Below, one piece after another: positions 1 through 64,000 of a DNA stretch of 64,000 nucleotides. Each line of letters starts with the position of its first letter. The stretch's first letter is position 1. This DNA comes from Paramacrobiotus metropolitanus (Eukaryota > Tardigrada > Eutardigrada > Parachela > Macrobiotidae): contig NW_026570222.1 in the NCBI RefSeq assembly GCF_019649055.1, positions 2,232,001-2,296,000 of the forward strand, given 5' to 3'. Under the pieces are notes generated by a model. The model was not told the DNA's origin. It ran no database searches and was given only the letters and a program-made list of their open reading frames with translations. The position numbers and the translations under genes were made by a program.

Positions 1-22
1 GGGTTTCTGAAAGTGTTTATGC

Positions 23-997
23 TTATACGCGAACAGTCACGTATTGACACTTACTTACGAAATGATAATCTTGAATGCCGTTGACGGCCCAAGTCATCTC
101 GATAACCGCCGGCCATTGAGCAATTTTTTGTCCATCCCGCGTTAGACGGTGCAGGGTATTGCCGCCTTTATTCCCCAGACACCGCAGCGGTAAAGTTACA
201 TTGTGCAGGAACACGTTGTTCTTCAGCGCTGCAATAAGCATCAGTAAATCAACTAGATCTTCAGATTGTTCAAATCTGCGAACACCTGACGCAAAACGAC
301 TACGCGCGATTAACAGGACAAGATTACAAAAATAATTCAGACAATCGACATCCGTATGCAATTATTATCACTTACCAGCTGCTAAACACTGCTGCAGGCA
401 AATAAGCCGTTTGGGTTCAAGAATCCAAAATCTAACTACAGCATAGGGGACACAGTGTCGATCAAGAAACCGGGACAACGTCGTGCCGGTTTCATCCATA
501 GCGACAGAGTCGTACTTTTTCAGTGCACGTAAAGGGCCATTGCACTCGAGCCGCCTGATTTTGGATAGCCAATCTTCGTATTCCGGAAGTGAAACTAGAT
601 CGTGGAACATTGTGGCTAACTGACCAATAGTCACTGATTTGTCCACGAGATTCCTCAGGGTTTGCCGTGCTTTTTCGCGCCCATGTTCAGTCTGGACTTG
701 TCGCACCGCAACCGCGATCCGCAGAAAGTCGGGCTACCATGTGCTATACAGCCGGGAATTCGGCAATGATGGATTGCCGCTGGCGGTCTCGATCGCGTTG
801 TCAGCTTGCATTTTCTCTTCCTTGCCCTCCTTCTTGGACATGACCGCGCCATCTTTCTGGTGCTTTCTGGGAAGGTGTGGATTCTTAAGTGGCTCTTTCC
901 TTGCCGCCGGCATGCCATTTGTCTTCCAATGCCGAGGTTTAGGGTTAGCCTGATCACACGCGATAAGCCTATCTGCTACAACATCTTCTTCATCCAT
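23..997 (-). CDS. unrecognised multi-exon protein, 3' end beyond window edge
   Basis: I do not recognise this gene. A plausible first exon begins at the ATG at 997 (MDEEDVVADRLIACDQ) and is rich in Lys, Glu and Pro. The reading frame reaches a TAG at 736-734, but a donor (GTAGCC) just before it and an acceptor after CCTGAG near 657 restore an open frame (NLVDKSVTIGQLATMFHDL). That exon ends at a canonical GTAAGT near 370. A phase-1 acceptor near 312 then continues as VRRFEQSEDLVDLLMLIAAL to a further GTAAGT donor near 50, so the gene should run off the left edge. The middle is helical and Leu-rich with no signal peptide or membrane segment, suggesting a soluble, possibly nuclear, helical-repeat protein. 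It is probably divergent from the next gene, sharing the 1.0-1.6 kb spacer. Confidence 0.45.
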
Positions 998-1639
998 AAA
1001 TATTGTGAGTTTTCTGAAAACCTCATACTTACAATTTACAAAACATTTTAAATTTTTAAGCGAAATAGGTCTTTGAAACATGCAGCGGAAATAGAGTTCT
1101 TCACTAGACACTGCAAACAGCACGCCAGCTTGACAGAGTGTGTATGCTAGCCGTGATGATGAAAGCAAGGCACACACCCTGGCATGACACTGTTCCCGGG
1201 TGGCAAGTCTTCTTTCATTCCGGCTTTAATTTTCATGTTTCATCGTGCTGACCGGTAAACGTTTGATACAGCATATGGTAGAATTAGTCCAACTGGCATT
1301 GGCAGGATTTGTTTGATTTAAGTAATTTTGTCTTTTGTTAAAGGTTTTCTCAAGTTGGAATGCATTGTTCCCGTGTTTCGTTATGCATTGTTTCCGTTTT
1401 CGTTGTGTGTTTCGTTTCGTAGTTATAGAACCTTTTTTATGCTAAAAACAATTTAAAACGTTCAGTTTGCTTTTGTTCACCAAACCAGCAAACCACAAGA
1501 CATCCTAAAATGTTGAGAGTTGCTGAGATTGACGTGGGTAATATTTGCATTTGTGAACGGTTCGCCTTCAGCTTGTCTTGGTCTTTCCATATACTATCGC
1601 TAGATAAATCAATGGATTTTGGTAATGGCTCGGAAGAAT

Positions 1640-3045
1640 AGCATCCACCACCGCTTCCATCCACTGTACCAGAGCAAGCCGTTTCCCCAGCTCCGCCGAC
1701 TAAAGCGACTGACGTTACTCAACGACTGAAGCGAATAATCCAGCAAAGTATGCCCGATGACCATCACAACGTCAAGATGCGGGAAGAAATTCAAGGCTTG
1801 GAAATAGGTGAGTTGCAGTATTTGAAAGTCAGGTCGGCTCTCCGTATGGCTGTATTGCTGTTGTGCGACAATGCGTGCTAATTGTTTTGTCTAGGCATAG
1901 TGGAAATTGATTGGCGACGTTCTGTTCGACCGGAAATCACCGTCGAATGTTTTCAACCACTGGATGACGACTGGAGTGATGATACAAGCGTCGGCCTGAC
2001 GGGCTTCAAATCCTTTAGGGGTCACAATCCGAGCCGATTCATCGCTATGGTGGCGCCTGGTTTTCATAACGTGTTCGAGGTTTATGATGTGTCAAAATTG
2101 GTGCAGGAAGCCGATATTCTCGACCCACCGCAGCGTACGCTGACAGGCCGCGGAATTCTGGAAGCGGTCCGGCGAAAGCCAGAAAGTGAGGCATTCTCTA
2201 AACAGTTGCCGCACGAGGTGCGAAACAGCAGCAGGTTGTATCATTGTACTGGTTTTGCTGGTTTGTATTTCCGTCAGTTATTACTCATGCAGAGGTACTT
2301 ATAACAGTGCATACAGTACATAGGAATGCGGTTTGAGAAATCTGTCTATTGTTCCAGTATTTACAGATTTTCTTTTATCGGACAATGACAAGCGGACAAA
2401 TGACATTCTTCATGGCTTATCAAGCAGACATTCAGAATAATAGCAAGCAGCGGGATCGGGATCTGTTCATCAGCCATGGTCGCGCTGTTGCTAATCGCAT
2501 CCTGGCCGAAGCTTGCTTACCTTTCCAACCTCATGCAAACCAGGAACTGGGGCAGCGTTACCCAATGAGATAGCGTCACTGCGGACAGCTACCTGTATCC
2601 ATGAATCCTCAGCGCAGTCGATAGTTGATTGCCACGATCAGAGCGTCCTTTCTGAATGGCAAACGAATGATAAGGATGCTATCGGTCTGCTCAAATATTA
2701 TAGTCTATCAGTAATGTCAGCGCTTGCTTAGTAGTTGTGATAAACTCCATTCTATTTCTTAAAGGTACATTCAAGGTCTAACGAATGGGTTATGTGCCTG
2801 CGACTGATGCAGTGCCCACAATCAGTGTGGAACCAGTTGATGCAGTTGTTGCGGGCACTCGCTGCGGGGGATCTGGCCAACGCAGATAATGAGAATAAAC
2901 ATTACCGAATTACTTGCTGGGCCTGTAAAAGGACTGTTCCCAAGCCAGGGGAAACGTGGCAAGAACGCGCTGCCTTATGGCAACGTGCCATTGAAGCGAT
3001 AGATTTTTACATTCTGCCGGAAATTCAAGTACTATCCGCTGTACA
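1640..3045 (+). CDS. unrecognised multi-exon protein
   Basis: I do not recognise this gene. Successive open segments can be joined in phase. About 1640-1806 encodes a Pro/Gln-rich stretch ending near MREEIQGLEI. About 1895-2216 encodes EIDWRRSVRPEITVE through LTGRGILEAVRRKPES and ends phase 0 at GAG/GTGCGA. About 2359-2560 encodes MTSGQMTFFMAYQADIQ and VANRILAEACLPFQP. About 2780-3030 encodes NEWVMCLRLMQCPQSVWNQL and a CWACKRTVPKPGETW segment with a Cys pair. The 5' start was not located. The last two exon boundaries are less certain than the first two. The composition is that of a soluble, helical, possibly DNA-metabolism protein, but no family motif is visible, so no function is assigned. 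Confidence 0.4.
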
Positions 3046-3237
3046 ATTATTATGCAGATTTCTAAATTTTCATCATTTAAGTTCGTGTAATTTGGCTTAC
3101 ATTTTAATTTGTTTTACATTTTAAAATGGTTTTCGTTTGTGCATATCTTTGGAGTGTTGACCTAAAATGCAACTCATTCATTATTTGTAGTTTTTGATTT
3201 TTATGTTTCTTTCTGAATAATAAATGATAAATTTTCG

Positions 3238-3487
3238 AAGGAGGAAGCGCCAAAAACGGTCATCACTGGAACAGGAAAGCCTGAAAAATCCGAAGGCGGA
3301 ATCCCTGAGTTCATTCGCACAGACAATGAGCAGCACTTGCCTACTTCTCCGTCTGGTGATGCGAGACACGGTGCACAACCGCATGGAAAATGCGGATCGG
3401 ACTCTGCAGTCACTGCTGGTTTTGCATCCTCCGGGAAAACCGCACCGGTAAATTGCAGTCAGACATGCTTGTTCCCCGGTGAATGAC
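3238..3487 (+). CDS. possible terminal exon, hydrophilic, of unknown gene
   Basis: After an acceptor-like AG near 3238 an open frame begins EEAPKTVITGTGKPEKSE and ends at a TGA at 3484-3486. It is Gly/Ser/Thr-rich with no hydrophobic core. It may be the last exon of the gene ending near 3.0 kb or an independent fragment. Support is only the open frame and splice-like start; the two other frames are also open for part of this stretch. Confidence 0.2.
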
Positions 3488-3910
3488 ATTTATGTGGCAA
3501 AGCATCCGTCGTTCATGTCGTTTATGGGCCTGGAATACTAGACCAGATGCGCACAGGCGCTTCGGGGACTTACTTACAAGGAATCTCAGCGTGCACTTAC
3601 ATACAAAGTAGGCAAAACCGCGCCCTTTTGCACGGCTTGTGTGTAAGTCTATCTGTGTTAAGCCGGACTGCATGCGCAAACGGCTGCACATACTTACATG
3701 CAAGAGCACGTGTTCAACTCAAAGTGACAACGTAAATACTAAATAGTTCCCCGTGGTTCAGAATTTGAAACATTTCATCTCTGCTGTTTTGAATTGTCAG
3801 CTTATGACATTAGACTAGCTCAGTGACTAATTTGTCGCCTGGAACTCAATAAAGATAAGTTGCCCTAACGTAAATATGGTTGAAAAACATAAACTGCTCC
3901 TCGACCCTTA

Positions 3911-4977
3911 ATGCTGAGCCGCGCTTCCAGCATGGCCGATCTGTCTCGCTCATCCAGCTTTAGCGTGTTAGCGCCAGAGGAGGGAGTTCAGCAAGAACTG
4001 CTGGAAGGACTGAAGAAAATCGAGACAGGTAAATACACCTTCTGTTGTTTTGGTATATTTATTCAGTACTTGTGTAAAGTGAAACAAATAAATTTGCAGC
4101 GCTTGGCCATGTTCTGGCTATCCAGAAGATCGCTGGGAATCCAGCTGAAACTGCCGTCAAATCAGTAAACGGTGAGTCTGCTACTAAGTACTGTACTGCA
4201 GCACTGGCTACAAATGAGAAAGTTTTTTGTAGATGGGCTGCATATTTCCGCGAATATTTTTGCTGGCAACCCAGCTGGAAATGCTGGCTATCCAGCAGGC
4301 CGCAACGGCGGAGAAGAGCTGAACGGTGAGAGCACTTCTAACACAATGGCAAAATAGTTTTGGCGAATTGTGTACCTTCTAGAACCTGACGAAAGCGCCC
4401 ACGCACCCGAAAGAGCTGGCAACACAGCTGGTGCTGGCTACCCAGCAGGAACGCTCAATTCGCTGAACAGAGTAAGAAAACAATTAACCACATATTAAAA
4501 ATGATACTCATCGAATCTGCTTACTATTATTAGACAACAACATGCAGCGCGATGGGTTGCCAGCCGTAAACGATGAAAATACGCCGCGCTTCGGACGGTT
4601 GCGTCGGCGTCCTACTCGTCGGGATGGTGATCGCTCGCGCGGCTTCAGGAGTTCCTTCACATGAAAATGCCGAGCAGCGTCGTATCCGCGAAGCCCGCGC
4701 TGTCGAAGACGACGCTTGCCGTCGTGGTCGTGACGAAGAGCGCGCTGCTCGTGATCTCCGCCGCCGTCAGGAAGATATCAACTTGCAGCTGACTCGTGCT
4801 GCTGAAGACGCTGCCATGGATGCCCGCTGGCAACGCGAGGACAATCGGGTAGAAACGGAGCGTGCCCGCGAAGATCTGCGGAAAGCCGAAGAATGGGACG
4901 AAGCCGTGCGCACTATGCGTAACCAAAGTAGCATCCGCAGGGTAGCCTGCGCCGTCGGGTAGCCGACTGTGGGTTTT
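3911..4977 (+). CDS. Arg/Glu-rich protein with repeated AGNPAG-type peptide
   Basis: Not a recognised family. The start ATG at 3911 begins MLSRASSMADLSRSSSF. Phase-1 introns (donors near 4029, 4170, 4326) link short exons that each carry a variant of the same block around CTGGCTAYCCAG (4114, 4284, 4434). They translate as AGNPAET, AGNPAGNAGYPAG and AGNTAGAGYPAG. This looks like tandem exon duplication. The last exon from about 4535 is Arg-rich (RFGRLRRRPTRRDGDR) and then, in a neighbouring frame, a long Arg/Glu/Asp alpha-helical stretch (EERAARDLRRRQEDINLQL) to the stop at 4960-4962. The frame change near 4655 means either an unseen junction, an indel, or two products. The charged tail resembles that of the accessory-type gene at 6.6 kb, so this may also be transposon-derived. 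Confidence 0.4.
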
Positions 4978-4979
4978 GA

Positions 4980-5330
4980 TATTCTGAGGTTGTCATGATG
5001 TCGACAGAAACATCGGAATTTTCTGTTGTAACCAACATGTGTCTCATTCGTTTATCTCTTTTGTTTTGATCTACTTGTCCGTCGCGTTTTTTTTTACAGA
5101 ATTAAAGTAATAGCTTTTTTAAAATTGTTTTGTTACAACAAGATAAATTCGTTTTGATAGCATTTACCAAATCACAAGAAACTATTTACGGCAGAACGAA
5201 CGTAACTGCCACCCTACTTAATATCAAAGAGCGCAAATTTATTCACGTCTATTGAAATTATCACATTTTTTCAGCAGAAACCGAACTAAAACAGAAGTTT
5301 TGTTGATTTTGTCTCGAACGGGTAGCCGTC
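4980..5330. other. AT-rich spacer before transposase
   Basis: No open frame of note. It is AT-rich sequence with runs of T and no coding signal. It ends at a GGGTAGCC motif (5320-5327) that belongs to the palindrome cluster described separately. A terminal inverted repeat of the Harbinger element could lie here, but I could not pair it with a right end. Confidence 0.4.
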
Positions 5331-5333
5331 AGG

Positions 5334-6517
5334 ATGTTTCCCTGGGTAGCCAGGAGGCAGTTTCGTAGCAGCAAAGTTGTTATAAAAAAGCGGAAGAAAT
5401 TTAAGAAGAGCGCGGTGCGTTCTATGGTTTATGCTTCCGCTCTTTATTTTGCGGATGAATTGGATCGGGAGCTTGAGAAATTTTATGTACGGCATGAACT
5501 AGACTTGAAAACTATGCCGCGCGATCGTCTGCGCCACTTTTCCGAATAAAATCCTACGAAGATTTTCAACGCCTGTCTCAGTGTCTTCAAATTCCGGACA
5601 CAATAAGCTGTGATAACCGGTGCCAAGTATCTGGAGAATTTGCACTTGCTGTGGTTCTGCGTCGCCTTGCTTACCCAAATCGCTGGCGTGACTGCGCCGA
5701 TTTACTTGGAAGAGAAGCAACTCAGTTATCGAGGATATTTAATGCAACCATAAATTTTCTTTATGATAAACACGGCCATTTGTTGCGATCTCTTGGACAA
5801 CCTTGGCTGGGCGCTGATAACATCGCGGCATATGCAGCAGCTGTTCATCGGGCGTCGGGCGGAAGATACGGTAACCATTTTCTATAAATGGTAAGCAGGG
5901 ATGCCTGCTCATCTGGCTAGCCAGATTTTGTGTTATTATTTAGATAACTGTTGGGCATTTGTGGACGGAACTGCACGTGCGATTTGTCGCCCAGGAAGAC
6001 TGCAGAGAGTATTATTCTGGACATTACCGCGGACATGATATCAAATTTCAGAGCTTAGTTGCTCCGGATGGCTTAATTGTAAATATGTATGGCCCTTGCG
6101 AAGGACGGCGGCACGATATGTACATGCTCGGTGCATCAAAATTACGACACCGATTACGTTTGCGGAATCTTATTTGGGGAAAAGATTACTGTATTTTTTG
6201 GGGACAAAGGGTACAGTATAAGTGCTGAGGTCCAGAGCCCATACAAAGGCGGCAATATAAGCGAAGCGGAGATTGCCTTCAACCTCGTCATGTCAAAATG
6301 CCGATTGATCGTGGAATTAGGTTTTCAGCGTATATGCACGCAGTTTGCATTTGGAAATTACCGCGAAAATCAGAAACTGTTTTGGCAGCAATCTGCAAAA
6401 GCATATTTGGTCTCAGCAGTTCTAGCAAACTGCTTGACTTGCATGTACGGCTTTGAACTTGTTTTTCAAAAGTTTGGCCTTCAGCCGCCGTCTTTAGAAA
6501 CATACTTGCGCTTTTAA
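5334..6517 (+). pseudogene. PIF/Harbinger-type DDE transposase, frame-broken
   Basis: This encodes the DDE_4-type nuclease of PIF/Harbinger transposons, related to host HARBI1, which would cut and paste its own element in the nucleus. The N-terminal part reads as the family's helical region (RRLAYPNRWRDCADLLGR, LYDKHGHLLRSLGQPWLG). A short intron (about 5873-5945) is followed by the first Asp in FVDGTARAICRPG, then APDGLIVNMYGPCEGRRHDM (second Asp), then FGDKGYSISAEVQSPYKGG and the C-terminal segment ending LETYLRF. The frame breaks at three low-complexity points: T4 at 5538-5541 (one base short), a GA run at 6004-6009 (two short) and T6 at 6194-6199 (one extra). Each correction is small and restores family similarity, so this is either a young pseudogene or a copy with assembly indels. 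Confidence 0.85.
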
Positions 6518-6602
6518 ATTTAATAAAAGGTGTAGGCTTCCCTACAACAACTGGGTAGCCAGTATCAAATCGTAAATGCAGGTAAAAGCACTGCAAAAAT
6601 AA

Positions 6603-8275
6603 TTAATTTTTGCTGACAAACTTCTCCATCATATCTAACATTCTTTCCTGCTGTTTGTTGCGGCCCTCAATTTCAAGCTTCTGTAGTTGAAACTGTTGAT
6701 CTCGACTTTCTTTGCGTTCGAGTCTGTCTTCTTCTTCTTTCTTGATGCGCTCCAGGCGGTCTTTTTCCTTGATTTCCGCCTCTTGTTGCGCCAACTTCCA
6801 TTGAAGAGCGCGGTCTTCTTGTCGCGATTCCCGTTCGGCTTCCCTGTCCTTTGTACGCTCTTCGCGCTCAAACCGGCGCTCTTCGGAGTCACCATGTTCC
6901 ATCCGAGCCACAGTTTTATTCAAGCTTGTAAATGTCTGTACGATTTGTTGACGACTGGTTACTATTCGCTCTTGACGCAATTTTTCTGACAATTTCTTTT
7001 GATGAGTCTTTCTTGCTGCTGCAGCTTCGTCTGGCAGACAGTTTTTTTCGCAACGAAGTTGCTGTTTGCGACTTTCTTAGTGACATCACTACCAGCAGCA
7101 GAGGGCTCGTCCTCACTTGCAGGGATGCAGGTTCAATACGCTTGACCGTTCTCCGGGTAGCCGTGCGTCATGGGTTGCCGGTGTTTGCTTTTCGGGAAAT
7201 TGTGCCTGTCCATCTACTGCAACAACTGTTTCTCCTCTGGTTCCGCTATGGGGTACCCCATTCTTGCGGCTAGCCGTAAAACCGCAACCGTACCATCTTC
7301 GTTGAAATCTGCTAACTCGTCAACTGCAAAATATTTAGGTAATAAATTTTTTTAAGATCTTTCAAACAAGAACCAATATGTCAGGAGATAATTAATTTAC
7401 TTTCTGCGTACAAAATCCAAAAACGAATTCACATTTCTTAGCGAGAAGATAAATTTGAACTTACTTTTACCGTCAAAGCGAAGATTCCCGGCCAAATCAT
7501 CGGGATGATCCGTCAATCCCATATCAAACTCCAAATCTTCTCGAGCTTGGTCTTCGTCCGCAGCGTCCCAGGACTCTTTGGTTGTTCCACTTTTCATACC
7601 CAATTGAGTAGCGCGGATTCGCGCCTGTAGGCCGGCTTCCCTGGCTGCTTTCGGGATCCCGAGTAGACAATGGCACACATTCAGAATACTCTTTTATCTG
7701 CTCCATCAGTTTGTCCCATTCTTCCCATTCCTCCTCAGTGCCGGTGATTCGCACATGACGTTCGTTAAATTTTGTTGAATTCCGACGAACCAAAGCTTTC
7801 AGGCTCTGAATCTCTTTGAAAAGAACGGGACTTGCATCCACCAGTAAGTCCCCCGCGTCGTTTCTTATCCGCTCGCGACTGAGCAGCACAACCTCGCACC
7901 AAGCGTCGTGGCTGTCCTTCACGCTATGGCTGTAGGGATTAACCTCCACAACGTTTCGCAGCTTCTTGAGCGTATCTTCGTTGGGTGGCTGTGGCCTGCG
8001 GGATGGCCTGTCTTTACTCTGGTCGTCATCAGCATTAGGCCGTTTCTTCCCTTTAGGCTTCCGATACGCATTGTTTACAGCGTACTGCTTAGCCACTGTG
8101 GAACGGATGGCCGCTTGTAAACTACTGGTAGTTTCGTTAGCTTCAGTATCAGCTGGCTTGCCAGCGGAAAGCAGGAACCCTGCGCAGGTAAACCGTTGGT
8201 GCTGATGGGATTAACACGGAAGGCACTAAGCTACTGCTCGTGCCTGCAGCTTCGATCTGAACCTGTCCGCTCATG
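6603..8275 (-). CDS. charged coiled-coil protein, putative Harbinger accessory ORF
   Basis: This lies tail-to-tail with the transposase, 85 bp apart. Harbinger elements usually encode a second, DNA-binding (Myb/SANT-like) protein needed for transposition, and the position and layout here fit that role. Recognisable blocks are a basic segment (RKPKGKKRPNADDD) near 8.05 kb, a helical region ending EEEWEEWDKLMEQIKE near 7.7 kb, an acidic segment (DEDQAREDLEFDMGL) near 7.55 kb, and a C-terminal Arg/Glu-rich coiled coil (RRFEREERTKDREAERESR) ending LDMMEKFVSKN at 6603. A start at the ATG near 8275 (MSGQVQIEAAGTSSS) is possible but needs a frame change or extra junction near 8.2 kb. I see no clear tryptophan triad of a Myb repeat, so the DNA-binding claim is inference. 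Confidence 0.5.
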
Positions 8276-8724
8276 GCCGGTTACCACCAGCAGTTATCCC
8301 GATAAGAAAGACAAATTCAGGAGATCCTAATTTAAAGCCGAAACTCAACTTTTAGGATAGACTAACAAAACTTTTATTCAAAAAACCGAAAACAGTGGTT
8401 CAATTAAAACTTGAAGTATTGCAGCAGTACCACGTGGTTTGGAATTTTGCTATTGGCGGTGGGCAGCCTCGATCTAACTCAGAATGTTGACCCACCAATA
8501 AAAATCGCGGAAACACGAAGTTTGTAAGTACCTGGGCGTCGCTTAGACCCGTTACAAGGTACGCCCATGTTCGTAACGGTTTTCGTCGACGCCCACCGAC
8601 AGACATCGAGCAAAAAGCGACTTACATCGAAGCCCAGCCAATTGGGACTTGAAACGCCTATTTCTCGTTTCGATGTAAGTCGCAGATGCTCGATGTAAGT
8701 CCGCGTTTTGACTCTGCGCATCCT

Positions 8725-10060
8725 CTGGACTATTGGCGATGAAGATGGCGCAGCAATTGTGGCAAAGAATATTATTCCTGTGTCGAATAAGGATTCGGTG
8801 GAAACTGTCCAGCCGGCATTCGGGTCCCTTAAGCGCCCAGTTGAGGCGGCGGCTGAGGAAGACAGCGAGAAGTGTGAAAGCGCTAGAAAACGGCAGGCCA
8901 GCCTGCTTGATCCAGAATCAGCTGCACGTGGTATGGAGTGGAAAGACAATGAAATCTTGCGTAAGTGAGGATGAACGTGTTCGAAAATGTTTAAATATAA
9001 GCAACGCGGCCAATGGCATGCAGATGCAGAAGAGCTATATGAATAAAACGACAGCACCAAGACCAAGTGGTAAGTTAGATTTGCACCAAATAATCCAGTA
9101 TTTTGGTATTAATTTAAATATATAGAACGGTAAAAACATAATTTCTTGTCATAGACGCGCTTAGATCCATCCCCATTTGATGACCTACCTGCAGATTTAC
9201 GTCGTCGAAATTCCCTAGTGGCTACACGAACAAATGTGTGCATGTTTAAAACGGCCAAATCCCGGATCGTTGTCTTCATTGGGCAAAGCATCCCTGATCC
9301 AGTCGGCGGAAGAGTTGCGATTCAGCCGTTTGTCGAAGTGGAGCGCCCACGCGATGGTAGCATCCTTTTTCGGCTTATTCCGATCAGGCCTTTTCTCGTT
9401 TCACTGTGGAAACTGCAAATAGTTTCCTTAACTTCTCGACAAGAAGCGCATCCCGTGTTCCTTTTTCATCGTCACGGTTTTACAGATAGGCTTGTGGATG
9501 TTTTGTTCTGGCTGCAAATCGTGGAAGTTCGATGGGGACCAGGCCAGACCAAGCTACACGACAGTATTACCAATGAGGTGATACGCTCACTGGAACGGCT
9601 GGACGCGCAACCTCAACCACAGCCGCTGATTAAGGCAGCACCACGCCCATCAGTACCACCGCCGATCATCATATCGGTGCAGTCCAGTGTAGTTCAAAAC
9701 GTTGCGCCGGCAGTTAACCATTTCCCGTCGCCTGGGACCACCAGACCGCTACCACTGTGCCCACAAACTGTTATGGTTTCCCGGCACTCTTTGCCGCCAA
9801 TCTTCATTCGGCCCAGTACCGGGATTGTGCCCACAGGAGGACCAGCGACAGCCAATCAGTTTCGGTGACACGGTATTCTGCATTCCCTCTGACCCGACCG
9901 CTCAATCCGGTAGTGTCTACCGGATCAGGTAATCATCAGTCACCAGGAAACAACGGCGGCACCGGACAAAATACTAGCCTTTCCAATATTCGGCCAACCA
10001 TCAGCCGCCCACTGACCACTGAGTCCCGTTTATGGTCTTTTTACTACTGGACTCAATACG
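8725..10060 (+). CDS. unrecognised Pro/Thr-rich protein fragments
   Basis: Two open stretches look coding. The first (about 8725-8965) is hydrophilic and acidic with a KR-rich patch (SARKRQASLLDPESAARG) and ends at a GTAAGT donor near 8965. The second begins after an AG near 9153 (TRLDPSPFDDLPADLRRRN) and continues as TRTNVCMFKTAKSRIVVF to a Gln/Pro-rich tail (LDAQPQPQPLIKAAPRP) ending at 9866-9868. Another frame is open and Ser/Thr/Gly-rich to about 10180. No domain is recognised. Start, intervening exon and the functional 3' end are unresolved. Confidence 0.3.
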
Positions 10061-10097
10061 AATTCAAAACAAGTCAAACACCGGGTCAAATTATCGC

Positions 10098-10120
10098 CTT
10101 AACCATTAGGCCACGCGGCC
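10098..10120 (-). repeat. short copy of tRNA-like repeat end
   Basis: On the minus strand this reads GGCCGCGTGGCCTAATGG followed by TTAAG, matching the 5' part and A box of an arginine tRNA. The downstream 50 bases have neither an anticodon stem nor a good B box, so it is a tRNA-derived remnant rather than a gene. The same sequence ends the two longer repeat copies at 10340 and 19546. Confidence 0.55.
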
Positions 10121-10339
10121 AACAGACTTGTAGTTACAAAAAATTAAATAATATGGGGCTGCGAAGTAGTGCTATCTCATAATCGCATGTTGACTGTATG
10201 TCAATAGAAGTACTGCACATACTCTACAAGCGTGTGTCAAAATAATGGTATAATATAGATAAAAAATATATGTCTCCGTCAAATTTGTTTAATTTTCTCT
10301 GAAATAAATTTTAACCATTAGCAAAATGAATTTTAACCT

Positions 10340-10450
10340 TAACCATTAGGCCACGCGGCCATTGTATACGTTCAGAGACCACTCAATCGAAGCACTGCTA
10401 CAATGTGAACTGTAATCAGCTATTGAACTATGCTTATATTCATTTCCGGT
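10340..10450 (-). repeat. 111-bp dispersed repeat, copy 1 (tRNA-like end)
   Basis: Nearly collinear with 19546-19656 over 111 bp, with roughly nine of ten bases identical by eye. On the minus strand it runs from CCGGAAATG to a tRNA-Arg-like GGCCGCGTGGCCTAATGG. It contains the final ten codons, stop codon and start of the 3' untranslated region of the kinase/CH gene that ends at 10420. Probably a SINE-like or MITE-like element. Confidence 0.75.
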
Positions 10451-13400
10451 GCTCGCTGTTCAGCGTTGGGGAACTGCGCCAGATACGTCATCATGCTCTG
10501 ATCGTCAGTGTGGGGGTTGATCATGTCCTCCGGGCTGAGCAGCTGTGGCACACCAAACCATTTCTCCGCCAGGGTCATTGCCACAGTTGCACTGTGTTCT
10601 GCATCAGACGGCGCCCAGTTCTGCCAGTCCTCGCAGAGATCTAACAAAGACAAGGCAGTTAAAGCGAGTATTAAGGCGAAATGGCGTGCTTGGGGTACTC
10701 CGTAACGATTTTTGAAAAAATTACCATTGATACAGTAACACGTAAGCTACAGGATGGCGTATCGGAAATAACAATCGGCCGTCTCCACTTAAAACAGTGA
10801 ATTTTTTTCAACAACCGGTGGGTGAAAGAAAACAGTGAATTAAACCTGCCTTGATGCAGTTGTTTCTCTGTTCAGTAAAAGCTGCCGCTGTTTAGTAGCT
10901 TTGTTATTTACACAGATGACCACTGTAAGTACACAGATGACCACTCCCGGTCGTCCATATGCGGGCTAGCTGGCCAGTGGCCACTCTTGTATACCCGGTC
11001 ACCGCACCAAACGAAAAACCACCATAACCAGTAAAAAGGTGCCTACCTACTGGACTGCCGGACAATAGCAGTACAAAAAATATATCATGCAAATAAGTAC
11101 ATACAACAAGGTCAAAGGGAATGTCAAAGTACTCGTACCTGCTTTCATGGCGTTGACTAGCGCGTCAAACACCATGCCGTCCGCCCAGTCGGAACTGAAA
11201 TTACTAATCGACAAATTCGGCACTTTTTTGTTAATCCACGTAAGGAGACGCTGTTTGGGCGTACGTTTCTTCTCCTGCCCTTCACTATCCGCATCGCCTT
11301 CCCAGTTCGGCTTGGACAGGGAATAATGCGATATCAAATTCCACATTAATACTAAAATTTGATCTGGTCTCCCGTCAAGGATGTCACTACAATCTACACA
11401 AAATACAGCAGTCAATTGTCAATGTAGCGTAACACTGTCAGTCGATGCTAGATTGTCGGAAACTGCTCGAGAATCTTATGATGGATAACTGGCAATTTCA
11501 TATAAGTTACTGTTGACGAACACTTTTCCCGCCAACACCATATAAGAAAGTGTTAAAACGACGAGACAATTACGTCTATTAACACCCTGTTTTACCGTAC
11601 CAATAACTCCGAGATCCACGCCTTCCTCCTCGAGAAATGCCAGGGCTAGTCTGATATTCGCCAATTTTTTGGAGCGTATCACAGCCTTTTCTGTGTGTTG
11701 TGGTAAAGAGCGGCCGCTAATGACTTTCAGTAGAGCAATAAGGCGGTGCCCGTCACTAAAGTCCTTCTCTAGATCATTCACACACAGTTGCACCTTCTTC
11801 AGCTGCTCATTGGCCCAACGCACAAAGGTTTTCTTTTGATAAAACTTCCACATGGGAGACGGGAACGACTGAGTGGTTCGGCTTCCCTTTTGCTCCAGCT
11901 CCTGTGTTCGACGACGGTCCATCTCGCGTTCACTCCGCAGTTCGTCAACCTGACTCTGCAACTTCTGCATGGCGTCAGTCATCTGGTCCCTCTCTTGTTT
12001 GGTAGTCTGGAGCAACTTGGAGAGGCGAGTAACTTCCGCCGCGGACTGGTCTCGCTCTTGGCTGGCTTTTCGGAGCTGCTCATCGTGCACTGAACAGAGC
12101 GCCCGTAGGGAAGCGGCTTCACCAGACGTCTGCTGTTGCTTGCTGGTTTTGGAGGCCAGTTCCTGCTCCAGTAGCGTTATACGGTGCTGGGATTCCGCGT
12201 CCACTTTGAGCCGGTCGCGTTTGGCTTCCTCCAGTTGCTCTTGAGCATGATCGCGGGCGGTTCGGAACTCGCCACTCTCTTTGCGCAGAGTTTCAATCTG
12301 CTCTTCGCAAGCCGCAATCTTCTGTTCCAGATCCCGCCTGTCGACGGTATCATGGCTCGGCTCTATATCCGTCTGACACTGGACACAGGTTTTTTCCTTA
12401 CTCAATCCGTCAAGCTTCTGTTTCAGAAGACCTTCATTCAGCAGTCCTTCATTCTCCACACTCCGCTTACCGATGTCGTCCTGAAATTAAAATTTTCATT
12501 TCAAAAACTTTTTTTGAAGGAATATGCTTACGGCTTTGCACAGTGTATTAAATATTTTTGTAAACGGTATCACCGACTACTACTTTGTTTATTTCGTATA
12601 CACTCTGTATTTCGTATGATGTGGTGACTTGATAGCATATCACATAAAAACTTGTTAGCTGCATACACGTACTATAAGACGAGGTTTGCAGATGAGTTCT
12701 AACAACTCCCGGGTCATAATCGATGGTTGTTCACTAGAAAACTTTTGGAGAATCTCTTCGGGGGACATTGTAGGCACTCGCTGATAAAATGCCGAATATG
12801 GCGATTGTTTGCCAGTTTTCAAGAAGCGCAAAACTGCCGTTCTATATTCCGCTACCAATATCTGATCATCAAAAACTCCGGTGTGATGTGGCTCATGGTC
12901 GATGCGGGTGGCTGCGTCTTCCAGCAACGGCGTATCAGTTGATACGCGAACCGGCTCCTCACTATCGCAACTGGCGTTGGATACGGAGGAATTCATACTT
13001 CCGTATGCAGTTGCTGCGGTCGAAAAAAGTTCTCCTTCAACGGCATCTGCATCTTGGGCAGCAGTTTGAAAAAATCCCCGCAGCTCAGCGTACTTCGGCT
13101 CTTCATCGTATTTCAAACTTTGGATGGATCTGAAGAAATTCATAATCTCAACAGGGGCGCTAGTAGGGAAGGTCACACGGAAGAAGTCATCTTGACTGGC
13201 TATAAACCTGAAAATTCCAGTAACATCAAATCAAATCCGTATACATACTTGTACAGACCGTAAAATCGCAACAGCATCAAGAAATCACCACATACCCTAT
13301 TTTCAAATTGTGCACAACAGCGGCATCCTCACAGCGCGACCATGGCAGTGCTCCAGTGAGCCATTTGACCAGATTAAATCCCAGTATCTGCATATCACCT

Positions 13401-16400
13401 CGCCGAGATGGAACTAGAAAAACATCAGCCTACTGTAGTGGCAAATTTGAATATTAAACTTACAGCTTACACAAAAAGTGTTTAGTGGTCCCTGCATCTA
13501 TATGCCGCTGGCCATTTGTACAAGTACCGACTAAATTATTTTAACTTCTGGAGATAGCATTCCCTTACCCGCTCTCTTGTGAGCATCACAACTGGTCAGC
13601 TCAAGAGTTCCGGCCAGTGGAGCATCCGGCTTTTCAGCATAGGAAATGTGCTTGTTATCGTCCATAAACCGTTTGACCATTCCGAAATCAATCAGATACA
13701 CTTGCAAAGCGTCCGCGGGACTGAGACCAGTCATCAGATTGGTGGCCTTCAAATCCGCATGCGCATATCCCTGATTATGGATATATTCCAGCGTATCCAA
13801 CTGCAAAAATAGTGCAAAAAAAGTTGTCAGAGGAGAAACTTCGCAAACACAAAAGTGTACAATACAAATCGTACAATACAAATGTACAATGCAATACAAT
13901 ACAATACAAAAGTGTATCGTACAATACAAAAGTATAATACAATACAAAAGTACACAATCTTAAATAAAACCACCGCAAAAGAATGTTTTAAGGGTTCTCG
14001 TACCAGCTGTAAGGCCAACAATATCACGCATTTCCGTGAAAGCATTCCGTGACGTTCATCCAAAATCTGCTGAACGCTCCGGTCTAAACGGGGTAAAATA
14101 AGCCATCGCAAATTTTTCCCACGGACTTCCACAACACCACTAGAAATGTATTCCATGATGCCGACAGATTTGATGCTGCGTTCACGCCGGAATGTAGCAA
14201 CTGTAAATTCCATCGCGATATGTGAGAACAACCATTGGTATCCCATTATTCATTACAAGACGCCGATAACCGGTCGTTTCTAATTACTTTTAAACTAATT
14301 TCCTATATATTCGTTTATCATACAAGCGATGCCACTCCTTAATCAATAAGCCCTTAATTGTGCTGATGCAGCTTATGACTAGCAGATAAAAGCTTACTTG
14401 ACTCAGGTTTCGCAACTGCCCTGTAGAAAGCCTCCTCATTACGCGATACATCATCCACCCGATTCTAAAGCAGCAAAAACCTGCAAATATGTCATATCTA
14501 ATGTTGCTGCATCGCCAGTACCAGTTTCAGGACATATTTCGCCGCTCCATCTGCAACTGATCCGGTTGTCATGTCGGAAACTATAAAATACCGAAATTAC
14601 AGATTGGCTGTCGTTAACAAAAGGACAATGTATTTCCAACTGTGTATCCAAGTAGTCAAGAAGAACCGTGCTCACCTAGATACACATCCGCAAAGCATCC
14701 CTGCCTAACAGCAGATCCCGTACGCCAAGTTTTATTTCCCGGTTTGTCCTCGATGATGTGTCCATCCTCCAGCCGTTCATCTTGTTCACATCCACGAGCC
14801 GTAGTACCTAAGCCACATGTTCTTTAATGATTTTTTTTATCAAACTAGCGCACTTTCAGTGCTTCCGATTTGTATACAACAGAAAAGGAAAAAAGTTGGC
14901 AAGCAACACTAAGCTTTTGTTTTGTTGCATATTTCGTCCTGAAACAACCGCCAATTACTTGCCTACGATCCCAGCAGCTGATTGTGCTAATCCGACCGAT
15001 CTGGATGCGCACTCGGATCCCGGTAGATTACTGAGATGACACTCAAAAGGAAATGTTGCAACGGGAGAAAGCGAATTCTGGATAAATGCTGAGATTTGAG
15101 CAGGGTCCAGAGATATACTTGTATCACTTGCTGAGCAGGGTAACACCACCTGCAGTTACAGTTTAATCAGCATAGATTATCTTTCGCACAAGGGCAGACA
15201 TTACGTTCGAAAGAGGCATGCGTAGTTTTATGTAACATCGGTTCTGGTGAAAAGTATGCACTACGTAAACAACAGGACGGATCATAGAAAATCGTTACGG
15301 AATTTTGGGATTCATATTTGTTTGGACAACTAGTAATCAGCTTATAAATTCAGCTCTTTTACATAGAATACTTTACAAGATAACGCTCAACAGCACTAAC
15401 CTGCCCGTTATCATCTGCATCTACGAGGCCCGTGACGGGCGTTGTGGTGTCTGAATCGACCGGCTTGATTCGCAGACGTCGTTTCACAGGGCTGTGCGCC
15501 ACGGGGGAAGGGCGTTTGAATGAAGTATCGTCCAAATGTGAGTCGATGTTTTTCTTACTACGCAGCGAATATTTACTGGTAGATCTCTTCTCTTCGCTAT
15601 TTGCGACCGACTACCAAAAAACAAACACATCCAGTAAAATTCAAGTTTTTAATGGGCGGTGCGGGAAAAAGTTTAACGCAGACAATGCTCTCATATAAGA
15701 ACCCCACCCGTGTCAGCTGCGAGACAAACGACGACACTGTATCCGGACGCTTGCGTTTTTTCGTCGCAGCAGAACTAGACGGGATTGAAGAGCTAGACAG
15801 GACCGACGAGCCAGACGGAAACGCCGAGTTTCCGGGGACGCGCGGGTCGACACTGTACCATTTTCGCGTCGGCTGCCGCATGTCCTCCGTAGCCGACACT
15901 GGCACAGCACCCCGCTCACAATCTCTCAAAGTCCATGGTGACTTCTTCCAAGGGCCCATTATGCCATCGTCATCGCATCGTTGGAATATCATAAAGCGCT
16001 GTGGCATAAAACCTTGAGGCAAAATTATCAGGTGATTAATTAACGATAACCTTGGTTAATCGGACACCAGCAGGTAACCACCGTTGGTTATACCATCTAA
16101 AAAATTGTCGACGAAGCGTAGCCTTATAACGTAGATATGGCTTGAAAACATTGGTAGCTTTAACTCACTAATATAGCAAAGTCGAGCATTATTACCCTTT
16201 TCGTAGTCCGCCTTCTCCAAGCCATCACTCCATGCTGCACAAGGATATTGATAGTTATTTCCTGTCTTGCCTAACAAGTGGTTCTTGCAGGCATCACGAT
16301 TCCATCCCCACGCAACCTTTCCACGTTTGCCGCAATAGGGGCATTGATAAAAGTAATGCCCATCTTTGTACAGACGCCATTTGAGCAATTCTGCTTTTGA

Positions 16401-16771
16401 AAGGTTTGCCTGCAACAAAATTGCCCGGCTGACACTGACAGCGATTAACCAAGTTTTAAGGGACTAGACAATACCCTGGATTTCTTGCTGCTGTTGCTGA
16501 TGTCAACAGATTTCTTGCGGATGACTTTCCGGTTGCCTGTTGGTACGGGAGACTTGCTGCTGTTGTTCCGTTTTCTCTGTTTAGACTGACGCTTTCCGAT
16601 ACCATCATTATCCTCGGGACTCGCCGGGTGGTGTCCCACACGGGGCGATGATCTAGTAACCTGGTCAAATTTTACGCCATCGGCGACATTCAGGATGGAC
16701 GTGCCGTATTCCATAACACCCGCGTCGGCTCCAGGTGAAGCGTTACTCGAAATTCGACGATTAGTGGCCAT
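10420..16771 (-). CDS. VRK-type kinase fused to coiled coil and tandem CH domains
   Basis: Fifteen exons join in phase to about 1288 codons: 16771-16475, 16409-16169, 16012-15708, 15610-15401, 15149-15032, 14807-14676, 14580-14522, 14464-14398, 14200-14004, 13800-13569, 13413-13296, 13207-12673, 12480-11601, 11393-11139, 10640-10420. Residues about 1-390 are basic and Ser-rich with a zinc-finger-like exon (YQCPYCGKRGKVAW, then CKNHLL). The kinase spans about 415-700: glycine loop GSAVRQGCFADVYLG, lysine in KYVLKL, glutamate in NEEAFYRAVAKPES, catalytic HADLKATNL, IDFG, and VRK-type PVEIMNFFRSIQSLKYDEEP. Then come a coiled coil (about 850-1030), CH1 (FYQKKTFVRWANEQLKK) and CH2 (TPKQRLLTWINKKVPNL) as in filamin. 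The catalytic residues look intact. The product could couple chromatin/nuclear-envelope-type kinase activity to actin, which is inference. No Met begins the coiled-coil exon, arguing against a separate gene. Confidence 0.75.
13856..13960. repeat. ATACA-type microsatellite in kinase intron
   Basis: About 100 bp of imperfect repeats of AATACAAAAGTG and ACAAT type lie in the intron between the exons at 14200-14004 and 13800-13569 of the kinase/CH gene. A simple-sequence repeat; no further role seen. Confidence 0.8.
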
Positions 16772-17245
16772 ATTTTCAACGTTATTGTTACCGTAATGTT
16801 ATGATATAGTAAAAAAACCATTGACGGTCATTTTATTCGTTCATTTCTGTCCAGAAAGAGTTTAAAAGGCAAACTGTTACAGACTACAGTACAGAATGTG
16901 AGACAGGAAAAAAGAGAGGGAGTGTGCACAAAAGCAAGAGAGAGTGTGATACTGCAAGTGCAAGACAGACAAAGAAAGCAGAGGGAAACAGCTCTTTATC
17001 ACCTACCCTACAGGGGGCTTACGAACTCAGTACGTAGTGCTCACCAGGTCCGCTGCCCGATTATTGCACTTTCAGGTTCACATTACTGTTACAGTAAGGG
17101 TATAACGGTGCTCCAAATTCAGAAAATTCTTAATATTTGTAGAAGATGTGATTAAAAAATGTTTTCATCTGCTGTGGTCAATTGGGCGTGGCCAATCAAA
17201 AAATTAAAGTGTACAGTTCGAATCTGTTCGATAGTTCTGTGCGGC
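16772..17245. other. putative promoter region of kinase/CH gene, non-coding
   Basis: No convincing coding sequence. A purine-rich GAGAGAGTGTG stretch lies near 16915-16990. It separates the first ATG of the kinase/CH gene (16771, minus) from the left repeat of the transposable element. Any promoter for that gene should be here or inside the element. Confidence 0.4.
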
Positions 17246-19351
17246 GGCACTGGCGTCTGGTAACGCGCGGCTAACGGGAAAATTGCTCCTCGTAGACCTA
17301 ACGCTATAACGAACCGCGCCCACAGCCAATGAGCAGTTTCTTAGCCAACGAATCGTAATTACCTACAGAATTAGAAGGAACATTGCAAAAATGTACTAGT
17401 ACTATGCAGAACTTATCGGTAGCGGCTATACAAAAAGTTAATGTGCAATATAAAACTTTTAATCAAAGCTTCAGTTCTCTTTTTTATTTATATAAAATAA
17501 TTTTACGTTTTGGTTTCTGCTAATTACGTTTTTGCTGAATTTCATTAAAGATTTTGATATCGATGGACAGTTTCATCAAGAATAAAGTCGTGTCATTATA
17601 TGTAAACTGATGTCGTGGCAGTCGTGCTTTTCATGTAAATGAAATAGCTTACGCCACAAGATTTGTTCAATGGTTTTTAAAATTAAACACCGATGTACAA
17701 AAAAATCAAAAAGTTAAAGATCGCAACAAAAAAATGCATTTTTGTTGCAAAAATAAAATGGCATACAAAAACCAGAAATTCTAAGCTACTTCTCATAACT
17801 GTAAAAAAAATACAGAAATTATACGAAATACAAAATTCTAAGCTACTTCTCATAACCGCCCCATCAGGATGTACAGTACTACAAATTTTACATCAAGTTG
17901 TACAGGATGTACATGTACATAATAAGGTACATGTACTAAGGATGTACATCAAGGTGTACTACTGGATGTACATTAGGTTGTACTACAGGGTGTGCTGCAG
18001 AGCGTTTATTTAATAACAAACGATATCTTAATGTAATTAAAATTAAAGGGAAATACTAAAATTTAAAATAACAAATATTGTTACATATGTATTAAATATA
18101 CATGAGAAAAAAATTAATATAAGAAATTACTACATATACAAAAACTTTCGGCACTACTCTATACGTTTTTAAGATAGGAAGTTATCGTTAACCCCGACAT
18201 GCACAGTTTTCTGGTGCGTTTTAATGTAGGCTAACCTTTCAGTACGACTGTAGTATGCTGCCCTGCAATGCTACAAAAAAACCTCATCATAAATTTAAGA
18301 CGCCACAAATTTATTTGTGGATTTCGCAAACAAACTTTTTAGAATGTAGCATTTAGGATTGCTAACTTACCCGTACCGGCAAAGCGGAATTGTTTAGGTA
18401 ACGTTGAAGATATAACTAAAACGCAATTTTTACAAACATAATCTGGACAAGCTAAAAAAAATTTTACTTTTAAAAGATAATTAATAATACAGAAACTAAT
18501 TGTGCGATGATGCATATAACAATAATGTACTCCGTACCAGAAACTTTGCTCATGCCCTAAAAACGCAGTACCGAAGTTTTTGTAGTGGTTTTTCATGTTA
18601 ATTTTTATCTCGTGTTTTCTTTAATATAGATATGACAGTACTTATTATTTCAAATTTTAGCATTGATATATTTAAATAAATGAACGTCCTGTAGCACATC
18701 CTGTAGTACATCGTGATGTACATCCTGCAGTACAGCCTGAAGTACATCCTGTAGTACAACCTGATGTAAAACCTGTAGTACACCCTGATGTACAGTCTGC
18801 AGTGCTCCCTGTTGGGAAAGGCTACGAGAAATAGCTTTGAATTTCTGTATTTTGCCACTATTTGCATTTGTAAACTAGTTTTTTGTGACAAAATACTTGT
18901 TTTTATTGTGAACAATAAAATTGTTTATTTTTTTCAATTTTAAAAACGGTCGAGTGAATTTTGTGACCCAGTAAAAGTTATCAATAACTTGTTATTTACA
19001 AGGAAAGAACGACGACAACAAGACTTCCAGTCAAATAATTCAGTAACAACATGAACAGGAGTAGTGAAATTCAGCGATACCGTTATCGACGGTAAAAAAC
19101 GTGAAAATGAATCTTTCTTGTAAGGAAAACGAAAAATCTGACGCTGGGATTTAAAAAGGTTTAATATCGCATGTACGGTTACTTTTAAATGCTATGGCTT
19201 TGTAATGATTTGAATCGGAGAAAATTTCTCTCAAGTTCTGTGTGCAATTAGGATTCGTTGGCTAAGGAACTGCTCATTGGCTGTGGGTGGGGTTCGTTGT
19301 AGCGTTAGGTCTACGAGGAGCAATTTTCCCGTTAGCCGCGCGTGGCACTGG
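17246..19351. mobile_element. non-autonomous DNA element with TIRs and subterminal arrays
   Basis: Terminal inverted repeats of about 95 bp occupy 17264-17360 and 19246-19342, both containing GCTCCTCGTAGACCTAACGC in opposite orientation. Inside lie arrays of ATGTAC/TGTACTACAGG units at about 17868-18000 and, inverted, about 18684-18812, plus an inverted ATTTCTGTATTTTG-type block. Both outer edges carry GGCACTGG (17246 and 19344), a possible 8-bp target duplication as in hAT elements. The AT-rich interior has no transposase, so movement would need a partner in trans. Confidence 0.75.
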
Positions 19352-19545
19352 TATAGTTGGTCAGGCAAAATGCCCCACAATTTATTAAATTTGTGGGCCA
19401 CAAATACGAAAAGCGTCTGCCGACTACTGCCTAGTAGAAGAAGATGAACGGTTGGAGTCCCACCAGTAGTTTTTTTATTTTCGTCATTATATAGTATCGA
19501 AACACATTTTGTCGAAACTGGACACGATGCGAAAAATTATCGGCG

Positions 19546-19656
19546 TAACCATTAGGCCACGCGGGCATTGTATACATTCAGGGACCAATCAATCGAAGCA
19601 CTGCTACGATGTAAAATGTAATGAGCTATTAAACTATGGCTATATCCATTTCCGGT
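19546..19656 (-). repeat. 111-bp dispersed repeat, copy 2 (tRNA-like end)
   Basis: Homologue of 10340-10450. On the minus strand it supplies the last five codons (YRKWI), the TAG at 19642-19640 and the start of the 3' untranslated region of the C3orf33-like gene, ending in a tRNA-like CCCGCGTGGCCTAATGG. The two host genes are stopped in different frames of the repeat, so the insertions are independent. Confidence 0.75.
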
Positions 19657-20966
19657 ACAAAGCGTTTACACTGGACCGAAAAGTTCCGAACAGTCCGCGC
19701 TTTCGCTTCTTATGTTCCACTAGCTGTTCCAGAGAACGTGCTTTCTCATTCAGTAGCTCGTACTCCCGTGTGCCGACAAGAGTCGGGTGCGTAGCATGGT
19801 GAGCTAACCCGGCCTTGATGAGGTACAAATTGAGATTGCTGAACATTAAAGGGAACTAAGGTAAGTACAAAGAAAGTATTAATTGATTAATTTCTTGGAT
19901 CCAAATATAAATATTGAAAACGAAAGACAAACGTCGTACTCGTTGCCATTTCACCCTGCTCAGAATTTCTCCGTCTCCGGCAGTGCCCAACAGCTGGAAA
20001 AATATCGGTCTACCAACAAGATTCGTTTGTAACCATTTTAGGGACGGGGGAGTGTGTGCTACTACAGCAAGCCGGACTCGAAGCTGAGAATCTGTAACAG
20101 AGATTAAGTGTTTTGAAACATTGATTATCAGTGTACTAGCCACTAGGAGCTTTCCATATTCCTGTGCATTTTTATTTCGATGGCGACTGCCTATCACACT
20201 TTTACTACTGTTCAGATTTTTCTGTCAAACAATGCTGTGGATTTTTCTATTTTTAATCTGATTTTAAGGTTTACACAAAAAGCACCTTAACAACGGCGTT
20301 ACAACGCGTAATGGTACAAATAACCAAATAAAGTAAGTAACATTTACGAAGTAATTTAAAATTAATATTAGCAGTAGACATTAGGTACAGTACTACTTTA
20401 CGAAATAGGTAAATCACTAATCAGTGACTAATCACAGTGCCTTCACACCCACTGTCATCTACCGGTTCTGTGACTCCAAGGGGTCCGAATTATGGGAATG
20501 TGGTCAACAAAAAGGATCCCATTGTCATCCACATTTTTAACTCTTCCGTGCAATGATATATTAGACATAAAAAATCCAGGAGGGATGTTTTTTGCATCGG
20601 TAAATTTCGTCACCTAAATAAAAGAGGTAGCTGGTAGCAGAATTAGATTCATATTATTTTCATAGTGACATATTTCGAGTATCAGCGCAGCTCCAAACTC
20701 AGCGGGCCTTACAATTCGGACACTGCGGGCAATAACAATCAGCCCAGCAACTCCAATTCCCGCAATGCCCCACTACACAGACAACAGAAGCACTTATTTA
20801 TTAATGGTCTTAAAGGAGATAATTACGCGCTATCCGTCAATATTACGCCAAGACTGCAAGGGAATCATGAGAAGCAATAACAAAATCGTCAATCATGCAA
20901 TCATACGCGTACCCGAACATACTGGATATTCCGATCAATAAGCTTAGAGAACTCATCAACACTCAT
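19640..20966 (-). CDS. C3orf33-like protein with TNase-like fold
   Basis: Five exons join in phase (20966-20913, 20772-20713, 20613-20463, 20091-19940, 19855-19640) to 210 residues. The start MSVDEFSKLIDRNIQYVR is followed by a membrane segment (GIAGIGVAGLIVIARSVRI). Then comes a staphylococcal-nuclease-like OB-fold region: SLHGRVKNVDDNGILFVDHI, LRVRLAVVAHTPPSLKWLQT, NLVGRPIFFQLLGT and NLYLIKAGLAHHATHPTLVG. The order of membrane helix then TNase-like region matches vertebrate C3orf33, which lacks nuclease catalytic residues; I see none here either. The C-terminus lies inside a dispersed repeat. The family's role is poorly known, so no activity is claimed. Confidence 0.75.
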
Positions 20967-21823
20967 GGAAAATCTTTGCAGGCGCACCTTGATCCGTGCT
21001 GCAATAAAGTTTTTATAAAACTTTTTAGAAGAAAGAATATCTGCTACTAGTTACTCGTAGTCGTACTCAACATAAAATGATGGTAGATCCTTACAAGGTA
21101 AACTGTAAACAACACCTAAAATTTGCCAACACTGACAATATTTATGGTTCACTGTAAACTTTACAGTGTAAACTGTAAAGTGTCCAGTTAATTTTAATTT
21201 TCTAATTTTAAAGTGCTTCTTATTTCGCTTTTTATTTCCAAATTCTAACGATCAGTGCGAAAATTCAAAAGTAGTTCACTCTATGTACTACTCGTAGTAC
21301 TCTTATTCTATTAATTTTGTAAATTTTAAAGATGAACAGATTCTGGTGGAGTCTGTCGTGGTGTAGCCGCTCTGTTGGCAGCTGCTTTTACTGAATTTGA
21401 GGACACACGTGACGCCACCGGAAATGGCTGTGGATGCTGTGAAGTGTGCCCGTCTCTTTCACAGTGAAGTGAAAGTCCAAAACTCCAAATGCCCTTTTAA
21501 ACGTTTGTCTTCTTGGCCCAAGAATCTTGGGATCTGTTTTTAACAGTTGTTACTTTACGGATTACACTTCCTACCTCGTTACTTTATTGAAAAATATCTG
21601 ATTATCTTTAAGAATACTTAATACTGTACTGTTTGTAAGCAGCCGTATACTGCGTATAAATACAGTGTACAGTCAACAGCGGGATCTAACCATAAGTGGG
21701 CTTGTTAGTTGTTACCGTTTGCAGTGCATACTGCATAGAGGGCTTCGTTATAAGGCAAAACCAACCTTGAGAACCTGAGCAGCAACGTTTTGCTCCGTAA
21801 TATTTAAACCGAGCGAAATAATC
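20967..21823. other. non-coding spacer between divergent genes
   Basis: AT-rich, with a short duplicated TTTACAGTGTAAACTGTAAAG-type run near 21145-21185. No open frame of interest. It should contain promoters for the C3orf33-like gene (minus) and SCOC (plus). Confidence 0.4.
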
Positions 21824-21931
21824 ATGGACATCAAAAGTCCCATTATGGAACAGCTTCCAAATATTCCGCTGGCTGATGAAGATGCCCCTGGTGAAGCTCC
21901 ATTATTTCGTGCCGAAACGAATGGGTACTGA
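21824..21931 (+). promoter_or_regulatory. 35-codon uORF overlapping SCOC start as TGATG
   Basis: An ATG at 21824 opens a 35-codon frame (MDIKSPIMEQLPNIPLADED) whose TGA at 21929-21931 shares its A with the ATG at 21931 that starts the SCOC-like frame. The peptide looks coding and resembles the acidic N-terminus seen in insect SCOC. So either this is a stop-start reinitiation site or one missing or extra base splits a single longer frame. Confidence 0.5.
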
Positions 21932-22703
21932 TGAAATTTGATCTTTCAGAGATTCCTGAAGCTGAGGAAGGAGAGGATGGTGTCCAGGAAGAGCACGATG
22001 CCCAAAGCGTCATTGACGATGGTAGCAAAAGCGTTGATTCTTTCAGCTTCCAGAACGATGGTACAACAAATAAACAAATAAAATCTAATTACTAATGCAC
22101 TGCAAATTTAATGTGATAGCTACAAAACATAGACAACATAGAAGTATCCCAGGAATTTCTTTACGGGAATGGCCATATTTGACTGCTTTGTAGATGCAAG
22201 TTTGGACGAAGCGGAGGAAAAAGCACGATTGATTGCACAAGTACTGGAACTGCAAAACACTCTTGACGGTATGGAATTGGCTTGACTTAAATACTTTGAT
22301 TCGTTCCAACTGGACTGAACTAGTATAAAGTAGTATGATATTCTAACTTATATTTTTAAGTAATTCTAGCTGGAGAAGAGTTTTCCAGTAGAGATATTTT
22401 TAGTTTAGTTGTTTGGTAATTTTTCTGTGCGATTTTCTTGTGTAACATGTAACATATGTACAGATAACACAGCGAAGTCGAACGCTTCCATTCTCGATCT
22501 GTATTGAGTCGACACACTTGTGTAAACTTATTACATTTGTCATTCACCTCTTTTTGTTAGATTTGTCACAAAAAGTGGACAGCGTGAAGGAAGAAAATTT
22601 GAAACTGAAGTCGGAGAACCAGGTTCTGGGACAGTATATCGAAAATCTAATGAATGCCAGCAACATTTTCCAGTCGACTTCCCGCAACGTGAAGAAGAAG
22701 TAA
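21931..22703 (+). CDS. SCOC: SCOC, short coiled-coil protein
   Basis: Four exons (21931-22060, 22194-22268, 22561-22703, with phase-1 joins; the first follows a uORF) give about 115 residues. The C-terminal half has the family coiled coil: EKARLIAQVLELQNTL, DSVKEENLKLKSENQVLGQY and IENLMNASNIFQST, almost residue for residue as in animals. The N-terminal half is acidic and variable. SCOC is a Golgi-associated adaptor that binds ARL1 and FEZ1 and acts in autophagy and trafficking (known of the family). The short basic tail NVKKK ends the protein. Confidence 0.92.
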
Positions 22704-24178
22704 AAATTCTACAGTCCACTACAATGTTTTCAAATAAATTACCAATCATACTCGTATCGATCACTGCAGTGACTGCACCAGTTCGTCAATACAGATAATC
22801 CTACTAATTGTGCAAGCAGAAATTCAAAAATTGAAGTTTTATTTGCGCAGTGCTTCACTGTGCTTGTGTTAAATTGGCTTAAAATCAGTGTGACAATAGG
22901 TACTACAGAGTATATCTATATTATCTATATATATATACTGTACTTGCATGCAGATGCAGTAATAGCAGTCAGATTAAAAAGGTTACAATTATATAGATAT
23001 TATACAATGCAGTACTGTTTGTTAATGCGTACATATCTTCTTTTACTAAATTTTTTGTTTCCTTTCCGTCGTACTCAGATAATTGATTTTGGCAGTTTCT
23101 ACATATTATGATTGTACAAGGCAGTTTTAATGGTAACCTGGTTTTAATATGTAACCTGGTCGTGTTGTTGTAACTTGTCTTATCCAATTTATCCGCGAGT
23201 GCTTTCGCTTTTGCAAACGTAATTCGGTAAGTTTTAGGTGAGTATCTGTAGAGTAAATATCTATTTTAGGCAGAGTATCTATCTCGAAGTTTTTTGGATA
23301 TGGTTAAGTTTTATGAAGTTGTTATTTCATTCGTAGGTCTCTTAAGGGTCGTCCAAAACCTGCACCATAGTTTCGGCCACGCTCCTGCAGTGGATGGAAT
23401 GAAGCTAGAATGCCGCTGTTGTTACATTTCTCCCTGGCATGACTTCATGGCGCATGGACATGAAAATTCTTCCTTTCTGTTTTTGCAGTATAGTACTTGC
23501 TTTTATCCTTGAATTCGGCTTTCTGATTTTTGTCTAGTCAGTGTGTAGATATATGCTTGGTTTGATATTTCGATTTCTGCTTTATACGTGGTCTCTTATT
23601 AATATTTTACAAGGTTGTAAAGTTACTTACTTTATACGTGCGTATACTCGTACAGATGTACAATTGAACATTTATTGCGGCGTTTTGCGCACCTGAACAG
23701 CTGATCCTTTCCATTTGAATTTGTAGCAGCGTGAACAATTTCATTGGTGTAGTTACGTATTTAAATTACTCAGTAGGTGAACGAATGGTAATAAATGCTC
23801 TGGAATCTGGATTCTTGGTCTCTTAAGTTCTTAACAGCAATACCGTAATTCAAATGGTTCAAAACATTAATATAAGTAATCAAAATGAAAACAGTGTCGA
23901 CAGCCGCCTAAGAAGGCAGCTACAGTTACGTATTTCTGTCACGGCTCGACATGTTTCAACCTTACATATGTACAGTACACGGTGGTTAAAATTTGGAACA
24001 AAGCAGTTGCCTGGAAGTTTAAAGCAAGCCGCAAGCCGTTTAAAGCAAGCTACAGTAGCTGCGCTGAATGTCATTTCATCGTCGGAAGTCGACTTACACT
24101 ACGAAGTTAGAAACACGGAGCGCTACTTCTACCGCAGAGGACTTGGGTCTACTCCTGTGGAATCTCTAAGTTGCCGAA
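22704..24178. other. AT-rich intergenic region
   Basis: Mostly AT-rich with a (TA)n-like stretch near 22915-22935 and repeated GTATCTATATT-type runs. Short open frames (23294-23512, 23854-24204) have no homology I can see. The promoter of MGMT should lie near its 3' end. Confidence 0.4.
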
Positions 24179-25095
24179 ATGGCGAACTGCGGTGGCAAAA
24201 CTAATTCAATTGTTCTGAAGAGCCCTATCGGGAACGTGCTTGTGGAATACTGTGGACGAGGAGTTCATGCTCTAAACTTGGATGACAAAGTTCGGGATGA
24301 TTCATTTTTGCCTGGCCCAAAGCAAAGGTAAATTACCGCATTCCATAACCTATTGTTAACTGAGTTATTGTTGTTATAAATAATAAATAGTGTGCAACTT
24401 ATGTAGAGTCGTCGTTGAAGGAAAAGAGAACCAGAAAGCGAGTAAAGATAACATAAGGGACGCTTGCATTACTTGGCTGGATACTTATTTCCATGAGCCA
24501 TCCAAACTGTCGCAAATCGCTCGGCCCACTTTGTGCCTAGATGGTGAGCCGAATTACTTACAAAAGAGCAGGATAAACGCACAAAATATGTTGTTCAAAA
24601 TTACCTGTACTATGTAGATGAAGATAGTCCATTTATTAAGTTAGTTCGGTAGACGGACTTCCGCTGTATGTAACGCTTCGTAACGCGTCGATAACAGCTG
24701 TTTTGCTGTAGACACACATGCATGTGCTGTATCATGTATTGTATGTACTATGTACCTTCCCTCAGTTCCCTGCTATTATTTTTACAAGATGTGCTCTTAT
24801 AGAATTGGCAAATTTATAGGCACGACGTTCTCAAACAACTGTTGGGTTACGCTTCCGGAACTAGCCGATTTTGGAAAAGTGGTTTCGTACACGGAATTGG
24901 CCGCTGCTGCTGGAAACGAGAAGGCCATTCGCGCTGCAGGGGGGAGCGATGCGTAAAAATCCGTGCATGCTGTTGGTTCCATGTCACCGTGTTGTCACCA
25001 AGGATGGGATGTTGGGTAAGTTTTCGGGTGGAACGCGTCAACGGGTCAAGGAATGGCTGCTGCGCCATGAAGGTCACACGCGTTTCTCTGTGTAA
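24179..25095 (+). CDS. MGMT: MGMT, methylated-DNA-cysteine methyltransferase, one-base shift
   Basis: Repairs O6-alkylguanine by transferring the alkyl group to its own cysteine in the nucleus. Exons 24179-24327, 24407-24543 and 24820-25095 join in phase 2 and phase 1. Family landmarks are [20 protein letters not shown] at the N-terminus, [33 protein letters not shown] (helix-turn-helix), the active-site LLVPCHRVV with its cysteine, and the C-terminal [20 protein letters not shown]. The frame shifts by one base at a run of six G at 24939-24944; five G would keep [10 protein letters not shown] open, as in the family. Since everything on both sides is conserved, an assembly error is likelier than loss of function. 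Confidence 0.9.
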
Positions 25096-25618
25096 GGAGG
25101 TCCGCGGGCCCAGTTACGGAGTGGCCATGTGCACAATCCCACCAAAATCTGCCATACCGGCCCATACGTCGGCATGGGGTTTTTGAGTACAGTAGTTTTT
25201 CTCTTATGTCTTGGTTGGCGCTTAGCAGTCGGCGATGTTTGTGTACAAATGTTTCATGAAATCTCGATTATGGACCAATCTTACTTAAGCTTTCAATTTT
25301 AATCATCAGCTTTGTACATATTATGCTCGACTGCTTTTTTGACGATAGTTGTGAATTGTGAAGCTGTAAACTGATTTGATTTCGATGCTGTCCTATAATT
25401 CATGAATGGACAAGATAAATTTATTTCTACTTTCCGAAACTAAATTTAACAATAGAACTCTGTGGGCGATATTGTTTGACAGGCATTAGCATACTTCTGC
25501 AAAACAGTACAATGACATTATCCAATCCGGTGGAATCAAAAACCTCTTCTCTCGATCTTTGCCATACATATGCAAATATGCACGTTCATTAATGCACATT
25601 CCAGCTATCCTAGTCAAG
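25096..25618. other. convergent intergenic spacer
   Basis: Non-coding stretch between the tail-to-tail MGMT (plus) and BCKDHA (minus) genes. It should hold both 3' untranslated regions. No structure noticed. Confidence 0.4.
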
Positions 25619-27321
25619 TTAAATAGGACCCATTTTAGCGTGTTCCTTTAAAGGATAATGCTCGGGATGCGACCTGACATGTTCCATCATTTCCCTTTTT
25701 TGCTTCTGTAGATGCCAGGGTAGTTCGTCATACACGTCATTAAACAGTTCTTCCGGTGCCGGTTTAACTTTTTTCTCTGCTTTCTGAAAAGCCGTCATAA
25801 CTTGCCGCTTTGCCTGATCTTTCCATTGCGTTTCCTTTTCATCGTTCCATAGTCCACGGTTAACCATGTACTTCCTGAAACGTATGATGGGATTATCTTC
25901 CTTGTCCCAGTAGCGAATCTCGTCCACAGATCTGTACGCTGAACTATCGTCGGACGTCGAGTGGTGTCCTATGCGATACGTCATCGCCTCTATTAAGACA
26001 GGCCGGTTCTGCGCCAGGCACACTTCACGGGCTGCCTTGACGGCATTGTAAACAGCCCATGTATCGTTGCCGTCCACGCGGATTGTGGCGATTCCATATC
26101 CAGGTCCACGCGAGGCGATACCATCACCGCGGAACTGTTGCGAAGTCGGAGTACTAATGGCGTAGCCATTGTTCCGGCACAAGAATATAATCGGGCAGTC
26201 CAAAGTAGCCGAGAAGTTAAGAGCAGCATGAGCGTCACCTTCGCTTGCAGCACCTGAAAACGGAAAATTAACCGCAGATTAGAGTTAGCAAGGTGAACAT
26301 ATTACGAACGATTCTACGTTTACCATCTCCGAAATAGCAAATAACGATTTGACCATTCTGAGCTCTTTTGTAAGCGTAGGCTGATCCAACAGCTTGTGGC
26401 ATTTGTGTACCCAGTGGAGACGAAACTGTCACGTAATGCAAATCTTTGGACCCGTAGTGTACCGGCATCTGCTTGCCTTTGCCCAGATCGTCTTCATTCC
26501 CGTAACACTGATCCATGAACTGATCCAGAGTGAAGCCCCGCCACATCAACAAACCGGCTTCACGATACTGCACATAAGCCAGGTCGGCGTTGCTTAATGC
26601 GGCTGCACTTCCGATTAGAGTTCCCTCTTCCCCGAAATGCGTCATATAAAACGAGATGCGGCCTTGGCGCTGGGATTCGTACAGAATCTTATCCATATAA
26701 CTTAACAAGGTCATTTGCTGGTACATTCTGATAACCGTAGCGTCATCAAGTTTGGGATCGTGAGCCGGGTCCGATATTGTACCGTTGCGGTTCATTATCC
26801 GATACACTGGGATGCCAGGATAGGATTCGGGCACCAGAAACTCCAGTTTGTCCGTCCACTCCGATCGCGATCCCGGGAAACGTGGCCGATCGTGAAGAAT
26901 GCCGGCTTGCACATCTAATATCATATAAACAGGAAAACTGGATAATTATTATTTAAATAATTTAATTAATCAATGCAGCACTATGAGGAAGTAGGGTATA
27001 AACAAACCCTATTAAACGGCTGACAATATATAAATTAGGGCCAGCAACAGCCTTCACAATAATTCGGCAAAATTTTTCGTTCGGTATTTGGCATTCAAGA
27101 ACATCCCAAAACATGGCAAAAATTACAAACCTAGACTGCTAGACAATAGTTGATAGTACTATATAAATATCGCATTACGTATGAGACGTACCAGTTTCTG
27201 GAGCAGCAGCTTCAGATTTGATTTGGCTGCTGTTTCTTGCTGCAAAACACATACTCGTTCCGTATTTCGAGAAAAGAGCGGATGAGGCCCGATGCGATGT
27301 TAACTGCAGACCTACAAACAT
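25619..27321 (-). CDS. BCKDHA: BCKDHA, branched-chain 2-oxoacid dehydrogenase E1 alpha
   Basis: Mitochondrial thiamine-diphosphate enzyme that, with E1 beta, decarboxylates the 2-oxoacids of valine, leucine and isoleucine. Exons 27321-27192, 26914-26324 and 26253-25619 join in phase 1 to 451 residues, the usual length. The first exon is an Arg/Ser-rich mitochondrial presequence ([20 protein letters not shown]). Landmarks are [39 protein letters not shown], the thiamine-binding GDG...[20 protein letters not shown] and the phosphorylation loop [17 protein letters not shown], whose serines are the sites used by BCKDK. The frame is intact and all expected residues that I can see are present. Confidence 0.96.
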
Positions 27322-28228
27322 AAGCGCCAGTTAGAGCATAAGCGACCAATCAACACCAACAACAACTACAAACAGCATTAATTTTGGAATTGCAAAGTAG
27401 CAGAAGCCTATTGAACTCTAGCTGAATGCTCACTTCCGGTTTTAATTTTTTTACACATTTACCAGTTTACTGTTATCGTGTGTACCACTGTACCTGGAGC
27501 AAACCGCGATACACACGAAGATAAGCCTCGGATAAATTGCGAATGCATTCTTTGTGATGCTTTAATCTCTTTTGCGGTCTGTCAAATTCTTTACTACAGA
27601 CGATACGCTTCCACCGAAATTCAGCCAGGAAACAAATCATGCGGTCGTACTATCTCCGGACACGTAATTCGGGGAAGATGCGAGTCAGTCGGAACTCGGA
27701 AATTCGGAATCACCGAAGGTTCGCTGGAGCTCCTGCTTTCAAAGGCAAATCTCCATCACAACTGCAAAAGCATGTAATGTTAACGAAGTATTTGATGACA
27801 TGAGTCGATATTCACCTGGAATCAACGGTAATGCAGTCTGGATCAATAAGTACAATAATGCAGAGGTCCGTATAAGATCCAAAGCGATCCAGATGGCAAG
27901 ATGCCAGCCAGACTGTTAAGCACACGATCAGCTGTTCGCTATGTGTTTTATCACCAACTTATTTTCAGGTCCGTTCCTGGTGCGGTCGCGTTAATCGCAG
28001 ATCACATACAGTAAAATTTTCTGCTAGGGGTGGATCATTAACGTCCGCCCTCGGCATTCAGCAGAAAGTGAGCAGTGGGAGCCCTCGGCTCGGCACGTAC
28101 GACAGTAGTTTCTTACGATTACTTTTTGAGTTTGTAATTTGTTCTGTAAGTTTGGAAGGTATTTGAAAGTTTTGAACTCACCACGCTGGAACAAACTTTC
28201 AAGAAATTTCGTCTAAATATTCGTAAAA
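27322..28228. other. divergent spacer between BCKDHA and NDUFAF3
   Basis: About 0.9 kb separates two divergently transcribed genes for mitochondrial proteins and should hold both promoters. An open frame at 27478-27777 has no recognisable product. Confidence 0.4.
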
Positions 28229-29854
28229 ATGCTTTTGGTTAATTGTAGAAAGCTATTACTATCGGCAGGATCGATATGTGGACGATGCGTTACGTATGTT
28301 CGTGTTCACCTCAAATAGCTCCGTGGTTTTGCAATAAATGCTTATTTCCCATGTGTTTTAGGCGCTCATCTTCTTCATGGGAGTACAAAGGTGAAGAATA
28401 TGATCCGAATAAAAAGATTATTCCTTTTATGCCTAAAATATCGCAACAATACGATCCCGAAGTTGACACGGCATCGAAGACTACAGTGACGCTGCTCAAC
28501 AAAGATTTACACGGCGAAGGAATCTTGATGGTTGACTCCGTGAGTCCTATCGGATTTAAGCTAAATAATTCAATGCACGTTCTTGGTCCTATGGCACTGT
28601 TTTCCAAGACGGTGTTTCAGTGGAAGGTAATGAATACGTGATACGTCCGTCTTGTTGGTTGTAATTTTAAAGCGTACACGGCTTAATAATTGACTTTCGT
28701 GATTTTTCCGTAAGTGCTTTACGGTCTTTACCAGTAGGTCCAGTACATATGTGAGTACATATCTGTGCAGACGCAATCAGTAAAACTCTCTGCTTGACAG
28801 TACAGTACTTATCGTTATGACTTATGAGTGCTGTTACTATTGGATGATTATTCGCAGGTGGCCGATATAGATGATATTGCACCGGAAGCGTTCTCGTTGT
28901 TTTACATGTTGGAACCAAAACTAGGTATGTTAGCAAGCTCATAATAAAGTTGTCAGAATGAAACGAAATAGGAAACACTATAATACAATTCGGGAGCGCC
29001 ATTAATACGTATTTATGATGACTTTATAATTTCGCCCAGTTATTTTTTCATGGGTTCGTTAGTGCGAAGTTTTCGTCATTAGTACGAAGTTTTCGTTTGA
29101 ACGTTATCATTTTTAATTGTTTGTACGGGTGTTATTTTTTTCTTCGAGTCATTGCTTATGCTTGGAGACTGGAGAGCTAATACAGTGCATGCGCGGCACT
29201 GTTTCACCGAGCTGGTGGTTTTAAAAACTTCTTTGTTCCGCTCTTTAAGTTTTTTGGAAGCGGTAAACAAGTTAGAATATCGTATGTTACCAATCGATTT
29301 TTATTTAACCTGCGCTTCTTGCGCTGCAGATATCCTCGTAGTAGGCTACGGGGATAAAGATAGAGATGTGAATTCCGCACTTTTGAAAACCCTTGTCAGC
29401 CGGAAACGTATGGGAATCGAGCTCTTGCCGACAGTAAGTCTGCGTTTTCTTTTGTGCACAGTTACACGACGTACACCATGCATTTAGTGGAAGACACACG
29501 TCTATTTGATTTTCAGTCTTTTTGACTTTCGTTTTTCATGAATTTTAACCAATGGTTAAATCGGTATAGTTGAAGTAAATTTTGGAGTGCGTGTCTTTTT
29601 TTGGAATTGTTTTACCAAATATCAAGAGGCTGTTTGTTTATTGTTAGGAGCACGCCATAGCGACCTTCAACTTTCTGGTTGCTGAAGGCAGACATGTGGC
29701 CGGAGCGTTTATTCCACCGGAATCCTTGCAGTATTCGGAGGCAGATATGTACGAAAAATTTCAATTTCACAACATTGACCGCAGCGAGCCGGACCTCGAT
29801 TTCTCTGATCCGATAACCAAACTTCGCAAGAAAATGAAGAAAAAGAAGAAATAA
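28229..29854 (+). CDS. NDUFAF3: NDUFAF3, complex I assembly factor 3
   Basis: Mitochondrial inner-membrane factor that works with NDUFAF4 early in assembly of respiratory complex I. Exons 28229-28293, 28362-28626, 28858-28924, 29330-29433 and 29648-29854 join in phase to 235 residues. The N-terminus is a basic, hydrophobic presequence (MLLVNCRKLLLSAGSICGR). Then come the family core SVSPIGFKLNNSMHVLGPMA, PEAFSLFYMLEPKL, DILVVGYGDKDRDVNSALLK, GIELLPTEHAIATFNFLVAE and GRHVAGAFIPP. A lysine-rich tail after KLRKKMKKKKK ends the protein, longer than in vertebrates. Confidence 0.94.
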
Positions 29855-30924
29855 ATTTTTCGTATCAAATCTTGTAATTCTCTATGGAGTTGCTGCATGA
29901 CTGATGAAGAACTGATGTTGAAGTTTGTTGACTAATTTATTGCAGTTTGTGAATGAAAGAGTGTGTGCGTGTCAAAATTGTTAATCGTGCGGGTGCTGCT
30001 ACTGCTGTATAGAAGTGACAGTTGGGGCTTTTCAGCGGGTTTAAGAATACCGCATATCGTTTTTTTTTAACCATTTTGCAGGGAGCGATGAGTTTGTGAT
30101 AAAGTGTGAGTTTGTGATAAAGTGGTAGATACAAGTATAAATCGGATGTACAATATAAGAGTGTAGATATATTGAACCTTAAAAATGTACAGTACTTTCG
30201 CAATTCGTGGTGATACGATGATGTGGTCACGTGAACTGACCATATGTAAAGTGTTGTCTATCATACGTGGTCAGTTATCCAACGATGACGTCGGCATTGT
30301 TTGGTCATTCGCATCGTGGTAATTGTGCTTTCATTCGCCTGTTGACCAAATCCTTCAGACTTCGGAGACCTCGAGTTTCAATTAGGTTAAAATACAAAAG
30401 TGAGTAAATTACATAAGCAGAATTTTTATGACAGATAAGCGTCAATTAAAGCATGGTGGTATTAGTCTTCCTGTGAGTTTCTTTTTGCGGTTGCGGTAAA
30501 CGCAAGCTACTGGAAGCAGGGTATACTTTTAAAAGAAATTCGGTTGGCTCGGTGTGTCCGACAATTGTGAGGAAAAAGCTTTGCGAGCAAAATGTCGGTC
30601 GGCTATGGTCAAGCTTTCGACAGTTTGGTAATGATCTGATCCTTTAATTGCGCTATCTGGAAAACCACCATGGGCGTGTTGCGGGCATTTTTGGCTTGGC
30701 TACTCAGTTGGATTCCTTGGCTGAATCGGAAAGCGGTAGAAGACCAAAGAAATGGTACACGCTGTACAGTAACACTCTCTTTTGACGACTTATTGTAATC
30801 TTTCTTTTCGATAGTTTAGTTGGGAGGTCCCGCAAACCCGTATCCGTAATTTGAGTTAGTGACTGGTAAATCTTTTTTACTGATTCATTGTAGTTCATCC
30901 TGCGCCAGTCCTGCTGCGAATTAG
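29855..30924. other. non-coding spacer with short direct repeat
   Basis: Contains a tandem duplication of GAGTTTGTGATAAAGTG near 30090-30125. An ATG at 30592 (MSVGYGQAFDSL, then a donor) and one at 30670 (MGVLRAFLAWLLSWIPWLNR) could be first exons of the FKBP6-like gene, but neither joins it in phase convincingly. Confidence 0.35.
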
Positions 30925-33900
30925 TGATCAGCCAACCGGAAAATCCCTTGTCCACCAGAATACGCCTACGGCCAACATAAACTACGCTGACGATGAGCCT
31001 AACACCGACGATACGGCAACTCTTCTCGCGTCCACCACGTCTGTTGGATTGACACGCTCCGCACAGAATTGTTCTCCCATGGACTTCACTCACGTCAGCA
31101 GGCCTCGTCCAGCGAAACTTCCTGCATTTCAGAAAACTGAGTTTGTGGAGAACTGGCTGCAGAATGATATTGCTAAACCGCCTAAACCGGAAGTCGGTGG
31201 TTCCAGCTTGAATAGTGCTCGCAAGAGTTCGCGTGCATCTAGTAAAGGTAAAATATTCAGTTCTGCACTTAACCGACGACCAGAACTGTGAAATTTTTGC
31301 ATTTTAAATTCAGTAGAGAGAGCATTAGAGTCCAGTATAATAAGAAAGTGTATGAAGGCCTCACCGCTATTTAAAATTAAAGTGACTTGAAGAAGTAATG
31401 CAGTACGTGTGAAACATCAGCAATTGTGAGCGTATCAGTGATACTATAAAAAAAGTTTTGTTCTTTTATTTAGCTGTGCTTAGAATATTACGCGAGTATT
31501 GAAAAAATTCATTTACTACACTAATGAAGTCGCTTATATTTTGCTGCTTGCAATACGTATATAGCTGTTGCGTTTAATTTTAACAGAAGTTTATGCAGTA
31601 GTGTGCTTACTGCACACTGTTTTTGTAGACAGTCACGAATCTGGGAATCCAGTAGCCACCGATTATAAAAATGTGGAAGGATGCCCAGCAGATGAAATAG
31701 GGAAAAGTATAATACGCCAAGCGGCTGATGAAGCAGTCCAGCCATCTCCAACTGCAATCGTCACCTATCTGTACCGCGTGTCAGTGTATCCCAGTTTCAA
31801 GCTGCCGGTAGTCTATTGTATGGACCGCGGTTTCCCTCAGAAACATAGGTATTTTTTACGCAGGCGCTGCACGGTTGAAACGGGCAAGCCTAATATAACA
31901 TATGGCAGACGTAGTCTGTCTATATATTATAGTATAGGATCAACGTGTAACTGAAAGGTTACTGAAAGGTCAGGATGATTCTGTCTGTTCTGAGCTTTTG
32001 CGTCTGTCTATCCTCTAACGGGGAAAAGATGGAAAGTAAAGGACACTAAAGGTTAGCCTCAATCCTGCCTGTTCAGTTGCCGATTTTCTGTCGGATTCCC
32101 ATTCGACGAGATGCTGTACATGTATCGCAAAGCTGTCGGTATTCCAACAGCAATCACACAATCGTAGGGCAGCAGGCTTGCATTCGTATTGTAATACGAT
32201 AGTATCAATGGATGACTCCCCTCATTCTCCATTCTATGTATCGGCGCTCAGAAAAAAATCATTGAACTAGAACACTTATGGTCGTTTCAGGACAAGAATG
32301 CAGTGTCCAGGCTGAGCAGAATATGAAATGAAAAGAATACAGGTCAAGAAAACGTACTGCTGTACATCAGAATAGTTCAGACATTCCCAAATTCTAGAAA
32401 TTCCACGTTAGAACTGGACAACTCGTACGCAGAGTCGCAGATAACGCATTGTTCCGATTTGACTAGCGTCAATGAAATTCAAATTTTCAATACGCACACC
32501 GAAATTCTCTTGCGCGGCTGCAGTACGTATTTTGGTTTTTTTCGCATTTATTCTTAATTAATCCACGCGCCTGCGTATTTCGTTTCGTGCTGTTACTGGC
32601 ATTACATTGGCGTTTCTTCTCAAAATCATCGTATATTACAACAAAACAAGGCCAGCGTGCTACCAGAAATGGCGAAATTCTGTTACCAATTACTTGGTAA
32701 TCTGGTTCTTTCTTACATTACAACTTATTTTTATGCGTATTTACTTTATAAATACGGTGTCATGGTATTTACTATTTGTTATTTACAGGCTTGGTAATGG
32801 GGAAATTATGCCGCCAGGGCTTGAAATTGCCCTGCTTCATATGCGAGAAGGCGAATGGTCAAAGTTTCGTATCGCTTCAAAGCACGGATACGGTATGTAC
32901 GGAAAGGTCAAGAGCACACAATGGAAGTGGGTCATCGGCGACCATTCACAGCATGTGGAAATGCAATAAGAGCATAAATACATGCACGGCTTAAAATACA
33001 AGCGAAAGATTAATTCCATAATTTCATTGCATGTTTGTAGGAAAATCCGGGAAAAGAGCCTTCGATGTATCGTCCACAACTGTCTTGTACGTGGAAGTGG
33101 AACTACTGAAAGTCCAGGAAACTGCTATGGCGGACAAGGTAGCCTCGGAGGAACCCTTCTTTTGGACAGAGACATTCTCGCAATCGGAATTAACCATCGC
33201 TCAACGACAGCTGTGGTCTTTGGGCAAAGTATCCTATGAAGAAAAAGAATATACACAGGCATACGAACGCTTTTCAAAGGTTGCGTTAAGTTCGTACATT
33301 GTAGGATTTCGCTTTTTTGAATGGATATTCATCCGTTAGGCGATTGAAATTGGAACGACATTGAAAGTTGGAGAAAAAAGATGAAGGGATTTTAAGCCAA
33401 CGAAATTCTACTTTGGCTCATTTGTATAACAACCAGGCTCTTACATGCCTCATGTTATCTAAATGGGATGAAGCCATTCAGAATGCCAAGTCAGTTTTGC
33501 AGCTGAAAGCCGACTGGAAGACGTGTCATAAGGTGAGAACGACACTGTAGCCCGTAACAAGTAATTGTTGACAAGATATTGCACCGGACGTCGGCTCCTA
33601 AATGCTCATTAGCGTTGTTTTCCATACTTGTTTACCTATTTGACAAAACATTGCATTGTTGTTTGGCAGGCTGTGCACTCTATGGCGAAAGCATATTTCG
33701 AGAAAGGTGATTCAAACCGAGCAACGGATACCGCTCAACGGGGACTAACTTATTATCCTAATTCTCCAGACCTGAAAAAAATCATTGAAAAGTGTCAGCA
33801 CGGCACCAAAGTAAGAAGAAAAGGGCAGGAAGTTTGGTAATCTTCAGAATATTGTCCCTTATAACACACAAATTGCTGTAGGAATTTGAAGAGAATCTTC

Positions 33901-33956
33901 GCCTGAGACTTTTGAATGAACACCGGGAATCGCGTAGCTTGCTTCACCAGGCGTAG
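30925..33956 (+). CDS. FKBP6/shutdown-like inactive FKBP with TPRs
   Basis: The family (FKBP6, fly Shutdown) acts as an HSP90 co-chaperone in piRNA loading and germline transposon control. Exons 30925-31247, 31629-31848, 32789-32892, 33041-33279, 33340-33532, 33670-33810 and 33882-33956 join in phase; the true start was not found. After a hydrophilic N-terminus (LPAFQKTEFVENWLQNDIAK) the FKBP fold is split over three exons: AIVTYLYRVSVYP, RLGNGEIMPPGLEIALLHMR, VLYVEVELLKV. Positions equivalent to the rotamase Trp and Tyr are Leu and His (GLEIAL, KHGYG), so catalysis is unlikely. TPR helices follow (GKVSYEEKEYTQAYERFSKA, YNNQALTCLMLSKWDEAIQN, AKAYFEKGDSNRATDTAQRG). An A6 run at 33374-33379 has one base too many for the frame, probably an assembly error. 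Confidence 0.8.
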
Positions 33957-34958
33957 TTATGCCCGTGGACCGGAAACAATTGACAGCAGATACATCTTAT
34001 TGTGAAACTATAAAGTGCCAGTTTTCGGTACATTTTGTGTTTAAAGGTGATTTTCTAATCGGTAGCAAAAGGTTTATGGTTTGAATTTATTTTAATGAAC
34101 GGGTCTATGTTTTCATAAGGCGATTTCTTCGTTTATATGTTTCGCGCAACCTTGGTTTCTGGTTTCTGGTTTCTGGTTTTGTTCCTCTTTAAAGTTGTAA
34201 ATATACTTTTTTTTGCGTTTTTTAAGCCGTTTGTAGGATGTAACAGGTTTCACTGAATGCCGCGAATTTTTCAAATAAAGCACTGTGGTTTAGGTGTTTT
34301 TTTTTTAACTAATGACGGGAATTGCTTTGTGTCCTAACCGTTCGTTGTATTGTAGAGGTACTGCACCATATTTAGTAGTATTCACTACTCTATTTTTCGA
34401 CAGTCCACCAAAGAGTATTTCGGCTACGGGTTCATAATGTTATGGTAACTGGCACATTTGTATGCCCATATGAATGTCGTATTTTGCTGAATTGTAAATT
34501 ATTTTAGCTTTCGAAGCATCAGGTGCCGCGGATATCTATAAACACTCAGAAATGGAAGACGCTGATTCGACAGTCAAGTAAAAAACCTTTATTCTTTCCA
34601 GACTGGAAATATTGTTGTGGCCATTGAGACCATTCGTATTAAATAAGTAAAACTATACGGAACACCGATATCACGGTTTCTTTTGTCATAAATAAATAAT
34701 AAGCAAATATGCGAGCATACTGGATAACGTGTTTTAGTAGCCGGCTTTACTTCAAGTAAACACACCATGTTCAGTATGCCGGTTATTATAGAATCAGTAG
34801 GTCCTGTTTATGTTGCTCTTGATCGTTTAAGAATGTGAAGAAAGAATACGTTATCGATTTGTGAGTCCAGCATCATAGCATGTATAGTCCCCGCCAGTAA
34901 GGCAGAATATTGATTATTTTCTGTATATGCTCAACTTCCGGTTCAGTCGATGCCATGA
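33957..34958. other. intergenic, simple repeats
   Basis: No gene seen. A small tandem of GGTTTCT units occurs near 34154-34178. Polyadenylation signals AATAAA near 34275 may belong to the FKBP6-like gene. Confidence 0.35.
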
Positions 34959-35273
34959 TTAAACAGCCTCGCCAGCTGGCCCGTGTGTCGTTATCCGGGG
35001 CGCATTTGCGAGGGAGAATTTTATGGAATACATGGATGCGTGCCAGGATATGTACCAGCTATGTGTTTTTAAATTAGATGCGAATGTTGGCGTTGGAAAT
35101 GTAAGTAACCTGATTTCTGTGACATTCGATCGGAAACAAAAAGGCACGCATCTCAAACCCGAAAATTTTGAAAACCGTTTAAGAATTTTATTTGAAAATT
35201 GGAACCGAGTCGCTTTTGCTACGAGTGGATCAGGTATGTGTAGTAAGTTAACAGTAATAACCTTTATAAACAT
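34959..35273 (+). CDS. possible exon of unknown gene
   Basis: An open stretch reads MEYMDACQDMYQLCVFKLDA and onward to FENRLRILFENWNRVAFATS. A GTAAGT occurs at 35101 inside it, and another donor-like GTATGT near 35233. No family is recognised and no partner exon was found. It may be chance. Confidence 0.2.
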
Positions 35274-35902
35274 AAATGAAAATTATACCAGTCGTTATAT
35301 TAAGTTTGCAGATTAATGCATAGCAGAATTTAAGTTCTAAATTTCAGTATGCATGTAAGCATGTTCCTTGCAATCAGTTAGTAAGTTTCTTTTATTTGCG
35401 GTTTTGCTAATAGCGCTAACGCTGTGCCGTAATTTGCTTGTGCATTTTAAGTTTTCGTTTATCGAGACCTTTACTTCTACCGCGGGTCTACCTATAATGT
35501 TTGAAATTTGAAAAGCTGCGATTAATTTGCATACTCGTACAAGCGCAATTACCGTCATTCTTGCTGATAACATTAATTATTGTTAGATTTATTGCACATT
35601 ATGATACATATGCCCGCCACTGCATAAAATGTTGTAAAATATTATATACCCGGCCCGTTTATATACTGTTATTTGTTTTTTCCAAAAGTCTTTTTGAATA
35701 TGCAGAGTACAAAGTCGAGAGTCAAAGTTCAGACTGCAGAGTTGGCGAATGTTTCTGTAGTTTCTACTAAGTAGTACTTGCAACCTAACGCTTCTGCATC
35801 AGAAAGTCAGGCTATCGACATAGGCCTATCGTGACATTTTTTTATTTTAAATAGGGAATTATACGCTTACATATTTATAATTTAAGAATTAAAAAATACC
35901 GG

Positions 35903-36340
35903 TTACTGATTCCCGAGTGCTAAAAGTAGGAAAAGCCGCAAATGCGCTAAGCATGTTTTGTATACTTTATGTCTGTGACTCTCTGTGTAGAGCGGCAACG
36001 ACACGAAATAATTATGTACATACATCGAGATTTGTGCAGCGGCATTTATAGAAGCACGTAATGCACAGTTGTCGCGGTTAGTTCGCATTGCTCGCACTCG
36101 TAATTGCCTATCGATTTTCTCTGCAATATCGTGATAAACCCGGCAAACACCTCGTTTTAACCAGTGCACAGCAGTATCCTCCTCTTTGACAAGGAATAAT
36201 ACTATCGGAATGGGATCGAAATTCGTAATTAGTAGCCTGCGTGAATCTGAAGCTCTTATTTCTCTTGTAATTTCGTTCACGCTAACCACATATTTGAGAG
36301 AGCTGCGAACCAGCTGTGCGCATTCAGGCAGTACAAGCAC
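35903..36340 (-). CDS. unrecognised single-exon ORF, 145 codons
   Basis: A continuous frame from a Met at 36340 (MLVLPECAQLVRSSLKY) through NEITREIRASDSRRLLITNF and LVKEEDTAVHWLKRGVCRVY to a stop at 35903. Composition is balanced, unlike the AT-rich surroundings, which supports coding. The helical middle is soluble; the C-terminal end (TCLAHLRLFLLLALG) is hydrophobic. No family recognised. Confidence 0.35.
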   Translation of the reverse strand: MLVLPECAQLVRSSLKYVVSVNEITREIRASDSRRLLITNFDPIPIVLFLVKEEDTAVHWLKRGVCRVYHDIAEKIDRQLRVRAMRTNRDNCALRASINAAAQISMYVHNYFVSLPLYTESHRHKVYKTCLAHLRLFLLLALGNQ

Positions 36341-36806
36341 AGATCCCGAAAATATTTAGAATAAACATTATTTTTGAACAGCTCTTTCGATTCTCTCATT
36401 CTAAGATATGATTAAAAAGATTAAAATTGTAGCGGGAAGTCATCTATATTACAGTCTTTTGTTTCATAATGACAGTTACATGTATGATGTATGCGCGAAT
36501 GATATTGTTGAGATTTTAGAACATAAGACGGAGGAACCAGGAAGACAATATAACAAAGGCATATTGAAATTAGACCCAGGGAAAATGTTTCTCTGTTGCA
36601 GCTGTTTGCTCGTGTTGGCGCTTCTTAATTCTTGTTACACTATTAAAAGTCTTCCATAGTTGTTTAAATCAGGCGATATACAAACAGCCATAAAACTCGG
36701 TATTGTGTTTTTATTTGCACAGGACGGATAGCGCTGGAAGGTGACGTTTTAAGTGTTTACGTATAAGTACGCCCTATCTATGCAGCGTTAGAAACCGCTC
36801 ACAGGA

Positions 36807-39415
36807 ATGGAGACAGCAACCGACCATAACAGCATTTCTGATGTGGAAATGGATCTGAATGATTTAATAAAAGCCCCTCTTCCGTTATGCCAGGAACATA
36901 ACGAGCCATGTGTTTATTACGATTGTGGCGGAATGACCGCGAATACTTTAATATGCACAAAATGTCGAACACATGGAAAATGTTCGGGCGATATAAAAAC
37001 CATTACGGAGATAGTACAAGATACAAAGAATGCCATTCTTGGTCTGCTACAAACAGCAAAAAGCCAATTAAACCAAGACGATGGTCCAGTGCTAACGTCG
37101 CCCGATTATTTTCTGCCGCCTTCGCAAAAAGCGCTCAGCCGCAGTTTAAACACCGACACCGGTTCGCGTACGGTCTCCCAACGCCAGAAACACATTACGA
37201 TCCACGCGGCCGAATGCCGGCGGAACCGGTTGCGCTCCCTGTGCAGTGAAATTAACAAGCAGTTGGAAGAGAATTCCATTGCATCCATATTGACCATTAG
37301 GTCGAAGCTGATTCCTGAGTTATACCGAATGTTTCATGAATTCAGTCATCCCGTTGCCAAAGTGGAAAAAATGGCTGCGCCAAATCGCACTTTTTTCCGC
37401 CGATCCGCATCCAACCGGCTGACGTCAGGGACCGCTGCGAATTCATTTGGGTCCAATGAGCGCAAGGGATTTATTTGCGCCATTACCAACGGCATGTCGA
37501 AGGATGGGCTTATTAACGCGCTGCCCGGAAAAGAGGTGAAACTGCGTATGTTCCTCTGGAATCGCGATGTGCGTGGCCAGCCGCTGCAGGCCGATAATCT
37601 CACTGTTACGCTATCAGCGCCCAAGGAGTCCCCCGAGGACAGCGTCCATCATGAGGTCAAGCGCAAGCAGCTGCGGAGTGATTCATTTGAAATCACATTC
37701 ACTCTGCACAAAGAGGGCTGGTACAATCTCCATGTGCAGTTGTCAGGCCATCCGGTCAGCAACAGTCCTTTCTATGTGTCCGTCAAGAGTCCGGTGATAC
37801 ACGAGGAGGCCGTACGTGAGTCACTCTTCTCGGCGTGTTCGGCGCTGACTGCGCGGATGAACGGCCGATCGCCGTCACAGAAATCGACAGGATCAGATGG
37901 ACGACGCAATTCTAAGCTGTCGGAGCTGGATGAAGACAGCTTGGCTACTGGGAGTGTCGGCTCTTTTGGCAGGGAACCGGGACACTTTTTGAATCCACAA
38001 GGAGTGTGTGTAACGGATGAAGGGATTATTGCGGTCACCGACAGCAACATTGGATGCATCCAGGTGAGGCAAAAAGAACATTGCAGCACTTACGTACAGA
38101 TGGTAAAGTACAGTATTATGTAATACCGATTATGACCTACTGGCAAAGTAATCCTACTCTACAAACATGTTTCTTTAAGATATGTTTAATAAGTAATGAA
38201 AATCTTAAAACGTTCGTATCAGTCAACACTATTTTGCTGCATTTTCATTTCTTAATAGTTAACAAATTATGACCTTTTGTACTTGATAGCTCTTTGGTCC
38301 CAATGGAGAGCACCTCAAGAGATTCGGCGATCGTGGTCGCCGTCCTGGTCAGATCTTTCGTCCGACCGGCATCGCATTTGTTCCGGCTCGTTTAAGCAAA
38401 TCCACTTCTCCCTGTTTCGTGGTGGCCGATTATGAAAATCGCAGCGTATTAGTATATGGTACGGATGGACAGTTCCTATCCAGTTTCGGATCAGCCAAAT
38501 TGACTGGTCCCAAAGGAATTGCTGTAGCCTTGAATGGAGATATATTGGTCGTGGATAATCGCTCAAATAGTGTCCTCGTGTTTCGCAACGAAAAGCTGTT
38601 CAAGAAAATCTGGTCGCCTTCGTCCACAGCTGCTCACTTGGCTGGTCCACACTATATTACGGTAAGTGGAAAATCGAGGAAGTGAAATACTGAAAAATGT
38701 GACGGTAAAATTATATTCTTATTAAGGTTTCGGCGGAGTGTGGCGATATCTTCATTTCCGACTTCCATCATCATACCGTTAAGGCAGGAAATTTGCGTTT
38801 TGTAGATAAGCAGCTGGGACGTAATTAACACATCTTTCTGTTAGGTCTTCGATGCGAATTACAACTACCGGTTCAACTTTGGGTCTTTCAGCGCTGAGGG
38901 AGGAATGGGCTCGTTCAGTGGACCAACTGGTGTGCCGCTCGCACTGCGCTTTGTCTCACTACTTTTTTATAACACTTTTTCCTTTACACATTAGGTATTG
39001 CGGTGGATCATCGTGGAATTGTCGTTGCTGATTGGGGAGGCGGGAGAGTTCAAGTAAGTCGCCTTCTGTAATGGAGTGTTCATCCTGCATTTATTGGAAT
39101 TCTGAATCTTTTTTTCGATGCTTTGGAAATGTAATTTTAACTGTCTCCACATATTTTTACAATGACGTTATTTATCAAATGGTTTTGTATTCAAGGTATT
39201 TGACAGTCAAGGCAGTTTTTCTGCATACGTCACGGCGCTTTCCAAACCGCTATATGGACCGCAGGGGCTTACAATTGGGCCGGATGGACAAATTTACATT
39301 TGTGATTCCGGTACGAGTATTTGTTGACAGTGCTAACTTTCATTTTGTCTAATTACGAAATTCGATAGGTAACCATACGGTTCGAATTTATCGTCATCCC
39401 CTCGCTCAACTTTGA
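36807..39415 (+). CDS. TRIM2/3-type NHL protein lacking RING
   Basis: Seven exons (36807-38063, 38290-38661, 38727-38783, 38845-38929, 38995-39053, 39196-39310, 39369-39415) join in phase to 663 residues. An N-terminal B-box-type zinc site (LCQEHNEPCVYYDCGG, ICTKCRTHGKC) is at about 28-65, a helical linker follows, then a filamin-type Ig domain (LPGKEVKLRMFLWNRDVRGQ to SPFYVSVKS, about 215-330), then six NHL repeats from about 385 (FLNPQGVCVTDEGIIAVTDS, HVNFGPNG-like turns, PQGLTIGPDGQIYICDSGNH). Relatives TRIM2/3, Brat and LIN-41 are ubiquitin ligases or RNA regulators; the NHL propeller binds RNA or protein. No RING cysteine cluster precedes the B-box, so ligase activity is doubtful unless an upstream exon exists. 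One intron uses a GC donor (38784). Confidence 0.9.
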
Positions 39416-39817
39416 CGCAATATTCCAGTCTCGTCGTTCCCGGATTTGATAAACCTCGGTGAATGGATGATAATTTGTTGAATCGACATAATTATATATC
39501 GTTAATATTTGTTAATTTGTCGCATAATACAAACGACTGTATTTATTGAATTGTTTTTCGAAACGTTGTCCCCCCCACTCTACTGCATTTCGCAAAATTT
39601 TATGCAGTCTTTGTTTTAATTTAATTTTATGTATCGAGAACTTTACTTCGATTTTTGTGCAGATTACTTAATAAACGCAGAACCCAATAAAAATAAAATA
39701 ACAAGTAGAAAGGGAAACAGAATTTACAGTAAAACGCACAGAGGAATATCATCCACATTAAATATGAAATACAAAGCTTGGAAGGCAAGATTTATAAAGC
39801 AACAGTATATCTAAGTA
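39416..39817. other. convergent spacer
   Basis: AT-rich sequence between the tail-to-tail TRIM-NHL and TMEM185 genes, with an AATAAAAATAAAATAA stretch near 39688-39703 suited to polyadenylation. Nothing else seen. Confidence 0.4.
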
Positions 39818-41992
39818 TTAGTCTGGACTTTCTATCGATATAAACTGAACTGTAGGTAAACGAGTTTGAGCAAATTTGGCGAATTTTGCAGTATCAGCGT
39901 AGCGCAATTCCCATGAATCGCGCAATGCGACGGTCTCTTCGGTAGGATTCTCTACTCGGACCGATGGCGCAATTTTGATGTTGCCGTATTCCCGCAAACA
40001 AGGGCAAGCGGCAAGCAACGAATGGCAAAAGCCTTTGCGAAGACCAAAAAACCCTAGAAAGATCTCACTTTATTTTTTAATTGTGGCTGTGTACACATAG
40101 TGATAGTCACTTACATTTGTTTCCGCCACGTGTACCACACGCCATGAACATCAACATCAAAAGTGTACATAGCAAAGGAACTGAAAAAGAGCACCGCGAA
40201 TATGAAAAGAATTAATCGATTAGCAAACAGAATTCTTACCCGAGCAGAAAAGGAAACTCATGTCGGCATGACTATCCAGTTTGTACACCAACAGAATCTA
40301 CGCGAATAACAGCATTACTCAACGGATGTTCAGCAAATTAACCAGCAAATATAATCGAAGGAGAAAACTGAAACTGAACACTGACCTCAGTTATAAGCAT
40401 GGGAAGCACCACAATACTTGAGCTGATTGCAGCCCGTACGGCTGTCATTCGCTGTTCCGCGTGAAGGTCGGCGGAGCGCACAACCAGGCAGGCAAATATT
40501 ACAGAATACGACATGCCCACCATAATAGCGGCGGTCAGCACCCATAGCGGGATAAACACGATCTGGAAGCCACAAGAACAAGGGATGTATTTCAATACAG
40601 TACTGCGCACAAAAACCAGTGTTACAACATAACTTTTTCGGGTAATACAATGTAGAAATAAGCGAAGCATAACAAAATACCGAGCACTAGCAAACCCCGG
40701 TACTTAAAAATATAATCTGCGGGAGCTATTAATCGTTATAAAAAAATGCATTACCACCAGATTATTACCATCTGCCATAATATTTTGCCTTGAAATTTCA
40801 TAACGGTACTTCATTTACCTGTTCACATTTTCTACAGAAAAGGTCTCCCAAAACGTACACAAATCACCAAAATTCTACGACAGGAAAACTCATTTTAACT
40901 CTTACCACCCAGCTCCACGTAACGATTTCGTCAAGTCGCAGGGCCAGAAAGACAAATTGGACAATATTGACCGCACAAAACATTTCCAACTGGAAAAAAA
41001 GATTCCGAATGAAAACTCGACAGATAAACTGTTGGAGCAGGTTTAGTTTCTCATTTTACCGCAGCTGTTAAAAAGCTAATACAACACGTTCAAAAATTTA
41101 CTCAAAATTCAGTTCTAGTTTGCCTCAACTCCAAAAACTTACTACTTCCACGCTATAAGTACCGAGTAATACTGAAAAACACCTATACGCTGACCATACG
41201 CTGATAATTAATACCCAAATTAACATTACCAATGGAAATAATTCAAGGTTCCAAAAACGCCTTACGGTATATTAGTTACATTATACCTCAAACGGGCGCT
41301 CCCTTTTCAGACTCCAAACACACACGAAGAAGGACAGCAGAGATACGAAGGTAAGTGGAAGGAAAACGAGGATCCATCGGTGAGAAGGTTGCGCAAGTTG
41401 TTCACACGCCAACAATTCAAACAAAAACAGGAAACAATGCACTGCAACGCTTAACCACATGGCGCGAAACTGAATGATGCTGTCCACATCCATTCTGCAA
41501 GAGAAAAATAGTCGACGTCAATTATTCAAACAAACTAGAGCAGGGAAAAACTAGCTAAAAAGGCTTTTCCTTCTTATAACTTTTTGCAACCCCAGTTTAC
41601 GTTTAAAAAATATGGCTTAATGATAAATAATAAAACGCCTCTCCCGAAACAATATAAAATATCCCGAAACAATATAAGGAAAATGAAGTCGTTTACGTAC
41701 CTTGATTGTGGGTTTTTGAGCCATACAGCACTGCCAATAACCGCGCCCAGAAAAACTAAAAATTTCCACATCCATAATGGAATGAACACGATCCACCAGT
41801 TCCAGTCAACTGTTTCGTCCAAACGAATGGCGAAGAGGAAGACAAAGACAAACAGGGAGAAATGCACCACGAATTTACTGCAAAATTCAATACGGTTGGT
41901 TGGGCACAGGAAAAGTGTACGGCAAGGCTAGATTGCTGACGAATTACGACGTACCTGTGGTTAAAATCCTGAAACAATCGCTGAAGTTCCAT
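39818..41992 (-). CDS. TMEM185: TMEM185 family multipass membrane protein
   Basis: Eight exons (41992-41955, 41877-41701, 41494-41287, 40989-40906, 40562-40386, 40297-40240, 40180-40115, 40053-39818) join in phase to 347 residues, against about 350 in vertebrates. The start MELQRLFQDFNHR matches the family. Membrane segments include FVVHFSLFVFVFLFAIRL, WWIVFIPLWMWKFLVFLGAV, VHCFLFLFELLACEQLAQPS, FLPLTFVSLLSFFVCVWSL, NIVQFVFLALRLDEI, FIPLWVLTAAIMVG and LLCTLLMLMFMACGTRGGNK. The C-terminal landmark WFFGLRKGFCHSLLAACPCL with REYGNIKIAP is also family-specific. Function of the family is largely unknown. Confidence 0.95.
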
Positions 41993-43382
41993 GGTGCGCT
42001 GATAGAAGAAACCAAGGCATCGTCTAGCTAGTGCCCAGCTCTTCCGTGGCGCCCGTCAAAAATTAATTAGACATTTTCTATGGTCTTCTTAAACAAGGGA
42101 GCCAGGAGACATAAAGCAGTTCATTTAGTCAATCTGTGCAGGATTTGCGCAGGTCCAGTTCGCACGCTTGCAACAAACCTTTTACACAATAAATCAATTA
42201 CTCAATGACTGACATGCAAATCACAGATGCACTTGGACAGCATAAGTCATGATAAGTGCCAGTCATTAAGAGACACTGACAGCCTCGCTAGCACAGATTG
42301 TGCTAATTTAATTTATCCCTTCATGTTGTAAACGATAAACACATGATTCCTTAATCAAACACTGAATTGCATACGGCTTGCAGCCACTTTACAGAGATAA
42401 ATATAAGTAACAGAGACAGATTTCACTGGTCACTACAGAATCCTGTCCACGGAGAATAAGACTGTTCACATAAAAATGAAATTTCGAAGAACCACAATAG
42501 AAACTAAAGAAATACTAGTAACTAGTAGCTAAGTTAAAGTAGTAGAAAAATCAACACAATCAAATGTGGGCTGCAGAAATGATCAGAATCGGTTTGTGTT
42601 TGGGAGAGTAAACAGTCGTTGCATAGTGGAAACTAGCATTGTAATAAACTACGATACGATAACGGTTACAAAAAAGATTTGGGATCGGGAAACAAGATCC
42701 AGTGGGAACATGCATCCACAACTTTTTTCTTTAAGAAATTATGTACTGACTGGACAAGTGCATCCTGCCAAAGGAATGCACCAAGATGATCGACATCACC
42801 AAACCCAAACCCACACAACTTCTGACGTCATCGCGGATGTGGATGGAGCGCCCGTACCGGAGCGTGCAGTTGCGGGCTGACAGAGTAAAATCATAATAAA
42901 TTATACTTATTAAAAAAGTATTTGATTTTTTAATTTTATTGGCATTTTTAGCTTACTGTAATAGAGTAGCGAGTAGCGATCCTTTGGTGGTTGAAGTTGT
43001 TTCTCAAGTTTTTTTCGCTCTTCGGATCAGGTGCTTTTACATTTTACATGCCCTGACTGTGCCATTTTACATGCCATTTTACATGCCATTTTACAGGGCC
43101 TGACACAACGAAAATTGTGTTGAACACCGTACGGCTAGCTACACTTCTAGCTTGCTTGTGATTTGCGGACTCATTTGCCTGCATATATTGTACATATCTG
43201 CATACAGCACGGATACGTTCATATGTTGTGGAATCATAGATCAGGATCGAAGACTGAGCTTGAAATTTAGATACTCCTATTGTCATGCGCCGTCGGGATT
43301 GTTGATGGGATTCCAAGTGCTGCAGCGGGCGGAAGACTGACCTGCACTGAGAAAGCTTTGCAGTTTCTTCGCAGTCCATTCC
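41993..43382. other. divergent spacer between TMEM185 and PPME1
   Basis: About 1.4 kb with no recognised gene; should contain two promoters. It holds an open frame at 42566-42880 with no similarity and three copies of GCCATTTTACAT at 43061-43096. Confidence 0.4.
43061..43096. repeat. 12-bp tandem repeat, three units
   Basis: GCCATTTTACAT occurs three times in tandem (the last unit ends ACAG), preceded by a partial unit. It lies about 290 bp upstream of the PPME1 start. Confidence 0.9.
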
Positions 43383-45957
43383 ATGGATCGTCAGCAAATT
43401 CTTAAGAATGCAGCCTTTGTCGGGTTGCCTAGTCCCGTGTAAGTGGCATTACTGCGGAGAAGTTTGCTGTGCTTAGGAAAGATTTCTAACGATACAACTG
43501 TTTTCTAAGCCAACTCGTTTTGTGAGCTTTCGGTGATATGCTGTGCTTTGTTTTGTAGCTCCAGCACGCATCATCAGATTCCTCAACAGAGCGCGCGTGG
43601 TCGAGTGCGCTTCACTCCTGCTTCATGGGATAAATATTTTGACACGAAACGCATCGTCAATGTGAAGGAGAACATATCCTTTTTCTCCGCACAAACGGTT
43701 TCAAAATTTTTTAATATAGTTACGGTGCTCCTTGACTGCTCTGCACGCTTTCAGCATATTTGAGAAGGGTTCCCTCGGTCCAGTTCTGTACTTGATTCAT
43801 GGAGGTGGCTTTTCCGCATTATCCTGGGCACTCGTCTCGGTATGGAGAAAAGATTTTAATTTAGCTTTCCTTAACCGTTTTTGTAAGAAATTCCCTTTTT
43901 GAATGCTTTTATGAATATTGCGCTCAATGTCCTTGTTTACTGTCTTGTTTTAATTACCATTACTGGGCTAGACAGAAAATCTGTTTTAGAAAGCGATTAC
44001 GGAGCTCGTGGCTTGCCGCTGTGTTGCCGTGGATTTGCGTGGACATGGTGCGGATAACGTTGAAAATGCTGTTGTTAACAGTTAAATTTTCCGATGTTTT
44101 ATAGGCGACACGATCACATCAGATGATTCAGACCTTTCCGCAGAGACGTTGAGCAAGTTAGTTCTTTATCCCTTAAGCTGCAGTTGTGTTTGCGAGAATC
44201 AAGCGTTCTACTCCTATTTTTGCAGTGACATTGCAGATGTTATTCGCACGATTTTCCCAAACGAACAGGATAGTCCGCCGATCGTTTTAATTGGTCATAG
44301 TCTTGGTGGGGCAGTCTGCGTGCACGCTGCTAGCCGTAATTTGATTCCCAAGCTAGTTGGCCTTGTTGTGATAGACGTAGTCGAAGGTACGTAATTCTAC
44401 AGACGCATTATTCATTAGTACCGTTTCCGACTTCAATTCGGAAACGGTACTAATACGTTCTATCTCTTCTTTCATTAAGTATTTCTTTTTTGTGGAATAG
44501 TTATATGTTTCTGGTTTGATATTCTGAAATGTTAGGAAACGGAAATGATGTTATGATTTTTTTCTTTGTTAACTGACACTTTGTTTTAATTTTTCCAGTA
44601 TGAATCGCTCATAAATATAACTAGTGTTTCTGTTTGTGATTCTTTAAAAATAATTTTGATTTGGGATAATATCACATTCATTAGCTAAACCTCAGATATA
44701 TCATATAAGTACTAGTACTCAATCTCTAACTGCAGTATTTATTAACTGATTTGTAGGTACTGCGCTCGAATCGCTGGCTTGCATGGAGTCAATCGTTCGT
44801 GGACGGCCAAAATGTTTCCCATCTATTGAAAATGCCATCGAGTGGGCCTTCCGGTCCGGTCACATCAAGAATCCCGAATCGGCTTGTGTTTCTATGATAG
44901 GACAGCTGATGCCGTACGCATTACGTTGCTACGACGGTTAATTAATTGTTGCTACATTGCATTTGCATGATATTGTAGTATGGATTCGAGCTCCGTTGGG
45001 GATAGTACGGATGTTTGCCAGGCTGTTAGTGCTTGTGACACAATAATGGAAGATGGTGCTCCTCCTGAGACCGACACTCCTAAAGAATCCACAAAGACAC
45101 TCATCTGGCGGATAGACTTGCTGAAAACGCAACCTTTTTGGCTCGGTACAACTTCACGGTGTTCTACTTTTAGTTATTAATGATTTATTATTATTGCAGT
45201 TTCTTTGATTTGCTACAATTTCTACAGGGTGGTTCACTGGATTATCGAAAATGTACTTGGAATGTCCGACTCCAAAACTGTTGTTACTCGCAGGTAGACT
45301 GACATAAATTTGTGATGCAGTTGCTCTGCTGGATTAAGAATGTGCTTGTATCATACGTATGGTTAGTTGGAAAAGTAGAAATACATACAATCCGTTAATT
45401 AATACTGATTGTACAACAACTACTGTACAAGCTACTATTAATTTGGGTGCGAAATTCCGATGATTTGACTGACTTGTTTGGCGGAAATCAGCTGTGAAAG
45501 CGAGTGACACCTCTTTGTTTGATTACCAGGTATGGATCGATTGGATAAGGATTTGACCATTGGCCAAATGCAAGGTACATAAGCGTGTAAATTTAAATGC
45601 ATTCGTATTTGATCGAATGATCCGGCTTATCAGTGGAACGTCGTAGATCGCAGTTTATTGAAAGTTTATGATTTCTGCTGGGCATTTCTTTATAACCTTG
45701 TATACTTGAAGTACTGTCATTTCGATAGCATGTTATTGAAACTTTCAGGGAAATTCCAGATGGTTGTTCTTCCTAAATCTGGTCATGCAGTGCAAGAAGA
45801 TCAGCCCGTGAAGGTTGCCGAAGCTCTAGCCACGTTTCTTGTACGGAACAAAATCGTGGAAGCTGCGTCGGAATTTCAACGGTAATTTTTCTTTATTTGC
45901 ATCTGGTTTTCTGTATTACGGTTGAACGATGTTTTCAGAACGTTTCCGTGCTGTTAA
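43383..45957 (+). CDS. PPME1: PPME1, protein phosphatase 2A methylesterase
   Basis: Serine hydrolase that demethylates the C-terminal leucine of the PP2A catalytic subunit. Twelve exons (43383-43438, 43559-43673, 43747-43839, 43990-44047, 44105-44156, 44226-44386, 44757-44913, 44979-45145, 45228-45293, 45530-45574, 45749-45881, 45939-45957) give 373 residues; human is 386. Landmarks: GPVLYLIHGGGFSALSWALV (oxyanion region), VAVDLRGHGDT, the nucleophile elbow VLIGHSLGGAVCVHAAS, RGRPKCFPSIENAIEWAFRS, DRLDKDLTIGQMQG and the catalytic histidine in LPKSGHAVQEDQP. The tail FQRTFPCC parallels the human end. The acidic insert between exons 7 and 8 varies as in other species. The intron at 43674-43746 has minor-spliceosome AT-AC signals. 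Confidence 0.96.
43674..43746 (+). other. U12-type AT-AC intron in PPME1
   Basis: The 73-bp intron starts ATATCCTTTTT, the minor-class 5' site, and ends CTCTGCAC. A branch-site TCCTTGAC lies at 43729-43736, with the branch A 11 bases from the 3' end. Splicing there joins VKEN to AFSIFEKGS in phase 0, matching the family, while I found no GT-AG pair giving the right phase. Confidence 0.85.
44414..44454. other. perfect 17-bp inverted repeat in PPME1 intron
   Basis: Arms 44414-44430 and 44438-44454 (ATTAGTACCGTTTCCGA and its complement) are separated by a seven-base loop, in the intron after exon 44226-44386. The stem is perfect. Confidence 0.9.
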
Positions 45958-46095
45958 CTATGAATAGTGGATCTGTGATAAACTCCGAAAGACAGAACAG
46001 CGGATCGGTTAGCGCAGAAAGACTAGAAAAAAGCACAAGCTGGGACGAAAGAGGACAGTCACTAATTGTTAACCACCTTCCTTTACAGTTTATAT

Positions 46096-48935
46096 CTACG
46101 TTTCCGCTTTGCCGAAAGTTCCAGCGGGTGCTCGGTAATCAGGAGGAAAGTGTTCCATCTGATCATCTGTAAATGCATACTTTGGATAGCCAATATTCTG
46201 TATGGTATTTTCCCGTCTAGTCCCGTTTCTATAACAAATGAGAAATTTAAGTTTTTAATTTAGTGGAAATTCCTGTCGAGTTCTTGCTCACTTTCTCATT
46301 TCCTCCAGGAGTTCAGTTTGAGAATCCGGAGTGAGCGATGCGTACTGAGTGACCACCGTTAGCTCTTCCAGTGTAACGGCCATAGCTGTTCTATCTTTTG
46401 CGCTTTTACACATTGTAAATCGGATGCCACCTAAATGGCGTACAAGTTTTTCTGCACTTTGCAATAAAGTCGTATTTTTCGGAGCTTCTGATCGCACAGC
46501 TGTTGTAAACTGGCTGATTTCCGGTTCCGTTAATTCTAAAAAGAACTATTATAATAAGCGTGAACCATAGCATACTACTGTACATGTAAGACAGAGCGCA
46601 GCGATCTGGTTAACAACTATAATTCATCAGTTAAATGCAAAAACGGAGAACGTGCAAGAAAATGTAGGTTGCTGGTTATTACGATTTACTAGTATCACAA
46701 AGTGCTTCACTTATTGTAAGTTCTAACTTCTAACTGATTTTATTCAACACGGGGTAATAATAATAGCACTGCCATGGAAGTGCAATTTACCTGCGCGGGA
46801 GTAAGTTGCAATGTAGTCCAACAACTTTTGAGAATAAAATCGATTGTTGAGTTTTTGAAGGCCAATCGCACATTCCATGCTGAAAAGTGCAAAAAGAAAG
46901 TTTTTTCTGCAAAAAAATTAGCACAAATATGTGTAGGGTTGAACACTTGAACACAACACCAACTTTTCTGCTATCGTTGCTTTTTCGTTGATTCCTACGT
47001 TGAGAAAAACTGGGTACGGCCGTACAACTATGGTGTTTTCAGAAACCGGTTTCCTTAATCTGCTTTGAGGAAGAGATGGCAACATGATTCTGGAGTACAC
47101 GAAGTCCAGGTTATCGTTCTTCCTTCAGACGAAAAACATTACCGCTGTCAGTCACACATGAAACAATAGAACAAGTTCAGCAAAACAATAAAATCATCAA
47201 AATTATTAATTAATTAAAATTTAATAATCAACAAATGCTCCCTCCATAGATATCATAGAGGTACTGTAAATGCAAGCGAAGCACGGCATTCGACCAGAGT
47301 AAGTACGCAAAACGGTACAGCATAGGTGATGCTATTCCTTTTACCTTTCATTCAGCATTTGTATTTGGTCCAATCTCAAGATCCCTTCCGAACTGGATAT
47401 CGGAATCACGAACTCCGTTTTGCTAAGCAATACGATTGCGCCGATAACGTCTTCCACCATGATTTTTTCATCGTCCCAACAAGACAACAACGATTCAAAG
47501 TACAACAGAATGTTCCATACACCGCCAGAAAATCCGAATTCTCGTGAAAAATCTAGGTGATTCACGCATATCTTGGACAAGATGCCCGACACAACAGCGG
47601 TTAACTGCAATAATCACGGTTTTTTTACTGCGTTGAGAAAATGCTGTCCGCTACAAGTTTGATGCAATCGCTTCAAAAATTCAAAATAAAAAATGATTTG
47701 TGCTTTTACTATTTGTACACGAGCTTACCAACTGGGAATATACACAGTGTTCCCGAAGAACTAACTGTAATGCATGAGTAATGTCCAGATCAATGTACGC
47801 AGATACCACGACGTCTCCCAATGTGCGATATAAACCGGCTACTGTCAAAGAAGGACAATGAAGCATTTCCCAGCCACCCAAGTCATCAGGAACTGTCTGA
47901 GACCCTAATTCAATCCAAAAATGACGCAGACGCTCAATTTCCCAGGCCAAGTAATTCATCTGAAAAGTGATCTTTGTAAATTTAAGAAATACAGAGCAAA
48001 CTTTCTTGAGGCGGAAGCAATGTCGTCGGTGTAAACAAATTAAGCACTAACATTAACTGCGCATTACAGCAAACACATTAACGCTTTCCGAAACAAACTC
48101 ACGTCGGCTGGTTCTTCCGATTGCGACATCATATGAGAACATCTAATCCGATGAGCCAGACGAATCGCGGTTCGTAGAAGAGATAATGCTGGCGGGTAAT
48201 TCAAACAGGCTGGGTCACAATGTAGACTACGATCCTCTGGAACAGCTTCACTATTTGATGCACAACAAGACCCAGACTGCATCGGGGTAAAACGTGACCA
48301 CAAGGCGCACAGCCCATGCAGATCGTGCATAAGAAACTGAACCGTAAACGCTCCAACTGTGACAACATCGTGGCGGGCCAAACAAATCTCTTTTCTTTCT
48401 GTGAAAAACAAAACAAAAAGTTTGGATTTAATTCGCCAAGGGAGTTCAGCCCATCATTACTAAAGTACTAACAACAATATCACACAAAGCGGAAAGAAGA
48501 AAAGGAAAATGAAAAATTTAGCGTAAAAGCAACCAAAACATAATACGCATAAAAAGCGAAAGCAAACACATTACCCTCACTTGTCTGGGAGGATTGAGAG
48601 ACCATAAACGACTGTAAATGCAAATTAGTTGGGATAAATGCCAGTTCGGTTTTTGACTTATCGATACTCCGTTTAAATGCTGCCGAAGGCAATGTTGGAT
48701 CTTCTACAACAACGAAAATCACATGATAATTTAAATTGTCCGAGCGAGACACAACACCAAATTTTCATAAATTCTGTAACACACTGACCGCCACCACCAC
48801 GCACAGTTAGAATCACTGAGTTTCTGTCTTACTCATAGTTTCCAGGTTCTGCTTGAGTACTTGCAGGCAATTTGCAACAGCAACACGGAACACGCTTTTC
48901 AGTTTTTCGGAAGCGTGGTCACACGTATCCCATTC
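46096..48935 (-). CDS. INPP4: INPP4-type inositol polyphosphate 4-phosphatase, 5' end open
   Basis: Removes the 4-phosphate from phosphatidylinositol 3,4-bisphosphate. Minus-strand exons can be read from the 3' end. 46228-46096 ends in PDYRAPAGTFGKAET, the family C-terminus. 46535-46292 holds the CX5R active site in GIRFTMCKSAKDRTAMAVTL. A segment near 46.8 kb reads CAIGLQKLNNRFYSQKLLDY, near 47.0 kb PYPVFLNVGINEKATIAEKL, and 47.35-47.6 kb has YFESLLSCWDDEKIMVEDVI. 47.7-47.95 kb is helical. 48.1-48.4 kb contains HDVVTVGAFTVQFL, and about 48.58-48.71 kb contains ELAFIPTNLHLQSFMV. 48935-48833 is a helical exon (EKLKSVFRVAVANCLQVLKQ). The N-terminal C2 domain was not found; open stretches at 49.1-49.2 and 49.3-49.54 kb may be more 5' exons. 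Tail-to-tail with PPME1, about 140 bp apart. Confidence 0.85.
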
Positions 48936-50140
48936 CTGCGAAGCCACGCATAATGTGCATAAATGTATTGACAACTTGTTGCTGGGAATTATGGTACTAC
49001 TCTAGCTGCCCAAGCATTTGCACTTTCAATACACATAGCGACAGAACAACCACAGAAATGGTAGAAATCTTACCAAAACACACTCCAAAAATGCTTCCAT
49101 TTCCGAAATATGCGATTCCCTGGTGAAAATGTAACATATCTTCACGAAAGGGTTTACTGAATCTAGTTAAGTATTTTAGAACGCTGTAGTAATGTAGCGT
49201 ATATGATGTTTCCCAAAGTTGTATGTACCTTACCTTACAGTACATATCCGTTATTAAATTACGAACGGCAAAACAGATCTAAGTCATTTCGGCACTTACA
49301 AAAGAATTCTGGGAATGATGTGATTTGCACTATAATCCGCTAGAACTTCGTGAAGGATAATATCGACTTCGGAATCGTTCGTCTTCGTTGAAGCGTTGTC
49401 CATGCAAGGTGAGCATAACTGCGAGTACTGCCGTACAACGGGATGCTGATGAACGGCATGCCAGGCAGGATAATCCAGATCCTTCGGTAAAGAACATTCC
49501 TTTAAGACCTTCCAAAATCGGTTTGGCATATTAATCACGGGTGGTAGAAGTCAGAAAACGGAAAATCAGAAATCTTGTAAATCTTTTGCTGCAGAAAACC
49601 AGCAGCTGATTTGAATAGTGCTAATTTTGAGGTGATCACCAGTGAAGAGGGTTTGAAGACTGGAGACTGCGGAGAGTGCAGTTGTATAAACTATAAACTA
49701 AACTGCCTCCCCGTCCCGGGTACCGGTGACGACATCTCGTCTGTTGGTTTTGTTTGCGTTTTTAAAAAAAATCTTTTGTGCGATACCGGATACGACTTGT
49801 CTTTCTATTCTGTACAATCATTACGGTCTTTTTCAATCTTTTTCAATGTAAGAGTCGTTAAAGACGGTTTGAAGCACAAATGGTATTACTATTGAGGTTT
49901 GTAGGTACTTACGTATTTGTCGATTATACTGGCTCTTCTTACTGAAAGCGAATGTCTACAACACACAAGTTACAAGTGAATTCGAATATCCGGTTGAATA
50001 TGCGCTCGACCATTCCCAGTCGAAAGCTTCTTTGGAGAACTCTTGGTTCTGCTGCCTGATCCGAAATTATTAATTCCGCTCAGCTACCCTTGCCGAAATG
50101 CGTGTACCGTTCCTGAACAACCCGACAGCTGTTGCGGAAT
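48936..50140. other. region with possible 5' exons of INPP4 and POMGNT1 promoter
   Basis: Minus-strand open stretches at about 49096-49208 (YLTRFSKPFREDMLHFHQGI) and 49296-49540 (LPKDLDYPAWHAVHQHPVV) have splice-like ends but I could not fit them in phase. The stretch from about 49.6 to 50.1 kb shows nothing beyond short frames and should hold the POMGNT1 promoter. Confidence 0.35.
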
Positions 50141-52801
50141 ATGTCCGCGATTCCCATGATGCGACGAAGCAAACTGAAATCTGCCTTATGCGTCATAGTC
50201 TGTTTCTCCGTCCTATCTGCGATATGGTATTTCGCGTTTGGGATAACCAAAAACTGCTCTGAAAACGCACCGGTTAACGACGGTGTTAATGTGGAGGAGA
50301 AGTCGCAGAAATCAGACAGCAGAAAGTCTGCTCTAAACATTGGCGTGATATCGAGCAGAAGCCAGTTCCTGTTACAGGTTGACGGCAAAGAGATCATCAA
50401 CGATGAGGAGCCAAAGCGGAGTCGTGGAATGCATGTCGCGATTCTCGACAAAACGACTGGACAGTGCACGGCATACAGAGTATTTGACACGTACCTCCCG
50501 GGAATTTCCGACACCATGTTGCTGCCTTTTCTGCTGAGTATTCCGGAAGGCCGAATAGTCGTTGTCGGGGTGAAAGATGAAGGGTACGAAAAATTGTCTA
50601 ATTCTGCATCCGTGCAGATGTGTTAAGTTAAGAACTCGTGTACATCTTTAACGGTTTTAACGATGAATATCATCGTTGGTATCTGGACGAAGGTGTGTTG
50701 TAACGTTGTGTTTTTGCTATGATTTCAGCTGCACTATGCTGTACTGGGAACAGCCGTACAGTACATGCAGTAATTAATTTTTATAATGAATGTGTACCGT
50801 ACACGCACCTGACCTGAGTAAATCGTAAGCAGCTAGCGGTTGACACATTTGCAGGTTTTTTTTATAATTGGCTACTTAATCGTTGAATTCAATAAATTTC
50901 TCGCAGATACCATATGGTAGCCCTAGACACTACTTAGTAAACAGGAGTGATTGAATTCAGTGTTTTAAGCACTTATGCAAACTAGACGCTTCTGCTTAAT
51001 GCTTCTATTGCACTTCAGCTCTTTCCACTTTGGGAATGCAGCACGAAAACTATTCGCGGCGTGGGGTTCAAGTTACGCGGGAAATCTGCAGTGGCGCGAC
51101 ATGTGGATTTTTATTGCTGTCAAAGTACTGCATGGTTTCATCCGCCTGGGAGAATCCTTTACGAAGGCACCATCGTTCTCCACGTGGGCATTGCCGGTTA
51201 CGCTAGACTACGTTATGGAGTTGGATCCGATAATAGTACGCTGGAATTGTTCCGGTAGATCCGTTAAAAGGTTACGAGAATTTTGCGAGCACACTGATGG
51301 ATATCCGGAAATTTGCCACTGTGATAATCCGGAGCCGGTAACATTCTTCCCCAGCCCGCTTCCGGAGAGAGCATTTGTTGAAAAAGGGCGGTCGATGATT
51401 CCCGTAGGAATTATTGCTGGTAATCGTCCGTTTTATCTGAACACCATGCTTCGGACGCTACTGAGTACTGCGGGTGTTGATCCGCGGCTGATAACGATTT
51501 TTATCGATGGTTTATGGGATGAGCCAGCCAGAGTGGCTCGTTTGTATGGGCTTTCTGCCGTGCAGCATATCCCTGGTGGTCACGGTAATGCTCGTATCTC
51601 GCAGCATTATAAATCCAGTTTGACCACAATGTTTGCCCGGCACCCGCTGGCAGAATATGCTATTGTTCTGGAGGAAGACTTGGAAGTTAGCCCAGATTTC
51701 TTTCATTTTGTCGTCCAGACTGTACCGTTGTTAAGGGAAGATGCGAGCTTGTACTGTATTTCAGCATGGAATGATCTGGGTTACGAGCACTCAGTAGGTG
51801 ATCCGCAGTTGTTGTACCGAGTGGAAACTATGCCTGGTTTGGGTTGGGTTATACCGCGCAAGTTATTCGTGGATGAATTACAGCTGAATTGGCCTTCACC
51901 GAATTTTAATTGGGACTGGGACATGTGGATGCGGTCTCCTGCTATCAGAAAAGGACGAGAGTGTATCGTCCCAGGTAAGATGCGGGTGTTCACACCCTGT
52001 GAGCGCAGTGTTATGTGGATAACACCTGCTTATTGTTAGTTGGAGTTGGATCCGTTTAGATTCTCAGGTTAAGTTATAAATAATATTTGCAGTCATTTCA
52101 AGCGTTAAGAAATACGCAGAACAAACCTCTTAGTGGCGCATTTATTTGTGCATCATGATGGGCTGAATGCTACAATAAAATTGTTTCTGAATTGCACACT
52201 GGTTTCTTTCTGAAAAATTTCCTAACTAATACTGCTTAATAAATTTTTAGTCATTGTTACAATGTGCTCAAATGATTGTATCCGGATCTGTATGATTGCA
52301 GATATATCTCGAACCTACCATTTTGGAGCAAGCGGCTTGAACATGAATCCCATCTTTCAGACCATTTATTTCGAGCGACATGCCGTATACAAGGGGCCTC
52401 TCAAGGATTTACATCTGACGGATTTAACCGAAAACGGTTATGAACGGAAGCTTCGTGATCTCTTATCCGTTGCAGTTCCTGTCAATCATTCGGTTTCGCC
52501 CTGTCGACCGGACTTTTTTCCTGCTGTTTCTGATAAAACTTTATCGGTTTTTATTCGAATGGATAACTCTTCCGATTTTAAGACCTGGTTAGAATTTTGC
52601 CGGTGTTTGAAGATTTGGGATCTGGACCAGCGTGGAAGTCATAAAGGATTGTGGAGGTTTTTTTCTCGGCCAGGGCAAGCAGTAGTTGTGATCGGTGTTC
52701 CTAGTTCTCCATATTCGAAGTTCCTGCCCAAGGGAGTGCAAGTAATTGATCTCGTTAGTGCAGTGGAAAGATTAAGTTCCTATACACAAGTTCCTAACTG
52801 A
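50141..52801 (+). CDS. POMGNT1: POMGNT1, O-mannose beta-1,2-GlcNAc transferase
   Basis: Golgi type II enzyme that extends O-mannose on alpha-dystroglycan. Exons 50141-50583, 51019-51974 and 52302-52801 join in phases 2 and 1 to 632 residues (human 660). The order is a short cytosolic tail with basic residues, a membrane anchor (SALCVIVCFSVLSAIWYFAF), an ILEI-type stem domain (RGMHVAILDKTTGQCTAYRV, FDTYLPGISDTMLLPFLLSI), then the GT13 catalytic domain. The latter contains VGIIAGNRPFYLNTMLRTLL, ITIFIDGLWDEPARVARLYG, the metal-binding motif in AIVLEEDLEVSPDFFHF, YCISAWNDLGYEHSVGDPQL, LLYRVETMPGLGWVIPRKLF, NWDWDMWMRSP and DISRTYHFGASGLNMNPIF, ending in IWDLDQRGSHKGLWRFF. The main catalytic exon is unusually long (956 bp). 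Frame intact. Confidence 0.97.
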
Positions 52802-53211
52802 CAAAGAGTTCCTAGACGGTGTAACTTCGGATGCAGGCAGCTTTCGATTCTTCTTTTATTCCAGTTTTACCGCACATTTTGTAACCTGGAATATTGCTAT
52901 GCTTGAACAATTGCAGAACACTCAGTTTTGTAAGTCTTTGTTATTTCCACTTCAGTTAAACTAAGATATGTACAAGTTTGTTGGGATATACTGTAACTCT
53001 TGTAAGTGTCAGACGCTTTTAAATTGAAGGCAATTTGTCTTCCACAGTCTGTATTCAATGGCATAAAACACCATCGCATCGTTATATGATGCAGAGCTGC
53101 AATTAGGTCGTGAGAGATTCAGACAACAACGTACTATTGTAAAAAAGTAGTTTCCTGTTCAGGTTTGATTTCCACTTGCAGTGTTTATCACAGGATACCG
53201 ATTCGCAAAAG

Positions 53212-55176
53212 TTAGTCTTCAGCTTCTCTTCGTCTGACTTGCCGCTTTCCATCTCCCATGACCTTTCTTTTTTTAAATGAGCCACAGCCTTCCACATCCT
53301 CGAGCGACGTCACTGTTTTCGTCTTCAGCTCCATTTTTACCTTATCCTGTTCAGCGGCTTTGTTATGCATCTCATCGGAGGGACTAACCTTGGATGATGT
53401 GGGGAATACGTAAGCTGGCTCCGAGATATTACTAGCAAACGATGATCGTACAGTTTTACTAATACAATTACGGAAGCAGAGAACGCAGCCTCAGCATGCG
53501 CAAAATGCTCAGCAAAACCGACATGGACAAATATTACAGCAACTTTATTTAATGCCAAATTACAGATATTGTACATTCGTAACTTACGCTTCCACTGTCG
53601 TCCAGGAGCCGATTGACGAGGTGGCCCCGAGCAGAGGAAGAAGCGGCTTAGTACGCATTGCCGGTACAGCATCCTACGGTCACACATTTAAATCGTGTAT
53701 ACTCGTATAAACGAGTACACATTATAAAATAACACACCACAATGCGGCAACCTGTCAAGCATACCACTAATGGGAATCAAAAAACTGCCTTACGGGTGTA
53801 ATAACAAGACGATTTGCTCTTACCGTCGTTTCACCATCGGCTTCCATTTGTTCCGCTAGAGAAACATACCCCTCGGGCGGGGGATCCCAGCGCGAATCTG
53901 CAGCATCGAAAACGTGAAAACGAGCTGTGATACTCTTCAAAATATTTTTGGCCCATTTAGCAAACAAAATTTTAGCGAGGGACATTCTGGACCACCTACG
54001 GCAACATACCCATCGTATCCTGGTGAATAAAAAACGAATATCCGTCTTCGGACTTCATTTCTTTCCACTTTTTGGCAGCCTTCTCCTGAACCTGCTTTTT
54101 CTGGAAAGATGTGACGGCTTCCAACGCCTTCTCCTGGCCCTTCATGCGTCGCATCGCTTCTCCTTTAGCTTGAGCTTCGGCTTTGGCTGCGGCTGATGAT
54201 GCGGATGGCGCCGGTGGCGGTTTACTGGGCGCGTCGGAGGACGACAACGCAGTGGAAGGTTGAGTGCTCATCAGCTTGGCTGCAGCCGAGGAATACTGGC
54301 CCGACAAGGACGGGTTGGCAAGAACATCTTTTTCAAACGATTTCAACGCCGCCTAAAAGAAAAACGCACAATTATCCATAAAAGTTAAACCTGAAAATCA
54401 AAGGCATAAAGAAAAATTAAATTATTACTCTACAGACGCACAAAAAAAAATAACAATACTGATAGTGTTATGATTCATAAATACTTAACCATTTTATTTT
54501 AAAACCAAGTACTTGTGAAACTTGTATTTATTTTGATGTCCAATAAACAATAGACAACAGGTAATAAAAATCAAAAACCATTAAAGATTTTTTATAAAAC
54601 CAACAACCATGTCTGGCTAAGAGGAGTCTTTTCAGAAACATATTTTTTTCTGTCTGCACTCGTTAAAAGAGATACTCACAAAACGAAATCTTGTATTCTG
54701 GTAAAATTTATAACTGAAAATAACTAACTGAAATATTTGAAATTAAAATATAATTCATATGATCGTTAATCTTACTGCTTCAATCCGTCGCATCTCATCA
54801 TCGGTGGCGGTTGTTGTATCTTGTCTGCTTTTGCCCTTTTTCTGTGCCTGGTAAAGAACACATGCAATTCTGAAGCAGCAGTGGATACTAGCAGCGATTT
54901 TCTGGATAAATCAGAAAACTCGTGAGAACGTACTTCGCGAATGCGTATCTCCACATTTTGCTTGTGTCGCACACCGCGTTCGTGAAATTCAATGCTCTGC
55001 AAAAATGCGCAAAGGAAAACAGCGAGCATCTTCAAATCAGCTTTTGAATAGTTGTAACTTTTACATCAAAGCTAAACTCTGCTGCACAAAAGCTGACTTA
55101 CGGCTTTGTTATCAGCGAACCAGCATTTGCAAGCATCACAAAATTTCTTTGGCAAAGACTTCCAGTATTCCGTCAT
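53212..55176 (-). CDS. WBP4: WBP4/FBP21, spliceosomal WW-domain protein
   Basis: Pre-mRNA splicing factor of the early spliceosome. Seven exons (55176-55102, 54996-54934, 54847-54776, 54352-54010, 53897-53824, 53673-53588, 53458-53212) join in phase to 319 residues. The N-terminal matrin-type zinc finger is complete (MTEYWKSLPKKFCDACKCWF, then SIEFHERGVRHKQNVEIRIR). A helical linker follows (DDEMRRIEAAALKSFEKD), an Ala/Pro-rich stretch, then one WW domain split by an intron (KKWKEMKSEDGYSFFIHQD, DSRWDPPPEGYVSLAEQ). The C-terminal part has LLGATSSIGSWTTVEA and the conserved KTKTVTSLEDVEG with GSFKKRKV. Vertebrate WBP4 has two WW domains; here I see only one. Confidence 0.92.
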
Positions 55177-56458
55177 TCTTCGAGTTCAGTCAGATGTTCG
55201 AATACGGGCAAAAATGGTGCTGAGTTGATACGCGATACCCCAAAATCCAAAATAAAAAGACAATAATTATTATAAATGACAAAAATTCATAAAATCGTCA
55301 AGACATTGGTTTAACAACGTTATGAAGAGTTTACTTACTTACTGCTTAGTGCTTACACTTATTAGGACTTATACAAATTTTGAGTTTCAAATTAGACCAC
55401 TTTGCAGGAATATGCCGCCTGCGGCGGTAAGCCCTTGCATGTAATATCAGGTTATCAGGGACACAAAACTTTTGGGCACTCCAGTGCACCGTAGACTCTA
55501 TGTTATAAGGAAAACCGCCCTATAAAGCGGTTACCCAATCCGGCTCACTACCACCCACTGGAGGTTTGGGAGGAATAGTGGTTTCTTACCCTGGCTCAAT
55601 TGTAGTATTTCGCGTTTCAGTGAAATACTGAAATTGAGTTGGAATTGAGTTGCTGTGTGGGAATGGGCGCAACTGCATTGGAATGGGTGCAACTGAATTT
55701 GAATGCCGAATAAATGCATTCATTTCCTTTTTAGGTTGGCCGCCTACCATTTCCATTCTGTGATGTATAATAAAGTTGTCATATAACTTGTAATATTGTA
55801 CATATAATGCAACAAAAATTGATCCCAAATCAGAATATTTTTATCGTTTCCGGTAGGCGGCCTACTGGATTTATTCATTGTCCAACTATCAGTGATCGGC
55901 TGCATATGACGGCCATTGCCATTACAATATTTTATTCGTAGTTTTCATGTATTCTTAGGTATTATAACTGTTTATGGTTTAATCTTGATATTATAACTGT
56001 TTACGGTTTACTGTTACTGGATACGTGCAACACATGTATTTACTGGATACATACAACACATGTATTTACTGGATACGTGCAACACATGTATTCTCATCAA
56101 ATCACCGATCATTATTGGGAGCTGGCCTGCTAAAAAAATTGCAGGATGTAGCAAATTTTAATTTTACAAATAAAACAAATATTCAAATTGTTAGTAACTG
56201 AACAGAGTCGGGTCCGCCAGATTACGTATCGTCCGTCGTATACGAGTACATGAAATCGTGAATACTATATTGACCATTGACGCCAAAATAAAATAGTAAC
56301 TCAAATTGCAGAGAACACCAGACAATTCTGCCAATTAAACAATGTAAATCGATGATAAGTATTCAGTGCACGAACATATACCGTTGGCTCACTAAAGGAC
56401 GTCAGTAGAATAATCAACGACAACCGTCTAAGAACTGGCGATGTATAGTCCGTACATA
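55177..56458. other. intergenic with palindromes and satellites
   Basis: No gene recognised. It contains two copies of the GGTAGGC palindrome (55734, 55852), a twice-repeated ATTATAACTGTTTAYGGTTTA unit near 55958-56012, and three 26-bp tandem units at 56015-56092. Confidence 0.5.
56015..56092. repeat. 26-bp tandem repeat, three units
   Basis: Units at 56015, 56041 and 56067, each TACTGGATAC followed by RYRCAACACATGTATT. Two units are identical and the middle one differs at a few bases. A related CAACACATGTAT occurs near 60043. Confidence 0.9.
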
Positions 56459-59400
56459 CTAGGCGTTAGCCGCTAAGGTTGCGTCCAGGATCTCTTCTGG
56501 AATGTAAATACTCTGGACCAGCACTTCCGTCTGGCTTTCCCGGTCCTTCAACTGGGGTTGTTCCAGCACTTCCGTCTGGCTTTCCCGGTCCTTCAACTGG
56601 GGTTGTTCCAGCACTTCCGTCTGGCTTTCCCGGTCCTTCAACTGGGGTTGTTCCAGCACTTCCGTCTGGCTTTCCCGGTCCTTCAACTGGGGTTGTTCCA
56701 GCACTTCCGTCTGGCTTTCCTGGTCCTTCAACTGGGGTCGTTCCAGCACTTCCGTCTGGATTCTACCTTCCCGTTGCGCGGGCCGCTGTGGACGCAAAAT
56801 ATCATAACATGTGGGAAGTGGAAGATCCCTGTTGCCGGCAATATGTTGAGGAACCGATTTGTGTTTCCACAGCCCGGTTACATGATCGAAATCGATTGAT
56901 GCTCCCATACTGGTACAGTTGATACGGGAAATTGCTTCATTATGCACAGCAATGTTCTGTATAAGCGGCAGAATAGGAATTGCTTTTATTATACACGTGT
57001 TTTTAATTGGACGTTTACCACTTACAATCAAGATGGGTTTCAGGATCAACTGACAGTATTCAGCGGGATGGCGAAAGCGGCGTCGACAGTTATTACGCGA
57101 ATACTGAAACGTCCGGTTCAGTTTCGCGCCTTCAAATTGGTTTGCTAGGCTGCCAATGCGTTCAATCGCCGAAAAACTATAAAACTCGGTCCAGAGCTGG
57201 ACATGGTCAAGGCGTTGGCACTCTGTATCACTTGTACCAGTGAAGCGCTGGTACAGGAGATGCCCATATTTTGCCAGCATCGTGGTGACCGCGTGACATG
57301 AATCCGACATTAAAACCGTATCCTTTCCAGAATGTTCGCTGACACTGTCATCGGATTAAAATGATGTTATAATTCTAGTTATGTATTTTTTTCATATTAA
57401 CAAAATACCGCTACATTACGTACATTAATTGCTAAACCGGTGTATTCTGATTTAAAGAAAGTTTATGACGCGCATTTTAAATAACTACTGTCATAAACAA
57501 TTATATTTTTACATTCTCCCATTGATATGTAATACTAACCGAAAATAAAACTTTTCCTGTTCAGCAAGATGCGCATGATTCTGTAACAGAGCATCCCGAT
57601 ACTGAACGTTACTTTCTTGACATTCCACGTCAAACGCTACAGTCGTGAACCGATTAATCTGAGGATCATCAAAAATAGCTTTGATGGCTGCTTTCTGGTC
57701 CTCCGGTAAGGCGGATGGGAAGACAAACTAGAACAATTATCAAACCCATAAATGGAATATATTTTTGAATAAATGTGTAAAATGTAAAAATTTATGTTGT
57801 GCATATGTGTCATTTTTTGTGTCACTATTAATTATAGAACATACGAATTATTGAAGATGTACATGTCAACAAAATCTTAATGCTCTTACGTGCAGTATAG
57901 TTCCGGCCGTCGCATGTGTCACCAGATACACTCCTGCGTGGATGCGAAATCGCTCTCTCGTGACCGGGTTAATATCGGAACAAGTGTAAAAATCGGTCAT
58001 GTTGGCGTGATATTCCAGTTTACTTTGGTCATTCGTCTGGTCACCATCGTGTTCGATGACTTCTTCGAAATACATTTTCAACACCGCTCTGCTATCAGCA
58101 GTAGACTTGTATCGTTCCTCCGTTACGGACGTGTCCGGATCCATTCCTACTATCGGTAGAATCGCCGCTTGCGCATTCCGACTCTGCTGACCGGTAGGGG
58201 AAATTTTTGACTGGTTACTGTTCTGAGTCTTGCATCCGATTGGAGCAAAATCCATATGTACAGTGTGATAAGTCAACCGATACAGACTTATTGTAAGGCG
58301 ACGCTCAACAAAGAGTTGACCCCATGCACATGACTCCTATAGAAATAACTCTTGATGAGAATAATATTTACTTTATAGCATGTACTTGTTATCTATAACA
58401 CGCAGATAGGATACCGAACGGGAAACCAGTAGCAGTTAAACTAAAATTTGTCGAGCATACTTTCACACTAACTTATAGTATACGATTGCCCATAAATGCA
58501 TACGTACATGAGTTCTACAATAAGACAACGACATGTACAGTGTATAAGAAAATGTCATTGCAATTTGGTACAATGCGGTTATATAGGTTGAATGGTTTAG
58601 GTTTAATATTTACGTACATATGCAAAATCCTGGCATTTCTGTGTAAACCACTGATGCAATGCCACAGGCTGTCGTCTGAAATACTGCACATCCCCGTTCG
58701 CTCCTTGATTCACAAACAGCCATTTGTTTTGATCGACGCTACTAGCGCTCAAAGGTATCAGGACGGAATGCAGATCCACACGGGATGAGAGTTCTAGTCA
58801 AAATGGGAACATCTATGTTAACACTTTTCTCATACAAATTTTACCGTTTTTTCACATACATTAAGTTGTATAATAAGAATGTAAATACCTGGTAGAATGT
58901 GTGTTCTCAGGAAGTCTTCCCTTTCTGCGTTAAAAATCCAAAATATAACAAAATTATGACTGATTCGGGGATGTCGTTGGAGAAGGTCGAAAATATTCCA
59001 GTGGCGTGCTGTATCGATTTCCAATGCACCTGAAAACGATTCCGTTCTTCTAAAGAACTCTGCCAAACCATTCTGCGTCAATTTTGCGCGTGTCGTAGCC
59101 AGCCACCAATGGATCCGATCGCATCTGTACATGTCTTCCAGGAACGCATGCAACTGGCCAAATCTTTCACCAATGTCAAAGTGAAAATAAAAATCGCTTA
59201 TACTCAGAGGAGACACAAAATCATCTGCGAATTTGCCCCAAACACACTTCAACCCGGAACAGGATCACTTATGTCGGAGGATCTGTCGAACACAAGATGA
59301 GCACTATACTGCATGCATTTGCCGCTGAAATCAGTTCAAATGACTGATGGCCGTGAAAAAACGAGTCTCCGGTCCCAATTGTGCCAACGCCGACTATAAA

Positions 59401-59500
59401 GTGTGCATGATTCGTGTCTGCAATGCAGTAAACAGCATCTGTAACAAGTAGTTCTACATGTACAAAAAAGCCATTATTATTTACAATACAGCACAAATTC
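56459..59500 (-). CDS. unrecognised multi-exon protein with 15-residue C-terminal repeats
   Basis: I do not recognise this gene. Exons ending 59.27 kb (internal start near 59455), about 59246-58889, 58793-58618, about 58338-57890, 57727-57540 and about 57336-56459 join in consistent phases. Conserved-looking blocks are HAHFIVGVGTIGTGDSFF, YRCDRIHWWLATTRAKLTQN, RVDLHSVLIPLSASSVDQNK, CAWGQLFVERRLTISLYRLT, FVFPSALPEDQKAAIKAIFD and TTVAFDVECQESNVQYRDAL. The last exon ends in six copies of ESQTEVLEQPQLKDR, encoded by a 45-bp repeat, and the stop at 56461-56459. There is no signal peptide or membrane helix, so it is probably cytosolic. The 5' end is open. The alternating globular exons look like one large fold, but no motif names a family; the last exon outside the repeats is weakest. 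Confidence 0.5.
56514..56765. repeat. 45-bp coding minisatellite, about 5.6 units
   Basis: The unit CCAGCACTTCCGTCTGGCTT plus 25 further bases repeats with period 45. Four units are identical and the end units differ by a few bases. It encodes the minus-strand 15-residue repeat described for the gene here. Confidence 0.95.
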
Positions 59501-59512
59501 ATCGTTCCGACT

Positions 59513-59538
59513 GATATATATATATATATATATATATA
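59513..59538. repeat. TA dinucleotide repeat
   Basis: Uninterrupted TATATA run of about 26 bp just upstream of the unrecognised gene. Simple sequence only. Confidence 0.95.
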
Positions 59539-60031
59539 CAGATGCCGTACATTTCCTACGGTAGCGCTCAGTGTTGATGCAGTTCATCCTTTAAATTATT
59601 AAAACGTTCTATGGGCACACCGGGCAACCTATCAGAAACTCTTACTGAATCAAACTGCTATATTTCTTATTAAGGTATACAGATAGTATACATAAGTGGG
59701 TATTGCTGAAACAATTATTGGTAGGCGGCCTACCAATAATGATTCTCTAGACCGAGTGATTTTATTATTAACAACAACAAACGTGATTACTATTAGTAGT
59801 AGTATACACTTTACTGGAACAATTTCCGGTAGGCGGCCTACCTTTCCTTTACTTATTACATAGACCGGTTGACGGCGTTGAGTTAAACAGTTTCATTTGT
59901 CGAGGAGGCCCGGAGATTCGATAAAAAATCAGGTGTAATTTAATTATATAAAATCTACAAAGTACTGGTAGGCGGCCTACCAGTAACGGTGGATCTGTGA
60001 CAACCACCAGCTCTGTCGCCCTGGCTCGGGA

Positions 60032-60589
60032 TCACGGGATCATACAACACATGTATGTCCGTTTCGCACTTTGATGAATATGATTGGATGAAGATGTTTG
60101 GGAAGAGATGCAGAAGTTCCGTTCAGCTGTCTGCCGTATGTTCGCAGAGAACGAAATGGATTGTGTATTCATGGAAACCGCTACGCGTCTTAAGTCGCAT
60201 CCGCATATGCAGATTGAATGCATTCCGCTGGATAAGGACAACGGCAGCTTGGCTCCAATGTATTTCAAAAGGCTATTCTCGAAGCGGAAGGAGAATGGAC
60301 ACAGAATAAGAAGCTGGTCGATCGGAACCGGATGCACCGACCGGTCTAGTCCGGCATCGTGAACGTGATGGAACGCCGCACTGCGCTCGGGAAGAATGTA
60401 AATCGGGATGGATCCCGTGGCGGTGAACTGAACATGAGTGTTGCTGCCGACAGGAGTGCCACCGGATGCAGACGATGTCCCGGTGCGTTTGTTGCAGTAC
60501 TTGCAGAAAAACAATGCCGCAAACAATCCTAACAGGAGTGCTATGGCCATGACCAGCAAAGTTATATCTACCACGTTTACTGATGTCAT
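60032..60589 (-). CDS. small single-pass membrane protein, N-terminal part
   Basis: From the Met at 60589 the frame gives a short lumenal stretch, a strong membrane helix (TLLVMAIALLLGLFAALFFC) and a basic, Ser/Thr/Gly-rich cytosolic segment to about 60370 (FTATGSIPIYILPERSAAFH). It resembles a type III or signal-anchored receptor-like fragment, but no family is recognised. The remaining frame to 60032 reads antisense through the CWF19L2-like fragment and is probably not protein, so the real end or a splice donor should lie near 60.35 kb. Confidence 0.4.
   Translation of the reverse strand: MTSVNVVDITLLVMAIALLLGLFAALFFCKYCNKRTGTSSASGGTPVGSNTHVQFTATGSIPIYILPERSAAFHHVHDAGLDRSVHPVPIDQLLILCPFSFRFENSLLKYIGAKLPLSLSSGMHSICICGCDLRRVAVSMNTQSISFSANIRQTAERNFCISSQTSSSNHIHQSAKRTYMCCMIP
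60081..60335 (+). pseudogene. CWF19L2-like CwfJ C-terminal domain fragment
   Basis: An isolated piece of a CwfJ-domain protein; the parent family acts in late splicing and intron lariat turnover. It reads LDEDVWEEMQKFRSAVCRMF, ENEMDCVFMETATRL, MQIECIPLDKDNGSLAPMYF and then, after a one-base shift at A4 (60267-60270), KAILEAEGEWTQNKKLVD. This is the central part of the CwfJ C-terminal domains. The upstream HIT-like part and the downstream end are missing and similarity stops abruptly on both sides. It is therefore a truncated duplicate, overlapping in antisense a small membrane-protein frame. Confidence 0.65.
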
Positions 60590-61102
60590 GTTATATGTTA
60601 ATTACAACAGTAGCAAGACAGTCGAGGTATACTTCGTCGCTTAGCTTGAAAATTAAATACCAATGGAACTATACACTGTACTCTGTATACGTCGTAGAAG
60701 TCGTTACACAGTTTTCATGATTTACCGATATGACCATAATTATATAAAGCATCTTCAAGTATTTTAGCCAGTACGTTGAACTAATTTTGATAAGATATCT
60801 TTGTTCCAGAATTCCAGATTAGCTGCTGAACGCCTGAGCGAAATGATTCAGTCATTTTACACCGCTGAATTAAGTCGAGCTAGACGGGTTTTCCCCGTGA
60901 GTCACTAACCATCTCGTCATCATTCACTGTGGAAATCCTCAGATAATTTACTTTTTTCTTTATTACACGTTAATTTAATCTAAATTAGAAACACACAGGT
61001 AAAGAGCACTTGTCCGAATACGCAAGAGATGTTCACATTTAAAAATATCTTTACCGTAATAATATCGCAGTGGAAGTCAAAGCGTTTCGCTAGATCAGAA
61101 GG
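60590..61102. other. non-coding spacer
   Basis: AT-rich, no open frame of interest, nothing repeated that I noticed. Confidence 0.4.
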
Positions 61103-61438
61103 TTAAATCTGAATTAACGAAGGACGCCATTTGTCAAAAAGAATCGAAAACAACAAATTACAAAAATAGCACAACAATATAAAAATCTTAATAACACAAC
61201 TTTCTGGATACTTCAGTAAATATCCATTAGCGACATGACCTTCAGGCCACTTTGCAGCTCCCCGGCAGGAGATATCCTGGTTAGCATGAAAGCGAATCAC
61301 GTCCACTTCTTGATACTGAATATGTCCATTTTTAGAGAAATATCCCTGGATGCCTGTCGCTTCTAACCATACGAACGGCACGATGGCACTCGCTTTCAAA
61401 GTTAGTGAGCGAGGGTAAGAAACCACTCTACCACCCAA
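61103..61438 (-). pseudogene. beta-mannosidase C-terminal fragment
   Basis: A minus-strand frame reads SLTLKASAIVPFVWLEATGI then GYFSKNGHIQYQEVDVIRFH, which matches the C-terminal beta-sandwich of lysosomal beta-mannosidase (MANBA; motif APFVWL...PGRFSDNGF). The expected upstream exons are absent. The 61.5-64 kb that should hold them is AT-rich and full of repeats. The downstream frame becomes unrelated and hydrophobic. Probably a gene remnant cut by transposable-element insertion, although a long intron with exons outside the window is possible. Confidence 0.5.
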
Positions 61439-61960
61439 CCAATCCGAATTGCGTACAGCCGGTTAGTACGCCCAAATTACATTATTACTGATTGCTAGAG
61501 TAGCTTTTATTAGTGACATTCTAAAATGAAATCGATATATTTTTTTTTATTTCTGGATCAGAACCTAAGATTTCATTAGCCCAGATGAAATATCAGCCAA
61601 AAATGCACATTTCCTACTAATTGATATGGCGACGAAAAGCAATATGTTTTATTCGAAAAAGTTATGATTTTTTTGTAGAGTGATATACATATGTACATAG
61701 GTAATGATATACATATAGATAGATAGATAATGATAAGTTGAAGAATATCAGAATTTCAATTATTTGCTGAGAAACGAATGAAAACTGCGTTCACTATATC
61801 CTAATAGATTTTGTCGCATTCGATTTATGGGGGCACTGCATGACCAAATGCGTAGCAGTATTATGTCACACTATGCAAGCAAATAATCGGTGCATTTTTA
61901 TACGACTACGAAAGCAGCATATGTATTCCCGTCACAAAAAAACCAAGTTTTTACTACAAG
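61439..61960. other. AT-rich flank of repeat cluster
   Basis: Contains ATACATA and GATAGATAGATAATGATA short tandem runs near 61680-61735. No gene seen. Confidence 0.4.
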
Positions 61961-62327
61961 CCGTACACTGAGGTGCACAGCAGGTTATACGTGAAGTAAT
62001 ACTGCAGGCTAAACATAAGGCTGTGCTACACACATTTCCACTATAAATTAAACTTAGTGCACTACAGCTTAAACTACAGGACAAACACTAGGTTGTACTA
62101 CAGGCTATAGTACAGGTTGTACTACAGTCAGTACATCGTATACTTTTTGTTTGCTTATGAAACTGGTTTGTTGATTTGCTTAATGAAATGCATCTTACTT
62201 TTGAATATACTTACAGGCGCAAAGCACAAATCACCCTTATATTATCGTTTTTTGTAAAAACTCAAAACAAAGCCGTTTTATAAATAAACTAAACACTACA
62301 GGTTGTACGCTACAGGTTTGTACAATA

Positions 62328-62950
62328 CGAGGAGAGGCTACCTTGGCCCGATCAAAGGCATTTGCGCGACCATAAACCGATCACTGTGCCCGTGTATGTT
62401 CACGCTGAGCCACGTGGACGTTTAACGAGGCTGGCCGCCCAGCGATGGCAGCGTACGGAGGTCAGCAGCACGCACATCTGTTGATCATTCAAAGTTTTAC
62501 ACCCCGTGCTATTGCACTCTTTTTTAAACTTTCCAACCTGTACTTATTTTAAAATATTTAGAATACAGAAATTTGTTATGCGCTTTTCCACTGTAAACCA
62601 AGAAAGTTTTGGGCGGCGAAATTTCTCGTAGAAATAGCCCAGGACTTCAGTCAACAGTTTCGAAAAAGACGTTGTATTTACGAAAAACTGACACGTGGTT
62701 CTCGATTTTAGAAATGTAAAAATACCTGCATGTCTCCTTTTCTCATATCTTGACTTATCTACTGACAAGTTTCAAAAGAGACACCGGAGAGAGGGTGTAC
62801 GAACTGGATAATTACTTAATGGCTGGTTAAACTGTTTTCGTGCTGCTGCATACAGGCTGCCGTCGCTGGGTGGCAAGCCGTGTTGCACACACATGGAAGC
62901 AGTGATCGGTTTATGGTCGTGCTTATGCCTTTGACTCCTCCTCGTATGGG
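62328..62950. mobile_element. nested MITE-like inverted-repeat element
   Basis: The ends 62328-62388 and 62898-62950 are inverted copies. Both contain CGACCATAAACCGATCACTG in opposite orientation and begin with ACGAGGAG. The similarity continues more weakly inward (a CCCAGCGATGGCAGC / GCTGCCGTCGCTGGG pair). About 620 bp in all, with no coding capacity. Confidence 0.7.
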
Positions 62951-63067
62951 TTTTATGAATTTGTTATAGTATTTACTTTTGCTTACTGCGTATTAAATAT
63001 CTATTTCGGGCTAAAGGATTTTTATTTTTACGCTTCAAATTATTTTTATTGTGGTTAAAAAATTGGA

Positions 63068-63630
63068 AATGGCTATAGGCACCCCTTTTCACCCCCGTTA
63101 TCTATAGCCACCCCCTTTCGCACCCCCGCAGACTACAGGCACCCTTTTTTGATTAATCAATCTCACCCCGTTGCGTGCGAAAGCTATTGGCACCCCTATA
63201 TTGTCCGTTGATGCTATTTTAAGTTTGAATTTCTTGACCTTAGAATGCAGAAAGTCGTCGCACTACCGGCTCCATAATTTTTTCTCTTGTAATAAAAACT
63301 GCTCTGTAAAGCAGTGTCAAACTATCAAAGAGATAGGCCCATTGTCGGATGGAGTGCCTAGTGCCTACTGTCTAGTACGCTTTTTTATGTGATGCCTGAA
63401 CAAGTCTTATCAGATCGTCCAAAAAATCTTTGTCAACCAAAACAACTCTCAAAAAATCTTAGTCAGTGTGCTCTGGAAATAAAATACAAAAAAAGGGTTC
63501 ATATAGTCCGCGAAAAAAACGGGGTGCAAGAATTATCTAATAGAAAAAGGTGTGCCTATAGTAAAACAGGGTGCAAAAGGGAGTACCTGTAGTAAACGGG
63601 GGTGAAAGGGGTGCCTATAGTCTCACCCTT
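63068..63630. mobile_element. nested element with C-rich inverted repeat arrays
   Basis: At 63068-63205 a unit of the form CTATAGGCACCCCTTTTCAC followed by CCCCG is repeated about four times with changes. At 63520-63630 the inverted units appear (GGGGGTGAAAGGGGTGCCTA). The arrays face each other across about 300 bp of AT-rich sequence, as terminal repeats of a small non-autonomous element would. Confidence 0.6.
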
Positions 63631-64000
63631 ACATTAAATTCATTAAAACCTTTAAAACCATACCAGATATCTTTCCTTGTTCCCCTCTCAAGGATTTTTA
63701 TTTTAACGTTTATAATCATTTCTAATATGATTAAATATAACTAAATTAATAATATTCAGGTATCAGTATGCTTAGCTGATATTTTATGCATTATGATCAT
63801 AGACCGGGCTTGCTTGCTCGTTTGCTTAATGTACTGCTTGTAATACAACCTGTAGTACAGCCCGTAGTATAACCTGGCGTATGGCCTGTAGTTTAACGTC
63901 ACTTTAACCTGTAGTGCGCTAAGTTGAGTTAGTAGTAATGCCTGTGGTACAGCTTAGTGTTCAGCTTGCACTACTACATGGCGTATAGCCTGCAAGACAC

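Follow-up and report, generated by a model that had tools for sequence, protein, structure and literature searches.

The minus strand of the 64,000-nucleotide stretch of DNA analyzed here (the window) carries a VRK-type kinase followed by a coiled coil and two CH domains, which raises the questions of whether these parts belong to one gene, where they came from, and whether the kinase is active. Exons joined by hand using splice signals, reading frame, and the junction proposed in the first-pass annotation gave a 15-exon, 1302-codon frame from an ATG at 16771 to a stop codon at 10420 (Table 1), as expected from the earlier statement that all 15 exons keep frame. The NCBI record LOC129590475 (Paramacrobiotus metropolitanus; Tardigrada), compared after the exons had been joined, is letter-for-letter identical to this model, and a protein search with residues 405–1302 returned it as a 100% match; the record, an unnamed protein, is a computed prediction and does not prove that a transcript exists. 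The order of VRK kinase, coiled coil, and two CH domains on one strand, also proposed earlier, was borne out by Pfam and PDB comparisons, in which the VRK and tandem CH matches far exceed chance, and by the identical NCBI model. We consider it very likely that positions 16771 to 10420 encode one gene, and the predicted fusion is well supported at the level of gene model and homology.

An assembly artefact joining unrelated scaffold pieces appears extremely improbable. Excerpts of a 2024 paper on P. metropolitanus report a one-base misassembly in one gene, as well as 72.9% completeness with several scaffolds unevenly covered (PMC11191345), but the pieces of the gene are diverged paralogs rather than copies of their sources, the join between coil and CH1 lies within one open exon (exon 13), and the frame is kept across all 1302 codons.

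Table 1. Features of the chimeric gene, with positions in the window.
Feature	Positions	Strand	Basis
Whole chimeric gene, coding part (1302 aa, 15 exons)	10420..16771	-	Identical to LOC129590475 protein (P0001)
CxxC...HxxG...CxxW finger-like module, from aa 111, exon 2, similarity into exon 3	16196..16376	-	Genome search
KKRKR, nuclear-localization-like basic cluster, aa 255–259	15747..15761	-	Pattern only; putative function
VRK-type kinase domain, aa 415–720, exons 6–12	13066..14778	-	Internal exon lengths and phases match C100 VRK gene
R439, replacing first ATP-loop glycine, RQGCFADVY (GQGGFADVY in C100)	14704..14706	-	VRK alignment
Linker, aa 741–851, where C100 VRK has short tail and stop codon	12673..13005	-	C100 comparison
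Intron 12, 192 nt, GT-AG, phase 0 (junction)	12481..12672	-	Splice signals, frame
Coiled-coil piece, aa 852–1046	11896..12480	-	Related to two collinear stretches of ELKS/CAST gene on C270
Filamin-type CH1, exon 13 part, from aa 1061	11601..11853	-	PDB/filamin comparison
CH1 end and CH2 start, exon 14; flanking introns at filamin positions, phase 1	11139..11393	-	Filamin-locus alignment
Rest of CH2, exon 15, to aa 1292	10453..10640	-	PDB/filamin comparison

Several other elements were observed in the window. The tRNA-like word GGCCGCGTGGCCTAATGGTTAAGG occurs twice on the minus strand just past the gene (10337–10360 and 10097–10120); ARAGORN predicted no tRNA, and the copies are perhaps a tRNA-derived repeat. 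A DDE_Tnp_4 transposase fragment is located at 6083–6517, and the open frames at 36792–38685 contain NHL repeats and a filamin repeat. An ILEI domain followed by a GNT-I match at 50117–52039 presumably represents a POMGNT1-like gene.

The junction at intron 12

The kinase and the coil meet at intron 12, whose donor (ATA/GTACGT) and acceptor (TTTCAG/GAC) are both in phase 0, as first annotated. With a weight matrix trained on a small set, the 21 other introns of the fusion gene and of its VRK paralog on C100, the donor at 12672 ranked third among 191 GT/GC sites and the acceptor at 12481 first among 136 AG sites in a 1.6-kb stretch. Both sites are modest and neither is strong; the donor score (5.63) is near the low end of the training introns (5.51–11.45), and the acceptor scored 7.54 (training introns, 3.52–13.47). 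The start of exon 13 corresponds residue for residue to an exon start of the ELKS gene on C270, with phase 0 in both, the C270 boundary being placed by acceptor and frame rather than by annotation; because of this coincidence, the acceptor is very probably a real internal splice site. A captured internal exon requires an upstream donor, and the VRK exon, which lacks the stop codon of its C100 counterpart, ends in one, suggesting that the 12672/12481 junction is probably real. A 98-residue query from the linker upstream of this junction matched nothing else in the genome at E ≤ 1.

It is quite improbable that a VRK paralog and a coil/CH gene are two neighbors merged by gene prediction. The gene model is a prediction; the unspliced VRK frame runs for five more codons to a stop at 12655, and intron 12 contains both an AATAAA and an ATG (12664) that opens 38 codons. 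Against such a merger, only 192 nt separate the two parts, exon 13 opens at what is an internal exon boundary in the related ELKS gene, and no intron 12 donor apart from 12672 is among the best 8 of the 191 in the stretch. In addition, exon 13 encodes its first Met (residue 1018) only after 166 residues (the coiled-coil exon had indeed been described as lacking an initiating Met), yet the stretch before it is ELKS-related and constrained, and the sole coil-plus-CH match among 7998 scored candidates (~248–789 aa) was a flesh-fly CH-domain protein with 52% coverage. By this protein search and the splice-site and Met data, a stand-alone coil/CH gene is unlikely; the coil/CH part could possibly have a short alternative first exon within intron 12. 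Likewise, a short VRK-only isoform, ending through the intronic AATAAA after read-through to the stop, is possible; as evidence for it the AATAAA is weak either way, since one of the 21 other introns contains AATAAA and four contain ATTAAA.

Sources of the four parts

While the fusion itself holds in gene model and homology, its description as a product of two sources had to be extended to four, adding an ELKS/CAST coil and an N-terminal finger-like module. Each part was searched against the 169.8-Mb source genome.

For the kinase part, Pfam reported Pkinase at residues 492–666 (E = 4.4e-12), and the best matches were VRK1 (E = 1.7e-57), VRK2 (5.2e-48), and VRK3 (3.8e-41), followed by CK1-like kinases (1.9e-26); by sequence match above other kinases, the domain belongs to the VRK family. 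The 25 matches in the genome comprise six in the fusion gene, five on C100, and 14 weaker ones elsewhere (24–38% identical). The C100 gene encodes an ordinary 416-residue VRK and has a stop codon of its own. Exons 6, 7, 9, 10, and 11 of the fusion gene equal C100 exons 3, 4, 6, 7, and 8 in length (132, 59, 197, 232, and 118 nt), exon 8 is one codon shorter than its counterpart (67 vs. 70 nt), and phases agree across exons 6–11; both genes also have a GC-AG donor before fusion exon 6 or its equivalent, the sole GC donor in each. The dN/dS between the two is 0.219/0.952, and with Hypsibius VRK1 as outgroup, 60 changes are unique to the fused kinase and eight to C100. On these comparisons, the kinase part arose by duplication of the ordinary VRK gene of this genome and is evolving fast.

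The CH pair gave two CH stretches by Pfam (E = 1.3e-35), with filamin-B (actin-binding domain, E = 2e-63) and filamin-A as best PDB matches, which identifies it by homology as a filamin-type tandem CH domain. Fourteen matches were found in the genome (three in the fusion gene, three each on C203 and C140, and five weaker); C203 and C140 are filamin-like loci in which a CH pair is followed by open frames that resemble filamin repeats by eye, and both introns of the fused CH pair share position and phase (1) with these two loci. The pair is identical to the C203 locus at 148 of 238 positions, with a pN/pS of 0.219/0.768 and 49 unique changes in the fusion vs. eight in C203 (outgroup, flesh-fly protein P0005). 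No Ig-like filamin repeat (PF00630, E ≤ 0.01) follows the pair, and the protein ends 10 residues past the CH match.

The coil search returned four matches in the genome, i.e., the query itself, two on C270, and one on C107; the two C270 matches are collinear (E = 2.4e-8 and 1.9e-12, whole-genome search). C270 (L049) and C107 (L050) carry near-identical ELKS/CAST gene pieces, one of them near a contig end, representing haplotigs or a duplicate. The C270 gene is assigned to ELKS/CAST, the family of ERC and Bruchpilot, by its Pfam Cast matches, the best of which (E = 1.3e-18) lies in an upstream exon and weaker ones in three others. Since coiled coils are alike in sequence, its rod exons match further coiled-coil families as well, and Cast ranks only fourth (E = 6.4e-6) for the exon that aligns with the start of exon 13; for exon 13 of the fusion itself, Cast was absent among the 17 families at E ≤ 5. 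The first part of the fused coil aligns with the start of one C270 exon and the second part with the next exon, the two meeting at a similar RMxQLEQQLA-type motif, where we infer an internal deletion. The dN/dS values of the two coil parts are 0.483/1.541 and 0.381/1.233.

The N-terminal part had 15 matches in the genome, five to itself and 10 elsewhere. After re-alignment, all 10 other places carried the CxxC...H...G...CxxW pattern (11 rows, with one place appearing twice; two weak rows without the pattern were not counted); these copies are on C238, C7, C54, C57, C111, C117, and C32. No Pfam family reached the cut-off for the window exon, and the module is possibly a lineage-expanded family.

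Dating the pieces by synonymous change was attempted and abandoned; since dS is 0.95 for the kinase and 1.2–1.5 for the coil and the CH part is saturated (pS = 0.77), no order of assembly can be given. The fast evolution of the kinase (60 vs. 8 unique changes) and CH (49 vs. 8) parts is as compatible with relaxed constraint as with new function. A decaying chimera without present function, as this acceleration might suggest, nevertheless seems unlikely: the frame contains no stop or frameshift, dN/dS is well below 1 in kinase and coil, the CH part retains the pN/pS given above, and the fusion-branch dN/dS of the kinase is ~0.4 by rough arithmetic (changes split 60:8 and dS split evenly, with no fitted model).

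State of the kinase and proposed mechanism

The fused kinase retains K467, E478, H570, D572, K574, N577, D594, and G596, and thus has the K, E, HxD...N, and DFG residues expected of an active kinase. Against 34 VRK-like reference sequences from the protein searches (the distant P0039 and P0040 were excluded), it keeps 46 of 56 near-invariant columns, compared to 54 of 56 in C100. The 10 missed columns include two also missed by C100, one Met column outside the aligned piece, and seven clear changes, four of which sit in the β3-αC loop beside a one-codon deletion, where the alignment is uncertain. This loop is altered, and the activation segment carries H618→L and G632→R. At the first ATP-loop position, which is R in the fusion, the reference VRKs have G in 30 cases, A in two, and S in one with a poorly aligned start, and one is truncated.

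The sequence RQGCFA fails the (G/S/A)xGxx(G/S/A) ATP-loop rule, which, according to excerpts of PMC2639636, is violated by 41 of 49 predicted human pseudokinase domains and by 16 active ones (~4%); the same source describes Ryk as inactive although its main catalytic residues, but not its ATP loop, are kept. By this rule, the loop suggests impaired ATP binding. With the catalytic residues kept, the ATP-loop glycine lost, and some active kinases known to break the rule, both a kinase and a pseudokinase are possible. The earlier proposal of a kinase tethered to actin therefore stands as regards the tether, which is plausible by homology, while the kinase, having lost the first ATP-loop glycine and other near-invariant VRK residues, may be weak or a pseudokinase. 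The location suggested along with it, at the nuclear envelope or cortex, is hypothetical.

We give slightly less than even chances to one specific form of the one-gene reading, in which the VRK part would be a pseudokinase docking or decoy module, as proposed for vertebrate VRK3 and vaccinia B12, and the protein an actin scaffold. Besides an ATP loop that breaks a rule broken by most predicted human pseudokinases and few active kinases (PMC2639636), the altered β3-αC loop and the two activation-segment changes point in this direction, and B12 provides a precedent for a pseudo-VRK acting on VRK1 (PMC9175622, in part). Against it stand the retention of K, E, HxDxKxxN, and DFG, the few active kinases that violate the loop rule (PMC2639636), and a report that VRK3 itself phosphorylates BAF (PMC13030254, in part).

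Overall, the explanation that we favor, and judge somewhat probable, is a single chimeric gene whose product has a VRK fold, is anchored to actin, and is weak or inactive as a kinase. Filamin-type CH pairs are expected to bind actin and such coils to oligomerize. The gene would have been assembled at the DNA level, introns included, from a VRK duplicate, internal ELKS/CAST exons, filamin actin-binding exons, and a multi-copy finger-like module. For the mechanism, we see the chances as evenly balanced: translated from a predicted single mRNA, the protein would most likely bind F-actin through its C-terminal CH pair and form a dimer or oligomer through the coil, so that the VRK fold at the other end would be held on actin, where it might either phosphorylate local substrates weakly or, if kinase-dead, serve putative VRK1 partners as a docking or decoy module.

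Comparison with known proteins

The first-pass annotation knew of no family combining VRK and CH domains, and the protein searches (~8000 scored candidates each, within a length range) returned no other fusion. A CH domain was found on one of 37 proteins matching the kinase part (precomputed Pfam list), and the kinase-to-CH query matched four proteins; in both cases LOC129590475 alone carried both domains. A second fusion in the same genome was rejected, as the C100 VRK has its own stop and none of 34 CH matches is on C100; a fusion in Hypsibius exemplaris was also rejected, as its VRK1 (P0002, 822 aa) matches the kinase only and has no CH. P0002 has an odd N-terminal part with a weak, sub-cut-off ricin-lectin match and is perhaps a merged gene model. 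In the open literature, judged mostly by title, no report was found of a VRK fold joined to a CH, filamin, or actin-binding domain.

The predicted gene clearly exemplifies how exon shuffling at the DNA level can form a new gene in an animal, with recognizable sources that persist in the same genome and share its splice positions. If expressed, it would couple a VRK fold to actin and allow tests of how a duplicated kinase changes once tethered. We regard it as rather doubtful that the protein is the first of the VRK family to be incorporated into the actin cytoskeleton, as a lineage-specific chimera that anchors its finger-like module, VRK fold, and oligomerizing coil to F-actin; if true, VRK1-type control of chromatin and the nuclear envelope (BAF, histone H3) could be coupled to the state of actin, perhaps as cells shrink upon desiccation.

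Compared to VRK1 (the C100 gene and human VRK1), the fusion has the same kinase fold and catalytic residues, and its exon structure is also like that of C100, but its kinase has lost the ATP-loop glycine, and a linker, coil, and CH pair take the place of the short basic tail and stop with which the C100 VRK ends. With filamin it shares the tandem CH actin-binding domain and the intron positions of the genome's two filamin-like loci; the CH pair is C-terminal in the fusion, without the Ig-like repeats that come after it in filamin. The likeness to ELKS/CAST consists of a coiled-coil stretch and one exon boundary, while the fusion holds just a shortened piece of the rod. The VRK fold is common to the fusion, VRK3, and vaccinia B12, the last of which we take to be a comparable VRK-like pseudokinase, with a degraded ATP loop stated for VRK3 alone. 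We know of no CH domains in VRK3 or B12. The degraded ATP loop is thus shared with VRK3, which, unlike the fusion, has also lost the DFG aspartate (PMC2639636, in part). A further parallel is offered by the 'rogue kinases' of a six-genome survey (PMC4177888), whose main text contains no VRK, calponin, or actin; as in the fusion, a kinase of a known subfamily is placed in an architecture seen in no kinase subfamily.
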